Below are positions 1 to 24,972 of a stretch of 24,972 nt of DNA, one piece after another (the stretch's first letter is position 1; the number at the start of each line of letters is the position of its first letter). Source of the stretch: a virus. The stretch is from the IMG/VR virus record IMGVR_UViG_3300025151_000284, positions 1 through 24,972 of that record, one strand, 5' to 3'. The position numbers were made by a program, and so were the translations under genes. The notes under the pieces were generated by a model. It was not told where the DNA came from. It worked only from the letters and a program-made list of their open reading frames with translations, and did not search any database.

Positions 1-1202
1 AGCGTTCTACCTGTTTGACCGTTTGCTGCCGCTGCCATATAAGCTAATTGTAAAAAGTTTGCTCTAGTTGCTACGTTAGCATAAGCAGCTTCACCCATAA
101 GTTGTCTTAAATCTGTTCCTGTTGCGTTTTCAAAATTAGCCGTAGCTAGTTCTATTTGTTCTTCGTCTCCTGATTTAAGGGCTATGTATAGTTCTCTAGC
201 GTTGTTACCAGAACCTCTTAACGTACCGCCTGTTTCATCAGCACTGAAATATGTTAAAGGGTCACGATTACCGTTTAATGAAGCTATTTGGTCAAAGTTA
301 GTTAATGCACTATTACCCATATTCATTAAAGAAGAAACAACCGTTGTCGGTGCTTTACTGGGGTCTTTAATACCTTCGTCTAACATCTCTATTGTTTTAT
401 TAGCAACGTTTAATGTTCCCATAACCGCTTGGTCTCTCGCAGTTATTTCTGCGTTAGTTTTTACAAGTTCGGTATACTGAGGGTCTTTATAAATATCAAT
501 ACCTGTTGAACCACTACTACTAGCTAGTTTAGCAGGGTCTATCCAATTTTCACCTGCTATTACAAAACCAAAATCATTAGCGTCTTTATTATCAGGGTCT
601 TTTATAAAAGTCTGACCTGTTTCTTTATCAAAATATCCTGGACGTATATCTACAACACCTGTTTTAGCTTTATTAGTATCTTGTAAGTTTAAGAATTGAA
701 AAGCATCAGGTTCCACTTGTTTTTGTATAAAACTTGCTCGTCTTCCTTCTTTTGTTAATCTATCTGTTTCTTTAGCTCTGTTTAAAGCTACAGTGTTTTT
801 TGCAAAATCTTTTGCACCTCTACCTAATTGACTAGCAGCTACAATATCAAAAATATCATCAAAACCAAAACCGTCTTTTTCTTCTTGTGGTCCAAATAAA
901 GTATACGCGTCGGCTTGTGCTTTTTGTAATTTAGTTGGGTCTTCTACATCAGCCCCTATACTTTCTAAATAAGCTTCTCTGTTCATGGGTGCTTTTTGTT
1001 TACCACTAAACATAGAACCAATACCATCGAAAAGAAACGGTAGTAATGGTGCTACTTTTTCTAATGTATCTGGCTCAGGTGCCCGTCTAACAGGTGGACG
1101 AGCCGTTGGAAATCTCATTTGAGTCGGGGATAACTTAACAGGTGCTATACCTGCAATGCCGTTTTTACCTCCGAACGTTGGGAAAGGATTGTACTTAGCC
1201 AT
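1..1202 (-). CDS. Putative internal virion protein, partial (C-terminus beyond window)
   Basis: An open frame runs from an ATG at 1202 off the left edge of the window with no stop, giving about 400 residues. The start is set by GGAGG five bases upstream, and the ATG lies inside the last codons of the preceding gene (8-base overlap), so the two are probably translationally coupled. The N-terminus is Pro/Gly-rich, the middle is mixed-charge and the visible end is Ala-rich and helical (ending in AANGQTGRT). No enzymatic motif was recognised. It follows two other low-complexity proteins in a run that looks like the ejection/internal virion block of a short-tailed phage, so I infer an internal virion role; this rests on position and composition, not on a recognised domain. 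Confidence 0.6.
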   Translation of the reverse strand, partial: MAKYNPFPTFGGKNGIAGIAPVKLSPTQMRFPTARPPVRRAPEPDTLEKVAPLLPFLFDGIGSMFSGKQKAPMNREAYLESIGADVEDPTKLQKAQADAYTLFGPQEEKDGFGFDDIFDIVAASQLGRGAKDFAKNTVALNRAKETDRLTKEGRRASFIQKQVEPDAFQFLNLQDTNKAKTGVVDIRPGYFDKETGQTFIKDPDNKDANDFGFVIAGENWIDPAKLASSSGSTGIDIYKDPQYTELVKTNAEITARDQAVMGTLNVANKTIEMLDEGIKDPSKAPTTVVSSLMNMGNSALTNFDQIASLNGNRDPLTYFSADETGGTLRGSGNNARELYIALKSGDEEQIELATANFENATGTDLRQLMGEAAYANVATRANFLQLAYMAAAANGQTGRT

Positions 1203-3156
1203 ATAAACCTCCAAGACCCATGTTCATAGGTTGAACAAAGGGTTGCTGATTTTGAAAACTTGCAGGACCTTTGTTTTGATACCCACCCCCACCATAATTA
1301 GGATTTTGAGGAGGCTGCTTAAAATTCATAAGCCCACTACCCATAACTCCTGATGGAGTATAGTTAGAATTAGTAGTCGGTGCACCACCTGCATAACCGA
1401 AACCACCTGCCATAGGTCCAAGAGAAGCTGTAAGTGCTCCAACGTTTTGTAACGTTTGCATAGGTAAGTTGTATTGACCTACGAAGTTTTGGTAATTTAA
1501 GTCCATTAGTGACTGTTGTCTACCTCTACCTAGTCCACCCATACCCATCATTGATTGAATATCTTGTTGTTGTAGTTGCGGTAATAAACTCGCCATTCCG
1601 CCGTACTGACTACCAAAACCGCTTAACGCACCTGCGGCTTGTTGTCCTAACCCTGCTAAGCCTTGACCACCTTGTAAACCCATGCCGAATTGTTGTTGAC
1701 CTAAAGCACCTAATTGTGAGCCTTGTTGTAGCTGACTAGCGAATCTTTGTTGGTCTATGTTAGATAATTGTTGACCTTGTTGTAATTGGTTAGCGAATCT
1801 TTGTTGGTCTAACATATTTAATTGTTGACCTCTTGCCATGGCATTATCTATCGCTGCTTGTTCAGATGCATTTAATGCTTGACCTGTTGCTAATTTAGCT
1901 TGTGCTTGTTGTGCTTCTAAACTTCCTAACTGTTGTGCTCTAGCTAATTGATTTTGAGCTTCTGTTGTAGAAAGGTCACCAAACTGTCTCCCTCTTGCTA
2001 ATGCTGCTTGAGATTCTTGACCTGCTAATCCTGCTTCTTGACCTGCTAGATTACCTAACTGTGAAGCTCTACCTAATGCAGTTTGTGCTTCTTGACCTGC
2101 GAAACCACCTAGTTGTCCTGCTATATTGGATTGTAGTCCTGCAAGACCTGCTTGTCTTTGTTGTTGTGCTTCAAATGCTTGTTGTGCTCTATTAGCAGCA
2201 TCAGAAAAACCACCACTACGGATAGCTCCTACTTGTTCTGCTGCTCCTCTTGCAACATTTTCTGCAAGTTCATCACGTCTCATTCGTGACCTAGAACCAC
2301 CAAAAGCTCCTCTACTAACCGCTTCGTCTCTAAGACCCATATCACTTTTAGCTAAACCTTCTCTAACGTCTTTTAATGTTTGTTGTACTACATCTTCTTC
2401 GAAAGGATTATAAAAACTTGCTATACCTCTAGGGTCAAAACGACCTGTAGAACCATATCCTGTCTGTTCTGCTCTACCTAAAGTGCCTCTAGCCCCTGCA
2501 AAATTTGGTCTTGCTCTTAAAGTTTCTGCTCTAGCCCCTGCAAAACCAGCTCTAGCACCGCCAAACTGTGGTCTAGCTGAAGCTGTTTCAAGCCTAGCTA
2601 AGTTTAAGTTGGGTGCTCCTGCTCTTGTTAATTCTTGTGCTTCACTAAATGAAGGTACTCCACCTTGAAGATAACTTCTACCTGATTGACCGAACCTTGC
2701 TCCTTCTATAAGACCTCTACCTGATTGTCTTTGTTGTGCTCCTGCTAATAAATCTCTACCTGCTGTGTCGAATTGTGCTCCTCTAGTAAGGTCAGCACCT
2801 AAACCCGCTAGTCCTCTACCTTCTCTTAATCCTCTAGAAATTTCACGCTGCCCTCCAGCTAATCCTTCTCTAGATATTCCTGCGGCTTCGTCTAATAAAT
2901 CTGCTTGTGCACCTAGATACGGTCTATAACTACCGATAGCTGAATCGGCAAGTTCCATACCATAAAGTTCTCTAGGGTCAAAATCAGCAACCCTTTGTCC
3001 TGTGTAAGTGAACGGACTTGAATCAGCTTCGCCTAAGTTTTGGAACTGTTGTCTTAAAAACTGTTGTGCAAAAGGAAATATATCCTGTTGTAAAAATTGC
3101 CCTATATAGGGGGCGGGGGCTTGACTGGAATATTCTTGTTCTTCTCTAGACGCCAT
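1195..3156 (-). CDS. Gln/Ala/Gly-rich repetitive internal virion protein (653 aa)
   Basis: This large low-complexity protein has no signal peptide or membrane segment. Residues about 95-235 are rich in Gly-Arg-Ala short repeats. Residues about 250-330 form a more complex charged helical block containing GAFGGSRSRMRRDE, a type of motif I associate with marine phage virion proteins. Residues about 339-505 are an Ala/Gln-rich repeat zone with a period near 18 residues, best seen in two consecutive DQQRFA.QLQQG.QL units. The C-terminus is Gly/Asn/Gln-rich. It overlaps the end of the upstream gene by 11 bases and overlaps the start of the next. Composition and location suggest an internal core or DNA-ejection protein; no enzymatic motif is visible and the function is inferred. 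Confidence 0.65.
   Translation of the reverse strand: MASREEQEYSSQAPAPYIGQFLQQDIFPFAQQFLRQQFQNLGEADSSPFTYTGQRVADFDPRELYGMELADSAIGSYRPYLGAQADLLDEAAGISREGLAGGQREISRGLREGRGLAGLGADLTRGAQFDTAGRDLLAGAQQRQSGRGLIEGARFGQSGRSYLQGGVPSFSEAQELTRAGAPNLNLARLETASARPQFGGARAGFAGARAETLRARPNFAGARGTLGRAEQTGYGSTGRFDPRGIASFYNPFEEDVVQQTLKDVREGLAKSDMGLRDEAVSRGAFGGSRSRMRRDELAENVARGAAEQVGAIRSGGFSDAANRAQQAFEAQQQRQAGLAGLQSNIAGQLGGFAGQEAQTALGRASQLGNLAGQEAGLAGQESQAALARGRQFGDLSTTEAQNQLARAQQLGSLEAQQAQAKLATGQALNASEQAAIDNAMARGQQLNMLDQQRFANQLQQGQQLSNIDQQRFASQLQQGSQLGALGQQQFGMGLQGGQGLAGLGQQAAGALSGFGSQYGGMASLLPQLQQQDIQSMMGMGGLGRGRQQSLMDLNYQNFVGQYNLPMQTLQNVGALTASLGPMAGGFGYAGGAPTTNSNYTPSGVMGSGLMNFKQPPQNPNYGGGGYQNKGPASFQNQQPFVQPMNMGLGGLYG
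1642..2142 (-). repeat. Degenerate ~54-bp coding repeats (18-aa period) in the 653-aa protein
   Basis: Residues about 339-505 of the 653-aa protein repeat with a roughly 18-residue period (forms such as AGQEAQ.ALGRA.QLG.L and DQQRFA.QLQQG.QL). The DNA is recognisably duplicated in the two best-preserved units, where the plus-strand string gcgaatctttgttggtct occurs at about 1739 and again 54 bases later. The pattern fits an extended alpha-helical or coiled structure. Units further toward the N-terminus are more diverged. Confidence 0.7.
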
Positions 3157-4138
3157 ATCTCTTATTTCCCATTTCGTTAAATTTATCTAAGACAGCAACT
3201 CCTTTAGCATGACTGCCGCCACCTGCCGCATCTACTGCAGCTTTTGATAACATATATTCTCCATTACTTGCCATAACAGGAATTAAATCATCTTTTGGAC
3301 CACCTGGACCGTTCATAGGACCTCCGTTAGGCATGAACATTGGTCTTTCTAATACTTTACCATTAGCTGCAAAGTCAACTATAGAACCGCCAATAGGTGA
3401 TATGTTTTGTAACTGGTTTCTTCTTCTTGCTGCGTTTCCTGGAAGTGTTCGTGTACTAACTAAACTGCCTTTAGGCTCAGGCATATCTACTAATAATGCT
3501 GTTAAGACCTGTCCTAAAGCTCCAATACCTGCATTAAATAATGCAGGATTAGCTTCAGCAAAATTTTCTACACCTATTTTTGCATTTTCAAACATTCCCG
3601 TAGGCACTTGTTCTAAAGGAACATCAGGAGTTATATCAGGAACTAAATCTGTAGGATTAACTTTTAGTTGCTCTACCATTACGTCAGCTAAATCAGGTTC
3701 TTCAATGTTTGTAAAATCTATTATTTCTGCTTTACTTGGACGGTCAGGCATATTTGTTATCATGTCTTTTAATTTTTCTAAATCATCTGCGTTTGATAGT
3801 AAGGCACCTATTCCCCCTCCATTCGCTTTATAGTCAACTTTTCCTCCGAAAGCAAGACCAGTAATCCCTAATTCTTCAGGGCTTACCCCTGCTTGTTGTA
3901 ATATAGCTAGTAATTGAGCTTCTTGGTCTAGTTCAGGTTCAGCCATATTTTCATATTCGAAATCGCCAAAAGTATTTAACTCACTTCCTTGAACTGGTGT
4001 AAACCCTCCACCTTCTCCAGGTTGTAGTGTTGGAGCTGTTCCACTTCCAATAGCTGCTTTAGGGTCTTTTTGTCTATTAGACTGAATTTTTCCTGCTAAA
4101 AGCGTTCCTCCTACTATTGCTGTTGCTACCCATGCCAT
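3146..4138 (-). CDS. Putative internal virion protein with tape-measure-like C-terminal motif (330 aa)
   Basis: The 330-aa protein has a hydrophobic, glycine-containing N-terminus (residues 1-17), an acidic middle and a C-terminal segment with GPGGPKDDLIPVMASNGEYM (about residues 277-296). That segment resembles the G-G-T-D-x-I-P-A-M-L-S-x-G-E-F motif known near the ends of many phage tail tape-measure and internal virion proteins. The start is supported by AAGGAGC about nine bases upstream of the ATG, 1-2 bases after the cupin gene's stop. It overlaps the next gene by 11 bases. I infer a virion-internal or ejection role; the exact function is not recognised. Confidence 0.6.
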   Translation of the reverse strand: MAWVATAIVGGTLLAGKIQSNRQKDPKAAIGSGTAPTLQPGEGGGFTPVQGSELNTFGDFEYENMAEPELDQEAQLLAILQQAGVSPEELGITGLAFGGKVDYKANGGGIGALLSNADDLEKLKDMITNMPDRPSKAEIIDFTNIEEPDLADVMVEQLKVNPTDLVPDITPDVPLEQVPTGMFENAKIGVENFAEANPALFNAGIGALGQVLTALLVDMPEPKGSLVSTRTLPGNAARRRNQLQNISPIGGSIVDFAANGKVLERPMFMPNGGPMNGPGGPKDDLIPVMASNGEYMLSKAAVDAAGGGSHAKGVAVLDKFNEMGNKRYGV

Positions 4139-4139
4139 G

Positions 4140-4694
4140 CTATATGCTCCTTATTTGGTCGATAAGTTTATCTATTTGTTTTGTATCGACTGGTAAAAAT
4201 TCTTTTTCAAAATCTTTAGCAATACATTCTTCTTCTACTTCTGCTAAAGTTAATTTATCTGTGCAATGTACAGTTACCCAGACACATTCTTCATGTATGT
4301 ATAAAAGTCTTTTTGTTCCTGAGTCAGTTATTCCGTGATACGGAGCTTCTATAGTTTCTGTTCCTTTTTCGCTATACACAGAACACTTGCCTTTCATTAC
4401 AAAAAACGGATGGTTTTGATTATGTATTTTAGTTGCTATAACCATTCCCTTAGGCATAGTAATAGCTCTTACATATTGACCGTCTGCAAAGCTATGCTTA
4501 ACGTAGCCTTCTTCATATCCTTGATAAGCAGGTAAATCTTTATCTTGATTAATTTCTGTTGCGTAGTCTGCTAAAGCTTTTTCAAATTGTTTTACTTTAT
4601 TTTGAAAATTAAGTTTATTTTCTTTATGTTCTATGAACTCACAAACATCTGTGTATGTAAAGTTATCAGTTGTTTTTAATTCAGTTAAAGCCAT
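4140..4694 (-). CDS. Cupin-fold protein (184 aa)
   Basis: Residues about 66-143 look like a single cupin (RmlC-like) beta barrel: a run of short beta strands with a histidine cluster at H91 and H95 (motif IHNQNHPFFVMKGK) and a later H134 that could complete a metal site. The usual cupin Glu is not obvious, so metal binding is uncertain. The flanks are helical and charged, and the C-terminus (150-184) is a Lys/Glu/Asp-rich helix. The ATG overlaps the stop of the upstream 35-aa gene as TAATG, suggesting coupled translation. Cupin genes occur near virion genes in marine phages, but the substrate or structural role cannot be told from the sequence. Confidence 0.65.
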   Translation of the reverse strand: MALTELKTTDNFTYTDVCEFIEHKENKLNFQNKVKQFEKALADYATEINQDKDLPAYQGYEEGYVKHSFADGQYVRAITMPKGMVIATKIHNQNHPFFVMKGKCSVYSEKGTETIEAPYHGITDSGTKRLLYIHEECVWVTVHCTDKLTLAEVEEECIAKDFEKEFLPVDTKQIDKLIDQIRSI

Positions 4695-4801
4695 TAGAAA
4701 CGGCTCCTCGATTTTATTTTCTTTCCCTTAGACGTGTATATGTAGAAGTCCGAACGGCTCCCTTTTTTCTTCAGATATGTTTTCTTATCTACTCCAGTCA
4801 T
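4694..4801 (-). CDS. Tiny Lys/Arg-rich protein (35 aa)
   Basis: The ATG at 4801 is preceded by GGAG four bases upstream and the frame ends in a TAATG overlap with the cupin gene, the same junction used throughout this genome. The predicted peptide starts MTGVDKKTYLKKKGSRSDF and ends KIKSRSRF, so it is strongly basic with few hydrophobic residues. The promoter-like sequence at 4879-4907 and the hairpin at 4839-4855 lie just upstream, making this the first gene of its transcript. The function is unknown; nucleic-acid binding is conceivable from charge alone. Confidence 0.6.
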   Translation of the reverse strand: MTGVDKKTYLKKKGSRSDFYIYTSKGKKIKSRSRF

Positions 4802-4838
4802 TGTTTCTCCAGCGTGTTGCCACGTATTTGCGAGTTAA

Positions 4839-4855
4839 AGCTCACCCCGTAAGCT
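4839..4855 (-). other. Stem-loop in the leader upstream of the 35-aa gene
   Basis: On the minus strand AGCTTAC-GGG-GTGAGCT forms a 7-bp stem (one G-U pair) with a 3-base loop. It is followed by TTTAACT, which is a poor U-tract, so it is either a weak terminator for the curli module or a leader structure affecting the 35-aa and cupin genes. Confidence 0.4.
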
Positions 4856-4878
4856 GCAGCACAATGGCTGATATATTG

Positions 4879-4907
4879 ATTATATATCAAAAAGTGTATA
4901 TTTTTAA
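4879..4907 (-). promoter_or_regulatory. Candidate sigma70-type promoter for the cupin/internal virion genes
   Basis: On the minus strand a perfect TATAAT (4879-4884) lies 17 bases downstream of TTAAAA (4902-4907; 4 of 6 matches to TTGACA). It overlaps the end of the adenylate cyclase gene and sits at the start of one of the longest non-coding gaps in the window (4802-4886), ahead of the 35-aa gene. The local AT-richness makes chance matches likely, hence the moderate confidence. Confidence 0.45.
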
Positions 4908-6623
4908 AGGTTTTTCTTTACCTTTTACTTTTATTGGTTTTAGCTGTTTTAATCGATAGCCGCAATATAGCTCTGTTTCTTCGCCAATAAGTATATCTGC
5001 TCCTGCTTCTTTAGTTGCTGATTCCAACCTAGCGGCAGTATTAACAGCGTCTCCGATAGCTGAGTAATCGAACCGCGTATCGCTGCCCATGTTGCCAATA
5101 ACCGCTTCTCCTGTATTTACGCCTACGCCTATAGCAACACCAATATTGGCTTTTATTATATTTTCTTGTATTTCTTTTGCACATTCTACTGCTATACGTT
5201 CATGGTGTAGCAAATCCATAGGTGCGTTAAATATAGCCATCATAGCATCACCTATGTACTTATCAACCATACCTCCGTATTTTTGTACTGCGTTTGACTG
5301 TATTGTTAATGCTTTGTTCATTATTTCAGTTACTTTTTCTGGTGGTAATGTTTCTGAAAGGGCTGTAAATCCTCTAACATCTGTAAATAAAAATGTACAA
5401 CGTCTTTTTTCTCCACCTAGCTTCAATAAACTCGGGTCTTTTTGTAAACGTTTAACTTGTCGTGGGTCTAGGTAATGTTCGAATTGTTTTTTAATTTGTT
5501 GTCTAAGTTTGTATTGTTCTCTAAAACGTAAGTAGAAAACTATAGCCCCCGTAATAAATTGTGAAACTAAAGACCACGTAACATCTATTAAAACACCTGT
5601 AGATATCGTGTAATAACCGTATAAGCCCGTTAAAGCCATCGTAAGTAAAGCTAGACTTATACCCCAAGTTATCCCTAAATAGCTTATAACTCCCCATACG
5701 AGCCCCACAGACGCTATAAATATTAATAATTCTAAAGCTAGTGCGTAATCAGGTATATAAGGGCTATCCTGAATTAAAAGAGATTCTGCAAGAGCCGCTT
5801 GTATTTTATGCGGTTCTAGTAAACCAACAGGCGTAGCAACCTGCGGCATAACGCCATTAGCAGTTACACCTACAAACACAAATTTACCGTTTACGTTCAT
5901 TTCTTGTAAATCAGTTTCTTCAGTATTTACCCAACTTATCCACTTACGACCTAAACTATCTGTTTTAACAGGAGGCAGTCCTCTAACCGCTATTTCTTGA
6001 ATACCATTAGCATTAGTTGTGATTATATATGTTGGAGTATTTGTTAAGCTTTTTAAAACCTGAGTACCGAAAGAAGCTGACCAACCATCAAGAGACTTTA
6101 ATAAGAGAGGAATTCTCCTAACAAGTTGGTCAACCTCAGTAGGAGCTATCGCAACCCCTTGCGTTATATCATCGTATAGATAATAATTTTCTTTTATTCC
6201 TGAAGATTGTAAACCATCAACATCAGGTCCTTTTATAACAGTTCCTGTAGTTTTAGGGTAAACGCCTTTACCATTTTCGAAGGTAGCTATCACACTTGGA
6301 GCATAACCTAACGCACTCGCGAATCTTTTATCTCCGCCTAGTCTATCTGCTTGTGGAAAACTTATAACCCAACCAACCCCAAGTGCACCTTTTCCTAATA
6401 TTTCTAATTGTATGTTTGCTAGACGTTCTCTAGGTAATGGATAACCCCCTTCTCGTTCTACATCTTCTTCAGTTATGTTTAAAATAACAAAATTACCAGA
6501 AGGTTTTTGTTCTTTTACAAATGCATCAAATACTTTTAATTTAAGTATTTCTGTAGGTGTTGATTGAAATAGCAAAGGTAGTGCTAATATAATCAGTAAA
6601 GGTAGTATATATAATTTCTTCAT
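4887..6623 (-). CDS. CHASE2-domain class III adenylate cyclase
   Basis: The 578-aa predicted inner-membrane receptor cyclase would make cAMP from ATP. Residues 1-20 are an N-terminal membrane anchor, about 25-285 an extracytoplasmic CHASE2-like sensor, about 292-365 three membrane segments, and about 405-578 a class III cyclase domain. Catalytic residues look complete: metal-binding D415 (FTDVRGFT) and D459 (YIGDAMMAIF), purine-recognising K455 and D519 (RFDYSAIGD), and N528 and R532 (VNTAARLES). K and D at the purine positions indicate ATP rather than GTP. It overlaps the FecR gene by ATGA, so the two are coupled, matching the CHASE2-FecR adjacency known in bacteria. A complete receptor cyclase in a phage structural region is unusual. 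The extracellular ligand is unknown. Confidence 0.92.
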   Translation of the reverse strand: MKKLYILPLLIILALPLLFQSTPTEILKLKVFDAFVKEQKPSGNFVILNITEEDVEREGGYPLPRERLANIQLEILGKGALGVGWVISFPQADRLGGDKRFASALGYAPSVIATFENGKGVYPKTTGTVIKGPDVDGLQSSGIKENYYLYDDITQGVAIAPTEVDQLVRRIPLLLKSLDGWSASFGTQVLKSLTNTPTYIITTNANGIQEIAVRGLPPVKTDSLGRKWISWVNTEETDLQEMNVNGKFVFVGVTANGVMPQVATPVGLLEPHKIQAALAESLLIQDSPYIPDYALALELLIFIASVGLVWGVISYLGITWGISLALLTMALTGLYGYYTISTGVLIDVTWSLVSQFITGAIVFYLRFREQYKLRQQIKKQFEHYLDPRQVKRLQKDPSLLKLGGEKRRCTFLFTDVRGFTALSETLPPEKVTEIMNKALTIQSNAVQKYGGMVDKYIGDAMMAIFNAPMDLLHHERIAVECAKEIQENIIKANIGVAIGVGVNTGEAVIGNMGSDTRFDYSAIGDAVNTAARLESATKEAGADILIGEETELYCGYRLKQLKPIKVKGKEKPLKIYTF

Positions 6624-7735
6624 CCGCTACTTTGTCTAATAGTGATGGTAGAATCCCCACCACCATTTATTTTTATTATATTAGAGACACCGTCTTGTAT
6701 CAAAATAACTGTGTACCCGTCACCTGTATTTAAATCAACCCGAGCAGACTCACTTACTTCTCTACGTAAACTTATTGTTTGTCCTGTAACTATTGTAGTT
6801 ATTTGTGTTTGAGTGTCTTGTCCTATAAGAGTGCCTGATATATTTACACGAGTGGCTAACCCAAGCTGTTCTTCTTCTTCTTTTACAGCTAAAGTGTCAA
6901 GTACGTCTAGTAAATCTTCTAAAAAATTTACGTCAAGATAATTTATATCTAGTTCTGTAAATTCTAAATCACTATCCTCTAAAAAATCTTCGTTTAAGTA
7001 ATCAATATCTAAATCGTTAAAATCTAACAAATTAACTGTTTTAGTGTTTGATGTTTCTTCTTGGGCTAAGCTGTCCTCTTTCGGCGGTGAAACTATTAAC
7101 ATATTATCAATAATATCTAATGATAAATCCAATATAACAGGTTTGCTAGGTGCGTTTTCAAACACATTAACCGTTGTTGCTTGGTATGGTTTATTTAACA
7201 AAACACTTCCTGTAGCTGTTACTACCTCTATCTCACCACTAGATAACCCTAAAGCATCAGGTAACAAAATTATAAGACTGCGACCAAGCTCATCTACTGT
7301 AGCTGTAAAGTCTGTACCTCTAATGGCTATATTAGCAGTAGGGGTACTAAGTTTTATGTTTTGTTTATCTATTCGATTTAAGTTACCTGTAATAAACCTA
7401 GCCGTACCTAATGCAAAGTTAAGAGACATTTTAGATTTACTAGGGTCAGGGTCATAGATATATTCATCTATAAGAAGTTGAGAATGCTCGGTAAGTTTTA
7501 CAACAGAATCATCAAGAAAGGTTATAGCCATGCGACCATTAGTTGTTATGGCTTCATCGTTGCTTTGAATAGCGAACTGTAAATTAGCGTCGTAAGTTTT
7601 ATCTCTTACTATTTGAGCAGAACCGTTTAGTTCAGATATATCACCTATATCAACAGCTTGTGCTTGTGCCTTGGTCGTTTTGAATGACGCAAACAGTACC
7701 GTTATTGCCAATAGATGTAATCTTAAGCCAGTCAT
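6620..7735 (-). CDS. Secreted FecR-domain protein with acidic repeats and curlin-like C-terminus
   Basis: This 371-aa protein has a Sec-type signal peptide (about residues 1-25, ending near KAQAQA). A FecR domain follows at about 60-155, with the typical segment LTEHSQLLIDEY and the later TPTANIAIRGTDFTA. Residues 240-275 contain two copies of an acidic 13-residue unit (LDIDYLNEDFLED and LDINYLDVNFLED). The final 30 residues are beta-rich and contain Q347-x-G349-x-x-N352, the curlin repeat signature, and end in RQSSG. Unlike classical FecR regulators it has no cytoplasmic anti-sigma region, and no sigma factor is nearby, so it probably acts outside the inner membrane, perhaps as ligand or partner of the CHASE2 sensor. 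Its start lies 86 bases inside the curlin-like gene, and its ribosome site is weak. Confidence 0.85.
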   Translation of the reverse strand: MTGLRLHLLAITVLFASFKTTKAQAQAVDIGDISELNGSAQIVRDKTYDANLQFAIQSNDEAITTNGRMAITFLDDSVVKLTEHSQLLIDEYIYDPDPSKSKMSLNFALGTARFITGNLNRIDKQNIKLSTPTANIAIRGTDFTATVDELGRSLIILLPDALGLSSGEIEVVTATGSVLLNKPYQATTVNVFENAPSKPVILDLSLDIIDNMLIVSPPKEDSLAQEETSNTKTVNLLDFNDLDIDYLNEDFLEDSDLEFTELDINYLDVNFLEDLLDVLDTLAVKEEEEQLGLATRVNISGTLIGQDTQTQITTIVTGQTISLRREVSESARVDLNTGDGYTVILIQDGVSNIIKINGGGDSTITIRQSSG

Positions 7736-8366
7736 TATCTTGTGTACTCGATTGTGTAATATTAAACGTTCTTGAATTACCTGTTTGGTCTAAATAAAAA
7801 TAACCACCTGCGTAACCAGACCCTGTAAAATTAACTGTGTTACTATCACCGTCTACATCTACATATGAAGTTCCGCCGTCATAATTTATATCAAAATCAA
7901 AAGTATTACCGTCACCATTAATTATCCAATCTAAATCTAATGTTGCAGCTAATGCTGAAGTTCCGTGGTCAAGAGTAAACGTATTTGTACTGCCTGTTAC
8001 ATCTACATTATAGTTAGAATTATCGATACCGTAAGTATTTGTTGGGTCACCTTGTATAGTGAACGTATTACTATCGCCGTCAAACTCAAAGAAACCTGTG
8101 ATAGAATCACCATAGATATCGCCTAAAAATTTATTAGTATCGCCTATTTGGTTTATATCTAAAGTCATAGTAATACCGTCTAAATCTAATGCATTCATAC
8201 TTCCTGCAGCAGATTGTAATCCACCTATGATATTACCTGAACCTAATTGTTCTAAATCAATATTAGCCGTAGCACCTGATTGGTCAACATATATTTCATT
8301 ATCAGCCCCGTATATCAGCGATGCACTCGTCATCACAATCAGGCTCATCAATTTTAATAGTTTCAT
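7650..8366 (-). CDS. Curlin-like secreted repeat protein (putative amyloid subunit)
   Basis: The ATG at 8366 is chosen over an in-frame one at 8393 because GGGAGG lies about seven bases upstream and the product then opens with a proper signal peptide (MKLLKLMSLIVMTSASLIYG). The mature protein (about 217 aa) has short beta strands separated by turns of form [Q/hydrophobic]-x-G-x-x-N. Units begin at residues 29, 40, 73, 95, 123, 149, 171, 194 and 218; those at 40 and 73 match the curlin Q-x-G-x-x-N exactly. Most internal Gln are replaced by hydrophobic residues and the turns are Asp-rich, so it is a diverged CsgA/CsgB relative. It ends with two cysteines (C226, C238). Context directly after CsgG supports it as the exported substrate. 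Amyloid formation is inferred. Confidence 0.8.
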   Translation of the reverse strand: MKLLKLMSLIVMTSASLIYGADNEIYVDQSGATANIDLEQLGSGNIIGGLQSAAGSMNALDLDGITMTLDINQIGDTNKFLGDIYGDSITGFFEFDGDSNTFTIQGDPTNTYGIDNSNYNVDVTGSTNTFTLDHGTSALAATLDLDWIINGDGNTFDFDINYDGGTSYVDVDGDSNTVNFTGSGYAGGYFYLDQTGNSRTFNITQSSTQDNDWLKITSIGNNGTVCVIQNDQGTSTSC

Positions 8367-9171
8367 CTTTTGCCTCCCAGAAATTTCTATCATACCCTAT
8401 TTTGACTATTTGCAAAACAGCCTCTTCAATGGCTCTTTGTAAAGCTAAAGTTGCAGGTTCATTTTCAGCATCCCCTGTTTCTATTTCAACGAGCTCTGTT
8501 CCTGCTTCTATAAACCTAAAAACATCTTGCGACCTTCCATAGCTATATATCTGTTTACTAACTAGAACGTCTATTAAAACTTCTCCAGTAGCTATAGAAA
8601 TCATTCTAAGAGCAACTGTTATATTATCTACTCTGTATTGCGTACTGGTTCCTATACCTAAATACCTTGCTCCCCTACCTCCGCTTTTAATATTTGTATC
8701 AAAACCAATAACGGCACCTTCCATCAGTACCCCTGCAAAAAGTAATGGCATGATTGGTTTAGGTCCATCAGTTTTTTCGTTTTGTTCTCTAGCAGAACGT
8801 ATAAGCTGTCTTTCTTTTGTTAAATTATCAAGACCAACTCTTTCAGCTACTCTGAAAAATCTACCTTCAGCAGTATGTTTTAAACTTCTAATCAGTAAAT
8901 GGCTTGGTGCTTGTGTAAGAGCAGTAGAAAATAAAGCAAACTCACTATTGCTTTTACGTTGTCCTGTTTGGTCTGTAAAACTATTAGGATAAACAGCAAC
9001 GACTATAGGAGTTTTTGGTTGTGATACTTGTAGTAATTCTTCAGATTGTATTTCTAAAACATTGGGTAGTGTTTTATGTTTTGATATTGTGTTGTTTACA
9101 GATACTAAACTACAACTAGAAAGCAAAATCGCCAATAGGCAACTGTATCTCGGTAATATTTCCATCAGCAT
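8302..9171 (-). CDS. csgG: CsgG-like curli secretion channel (outer-membrane lipoprotein)
   Basis: CsgG forms a nonameric outer-membrane pore that exports curli subunits. This 289-aa protein has a lipoprotein signal with lipobox LSSC (C20), and the mature length (about 270) is close to E. coli CsgG (262). Family segments are clear: VAVYPNSFTDQTGQ, FSTALTQAPSHLLIRSLK, ERQLIRSARE, EGAVIGFDTNIKSGGRGARY followed by LGIGTSTQY, ATGEVL and VFRFIEAGTELVE. At the pore constriction, E. coli Y51 and N55 are not conserved while the FSTA Phe (F81 here) is, and one residue is inserted, so gating may differ. The start overlaps csgF by 56 bases with no clear ribosome site; a start two codons later (9165) is equally possible. 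The end overlaps the curlin-like gene by 65 bases. Confidence 0.93.
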   Translation of the reverse strand: MLMEILPRYSCLLAILLSSCSLVSVNNTISKHKTLPNVLEIQSEELLQVSQPKTPIVVAVYPNSFTDQTGQRKSNSEFALFSTALTQAPSHLLIRSLKHTAEGRFFRVAERVGLDNLTKERQLIRSAREQNEKTDGPKPIMPLLFAGVLMEGAVIGFDTNIKSGGRGARYLGIGTSTQYRVDNITVALRMISIATGEVLIDVLVSKQIYSYGRSQDVFRFIEAGTELVEIETGDAENEPATLALQRAIEEAVLQIVKIGYDRNFWEAKDETIKIDEPDCDDECIADIRG

Positions 9172-9610
9172 CGGTTATTTTTAAAGTTATAATATCGTTT
9201 TCGATACTATATTCTATCGTGTTTCCTTCTAACGACAAAACACCTGACGTGCTTGGTGTTTCGCCAAACAAATTTTCCACAAGCTGTCTAGATAATTGTG
9301 CATATATTCTTGACTCTAGGTTTCTAATAAATCTTGCAAGAGTGGTGTTTTCTTTATCTCTTTCTATTTGTTCTTGTAAAGCTTTTATTTCTTCTTTGAT
9401 ACTCATTTTACGATTAAACTCTTGGTTTTCAATCGTTAAGTAGTGCGATGATGTATTTATACCACTGAAAGAGGGGTTTTTAAATTTATGAACTATTTGG
9501 TCTGCTTTAACATTCTGTATAAAAATACCAATAATTAACATTATCCCAATAATAGTAACAGTCCAAATTATTCTGTCTTTTTCTTGTTCCGATGTTTTTC
9601 GTTTTCCCAT
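9116..9610 (-). CDS. csgF: CsgF-like curli assembly factor
   Basis: CsgF is secreted through CsgG, caps its extracellular mouth and helps nucleate curli. This 164-aa protein has a basic N-terminus, a hydrophobic signal segment (about 14-33) and a likely cleavage after VKA (residue 36). The mature protein starts with FKNPSFSGINTSSHYLTI, which lines up with the E. coli CsgF N-terminal FRNPNFGG region that inserts into the CsgG pore. The helical middle (about 70-117) and the C-terminal beta segment (IEYSIENDIITLKITDADG, about 132-150) correspond to the rest of the family. The ATG is preceded by a strong AGGAGG that itself follows the upstream gene's TAG. Placement immediately before csgG supports the call. 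Confidence 0.9.
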   Translation of the reverse strand: MGKRKTSEQEKDRIIWTVTIIGIMLIIGIFIQNVKADQIVHKFKNPSFSGINTSSHYLTIENQEFNRKMSIKEEIKALQEQIERDKENTTLARFIRNLESRIYAQLSRQLVENLFGETPSTSGVLSLEGNTIEYSIENDIITLKITDADGNITEIQLPIGDFAF

Positions 9611-9621
9611 GAACGTTCCTC

Positions 9622-9807
9622 CTAGTGCAAAATTCTTTCTTTTTCCTCAGTGCCGTCTATACCTATTATTACTTTAGCCTCTGCTACAATAACTACGCCA
9701 TAAGCCTCTGCTTCTAAGTCGGCTTCTTCAAAACTGTTTGCACATATAAAAGGACCATCGTATATGGTATCTCCTACTCTAAACTCTGTTATATATACTT
9801 TTTTCAT
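9622..9807 (-). CDS. Small acidic protein of unknown function (61 aa)
   Basis: The frame begins in a TAATG overlap with the upstream holin-like gene and its TAG is followed at once by the ribosome site of csgF, so it is part of the same transcript. The peptide (starting MKKVYITEFRVGDTIYDG) is mixed beta/alpha, acidic, with no signal peptide, membrane segment or cysteine cluster. It is not recognised. Its position next to the curli module could mean a cytoplasmic accessory role, but it could equally belong to the preceding lysis/nuclease group. Confidence 0.6.
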   Translation of the reverse strand: MKKVYITEFRVGDTIYDGPFICANSFEEADLEAEAYGVVIVAEAKVIIGIDGTEEKERILH

Positions 9808-10157
9808 TAATCTTTTCTTTGGTCATCTCTGTCCGCTTTAGCTATTTTGTCTTGATTTATTAAATGAGGAACTCCTAATATAGTTTTAATCATAGTGTCT
9901 TGTCTTATGATTTCATTATCAAGACTTCTAATTCTGTCTATCAGGGCTACTAAGATACCGTGTTGTGAATCAAGTTTACCGCCCAATCTTTCCTCTAACT
10001 GAGTTATTTGACCAGCAACTTTTTCATCAACTACATCTAACTTACTTTCCATACCGTCTACAATACGCATTATAAGTTTATATATAAACCAACCTAATGC
10101 ACCTGCCGCTGCTATTGGAAAACCAACTTCTTGTATTAAAGTAACAGCAGACTCCAT
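9807..10157 (-). CDS. Holin-like membrane protein with coiled coil (116 aa)
   Basis: Residues about 10-31 form one hydrophobic segment (FPIAAAGALGWFIYKLIMRI). It is followed by a charged, heptad-like helical region (about 35-90) and a Lys/Asp-rich tail. This one-segment-plus-coiled-coil layout is seen in some phage holins and lysis accessory proteins. It lies downstream of the lysozyme and thermonuclease genes with TAATG junctions on both sides. A holin role is inferred from topology and neighbourhood only; two smaller membrane proteins at about 13.8-14.1 kb compete for that role. Confidence 0.6.
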   Translation of the reverse strand: MESAVTLIQEVGFPIAAAGALGWFIYKLIMRIVDGMESKLDVVDEKVAGQITQLEERLGGKLDSQHGILVALIDRIRSLDNEIIRQDTMIKTILGVPHLINQDKIAKADRDDQRKD

Positions 10158-10540
10158 TAATAATCACCCCAGACTTTAGTTTTAGTGCCGCCGTGATACT
10201 CTACAGCATGACCTTCTTTTATAAGCATTTCACAAATATCTTTGCCATCTTCCGTATACGGTATTCCTAATATACGACCATACTTGCCTTTACCTAATGA
10301 TTTTACTTTTATTTTTCCTACACAAAGTTCTTTTAGTCTTTCTTTAGCTGCAAGACCTAATACTTTTTCTGCTTTATCTCGTGTTCTTGATTCAGGTGTA
10401 TCTATGCCTGCAAGTCTGACACGTTGTTTATGTAACTTAACATCAAAACCTAAATCTAAACAACAATCAAAAGTATCACCGTCTACAATACGTTCCAGTG
10501 TTGCATTATATACAAAGGCATCGGGTGCTTTTTTAGCCAT
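10157..10540 (-). CDS. Thermonuclease-like (SNase family) nuclease
   Basis: The 127-aa protein is a compact staphylococcal-nuclease fold, which cleaves DNA or RNA phosphodiester bonds with Ca2+. Key residues are visible: D22 in IVDGDTFD, R42 in RVRLAGIDTPE, D47, T48, E50, and R89 in KYGRILG, matching the SNase set D21/R35/D40/T41/E43/R87. No signal peptide is seen, so it would act in the host cytoplasm or be packaged in the virion. Its ATG directly follows the stop of the upstream basic protein. Possible jobs are host DNA breakdown or a virion-delivered nuclease; the sequence does not say which. Confidence 0.9.
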   Translation of the reverse strand: MAKKAPDAFVYNATLERIVDGDTFDCCLDLGFDVKLHKQRVRLAGIDTPESRTRDKAEKVLGLAAKERLKELCVGKIKVKSLGKGKYGRILGIPYTEDGKDICEMLIKEGHAVEYHGGTKTKVWGDY

Positions 10541-10834
10541 TTAACATTTCCACCTTTTACGTGCTTGACGTAATCTTGAGTTAGGGTTTTTTGCTGCTTT
10601 AGGAAACTTTTTCATTTGTCCTGCACTTCTAGCACAGTAAGACTTTCTTCTTTTTGCAGCTTTGCTTCCCTTTTTAACCTTACCTGTTACTGCTCCTTTT
10701 AATTTAGAACCAGGATTTTTTCTTTTATATGCAGCAATACCTTTTTTAGTCATGCCTGCACCTTTTTTAGTGGGTCTATAATTACCGCCTTTACCTGTCG
10801 TTCTTCTTATAGACTTTTCTTTTTTCCTAGGCAT
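10541..10834 (-). CDS. Lys/Arg-rich small phage protein (97 aa)
   Basis: This very basic protein has clusters of KK/RR throughout, a central GIAAYKRKNPGSKLKGAV segment and a C-terminal block with KRRKSYCARSAGQMKKFPKA followed by a terminal ARKRWKC. The RRKSxCARxxG and terminal RxWKC pattern is one I recall from a conserved family in marine and cyanobacterial phages whose function is unknown. The gene starts in a TAATG overlap with the 65-aa gene and ends directly before the thermonuclease ATG. The charge suggests nucleic-acid binding, possibly packaged with DNA; this is an inference. Confidence 0.75.
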   Translation of the reverse strand: MPRKKEKSIRRTTGKGGNYRPTKKGAGMTKKGIAAYKRKNPGSKLKGAVTGKVKKGSKAAKRRKSYCARSAGQMKKFPKAAKNPNSRLRQARKRWKC

Positions 10835-11031
10835 TATCTTTTTTTCCTAGTCACTTTTTTCTTAGTAGTTTTTCTAGAACGTCTTATAGCTTTGTCGCTG
10901 ACCGTTCCTTTTCCTGGTCTACTTGTTCCAGCTTTTTTCCTTTTGTTTATGTTATACCATAAACCTTTTTTAGCACGTCTACCGTCTTTAGTAGTGTGGT
11001 ACTGGCTACTTGATTTTTTCTTTGCTGGCAT
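10834..11031 (-). CDS. Lys/Arg-rich small protein (65 aa)
   Basis: A highly basic protein opening MPAKKKSSSQYHTTKDGRRA, with RKTTKKKVTRKKR at the C-terminus and almost no hydrophobic core, so it is likely disordered or nucleic-acid-bound. It is the middle of three consecutive tiny basic genes joined by TAATG or near-overlapping junctions. No enzymatic or known-fold motif is visible. The function is unknown. Confidence 0.7.
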   Translation of the reverse strand: MPAKKKSSSQYHTTKDGRRAKKGLWYNINKRKKAGTSRPGKGTVSDKAIRRSRKTTKKKVTRKKR

Positions 11032-11032
11032 G

Positions 11033-11131
11033 TTATTTCCTCTTTTTCTTAGAGGTTTTCTTTTTATAAGCTTTAGCTGCTGCTTTCCCTGCTTTAGTGT
11101 ATGGGAATTTTTTCTTTCCTACTTTTGGCAT
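11033..11131 (-). CDS. Tiny Lys-rich protein (32 aa)
   Basis: The ATG at 11131 lies two bases after the lysozyme stop, and AAGGAG within the last lysozyme codons provides a ribosome site. The peptide starts MPKVGKKKFPYTKAGKAAAK and ends KKTSKKKRK. It precedes the 65-aa basic gene by one base. The strong ribosome site, tight packing and shared MPxK-type starts argue that it is a real gene although it is so short. Its role is unknown. Confidence 0.65.
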   Translation of the reverse strand: MPKVGKKKFPYTKAGKAAAKAYKKKTSKKKRK

Positions 11132-11132
11132 A

Positions 11133-11579
11133 TTATTCTCCTTGCTTTAAAACTCTATCTTTTAATCTTATAGCTCGTGGACCTACTTGTATAGCCCAAC
11201 GACTATCTAACATTTCAACTGCGGCTTTGTCCCACTTACGGTCTTCCATCGCACCTAAAAACTTTTTAAATTTTAACAAACGTGTAATACCTAAATTAAA
11301 ACACATATTAGCCATGACTCTTTGTAAATCTTCTGGTAAATCTTTCCACCAAATTAAATTTCTATCTAAATCGTTTATAACGTTTTGTATGTCGTTTTCA
11401 AAACATTCATCTATTCTTTCTTTAGAAACAGGTGTATCTACGTCTTGTCCGTGCTCAGGGTCTGTTTCTAATATTAAATGACCTATACCAAACGTAGGAT
11501 ATCCTAAATGGTCTAAGTATATTTTATCTATACATCCCTCATCAAAAGTTAATTCTTCTTGTAGCTTTTTTAAGTCCAT
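11133..11579 (-). CDS. T4-type lysozyme endolysin (GH24)
   Basis: The 148-aa endolysin would cleave the N-acetylmuramic acid to N-acetylglucosamine bond of peptidoglycan. The start at 11579 is favoured over a longer in-frame ATG at 11741 because GAGGTG lies just upstream and the upstream extension would run into the preceding gene. The catalytic triad has exact T4 lysozyme spacing: E14, D23 and T29 in DEGCIDKIYLDHLGYPTFGI. Later family segments include MANMCFNLGITRLLKFKKF. There is no signal peptide, so a holin is expected. It is followed at once by the small basic genes. Confidence 0.93.
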   Translation of the reverse strand: MDLKKLQEELTFDEGCIDKIYLDHLGYPTFGIGHLILETDPEHGQDVDTPVSKERIDECFENDIQNVINDLDRNLIWWKDLPEDLQRVMANMCFNLGITRLLKFKKFLGAMEDRKWDKAAVEMLDSRWAIQVGPRAIRLKDRVLKQGE

Positions 11580-11590
11580 ATTTTCACCTC

Positions 11591-11917
11591 TTATAATATT
11601 GGTATTATTGTGTTTCCATTTGTTGATACACTTACTTGCCCAAGAGACATAGTTCCTTGAACTCCTTTTTCCGTTCCCGAATAAATATCTGACCATTGCT
11701 CTCCTGTCCATAATTGTAATTGTTGCGTACTTAAATTCCAAATAAGGTCGCCACTATTAAACTGGTTTATATTTCTTTGTGACTCATTAACGTTTACAGT
11801 TGAATTAACATCAACCTTATTTAAACTTAACTCTAAAACTCTAACTAATCTATTAAAGATTTCTGGAGTAATGGGTCCTATAGCTACAGGAAGTTTTGTT
11901 TCTAATAGTTTAGACAC
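11591..11917 (-). CDS. Small virion-associated protein (108 aa, GTG start)
   Basis: The frame starts at GTG, sharing its last base context with the nozzle gene stop (TAGTG), consistent with coupled translation. It is a 108-aa protein with a helical N-terminal half (KLPVAIGPITPEIFNRLVRV) and a beta-rich C-terminal half with aromatic residues (DLIWNLSTQQLQLWTGEQWS). No signal peptide or known motif is seen. Position between the nozzle-like gene and lysozyme suggests a minor structural or tail accessory protein. Confidence 0.6.
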   Translation of the reverse strand: MSKLLETKLPVAIGPITPEIFNRLVRVLELSLNKVDVNSTVNVNESQRNINQFNSGDLIWNLSTQQLQLWTGEQWSDIYSGTEKGVQGTMSLGQVSVSTNGNTIIPIL

Positions 11918-13800
11918 TATCGCATTCCATCAGGTTTAATGTCTAGACGAGTAGCTCCTAATCTAAAACTCATTCCTATCTCATTAGTGTTTGTATCATT
12001 GGATTGAACTCTTAAAACAGCTTGTCTACCTCTAGCTCTTGTATCTATTTTAGTAGTTACAGAAGTGCAAGCACCTGTAACTGCTGTGGTGAGCTCCTCT
12101 CCAGGAAAATTTCTTCTTTTTAAAACTATATCTACTGTTTGACCGTTTGCTCCCGTACTAGCAGAGCCTGTGAATTTAACATCAGGGATTATTCTACTTA
12201 TAGACTGATACATATCTCCTTCACCTAAATCGAAATCTGCGGATTCTATAAACACATTAGTCATAGCAGTGCCGTCATCATCATTACCTGTCTCATGATT
12301 AAATAAATACCCAACATCGTTTGTGCTTGATGTTGCTTTAGGGTCACTAAATATTCCCTCATCCAACCAACAAGTTCTAGAAAGCTCTCCTATCATCCAT
12401 ACGTTTTCTTCATAGTTGTAGGTAACATACCTATCGATAACATTACTATCAGCGGAACAATAAAACCAACCAACTTCATCAAAAGCTTTATTTACAAAAC
12501 CGAATATTTGATAACTTTGTATTTGATTTAAATCAGAAAATACGTACTCATCTACAGTACAAGGAAGTTGTTGTATATTTCCTGAATATGTGTAAAAACC
12601 TTTTTTATCCATCCAAAACACCCCTTTCGGTGTGTTTATCATAGCGTTAGGTCCTACTAATCCAACCCCCTCATTTACTAAATTAATTGAAAAGGTAAAA
12701 GGCTGCCCTACAAATGTCATAGAATATAAAGACGTGTCAGTCCATATTAAAGTTTCTTGTCTTGCTCTAATTGCTCCAATAATTGACGACCCTGCTGAAA
12801 GCCTAAATGAGCCTGCTGTATTTGTTGGTAAAGGTTCCCATTCCTCTACGTTTTCTTGGTCGCTCCAAGCAATAAACATCGGGTCTATTGAACCTGTTCT
12901 AGTTGAGTTTTCTATGGGGTCTGCCCCAAAACAAATAACGTGTCTATCTACATCAGACACCATAACTTGTAATGCTTTTGTAGGTGTTAAATTAGCCCCC
13001 GATAAAGCAGATAAAGCAACAGCTCTTGTTCCTGTTCCATTAGATTTATCCCAATAAAAAACTCCTGAACCACGTGGGTTTATTACTAAGTCTTCTCCGA
13101 AATTATCGTGAGACCATAATCTTAGCTGATTTGTAGATTCTAATGAAGTAACGCTTCCCCATGTTCCTGCACCCCAATAATCAGACCCCCAACCCGTAGA
13201 AGGAATATACACATCAAGCCCTACATTTAATTGATAGGTTCCTACCACACTACTTCCACCATTCCCAGTATCAGAACTGTTCGCCGTAACAACATTACCG
13301 TCGGTATCTTTAGCTGTAATCGTGTAGGTATTTGTCGTTACAGTTAAAATTTGATATTCTTGATTTAAAACATTAGCAGAGATAGTTCCACCTAACCCTA
13401 CTGCTGTACTAAAAGTAACAAAATCGTTAGCAACAGCTCCGTGTGCTGTGTCTGTTACAGTAAGAGTAGAAGAACCATTAGTTGCTGCAAACGTTACGTC
13501 TCCAGAAGCGGTAGTTGAACGTATAGGTGTTATATCGTTAAAAACTATTCCATCTATAACGTAGTATTTCCAAGTAGTTCCTAACCCTAAATACTTAGTT
13601 CCTGACAAAGCTACCCAAGCATGAAGTGCTCGTCCTGTGGCTTTAAAACTATTAAAACTAGCTTTAGCCCATCCACCTATTTTTTCTGGTAATCCTTTAC
13701 GAAAACGAACTAAATTAGAGTTAACCCAACCACCCTCACTGGCATAGTCTGTAGCTTCTTTATTTATTCCTGGTTTAAATAAAAGTTTTTGAAGAGGCAT
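11917..13800 (-). CDS. Tail nozzle / packaged-DNA stabilisation-like protein (627 aa)
   Basis: This large beta-rich protein begins with LLFKPGINKEATDYASEGGW followed by VNSNLVRFRKGLPEKIGGW, an N-terminal pattern shared by short-tailed phage tail-hub proteins of the P22 gp10 / T7 gp12 functional class. The middle has repeated WxxDxS/W motifs (FIAWSDQENVEEWEPLP, LIWTDTSLYSM) compatible with a beta-propeller platform. Residues about 90-190 form an Ig-like Ser/Thr/Asp-rich insert. The start is supported by GGAGG seven bases upstream. Such proteins plug the DNA channel and attach tail fibers. The family assignment is from sequence pattern and length; exact homology is not tested here. Confidence 0.75.
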   Translation of the reverse strand: MPLQKLLFKPGINKEATDYASEGGWVNSNLVRFRKGLPEKIGGWAKASFNSFKATGRALHAWVALSGTKYLGLGTTWKYYVIDGIVFNDITPIRSTTASGDVTFAATNGSSTLTVTDTAHGAVANDFVTFSTAVGLGGTISANVLNQEYQILTVTTNTYTITAKDTDGNVVTANSSDTGNGGSSVVGTYQLNVGLDVYIPSTGWGSDYWGAGTWGSVTSLESTNQLRLWSHDNFGEDLVINPRGSGVFYWDKSNGTGTRAVALSALSGANLTPTKALQVMVSDVDRHVICFGADPIENSTRTGSIDPMFIAWSDQENVEEWEPLPTNTAGSFRLSAGSSIIGAIRARQETLIWTDTSLYSMTFVGQPFTFSINLVNEGVGLVGPNAMINTPKGVFWMDKKGFYTYSGNIQQLPCTVDEYVFSDLNQIQSYQIFGFVNKAFDEVGWFYCSADSNVIDRYVTYNYEENVWMIGELSRTCWLDEGIFSDPKATSSTNDVGYLFNHETGNDDDGTAMTNVFIESADFDLGEGDMYQSISRIIPDVKFTGSASTGANGQTVDIVLKRRNFPGEELTTAVTGACTSVTTKIDTRARGRQAVLRVQSNDTNTNEIGMSFRLGATRLDIKPDGMR

Positions 13801-13809
13801 TTACTCCTC

Positions 13810-13992
13810 CTATAAAAACTTAGTAAAAATAATTGAACCTACTATAAACGGATATATCCCCCAAAGAAGCATTTCTAGTCTTTTAAACTTTGCAGAACCT
13901 TCGTCCAGACGTTTTTCTATGTACTGATATCGAATAGTACATTCTCTTTCGTGTGCGTTAAGTTCGGCTAATGCATCCTTCACAGTAGGCAT
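13810..13992 (-). CDS. Small holin-like tail-anchored protein (60 aa)
   Basis: The N-terminal two thirds (starting MPTVKDALAELNAHERECTI) is a charged helix likely to form a coiled coil. Residues about 42-58 form one hydrophobic membrane segment (LLWGIYPFIVGSIIF). This resembles the XhlA/hemolysin-like accessory holins in layout. Its ATG overlaps the upstream 51-aa stop as TAATG, and it lies just before the nozzle-like gene. A lysis role is inferred from size and topology. Confidence 0.65.
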   Translation of the reverse strand: MPTVKDALAELNAHERECTIRYQYIEKRLDEGSAKFKRLEMLLWGIYPFIVGSIIFTKFL

Positions 13993-14147
13993 TATTTTTC
14001 TTTTGCTTTACCAATATTTAAAGCTAATAAATCAATAAACTTATAAAGTTTACCAATCCAAACATCATCTTTTGGTGTTGGTGTACTTGCTGCTATGATT
14101 GAAGACACCGTTACTATTGTAGTAATCCACATAATTAAGTCTGCCAT
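13992..14147 (-). CDS. Small membrane protein (51 aa)
   Basis: The ATG at 14147 has AGGAG nine bases upstream and the frame ends in a TAATG overlap with the 60-aa gene. The N-terminus (MADLIMWITTIVTVSSIIAA) is one hydrophobic segment followed by STPTPKDDVW and an amphipathic helix rich in Lys. The pair with the next small membrane protein resembles a holin plus accessory arrangement. The function is not established. Confidence 0.6.
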   Translation of the reverse strand: MADLIMWITTIVTVSSIIAASTPTPKDDVWIGKLYKFIDLLALNIGKAKEK

Positions 14148-14226
14148 TTTATTTCTCCTATTTTTCTTTCGTTGAAACTATAAATGTACTGTTTTAGTCT
14201 AAAGCAAATTGAATAAAATAGCAATC

Positions 14227-14769
14227 TTATAGAAAGTTAAACCATCCTGTAATAATATATTTTTCTTGGTTCTTAGATATTTGTCCTCTATGAGTGTGTG
14301 TCCACCCTGCAGGAAAAATAATTGTTGAACCTTTTTTAGCTTCGGTAACACAATCTTGATATAAAAATTCTGTTCCTCCATTTTCAACATTATTAAGATA
14401 AGTGCTAAAAACTAAATGTCTTTGTATAACATGAGGACCACCATCATTTTCTGCGTGCCATTTATAAAAACCCCATCCTTTGTCGTAATACTGTATTTTG
14501 GTATTATGGTTAATACCATAAAACTCTACATTATTTGCAAATTTATATTTTGAAACATATTGTTTTAGGCATTTTAATAATTCATCTCTATATAAAAAGT
14601 TTGTTAAATCTTCTGGAGTTATCATTACTTCTAATGATTTTTTAAATTTTTTATCTACTCTATTATTACCTACTGTACCGTCTTCTGCGTTATGTTTATT
14701 GCTGTTCCAATAGTCTAATAATTCATCAACAGCTTTGTTATTTATTTGATATTTTTCTATAAAATTCAT
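14227..14769 (-). CDS. 2-oxoglutarate/Fe(II) dioxygenase, third of three (180 aa)
   Basis: A prolyl-4-hydroxylase-like jelly-roll oxygenase. The iron ligands appear as H105-A-E107 (FYKWHAENDG) and a distal His in GWTHTHRGQ (H158 or H160), and K170 in EKYIITGWF is the likely 2-oxoglutarate anchor. Using Glu instead of Asp in the HxD/E motif is less common. The middle contains RHLVFSTYLNNVENGGTEFL, typical of the family. It overlaps the upstream oxygenase by ATGA. The substrate could be a protein side chain, lipid or small molecule; the sequence does not show which. Confidence 0.85.
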   Translation of the reverse strand: MNFIEKYQINNKAVDELLDYWNSNKHNAEDGTVGNNRVDKKFKKSLEVMITPEDLTNFLYRDELLKCLKQYVSKYKFANNVEFYGINHNTKIQYYDKGWGFYKWHAENDGGPHVIQRHLVFSTYLNNVENGGTEFLYQDCVTEAKKGSTIIFPAGWTHTHRGQISKNQEKYIITGWFNFL

Positions 14770-15362
14770 TGTTTAAAATAAGAAGGTAATCCTAATAAAG
14801 GTCTACCATCAAACTTGTTTTCTTTTGCATCTTTACCACTTGCATCGTTGTAGTGTAAAAATACTTGTCCACAATCTTTACCTTCAAAAGGTTTTCTCCA
14901 ATGTTCTAAATCACAACCACGATACATTAACATATCTCCTGGTTTTAAATTTACTTCAATATCAGGTTCTAAATATATTGACCATTTATCCCCACCTAGA
15001 TTCATAGTAGTAGATATTTCACAAGAATATCTATCTTTATGTCTTTTTAACTCATCGCCTTTTTTATAGATTCTTGCATAAGAATAAGTTTCAATTAAGT
15101 TTAAACCCGATTCTTTTTCCATAATTGGTTTAACTTTTTGTAATAAAGTTTCCATAACTATATCTGAGTAATGTGAATAAGTTTCTGGTATTTGGTCATC
15201 ATTCCAGACACCAAAGTATTCAGTAAACGGTGATATGAATCTTTCATCAAACAAGTGTCTTGCAACTGCTCGTTTATTTAAAAAGTATTGATAACAAAAA
15301 TCTGCTAACTCTGTTGATATAGCTTTTTTAATTACTTGGTATTTATCTTTTTTAAAACTCAT
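14766..15362 (-). CDS. 2-oxoglutarate/Fe(II) dioxygenase, second of three (198 aa)
   Basis: The ATG at 15362 overlaps the previous stop as ATGA, so it is preferred over an in-frame ATG 27 bases earlier. The likely iron ligands are H108-K-D110 (ELKRHKDRYSC) and H154 (DLEHWRKPF), within a jelly-roll region that includes LKPGDMLMYRG. The classical Arg or Lys 2-oxoglutarate anchor about ten residues after the last His is not obvious here; R156 may serve, so activity is likely but less secure than for its neighbours. The three oxygenases differ strongly in sequence and are not recent duplicates. Confidence 0.82.
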   Translation of the reverse strand: MSFKKDKYQVIKKAISTELADFCYQYFLNKRAVARHLFDERFISPFTEYFGVWNDDQIPETYSHYSDIVMETLLQKVKPIMEKESGLNLIETYSYARIYKKGDELKRHKDRYSCEISTTMNLGGDKWSIYLEPDIEVNLKPGDMLMYRGCDLEHWRKPFEGKDCGQVFLHYNDASGKDAKENKFDGRPLLGLPSYFKQ

Positions 15363-15979
15363 CTGAACGGATATCCTAAATTCCAACACACTAAGGAGTG
15401 TCGTGTTCCTTTGGTTACAGGTGTAACTCTATGCCAGACGAAAGAGGGAAAAACTATTACGCTACCTTTTTGTCTTACTTCTTCACATATTCTTGGTTGT
15501 GAACCTTCGTCTGTATTTCTAAAATCAAACTCTAAATCTCCACCCTCATATTCTTCAGGGTTAGTAAGTGATACAGTCATGCTAAGTTTTCGTAACTTGC
15601 CGTGCCTATTTAAGTCTTTAGGTTCGTCATAAGGCTCTTCGTATGAATCACAATGCCAGTCATAATACTGACCAACTTTGTATTCAGTAAATTGACAAGG
15701 CTCTGACCAATCCCATTGAAAATTCCACTCTGCATTTATATTTGCTTGATGTATGTAAGGATGTATTTCATTATATATCCATCTATCAGGCATCCATACA
15801 ACATCTGATTTACGTTTCTTTTGAATGTTTTTTAATTGCTCTCCTGTAAGTTTTCTTTTGTTATTGTTTCCTGTAATAGCTATCTCTTTATCTTGTTCTT
15901 TACCATAACGTACTATATCGTCACATATTTTTTCTGGTATAGCGGATTTAAAATACCAATAATACCATTTAAGATTCAT
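15359..15979 (-). CDS. 2-oxoglutarate/Fe(II) dioxygenase, first of three (206 aa)
   Basis: This PKHD/P4H-type hydroxylase shows a complete facial triad: H109-C-D111 (YYDWHCDSYE) and H183 (FPSFVWHRVTPV), plus R193 (GTRHSLVCW) as the 2-oxoglutarate anchor. The intervening LSMTVSLTNPEEYEGGDLEF matches the usual core strands of the family. Its start lies 11 bases inside the sulfotransferase gene and its end overlaps the next oxygenase by ATGA, so the enzymes are co-translated. The substrate is unknown. Confidence 0.9.
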   Translation of the reverse strand: MNLKWYYWYFKSAIPEKICDDIVRYGKEQDKEIAITGNNNKRKLTGEQLKNIQKKRKSDVVWMPDRWIYNEIHPYIHQANINAEWNFQWDWSEPCQFTEYKVGQYYDWHCDSYEEPYDEPKDLNRHGKLRKLSMTVSLTNPEEYEGGDLEFDFRNTDEGSQPRICEEVRQKGSVIVFPSFVWHRVTPVTKGTRHSLVCWNLGYPFR

Positions 15980-16736
15980 ATTCTTTTCCTATGTGTTTAT
16001 ATTTTTCTATAACAGAAGGAAGTAAAAAATCTTCTATTGGGTATGTTTTCTTTTCTATTTTATCTGTTCTTATTGTGTGTAAATCTACATCACCAAAAAT
16101 AGAATCATCATATTGCACACCTTGTATTTCAAATTGTTTGAGGTTTGTATAAGTATGTTCAAACTTAGGTATATTAAAAAAATCATAAACACTATTAACT
16201 GTACTTTGTGGGTTAGTAGTTAGTTGGTCGTATGTAATAAATAAATGTTCGTAGTTTTTCTGTATTAAAGGAATTTGCTTAATAACGTTTCCTAAAACAC
16301 CTGTTTCTGGGTTCATAAAATAGTCTGCATCTATTCCAATATTTTCGTTTTTAACTTTAAATGCTTTTAATAATGAAGCTAAACATTCTAGCGGGTTTCT
16401 GTACAAAATTAAAAATTTAATCTTTTTATCAAAATACTTTTCTAATAATTCAAGATTGCCATCTGAGCCCCAATTACATCTATTAATAACATATTTTGTT
16501 TTAAATGTTTCAGAATAAGTATAAAAAGTTTTTCTAATAACATTATCTAAAGAATCGTGATGAGGAAAATTTAGTTGTTGGGGAATTTCTTCATTGGTTT
16601 TTATAAAATCAAGTTGGTAAATAATTTCAGTAAGAGGGCTGTTAGCTGTGAAAGTTATATCGGGGTTTTGGTTTAAGATACTGCCAAGTAGGGTGTTACC
16701 CGCACGTTGCATACTAATACAAAAATAAAGTTCCAT
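15969..16736 (-). CDS. Sulfotransferase-family protein (255 aa)
   Basis: Sulfotransferases move a sulfonate group from PAPS to a hydroxyl or amine. The 5'-phosphosulfate loop is visible at residues 8-17 (SMQRAGNTLL, in the place of the PxSGTTxL loop) and the 3'-phosphate site at LYRNPLECLASLL with R113 and S121 at the family's usual spacing. The C-terminal part contains PKFEHTYTNL and basic residues. Q10 and R11 replace the common Pro-Lys in the loop. The gene begins 13 bases after the polyglycine adhesin with no clear ribosome site, and heads the enzyme cluster. Possible targets are a sugar or protein on the virion or host surface. Confidence 0.85.
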   Translation of the reverse strand: MELYFCISMQRAGNTLLGSILNQNPDITFTANSPLTEIIYQLDFIKTNEEIPQQLNFPHHDSLDNVIRKTFYTYSETFKTKYVINRCNWGSDGNLELLEKYFDKKIKFLILYRNPLECLASLLKAFKVKNENIGIDADYFMNPETGVLGNVIKQIPLIQKNYEHLFITYDQLTTNPQSTVNSVYDFFNIPKFEHTYTNLKQFEIQGVQYDDSIFGDVDLHTIRTDKIEKKTYPIEDFLLPSVIEKYKHIGKEYES

Positions 16737-16749
16737 TTAAAGGCGTAGA

Positions 16750-17778
16750 CTAATTCCAGTCCCCGTCTTTTATTAATTCGTATACTTTACTTAAACTCCA
16801 AACACTTGATGCACTAAAATTACCAAATGGGTCGTTAACAGCAACAAATCCAGAGCCACCAGCACCAATACTTCGCGAGGCAGGACTAGGACCATAAGCT
16901 GAACCACCGCCTCCACCGCCTGTATTAACAGCACCTGCTGTTGCTGGCATAGTAGGACTAGAGCCACTTCCATATCCTGTTCCACCAGTTCCTCCTGGAC
17001 CAGGAGCTCCTCCTTCGTTCTGGGGAGCTACTAGAGTGCTATCACCTGCTGCTCCACCTCCGCCATCTGCGTAAGCTACTGTTGAGCCTGTAATAGAAGA
17101 AGTTACACCTTGTCCGCCTCTTCCTCCAGTAACATTATTAGGGTTTCCTTTTTGACCAGCTTCACCTGCTCCACCGCCGCCTACAGCACAACCATAATTT
17201 GAAGATGGGCTTCTTGCTAGACCAGATGGAAAACCTTGATTGGCTGTACCCAAACCACCACCGTTTCCGTTAGTTCCGCCTGTACCACCAACACCATACC
17301 AAATACCAGCTCCTCCACCTGAACCTCCGTCTTGACCAAGCTGACTACCACCTGCAGGGTTTTCTGGTTTAGTATAAGCAAATCTGTCACCGCCACCACC
17401 CCCAGCAGCAGAAACAATAGGTCCAAAGCTTGAATCATTCCCTGGTCTCCAAGTTCCATTACCACTAATTGTAGAAATTCCACCTGCTCCAACTATTACA
17501 GGTATTGTTGACCCTGCGGTAACTGTTAAAGCTGGTTCTGCCGAAGCACCTCCTCCAGATGATTCTCCTGGAGTCGAGTTACGAAAACCTCCTGCTCCGC
17601 CACCACCACCTATGTGACCTCCAGAACCACCACCAGCAACTACTAAATAAGTTACTGAGGTTGTTTTAGAAGGTACTACATAGTTTGTACTGCTATTAAA
17701 AGATGTTACTTTTGCTGAAAAAACTGGTTCATGGTCTGCTCCGATTAGTTGACCTCTTTGATTTTTTGTAATAGACAT
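16750..17778 (-). CDS. Polyglycine-rich tail adhesin / receptor-binding protein (342 aa)
   Basis: After a short leader (residues 1-45) the protein is dominated by Gly-rich runs (GGGSGGHIGGGGGAGG and many later) separated by short polar loops with Pro, Asn and Ser. It closes with a non-repetitive tail (about 318-342, ending LIKDGDWN). This composition matches phage tail-tip adhesins that fold as polyglycine-II sandwiches, where the loops between Gly runs contact the receptor. A second C-terminal stretch with GGGGGGSAYG supports this. The start has GAGG upstream. It lies among tail fiber genes, so receptor binding is a fair inference. The antisense strand has long open frames because of composition bias; these are not genes. 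Confidence 0.8.
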   Translation of the reverse strand: MSITKNQRGQLIGADHEPVFSAKVTSFNSSTNYVVPSKTTSVTYLVVAGGGSGGHIGGGGGAGGFRNSTPGESSGGGASAEPALTVTAGSTIPVIVGAGGISTISGNGTWRPGNDSSFGPIVSAAGGGGGDRFAYTKPENPAGGSQLGQDGGSGGGAGIWYGVGGTGGTNGNGGGLGTANQGFPSGLARSPSSNYGCAVGGGGAGEAGQKGNPNNVTGGRGGQGVTSSITGSTVAYADGGGGAAGDSTLVAPQNEGGAPGPGGTGGTGYGSGSSPTMPATAGAVNTGGGGGGSAYGPSPASRSIGAGGSGFVAVNDPFGNFSASSVWSLSKVYELIKDGDWN

Positions 17779-17779
17779 A

Positions 17780-18241
17780 TTAAACCTCGTTCCATTCTAA
17801 ATTAGTAGCATCCCAAACGTAATCAGTTTCTGTTATTGGGTCAGTGCTGTCATTAAATGTTCTACCTATCCATCTTTGATTAGTTTCATCCCATGTTGCG
17901 TTAGCTCTGAGACCGCCTATATCTGTTGTATTTGGGAATGTTACAGGTGCCTGCCAGTCATCATTTGAATCTAAAGACCAAGATGGGTACGGTTGCGGTA
18001 CCAAAAACTTATCTTTACTTGCATCGTAAATTAGACCAGTACCTGCATACTGTTTTCTAAAATTATGGTTATATGAAGTTTGTTTCCAAGCAACACCATG
18101 TTCTGAGTGCGGAATAGTTGATTTTACAAAAGTTTCTGATTCTGTACTTAACTCACCACCGTTAGCATCAACGTCTTCGTTGGATATTACTATTACTCGT
18201 ATTACTACGTTATTACTATCAAGTTCTGCAAAATGAGCCAT
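17780..18241 (-). CDS. Tail-associated protein, Trp-rich C-terminus (153 aa)
   Basis: It begins MAHFAELDSNNVVIRVIVIS, a beta-rich start I recall from small virion proteins of marine phages. The region around residues 45-65 (VAWKQTSYNHNFRKQYAGTG) and the later WDETNQRWIGR, YVWDATNLEWNE repeats place Trp pairs in short strand-turn units. No enzymatic motif is seen. It sits between a small structural gene and the polyglycine adhesin, so it may be an adaptor or tail accessory protein. AAGGGG lies before the ATG. Confidence 0.6.
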   Translation of the reverse strand: MAHFAELDSNNVVIRVIVISNEDVDANGGELSTESETFVKSTIPHSEHGVAWKQTSYNHNFRKQYAGTGLIYDASKDKFLVPQPYPSWSLDSNDDWQAPVTFPNTTDIGGLRANATWDETNQRWIGRTFNDSTDPITETDYVWDATNLEWNEV

Positions 18242-18252
18242 TACCTAACCCC

Positions 18253-18618
18253 TTAAGCATCATCGATAATTTCACCAGAAATTACATACTCTAAGTCACC
18301 ATTAGCACTAGCTTGTATTCTCAACAAATCAGTTTCATCTAAGTAAATTGATGAGTTCTTATCTATAACTATTAAAGTTGAATCTGCTGGTACTGAAACT
18401 GTTGATGCAATAGCATAATAATTTGAACCATTGTTTCTCGATATTGAAATACTGATATCGGCTGCATTTGAGCCGTCTATGTTTGCTATGATTATAGTAT
18501 TTACTTTGTATATTTTATCCGCAGGTACATCTATTACATCTACTGCTGAAGTTGTAACTGAGCCGCACATGTTAAATCCTAAGATGGATGTTGCGTTTAC
18601 TATATTTACTGCTGCCAT
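18253..18618 (-). CDS. Small beta-rich structural protein (121 aa)
   Basis: A 121-aa protein with alternating hydrophobic strands (VNTIIIANIDGSNAADISIS, STVSVPADSTLIVIDKNSS), no cysteine motif beyond one Cys, and no signal peptide. The start has AGGAG upstream. It looks like a single jelly-roll or beta-sandwich head/tail decoration domain, an inference from the pattern. It lies between the tail fiber and the Trp-rich tail protein. Confidence 0.6.
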   Translation of the reverse strand: MAAVNIVNATSILGFNMCGSVTTSAVDVIDVPADKIYKVNTIIIANIDGSNAADISISISRNNGSNYYAIASTVSVPADSTLIVIDKNSSIYLDETDLLRIQASANGDLEYVISGEIIDDA

Positions 18619-18632
18619 AATTGTCTCCTATA

Positions 18633-19808
18633 TTATCCGAATACTAAACTAAAAGCTATAGCCCTGCCATTAGTTGCTACTCTGTTTGAATCTTCAAGCA
18701 ATGCTCCTGTTACTGTTACGCCTGTTGAAGTTGTTTCTAACTTTTTAGAGTTATCGTGGTAAAGCTCAACTGCTCCATCACCAACCGCTTTTATCATTGT
18801 TTCAGCATTACTTCCGTCTGTATCTAAATGTCTTATGTTGAGATTTTCACAAGTATCTATATATGTAGCTGATGCTGAGGAATTTCCTCTTATAAAGTTT
18901 TCACCACCAGTATGAAATATTTTAAAATCTGAACTATCTCCAAAAACTGCTTCGCTATCATCACCAAGTTTTACATCGTGATTAAATGTTGCTGTACCTG
19001 CATCTGACATATCAAATTGTAGGGCAGTTATAACAGAGCCACCATCATTACCTTTTATACGGACATCATAATCTTGTTGCATTGAAGCAATATTCAAATC
19101 TCCATTTTCAAGACCTAATCTACCCATAGCTGTGCCATCGTCTTTTAAAGAAATATCTGCACCATCAGCATCAAGAATAATATCTCCTGCTACATCTATT
19201 GTTAAATCGCCACTGGATAAATCTATTTCAGTTCCGTCTATGGTTATGTTGTCTATAGAGACACCTGCATCTGCTGTTACCACCCCTGTAACTCCTAGTG
19301 TTCCGCCAACAGTAGCATCATCTGTGACAGTTAGGTCATCTGATACCGTTAAATCATCAACGGTGGTAGTCCCTGCTAAGTTTAAATCAGTAAAAGCGTC
19401 GACTATTGCTGCTCCAGAACCTGCTCCGTCTGAATAAACAGCTTTTACATGACCTGCTGGTATGGTAACGTTTGTACCACTACCTTGAGAAATTATTATA
19501 TTTTGTGAACCAGATGTAGCGTTTTCAATAAACCACATTTTACTAACGGTATTTGGACCAATAGTAATAGTACAAGCTGAATCAAGTGTACCTGTGTATT
19601 TTAAAAATATAGACCTTCCAGGGTCAGTAGCACCATCAGCGATAGTTGTTGTATGCGTGTCAGCGTTTGTAGTTATTGCTTCTGTGCCAAAACTAAACGC
19701 CTCTGCAATTAATTCTAAATTAGTGTTTGTGACTTCTCCCCATGTACCACTAGCATCACCAGTAGCCATCTCGTTAAGTCTTAGGTCATTTACGTATGTA
19801 CTTGCCAT
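18633..19808 (-). CDS. Tail fiber protein (391 aa)
   Basis: The N-terminal part (MASTYVNDLRLNEMATGDAS, with TWGEVTNTNLELIAEAF following) resembles virion-anchoring domains of tail fibers in marine phages. Residues about 150-250 are a repetitive Thr/Val/Asp-rich beta region (TVDDLTVSDDLTVTDDATVG, then LTIDVAGDIILDADGADIS) typical of fibrous beta-helical shafts. The C-terminal part ends in ATNGRAIAFSLVFG. No enzymatic motif is visible. It is placed just after the 22-residue repeat protein and before other tail genes. CGGAGA lies before the ATG. Confidence 0.8.
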   Translation of the reverse strand: MASTYVNDLRLNEMATGDASGTWGEVTNTNLELIAEAFSFGTEAITTNADTHTTTIADGATDPGRSIFLKYTGTLDSACTITIGPNTVSKMWFIENATSGSQNIIISQGSGTNVTIPAGHVKAVYSDGAGSGAAIVDAFTDLNLAGTTTVDDLTVSDDLTVTDDATVGGTLGVTGVVTADAGVSIDNITIDGTEIDLSSGDLTIDVAGDIILDADGADISLKDDGTAMGRLGLENGDLNIASMQQDYDVRIKGNDGGSVITALQFDMSDAGTATFNHDVKLGDDSEAVFGDSSDFKIFHTGGENFIRGNSSASATYIDTCENLNIRHLDTDGSNAETMIKAVGDGAVELYHDNSKKLETTSTGVTVTGALLEDSNRVATNGRAIAFSLVFG

Positions 19809-19851
19809 TTCTATTCTCCGTTTTGATTATACCCTATTTTTTATGTATTTG

Positions 19852-20481
19852 TTAAGCAACTTCTTTCCAATTTGGTGTTTGGCTATCTGGAACAAGACCC
19901 CAAACGTTTACTCTTGGAGTAATTCCTGTAGCAGAAACACCTTCAGACACTACTACAGCTTTAGCTATAACAGTAACAGTTCCTACGGCTGAAGTTCCTG
20001 CAAACCCTGTAACTGGAATAGTATTGCTAGTTGCAGTAGTAACAGTTCCTAAGGCTGACGTTGCTGTATTACCTGTTACAAGCACAGTAGCTCCTGCTGT
20101 AACAGATTCGTCTCCAAGACCACCTGTTGATGCAGTACCAGTAACTCCTGTAACTGCCGTACCTAATACAACTTCATTACCTAGTGCTGAAACACCTGCG
20201 TTACCTGAAGGAGAAATATTTGCTTCTGCAACAACCGTTTCACTTCCTAGTGCTGAAGTTCCTACGTTACCTGCGGCTGTTATATCTGCATTTGCTGTAA
20301 CGGTTTCACTTCCTAGTGCTGAAGTTCCAGAAACTCCTGTAACGGAAAAGACGGCAGTGGCGACAACGGTTTCACTTCCTAGTGCTGAAGTTCCTGCAAG
20401 TCCTGTTAATACTATAGGTGCAGCTTCATTCCAAGGACCCTCACTCCAAGTAGCTCTGCCCCAACCCGTTACATTAGCCAT
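19852..20481 (-). CDS. Tail protein built of 22-residue repeats (209 aa)
   Basis: A 24-residue Trp-rich head (containing VTGWGRATWSEGPWNEA) is followed by seven 22-residue units of pattern VTGxAGTSALGSETVVAxAxxx (residues about 25-178), a partial eighth, and a C-terminal cap with TPRVNVWGLVPDSQTPNWKE. The first three units are nearly identical, the later ones more diverged. The pattern suggests a regular beta fold with one coil or hairpin per unit. The gene precedes the tail fiber, so a fiber or tail-associated role is inferred. No signal peptide is present. Confidence 0.75.
   Translation of the reverse strand: MANVTGWGRATWSEGPWNEAAPIVLTGLAGTSALGSETVVATAVFSVTGVSGTSALGSETVTANADITAAGNVGTSALGSETVVAEANISPSGNAGVSALGNEVVLGTAVTGVTGTASTGGLGDESVTAGATVLVTGNTATSALGTVTTATSNTIPVTGFAGTSAVGTVTVIAKAVVVSEGVSATGITPRVNVWGLVPDSQTPNWKEVA
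19948..20409 (-). repeat. Seven 66-bp tandem coding repeats (22-aa units)
   Basis: Seven consecutive 66-base units encode the 22-residue repeats of the tail protein. On the plus strand the core gtttcacttcctagtgctga recurs in at least three units spaced 66 bases apart, showing near-identity at the DNA level and therefore recent expansion or homogenisation. Units 5-7 are more diverged. Confidence 0.85.
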
Positions 20482-20487
20482 AGGTTA

Positions 20488-20919
20488 TTAGGCTATTCTT
20501 ATAATAGCGTTCGAAGCGTCTGCCGTAGGGAATTGAATAGTAAAATCACCGTTAGTTGATGTTTTATCTCCTCCAAAAGCAAGAATACATACAGCAGGGT
20601 CTCCTGACGCACTGTCATTAAAAATCATTGCTCCGTTTGCAGTAAGAGTTGCTGAACTAAAAGTTAAATCAGCAAAATCAGTTAAAGCAGTTGTACCTGA
20701 TGTTGAAGGGTCTACGTTTGTTAATGCAGCTCCTTTTGCGGTATAACCTGTTCCACTTACTTCATTACTTGTTGTATACGCAGTGGTTGCTGCATCTAAA
20801 GAAGCACTACTTGTGTAAAGTGCTAAATTAAATGTATTACCGCCTGAGTTTTTAAAATTATGTACTGCCTCCAGAAGTTCTTTTTTGAAAGACGTACACA
20901 TTGCTTGTGATATTGCCAT
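20488..20919 (-). CDS. Structural protein (143 aa)
   Basis: The protein starts MAISQAMCTSFKKELLEAVH and continues with a Ser/Thr/Ala-rich beta region that includes FNLALYTSSASLDAATTAYT and GDFTIQFPTADASNAIIRI. The pattern of a short helix followed by a beta domain resembles small tail or head-completion proteins of marine phages. AGGAGG is present at the end of the upstream gene, which overlaps it by TAATG. The role is inferred from position. Confidence 0.6.
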   Translation of the reverse strand: MAISQAMCTSFKKELLEAVHNFKNSGGNTFNLALYTSSASLDAATTAYTTSNEVSGTGYTAKGAALTNVDPSTSGTTALTDFADLTFSSATLTANGAMIFNDSASGDPAVCILAFGGDKTSTNGDFTIQFPTADASNAIIRIA

Positions 20920-21209
20920 TACAGCCTCCTTATAATATCAGCCATATCTTTATGACCTTGTTTTTCTAACAAACCAGCCACCGTTGCTCTATCGCTACGA
21001 ATAGCTTGTTTCATATATAACAAAACAACTGCTTGTATGTGTTCTTTAAATGCTTCTGCTTGGGCTTTAACCATAGGGTCTGCATTATCACTAACAGCAA
21101 TTAGTCGCTCTATTATTCTTTCTGTCCAATATTCTGGACTTAAACCTTTATTGTTCGTTGTTTGAACAGTTACCTGTCCCATTGTTGTTTCTGTGTCTAC
21201 GCTAAACAT
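20919..21209 (-). CDS. Small helical phage protein (96 aa)
   Basis: After a short beta start (VTVQTTNNKGLSPEYW) the rest is helical, containing ERIIERLIAVSDNADP and MVKAQAEAFKEHIQAVV, and ends in MADIIRRL. It resembles a small family I recall from marine and cyanobacterial phages, of unknown function. The first ATG (21209) is chosen because GGGGA lies upstream and it overlaps the adaptor gene by eight bases; an internal ATG at residue 10 lacks a ribosome site. No catalytic motif is visible. Confidence 0.65.
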   Translation of the reverse strand: MFSVDTETTMGQVTVQTTNNKGLSPEYWTERIIERLIAVSDNADPMVKAQAEAFKEHIQAVVLLYMKQAIRSDRATVAGLLEKQGHKDMADIIRRL

Positions 21210-21870
21210 TCATGGTCCCCTGTGGCATTATTTTTACTTGGTCGTTTCTAGCTTCATCTCTCACGTCTTTATACTCCCCTAATAATTTTAACATCGCTAA
21301 AGCCTCTTGATACTTTTGTTCGTATAAACCTATTGTGTTAGGGTCAGACTTCATAAATACAGCTCCCTCTACTAAAGAACCATATAACATCGCATTAGGA
21401 GCATTATCAGATAACCATGTTTGATTATCATCTCCTACAGTAGTTAGAGAGTTTGGTCGGTAATTGTAGTGAAGTTCAACATCATAATTTGCATCAGGAG
21501 TTGGAGCTATAATAAAGCTATCATCATCAAACTGAGCATAGTAAAGGGGTTCGCCTGTTGTTGTCGGTAGCGGTGTGTAATCTCTAATCCAAGAAACGTG
21601 TTTTAACAATAAGTAACTATAGTTTCCGCTTCCGTCTATTAGTGCTAAACTAAACGGTGATAAAAAATCGGTGGGCTTACTTAAATAAGTGTTTCCTGTA
21701 GTTACTACTCCGATAACGTTTTTACGAAAAGTTGGTAATTGTACAGACTTTAAAATACGTTCTTCTGCGGTTTGTATAAAGGTATCTAATGTATTTACAA
21801 ATGTGGTTTCAGTATTATCTAAATAATTCTGTATTGCTGTTTTTAAGCTGCTGTATGTAAATCCTGCCAT
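21202..21870 (-). CDS. Head-tail adaptor-like protein (222 aa)
   Basis: A helical N-terminal region (YSSLKTAIQNYLDN and FIQTAEERILKSVQLPTFRK) is followed by a beta insertion with LLLKHVSWIRDYTPLPTTTG and EPLYYAQFDDDSFIIAPTPD, then helices containing LYGSLVEGAVFM and a helical tail. This arrangement matches adaptor/connector proteins of short-tailed phages (the group containing the SU10 adaptor), which sit between portal and nozzle. The ATG overlaps the previous stop as TAATG. The call is based on motif order and position in the virion gene block. Confidence 0.75.
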   Translation of the reverse strand: MAGFTYSSLKTAIQNYLDNTETTFVNTLDTFIQTAEERILKSVQLPTFRKNVIGVVTTGNTYLSKPTDFLSPFSLALIDGSGNYSYLLLKHVSWIRDYTPLPTTTGEPLYYAQFDDDSFIIAPTPDANYDVELHYNYRPNSLTTVGDDNQTWLSDNAPNAMLYGSLVEGAVFMKSDPNTIGLYEQKYQEALAMLKLLGEYKDVRDEARNDQVKIMPQGTMNV

Positions 21871-22208
21871 TATGTTATACTCACCGTTACACTTCCTAAA
21901 CCACTAGTAGCTCCTAATCCATCAAACTTTGTTCCTATGGGGTCTGATTGAAAAGTCATCCCACTTCCTGCGTTCGTAGTAATTATAACTCCTAATTGAC
22001 TTTTAGGTAAAGAAACGTCAGGTCTAGGTTTCCACAAAACCTCTGCATCTGCAGAAACAACTGGAGGGTCTAGTTGAGGATGTTTGGGTTCGTAACACTC
22101 TTGGCAAGTTCTGAAATTTTCCCAATTACCTCTAGCTTCTTTATATGGATATCTAAAACCACAAGTATCACATATAAAGTAAGCATATTTACCTGAAGCG
22201 TATGCCAT
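21870..22208 (-). CDS. Zinc-ribbon protein between adaptor genes (112 aa)
   Basis: Two CxxC pairs (C13/C16 in FICDTCGFRY and C35/C38 in RTCQECYEP) form a zinc-ribbon in the first 45 residues. A Pro-rich linker and a low-complexity Gly/Thr/Ser C-terminal half follow (ending GLGSVTVSIT). It is placed between two adaptor-like genes and joined to both by TAATG overlaps, suggesting a virion or assembly role rather than transcription control. The function is unknown. Confidence 0.7.
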   Translation of the reverse strand: MAYASGKYAYFICDTCGFRYPYKEARGNWENFRTCQECYEPKHPQLDPPVVSADAEVLWKPRPDVSLPKSQLGVIITTNAGSGMTFQSDPIGTKFDGLGATSGLGSVTVSIT

Positions 22209-22879
22209 TAGATATACTCATGTTTTGGAACAAGTCTTAAAGGTGAACGGTCTTCATCGTACCTTATTGCATTAGCTAAGTCTTGTTCGTATTGTTCCTT
22301 CATTATAGCGAGTTTTTGTACATTCTTTTTTAAACACAGATAATACGCTAATCCTGAAACTACACAAGGCATAAACCTGCTTGGTATATCTATATCATTA
22401 ACCTGAGCAGTATTGTCTTGTATTCTACGCCAGACATAGTAAACGAGTTTGTCCGTTGAGTTCTCTGGTGTTGGATAAAGATGAAGAACAGGTTCTTTTA
22501 GTCTTTCCAGCCAAAACTCTGTTGACCTTGCCTGTGTAGTTTTGTTCGGAATATTAATATATTCGTTTCTGTCTACTCTATCTAAAACGTAGTCAGTAAC
22601 AGTATTGTTTTCTGTTCTTTCAATATATGCATCTAAAATATCTATATCAAAAGAATTAAGGGTGTACTCGTTAGTTCCTTGTGTTAGGGTAAGCTCTACT
22701 TTAGAAACTTCCCACATCTGAATGCCTCTGTTTGACCAGTCAGCAAACATAATGTTTAAAGAACGTCTTGCAGTTACTGCATCATAAGACGTACGAGCTT
22801 CCAATCCTGCAAGTTCGTACGCTTCTTCGATTGCGGTCGCTACATCTAAACTAAATGCACGAGTTCCTGAGGTCGCCAT
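22208..22879 (-). CDS. Tail accessory / head-completion-like protein (223 aa)
   Basis: The helical N-terminus (DVATAIEEAYELAGLEARTS, then SLNIMFADWSNRGIQMW) is followed by beta strands (LTLTQGTNEYTLNSFDIDIL) and later helices with YYVWRRIQDNTAQV and PSRFMPCVVSGLAYYLCLKK. This layout is that of gp4-like tail accessory factors of short-tailed phages. It ends in KHEYI with a TAATG overlap to the zinc-ribbon gene. The family match is from pattern recognition; it is distinct in sequence from the 222-aa adaptor-like protein. Confidence 0.7.
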   Translation of the reverse strand: MATSGTRAFSLDVATAIEEAYELAGLEARTSYDAVTARRSLNIMFADWSNRGIQMWEVSKVELTLTQGTNEYTLNSFDIDILDAYIERTENNTVTDYVLDRVDRNEYINIPNKTTQARSTEFWLERLKEPVLHLYPTPENSTDKLVYYVWRRIQDNTAQVNDIDIPSRFMPCVVSGLAYYLCLKKNVQKLAIMKEQYEQDLANAIRYDEDRSPLRLVPKHEYI

Positions 22880-22880
22880 A

Positions 22881-23207
22881 TTAGTTGTAATATGCTACAA
22901 AAAAGTCGCAATTAGCTAATACTACATAAGCCCCAGTGTTGAACTTTACTCCATCATTAGGAAGGTAGTGGTCAAACTGTTCGTTTGCTGCACTACCGAA
23001 TTTAAACTCTATTAGAAGTTTAGTTCCACTTGCACTAGTTCCGTCATATATTTTTATAGTGGCGTCTGCTGCACTTGCTTGTGCTTGAACAGATTGAATT
23101 CTTATTGGTCCTAAGTTCGTTGCTGTTCCAGCACCACTACCAATATATCCTTGTAGCTGTCCTGTGGCTGCTAAAGCCTTGGACGCTTTTACATCGGATG
23201 AACTCAT
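22881..23207 (-). CDS. Small structural protein (108 aa)
   Basis: A short, beta-rich protein with a Ser/Ala/Gly-rich N-terminus (LAATGQLQGYIGSGAGTATN) and strands such as ATIKIYDGTSASGTKLLIEF and a closing ANCDFFVAYYN. It resembles single-domain virion decoration proteins. It has AGGAG before the ATG and lies between the 168-aa structural gene and the gp4-like gene. No known motif was found. Confidence 0.6.
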   Translation of the reverse strand: MSSSDVKASKALAATGQLQGYIGSGAGTATNLGPIRIQSVQAQASAADATIKIYDGTSASGTKLLIEFKFGSAANEQFDHYLPNDGVKFNTGAYVVLANCDFFVAYYN

Positions 23208-23219
23208 ATTATTCTCCTA

Positions 23220-23726
23220 TTATGCGTCAGCAAATGGAGTTACTACAGTACCAGAAGCTAATACTATACCTTCTACTGCGTACTTAGCTGAACCAATAGC
23301 AGTTACTTTGATAATAGTTCCAGCTATACCGCCCTTAGTAGTACCGTTTAAAGTAATAACATCATTACTAGCACCTGAAAAGAATGTTTTACCTGCTGCA
23401 TCGCTTTTACCCAGATATAGTCCACCAACAAATTTATCTGTGCCATCTGTAAGAATATCCATATCTGTAGCTGCTGTTTCTACTACAAAAGTAAAAGTAG
23501 CACCTAAGTTATTAGTTTGGTTAGGGTCATCATCTCTTCCTGGAGCAGTAGCTACGATACTTGGTAAAGTAAATTTACCGTCTGCATCGTTACAAGTAAG
23601 AATTTTACCTGCGTGTGCATCTACTGTTAGTGTGGTGTCTGCAGTTAGACTAACTACGTTAGCATTACCTGCTGAAATAAATCCTGCTAATGATTTTACA
23701 GGACCTGAAAATGTTGATTTTGCCAT
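23220..23726 (-). CDS. Putative head decoration/structural protein (168 aa)
   Basis: A beta-rich 168-aa protein (MAKSTFSGPVKSLAGFISAG start; VVSLTADTTLTVDAHAGKIL; TFTFVVETAATDMDILTDGT) with no signal peptide or cysteine cluster beyond one Cys. It follows the major capsid gene and its terminator, at a place where many phages encode head decoration or small capsid proteins. AAGGAG precedes the ATG. The intergenic region upstream (23727-23826) was examined but holds no convincing promoter. Confidence 0.65.
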   Translation of the reverse strand: MAKSTFSGPVKSLAGFISAGNANVVSLTADTTLTVDAHAGKILTCNDADGKFTLPSIVATAPGRDDDPNQTNNLGATFTFVVETAATDMDILTDGTDKFVGGLYLGKSDAAGKTFFSGASNDVITLNGTTKGGIAGTIIKVTAIGSAKYAVEGIVLASGTVVTPFADA

Positions 23727-23826
23727 ATTAAGTCTCCTTAATAAATTCTATCGTCTTGGCTTGTCTGCTAGGTCAGTCGATAGATTGTTTGTATTAATCC
23801 TAGAACTCTTGTCATGATACATCATT

Positions 23827-23860
23827 AAAAACAAAAAAGAAAGGGAGCCGAAGCTCCCTT
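23827..23860 (-). terminator. Rho-independent terminator after the major capsid gene
   Basis: Reading the minus strand, AAGGGAGC-TTCG-GCTCCCTT forms a perfect 8-bp stem with a C(UUCG)G tetraloop, followed by TCTTTTTTG and TTTT. It begins about 20 bases after the MCP stop. A second small hairpin (TTCAC-TTTC-GTGAA, 23867-23880) lies between the stop and this terminator. It may limit read-through from the abundant capsid transcript. Confidence 0.92.
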
Positions 23861-23880
23861 AATTCTTTCACGAAAGTGAA

Positions 23881-24789
23881 TTATGCTCCAGGGGAACCGA
23901 AGATACCTCTCCAGTCACTCCAACCAAAGCTGTAACGTTCTCTAGCTTTGTATCTTACATTACCAGTTTCGAAGTCACCTTCCATACTAGTTGATACAGG
24001 AGTTCTAACGAAGTGTTTTAATCCGTTAGGTACGTCAGTTTTGATAAAGAAAGCATCAGTATCTGTTAGATAATGGTTTACAACATAACCTTCAGAAATC
24101 ATTCCCATGTTTCTGATTGCATTGATGTCATTATCTGAAGTACCAACTCTTCCAGGAGTTTCCATCAGTCTATCTGCTACAAATTGTAAAGCAGGTGGAA
24201 TGATAAGTTTTCTTGCCTGAGCATTAACTTTTAGATTTCTTTCATCTTTGAAGTCAGCGATGTCAATCAACGCTTGTTCAAGAGAAGTTTCGTTTAAGTC
24301 AGCTGCTGTAGACAACTCGTTTCTTAAATCCACGTTAGCAACAGTAGGATGGTCAGTAGCACAAAGCTCTTTTCCATCTCCACCAACATATGAAGAACTA
24401 AACGCATTGTTTAATACGTTAGCTGCTTTCACTTGCTTAGTTTGTTGCATAGACCTAGCTAAAGCTCTTGTATATCTTGAAGAAAGAGTATCATAAAGAT
24501 TATCCTCTATTGCTTCTTCAGTCAACGCGAAAGCTAATGCTACGGTTTCGTGTGTGAAACGTGATGTCCAGGATTCTTGAGCTGTATCGTAAACGACCGC
24601 TGCTCCTTCTCCTTTAGTCGGTGCTTCACCAAATCCACTTAACATTACTTCTTCCTCGAAAGCTCTTTCAGAAGTCTCGGTATCGAAGATGTCTTCGTGT
24701 TCGTTATTATATCTCTCATACTCTAATCCAAAGAGAGCATGGAGTCCTGGTACTAGTTCTTTAACTAGTTGGGCTCTATTAATTGCCAT
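23881..24789 (-). CDS. Major capsid protein (302 aa)
   Basis: A 302-aa protein with a helical N-terminal arm (MAINRAQLVKELVPGLHALF, then EDIFDTETSERAFEEEVMLS), a long helix-rich core (TALARS-type segment RALARSMQQTKQVKAANVLN) and later segments such as LKVNAQARKLIIPPALQFVA and NPLF-like C-terminal strands ending FGWSDWRGIFGSPGA. The pattern is that of HK97-fold / Mu gpT-like head subunits. The start has AAGGAGA upstream. A strong terminator follows. I am confident it is the major head protein; the precise subfamily is not tested. Confidence 0.85.
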   Translation of the reverse strand: MAINRAQLVKELVPGLHALFGLEYERYNNEHEDIFDTETSERAFEEEVMLSGFGEAPTKGEGAAVVYDTAQESWTSRFTHETVALAFALTEEAIEDNLYDTLSSRYTRALARSMQQTKQVKAANVLNNAFSSSYVGGDGKELCATDHPTVANVDLRNELSTAADLNETSLEQALIDIADFKDERNLKVNAQARKLIIPPALQFVADRLMETPGRVGTSDNDINAIRNMGMISEGYVVNHYLTDTDAFFIKTDVPNGLKHFVRTPVSTSMEGDFETGNVRYKARERYSFGWSDWRGIFGSPGA

Positions 24790-24806
24790 TATTTATTCTC
24801 CTTAGA

Positions 24807-24972
24807 TTATACAGCAAATGTATTGGTTGGGAATGTGAATAATCCTCTCGCATATTGACCTATTTCATTACTAGGTTGCGAAGCGAATCCAACACATAAC
24901 GCCACACCACTTGATGTTGTTGCAGTCACACCCTCTTTAGACCTACCGTTGTTCGAAGAACCAGCAGTTGTA
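24807..24972 (-). CDS. Partial virion-associated gene upstream of the capsid gene (C-terminal 54 aa)
   Basis: The last 54 codons of a gene are present, ending with TAA at 24807-24809; the start lies beyond the right edge. The visible end is Ser/Thr/Gly-rich and beta-like, closing with ARGLFTFPTNTFAV. The next gene (major capsid) starts 17 bases later. Its position suggests a head-assembly or head-decoration protein, but the identity cannot be determined from this fragment. Confidence 0.6.
   Translation of the reverse strand, partial: TTAGSSNNGRSKEGVTATTSSGVALCVGFASQPSNEIGQYARGLFTFPTNTFAV

Follow-up and report, generated by a model that had tools for sequence, protein, structure and literature searches.

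Which task could a curli-type export system, joined to a membrane-bound nucleotide cyclase, perform for a phage? The stretch of DNA that raises this question (the window) spans the 24,972 bases of a virus record, with all late genes on the minus strand. The major capsid protein is 73% identical to that of 023Pt_psg01 and 70% identical to that of Pelagibacter phage HTVC023P, identifying the window as a fragment of an HTVC023P-type podovirus; the relatedness of the late genes likewise places it among the HTVC023P-type pelagiphages. Judged from these relatives, the host is probably a marine bacterium of the SAR11 type.

The module sits among the late genes and is adjoined by a lysozyme, a nuclease and a small membrane protein (Table 1). 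A preliminary description, made from the sequence, had placed five overlapping minus-strand genes at 4887-9610, encoding CsgF, CsgG, a curlin-repeat protein, a FecR-domain protein and a CHASE2 class III cyclase, and we confirmed both the coordinates and the domains. The accompanying claim, that a curli-like set is phage-borne and coupled to a FecR/CHASE2 cyclase pair in one gene cluster, also stands. The downstream gene described as a cupin was reassigned, because PHROG tail-fiber families match it better (E 7e-28) than the cupin Pfam family (E 0.008, below the cut-off). Scans for promoters and terminators in the module gave results near chance level.

Table 1. Positions of the module genes and of neighboring genes in the window.
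Feature	Position	Strand	Length	Family match or remark
Tail-fiber-like gene	4140..4694			PHROG tail-fiber families
CHASE2 sensor and class III nucleotide cyclase	4887..6623	-	578 aa	PF05226 E 5e-22; PF00211 (Guanylate_cyc) E 2e-19
FecR-domain protein	6620..7735	-	371 aa	PF04773 E 4.9e-10; phrog_37870 E 3e-71
Curlin-repeat secreted protein	7650..8393	-	247 aa	PF07012 in relatives; eight strand-turn-strand repeats predicted
CsgG homologue, outer-membrane pore lipoprotein	8302..9171	-	289 aa	PF03783 E 2.5e-47; lipobox LSSC
CsgF homologue	9116..9610	-	164 aa	PF10614 E 9.2e-18, above cut-off; phrog_35372 E 1e-45
ORF between coiled-coil gene and csgF	9622..9807	-	61 aa	In a minority of relatives; no family match
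Small membrane/coiled-coil protein upstream of csgF	9807..10157	-	116 aa	Counterparts in 70/70 loci
Staphylococcal-nuclease-like gene	10157..10540	-		PF00565 E 9e-15
Head/packaging gene	11917..13800			
Major capsid protein	23881..24789			

The CsgG profile matches the E. coli CsgG structures in the PDB at E 3e-64, and the protein has viral relatives that are 95% identical to it. CsgF starts with a hydrophobic export segment and carries the CsgF domain at residues 24-158. The pore lipoprotein CsgG and CsgF, by which a curli or type VIII secretion system is recognized, are thus both encoded, and the curlin-repeat subunit with a secretion signal is recognizable at the level of the family. The periplasmic gate CsgE, an accessory rather than a defining component, matched none of the scanned ORFs around the module, and calling the export set 'full', as had been done, was therefore an overstatement. 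CsgE is also given as absent from the phage cluster in an earlier report (PMC9599517), and curli export without CsgE has been reported (PMC7029224).

The curlin-repeat gene is the weakest of the five gene calls. Taken alone, the protein from the window matches PF07012 at E 0.16, which is below the cut-off, and 11 of its 13 aligned relatives match the family (best E 8.6e-6). With a repeat profile from bacterial curlins, its score was reached by 0.3% of shuffles. Judged from the relatives, translation probably starts at codon 10 (about position 8366); a Sec-type signal is present at the start and no further membrane segment was found in a hydropathy scan. In the AlphaFold model (mean pLDDT 70), eight strand-turn-strand repeats form a ladder. 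A Foldseek comparison of this model with the PDB gave no match at E 0.001 or better, and the VIA-align rows contained generic beta-solenoids (SufB/SufD and others), with no curli fiber structure among those listed.

Within the FecR-domain protein we distinguish a Sec signal, an acidic Leu-rich linker and a conserved beta-rich C-terminus, the motif of which is present in 68/72. A hydropathy scan, in which the FecR signal itself stayed under the threshold, revealed no transmembrane segment besides the signal. The predicted structure (mean pLDDT 43) was too poor for use. By eye, the C-terminus (VILIQDGVSNIIKINGGGDSTITIRQ) resembles a curlin repeat, a suggestive likeness that we keep as a lead. 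A fusion of FecR and curlin was considered and rejected: the repeat-profile score of the C-terminus was reached by 3-7% of shuffles, neither HTVC008M nor Melnitz yielded a hit with the profile, and no curlin repeat was recognized by Pfam. Given the Sec or lipoprotein signals on the curlin protein, FecR and CsgG, the product of the module is expected to be destined for the envelope of the infected cell, and the earlier suggestion of a virion-associated amyloid found no support.

The cyclase comprises a periplasmic CHASE2 domain (residues about 28-289), transmembrane segments (about 290-362) and a cytoplasmic cyclase domain (about 375-578). Membership of the CHASE2 family follows from the PF05226 match at residues 12-303 with hydrophobic segments downstream. 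All catalytic residues of a class III enzyme are present (D415, D459, K455, D519, N528, and R532), comprising the two metal-binding Asp, the substrate Lys/Asp pair, and the catalytic Asn and Arg. These residues are conserved in 56-58 of 59 cyclases; the Melnitz cyclase has a Ser at the position of the catalytic Asn.

A scan of viral contigs with CsgG identified 173 stretches encoding relatives, and 80 loci were kept. Every locus that reaches far enough (51/51) retains the order CsgG-curlin-FecR-cyclase, which argues that the arrangement is not due to chance, and CsgF and the small membrane/coiled-coil gene precede CsgG in 70 of 70 informative loci. A chimeric assembly, which the preliminary description had named as a possible flaw, is excluded, since the same junctions recur in two cultured phages and across dozens of independent contigs; far from being absent from related phages, the module is found in these contigs and in HTVC008M and Melnitz.

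The podophage-like contigs fall into two gene-order types, the homologue of the head/packaging gene lying upstream of the module in one and downstream of it in the other. In both types, the nuclease, CsgG, curlin and FecR have median identities to the window of about 82-91%. The cyclase is 70% identical to that of the window in the second type, and the head/packaging gene is 69 and 60% identical in the two types. In the CsgG tree the gene-order types intermix, and on the starred branches alone each label must change 2 to 3 times. All phage sequences stand apart from seven chromosomal alphaproteobacterial CsgG proteins (100/99), with several long branches and an unsure deep placement. By these patterns, the module moves horizontally between phage backbones. 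Median dN/dS against relatives lies between 0.07 (curlin) and 0.135 (cyclase), with FecR and CsgF in the range of about 0.07-0.14, values that are only rough as dS is near saturation; the cyclase, FecR, curlin and CsgF genes are under purifying selection and are being maintained rather than decaying.

The genes directly upstream of csgF may extend the module. The small membrane/coiled-coil gene, described as holin-like in the preliminary description, matches no holin family. Both HTVC008M and Melnitz have a counterpart upstream of csgF, as does every locus with enough upstream sequence, and the gene is therefore probably part of the module. The counterparts in other loci encode 92-119 aa, some as tandem pairs. 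PMC9599517 places 'histidine kinases' before the cluster; from their position and tandem copies, these most likely correspond to this small protein, for which a Pfam scan (the 116-aa protein and counterparts of 92-115 aa) that allowed matches up to E 1 gave no dimerization/phospho-acceptor or ATP-binding kinase domain. The nuclease gene precedes these genes and accompanies the module in 69 of 70 podophage-type loci, with an identity of about 90% in either gene-order type.

We searched for a receiver of the cyclase product in 58 genomes of 1.0-1.6 Mb, presumed to belong to the same order as a 'Candidatus Pelagibacter' MAG, and in phages. The 58 genomes contain no class III cyclase and no CsgG besides those of a phage contig inside the 'Candidatus Pelagibacter' MAG. 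The Crp HTH family was found in none of them (0/58), leaving no CRP-type regulator. A cNMP-binding domain occurs in 4 of the 58, with no match in a CRP-sized protein; in the two of these proteins that were scanned, it is accompanied by an acyltransferase in one case and by an ABC-transporter domain in the other. All 11 module-bearing phage records examined encode the cyclase, and Pfam detected no cNMP-binding domain in them. PMC9599517 draws an analogy with CsgD regulation in gammaproteobacteria and suggests that cAMP regulates the phage curli. Our results leave this route from cAMP to transcription without a visible receiver, and the cAMP 'signalling' proposed in the preliminary description likewise has no receiver that could be identified, either in the likely host order or among the phages. 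The absence of Pfam matches would be compatible with cAMP receptors of other folds. Having no visible receiver, the cAMP branch is understood least of all the steps, and this orphan output turns a loose published idea into a sharp problem.

We consider it somewhat more probable than its negation (roughly 55%) that the module is a simplified curli exporter made late in infection: a curlin-type protein is displayed on the infected cell, and FecR together with the CHASE2 cyclase monitors this process as a sensor in the envelope. The sequence evidence behind this reading consists of domain content, gene order, export signals, an intact cyclase active site, purifying selection and movement between phage backbones. 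From its position among the late genes, the module would be expressed late in infection. The CsgG lipoprotein pore and CsgF may then form a simplified type VIII secretion pore in the outer membrane, through which the beta-repeat curlin-type protein would be exported to the cell surface and possibly form fibers. FecR, exported to the periplasm, would pair with the CHASE2 domain of the inner-membrane cyclase, and presumed contact between the two could allow the enzyme to report the state of the envelope or of fiber export as intracellular cAMP, with an effect inside the cell. The benefit would most likely lie in a change to the infected cell's surface late in infection, through aggregation or the exclusion of competing phages. 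If the module works in this manner, infection alters the surface of cells that are regarded as free-living and not prone to aggregate.

Cultures infected with Melnitz did not clump (PMC9004378), which counts against this reading and agrees with an unlikely alternative proposed for that phage in the same study, in which the CsgG/CsgF pore is primary and the curlin secondary. The pore would then be a device for lysis timing or envelope permeabilization, pinholin- or secretin-like and timed by the cyclase. Its proximity to the lysozyme, the nuclease and the small membrane protein agrees with such a role, and a pore lacking the CsgE gate may stay open. However, curlin-repeat genes adjoin csgG in all informative loci, as they do in HTVC008M and Melnitz, and these genes, under strong purifying selection, would be superfluous to a lytic pore; moreover, CsgG is an outer-membrane lipoprotein and not an inner-membrane holin. 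The conserved curlin protein, together with CsgF, is also left unexplained by the proposal that ungated CsgG admits scarce nutrients or siderophores while FecR/CHASE2 senses the envelope (PMC7029224, PMC9599517). The missing CsgE, the oligotrophic host and the link of the FecR name to iron speak for uptake, but FecR-domain proteins also adjoin bacterial CHASE2 cyclases, so that the domain alone is no sign of iron, and we regard this reading as improbable.

The conserved and intact active site, taken with the lack of a CRP-type regulator in the 58 host-order genomes and of a cNMP-binding domain in the 11 phage records, would also suit a cyclase that acts metabolically or as the source of an exported signal, with no transcription factor involved. 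Here cAMP or another cyclic nucleotide would be sensed by an unrecognized effector, consumed, or leak through the CsgG pore. Receptor folds beyond Pfam cNMP_binding weaken this argument, as do a host that is deduced for the contig and phage contigs that may be incomplete; we consider it quite unlikely as stated, and it would be compatible with the curlin exporter preferred above. We also offer, as a doubtful though not far-fetched idea, that a functional phage cyclase, operating in a host lineage devoid of class III cyclases and CRP-type receptors and wired through periplasmic FecR to a phage-built amyloid export pore, forms a self-contained signaling circuit, whose receiver would be an undescribed host or phage effector, or whose product would act extracellularly.

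The preliminary description had left open whether such a system was already described. PMC9599517 (mSystems 2022) reports the same cluster, with its cyclase and FecR, in pelagiphages of the HTVC023P type and in myovirus pelagiphages, and the system is therefore not new. It lists CsgF, CsgG and CsgA/B, with one or two of the 'histidine kinases' always ahead of them and FecR behind, often with a second curlin and the adenylate cyclase, and it includes metatranscriptome expression of the cluster. Phage type and the order of CsgF, CsgG, CsgA/B repeat protein, FecR and adenylate cyclase agree with the window, which differs from that account in having no second curlin gene and in the 116-aa gene without a kinase domain before csgF. 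Genes for csgF and csgG had been noted in pelagimyophages in 2020 (PMC7029224) and in Melnitz in 2022 (PMC9004378). In Pelagibacter phage HTVC008M and the Methylophilales phage Melnitz, the five genes follow the order seen in the window, with an extra curlin-repeat gene between FecR and the cyclase (bearing a PA14 domain in HTVC008M), and with module proteins only 27-46% identical to those of the window. With the system known, the remaining interest lies in its orphan cAMP output and the putative amyloid. The amyloid export module looks complete and comes with a sensor cyclase, in phages whose hosts are very abundant bacteria of the ocean.

Among 387 sampled Alphaproteobacteria genomes, CsgF above the cut-off was found in 7, and the genuine chromosomal curli operons are seven loci (L113-L119). 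There csgF adjoins csgG as in the phage, and several have curlin-repeat genes nearby; phage-built profiles found no FecR or CHASE2-cyclase neighbors in these 7 loci. A bacterial parent operon with all five genes was not found among the 387 genomes, and 'bacterial' contigs with the module (L084-L090) are read as phage contigs binned into MAGs. In ordinary alphaproteobacteria, by contrast, a FecR-domain gene adjoins a CHASE2 cyclase (L124, L129, L132, L135); these cyclases are about 33-38% identical to that of the phage, FecR is oppositely oriented and no curli genes were matched. With the chromosomal csgFG loci devoid of FecR and cyclase, and FecR/CHASE2 pairs occurring elsewhere, the phage set looks like two bacterial units joined.

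The phage module is carried by contigs from public metagenome-assembled genomes (L084-L090) labelled Maricaulis, Neomarinimicrobiota, Flavobacteriaceae, Rhodobacteraceae and Pelagibacter. These look like phage contigs that were binned together with bacteria, and trees of 'bacterial' curli would be misled by them. A 1,499-base phage record without annotation, OR851715.1 ('Salmonella phage S.Kent 1-2-1'), contains a csgG match (40% identical) and is probably a bacterial fragment.

Among the other genes of the window, that at 4140-4694, named a cupin in the preliminary description, instead matches the short tail fibre and tail-fibre adhesin families of PHROG. The oxygenase-like and sulfotransferase genes lie in a segment of low GC content (14227-16736, about 29%) with structural genes around it, and the 207-aa gene between the two oxygenase-like genes had no Pfam match.

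Coordinates of accessory genes in the window and of the curli region of phage Melnitz
Sequence	Position	Feature	Source
Window	14227-14769	2OG-Fe(II) oxygenase-like gene, first of two	
Window	15359-15979	2OG-Fe(II) oxygenase-like gene, second of two	
Window	15969-16736	Sulfotransferase gene	
Melnitz MZ577097.1 (L083)	7695-12556	csgFG, two curlin-repeat proteins, FecR protein, cyclase	Deposited annotation

As to targets of cAMP, three genomes of the SAR11-like order (L108-L110) encode a large protein that contains a cNMP-binding domain. In L110, the one of the three that was scanned, it also has an acyltransferase domain; this protein is possibly a cyclic-nucleotide-regulated enzyme, and no other candidate of this kind for a cAMP target was seen.

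The viral contig G449 (73,876 bases; the contig behind locus L014) has two class III cyclase matches at separate positions, perhaps reflecting two module copies or redundant assembly. Locus L073 (8584-11374) has an additional ~1.7 kb between the FecR and cyclase genes, at the site that a second curlin-repeat gene occupies in myophages. For the cultured Methylophilales phage Melnitz, csgA and csgB are described as lacking in the text of the paper (PMC9004378), whereas the deposited record lists two curlin-repeat proteins beside csgFG; the bare-pore argument of that study should be revisited.

Follow-up and report, generated by a model that had tools for sequence, protein, structure and literature searches.

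A degenerate curlin in the curli cassette of an HTVC023P-type phage, and a suggested curlin-like tail on its FecR-domain neighbour

In E. coli, curlins are exported with CsgG-CsgF, and CsgB serves as the cell-tethered nucleator. Phages are known to carry a version of this type VIII secretion system: CsgF-CsgG was published for pelagimyophages (PMC7029224) and, in 2022, the whole module including curlins for HTVC023P-type podophages and myophages (PMC9599517), with sibling capture or superinfection exclusion being proposed in the literature as the benefit of the fibre. According to PMC9599517, the viral modules lack CsgC, CsgD and CsgE, FecR is an iron-dependent regulator, and the FecR and cyclase genes are absent from bacterial curli operons; ‘one, sometimes two’ histidine kinases are placed upstream of csgF in the literature. 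At the protein level, a degenerate class (class D) of curlins, in which Gln/Asn are replaced and the repeats are long, is described by Sleutel et al. 2023 (PMC10192328).

The DNA analysed here (hereafter the window) is a 24,972-base IMG/VR virus record, an incomplete fragment. By its capsid protein, with 73% identity to the counterpart in phage 023Pt_psg01 and 70% to the one in Pelagibacter phage HTVC023P, the contig is of the HTVC023P type (pelagiphage-like). Its host is probably Pelagibacter, an abundant ocean bacterium. Between the capsid gene and the curli genes, the main genes are on the minus strand; they include virion structural and tail proteins and an endolysin, so the curli cassette lies within the late-gene block and would probably be expressed late. 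No tRNA was found in the window, and promoter or terminator signals show no clear excess. The features of interest are the following:

4887..6623, minus strand: CHASE2 sensor with class III adenylate/guanylate cyclase, 578 aa (PF05226 5.3e-22, PF00211 2.3e-19)
6620..7735, minus strand: exported FecR-domain protein, 371 aa (PF04773 4.9e-10)
6620..6715, minus strand: FecR tail, YTVILIQDGVSNIIKINGGGDSTITIRQSSG, including the stop; about 1.5 curlin-like units
7650..7735, minus strand: 86-nt overlap, encoding the curlin C-terminus (C226...C238) and the FecR signal peptide in two frames
7650..8366, minus strand: curlin-like fibre subunit, an ORF for a 238 aa preprotein; probable Sec signal, then degenerate curlin beta-solenoid
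8302..9171, minus strand: CsgG, outer-membrane curli secretion pore, 289 aa (PF03783 2.5e-47)
9116..9610, minus strand: CsgF, pore-associated curli assembly factor, 164 aa (PF10614 9.2e-18)
9807..10157, minus strand: small membrane and coiled-coil protein upstream of csgF, 116 aa
11133-11741, minus strand: endolysin, with the curli cassette just downstream

The operon runs csgF-csgG-curlin-fecR-adenylate cyclase, and neighbouring genes overlap at every junction. This order is conserved, where complete, across 242 viral or phage loci, the cyclase coming after FecR with or without a second curlin in between. The secretion and signalling genes are readily recognised: CsgG matches E. coli CsgG structures (phmmer 4e-46) and shows on inspection a lipobox, LSSC, while the cyclase matches the solved cyclase chain 6fht at 3.6e-29. 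The operon is the most informative feature of the locus and was left unused in the original prediction. Taken together, the reading of the gene as coding for the fibre subunit of a type VIII (curli) secretion system carried by the phage, including the proposals for export, fibre and FecR given below, is given a probability of roughly 0.72.

That the protein is a diverged curlin, as originally predicted, is borne out by homology to phage curlins and by a family profile match to solved curli. It is 33% identical over 97% of its length to the curlin of Pelagibacter phage HTVC008M (AGE60350.1; 6e-11) and is also homologous to the curlin of phage Melnitz, and the family profile (A2) matches curlin R15.5 (8c50, E 4.5e-6) and, weakly, E. 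coli CsgA (8enq, 0.0091). On its own, the window curlin scores 12.6 bits with Pfam Curlin_rpt, below the cut-off of 20.7, and has only a weak match in PHROGs (0.052); aligned relatives do pass the cut-off (Melnitz 26 bits, L209 38.8). By these comparisons the repeats are recognisable via the family and not via the window sequence alone. The mature protein has eight G-x-x-N motifs versus 3.0 ± 1.5 in 20,000 shuffles (P = 0.004), which is modest evidence by itself, and the strict pattern psi-x-psi-x-x-x-G-x-x-N-x-psi-x-psi occurs in two units only (P 0.007); pattern counting alone is weak evidence for a curlin. An alternative, longer start is possible at 8393, and the probable Sec signal, MKLLKLMSLIVMTSASLIYG, covers about residues 1-20 as judged by eye. 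There are 71 near relatives at the same position in the same operon, and dN/dS, in the part outside most gene overlaps, is 0.03-0.08, indicating strong purifying selection. Homology, operon context and dN/dS together establish that the gene is real, and the protein is a genuine, degenerate curlin belonging to a phage system described before.

The repeat units proposed at residues 29, 40, 73, 95, 123, 149, 171, 194 and 218, with a spacing of 11-33 residues, are correctly placed, and their first-position residues (Q29, Q40, Q73, F95, V123, I149, V171, Q194, S218) were confirmed. The x-G-x-x-N motif attributed to all nine units is present in six (40, 73, 95, 123, 149, 171) and missing from three, since the Asn is one residue late in unit 29 and replaced by Arg in unit 194 and by Gly in unit 218. 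Likewise, the count of four first-position Gln residues is right as far as it goes, but it overlooked Gln205 and Gln229, both of them unchanged in 51/51 relatives, and it included Gln194, which is kept in just 9/51. An alignment of these 51 relatives, down to 25% identity, shows five Gln columns without variation (29, 40, 73, 205 and 229 in preprotein numbering), along with several such G and N columns; in the centre, at 95, 123, 149 and 171, F, V, I, T, S, W and others take the place of Gln. The family thus keeps its Gln ladders only towards its ends. Hydrophobic residues do replace Gln in the central units, as had been noticed, and the recurrence of Gln-less central units across relatives makes this a conserved family trait rather than decay of the window copy. 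Altered ladders as such are not novel, both the degenerate class and the phage curlins of this cassette having been published already (PMC10192328 and PMC9599517).

Structure prediction, proposed earlier as a check on the beta-solenoid, yields an all-beta, solenoid-type AlphaFold2 model (pLDDT 82.8, pTM 0.80), close to the mean pLDDT of 83 given for curlins in PMC10192328. The top three BFVD models all belong to phage proteins that bear the name ‘Curlin associated’ (E 2.7e-6 to 1.3e-5, TM 0.70-0.77), and VIA-align finds beta-solenoid structures at Z 12-17, many of them non-polymerising. Foldseek against the PDB returns no match under 0.06, with SufB/SufD in the top rows; the solved curli are absent from both the Foldseek and the VIA match lists, an absence that is no evidence either way. 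The curlin is thus predicted to fold as a solenoid of stacked beta-arches. With so many non-polymerising solenoids among its structural matches, and with an acidic composition (the description ‘Asp-rich’ is accurate, the mature chain having 31 acidic and 3 basic residues), the protein could be read as a calcium-responsive beta-solenoid adhesin that does not polymerise. Such a reading is highly improbable, as the gene stands in a curlin operon and the turn aspartates are not conserved: the relatives have D, N, S, T or G interchangeably at the turn positions, no turn column is Asp in at least 90% of them, and the one Asp column conserved to at least 90%, 231, lies outside the turns. The calcium response suggested originally therefore finds no specific support. 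The acidic curlin R15.5 is reported to have polymerised with EDTA, Ca2+ only raising aggregation (PMC10192328); calcium may affect bundling, as for any acidic fibre, and a specific site is not indicated.

The 86-nt overlap between the curlin and FecR genes is present in 68/69 loci of the window clade. Both Cys positions that it encodes in the curlin are found in 44/45 distinct curlins of this clade, and all 45 have exactly two Cys. A Cys pair also occurs in every phage curlin clade: in myophage curlin 1 it lies in an internal loop (two Cys in 81/86), and in curlin 2 it is often C-terminal (36/49). Judged from these sequences, a conserved disulfide whose position has shifted between clades is likely.

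Several curli components are missing from the window. CsgE and CsgC have no match within the 24,972-base fragment, and there is no second curlin gene in the cassette of this incomplete fragment, since FecR and cyclase overlap there (by ATGA); myophages often have such a gene after fecR. The one in HTVC008M (L081:8435-9760) combines a PA14 domain (2.7e-6) with curlin repeats (Curlin_rpt 5.2e-8), and is possibly a glycan-binding fibre tip. Directly upstream of csgF, most phage loci encode one or two membrane and coiled-coil proteins of 92-116 aa; further csgF-upstream loci are L081:4697-5259, L213:9775-10098 and L287:9111-9413. Pfam finds no kinase domain in the csgF-upstream proteins tested, and the published ‘histidine kinase’ is probably this 92-116 aa membrane protein, which would lack a kinase domain.

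The protein at 9807-10157 has a weak holin-like PHROG match (0.023), and together with the endolysin just upstream of the cassette this lends some colour to an explanation in which the pore is the working part: CsgG-CsgF would be a lysis-timing pore or an uptake channel, with the curlin as passenger or substrate and no functional fibre made from it. This was put forward for phage Melnitz, in which clumping was not seen (PMC9004378). The proposal assumed that there was no CsgA/B homologue, but the Melnitz record annotates two curlin-repeat proteins, and the strong purifying selection on the window curlin, with its invariant ladder residues, is hard to square with a mere passenger. It is considered unlikely.

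The FecR-domain protein is the second point of interest. AlphaFold2 predicts a FecR fold (core Z 15.5 to the PupR FecR domain), a low-confidence, disordered acidic linker and six C-terminal strands. By inspection, the protein begins with an apparent signal peptide directly followed by the FecR fold; a cytoplasmic sigma-binding part and a transmembrane helix before the FecR domain are not visible. Its N-terminal stretch resembles the ‘cell surface anchoring domain’ of an adhesin (5ix9; Z 6.9, Foldseek probability 1.00); PMC8277102 yielded no information on this domain.

The FecR tail, YTVILIQDGVSNIIKINGGGDSTITIRQ, can be read as a run of curlin elements in the order motif a, arc, motif b, arc, motif a. 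Across 54 diverse sequences the last Gln never varies, and a second Gln, 21 residues earlier, is conserved to at least 90%. The C-terminal motif [NSTD]-x-psi-x-psi-x-Q occurs in 129/133 cassette FecR proteins versus 0/20 unlinked FecR proteins and 2.3% of shuffles, and the signal persists after clustering (47/49 at 85%, 15/16 at 60% and 6/6 at 45%). A model of the curlin unit finds its best match within the last 30 residues in 118/132 copies, versus 12/89 shuffled sequences and 3/36 controls, with no single match in the tail above 5 bits, and profile-profile comparison aligns the tail, weakly, to the last curlin unit (E 0.0015, prob 17%). Because individual scores are low and the probability is 17%, homology of the tail to curlin is suggested rather than proven, and convergence is possible. 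The tail is also short, and the weak structural matches of the C-terminus include beta-propellers, so it may not form a true solenoid. The curlin-like FecR tail is unreported and new here: no description of the tail, the Cys pairs or the gene overlaps was found in the available parts of PMC9599517 and PMC7029224, and those of PMC9599517 contain none of CsgB, nucleation or signal peptide.

These features bear directly on how the protein is named. It matches PF04773, its fold matches PupR-type anti-sigma regulators, and PMC9599517 names it an iron-dependent regulator; as a transcription regulator of the operon, however, it would have a fold starting right after a signal peptide with no visible sigma-binding cytoplasmic part, and a curlin-like tail that 20 unlinked FecR proteins lack, while the family name is the sole basis for iron. 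The near-universal tail in particular argues against such a role, which is regarded as very unlikely. Given the apparent signal peptide and the curlin-like tail, the ‘FecR’ protein looks less like an iron regulator than like a fibre-anchored nucleator, cap or sensor, and with less confidence its tail is a candidate substitute for the missing CsgB.

It is conceivable, and the least improbable of the alternatives, that the protein is purely a sensor, the tail binding unpolymerised periplasmic curlin and signalling via CHASE2 to the cyclase. FecR genes adjoin CHASE2 proteins outside curli (the BiofilmReg operon, PMC5192318), cyclases are found near control FecR loci, and in the window the cyclase follows FecR with overlapping genes. 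The binding is hypothetical, though, and the likeness to 5ix9 fits anchoring at least as well.

Under the fibre-subunit reading, and reasoning from what is known of the families, the curlin would (i) cross the inner membrane by Sec late in infection, (ii) leave the cell unfolded by way of the CsgG-CsgF pore, with no CsgE involved, and (iii) form a surface fibre by end-to-end stacking. More tentatively, the FecR-domain protein, once exported, would stand in for the missing second curlin: its FecR domain might keep it cell-bound, with the tail serving as seed or cap for the fibre, and it could report fibre status to its CHASE2 cyclase partner, given that FecR-CHASE2 pairs exist outside curli (PMC5192318). 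The fibre might hold sibling cells near the burst or block rival phages. In its boldest form, which is speculative and rather doubtful as a whole, phages would have rewired curli by joining a FecR anchor/sensor fold and a curlin seed in one exported protein that nucleates or caps the amyloid at the pore, tells the CHASE2 cyclase about fibre status and so couples assembly to cAMP. Phage-made amyloid in Pelagibacter has already been proposed; the FecR tail is a concrete lead to how the fibre may be seeded, capped or sensed. A report of fibrillation of a phage curlin was not found in the literature.

As to distribution, the nearest CsgG proteins in one genome-collection scan are mostly at most 48% identical. 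Hyphomonas sp. TMED17 carries csgF-csgG-curlin-fecR-cyclase on a 705 kb contig (L245:9474-15497), which looks to be the only clearly bacterial contig with the full cassette. A bacterial curli operon can thus contain FecR and cyclase genes, which contradicts PMC9599517. The Hyphomonas FecR lacks the terminal Gln, so the tail is suggested to be a phage feature, with one bacterial example behind this. Four contigs labelled ‘MAG’ (L287, L299, L306, L243) were rejected as bacterial curli operons, their gene content pointing to phage contigs: neighbours judged by eye include a T4-like helicase, ThyX, ClpS or a heme oxygenase-like protein, and L299 is so assigned for its likeness to L287. Large IMG/VR contigs (L193-L242, up to 337 kb) with ClpX- or ClpS-like neighbours also carry the cassette, which suggests that its carriers include jumbo or freshwater myophages and not pelagiphages alone. 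A CsgG 40% identical to that of the window is encoded in a 1.5 kb record (OR851715.1) that bears the name Salmonella phage S.Kent 1-2-1 and may be mislabelled host DNA.

Among the closest known systems is the pelagiphage type VIII module of HTVC023P-type podophages and pelagimyophages (PMC9599517, PMC7029224), with which the cassette shares genes and order, CsgF, CsgG, curlin, FecR and adenylate cyclase; it differs in that FecR and cyclase are not separated by a second curlin gene. The HTVC008M curlin likewise stands beside CsgG and FecR and has the same invariant Gln positions, but there the Cys pair sits within an internal loop, whereas that of the window clade is C-terminal and overlaps the FecR start. 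Class D curlins (PMC10192328) resemble the window curlin in hydrophobic replacements in the Gln/Asn columns, long repeats and a solenoid that is still predicted; the described example is bacterial, whereas the window protein comes from a family of phage curlins with a conserved loss of Gln from the central units. The FecR-CHASE2 pair of the BiofilmReg operon (PMC5192318) also places an exported FecR-domain protein beside a CHASE2 sensor, with a histidine kinase output and LysM on FecR there, as against a cyclase output and a curlin-like tail here. Curlin repeats and CsgG-CsgF export are common to the window cassette and the E. coli CsgA/CsgB system; CsgB, CsgE and CsgC are not recognisable in the window fragment, and the FecR tail is the sole other curlin-like segment seen in its cassette.
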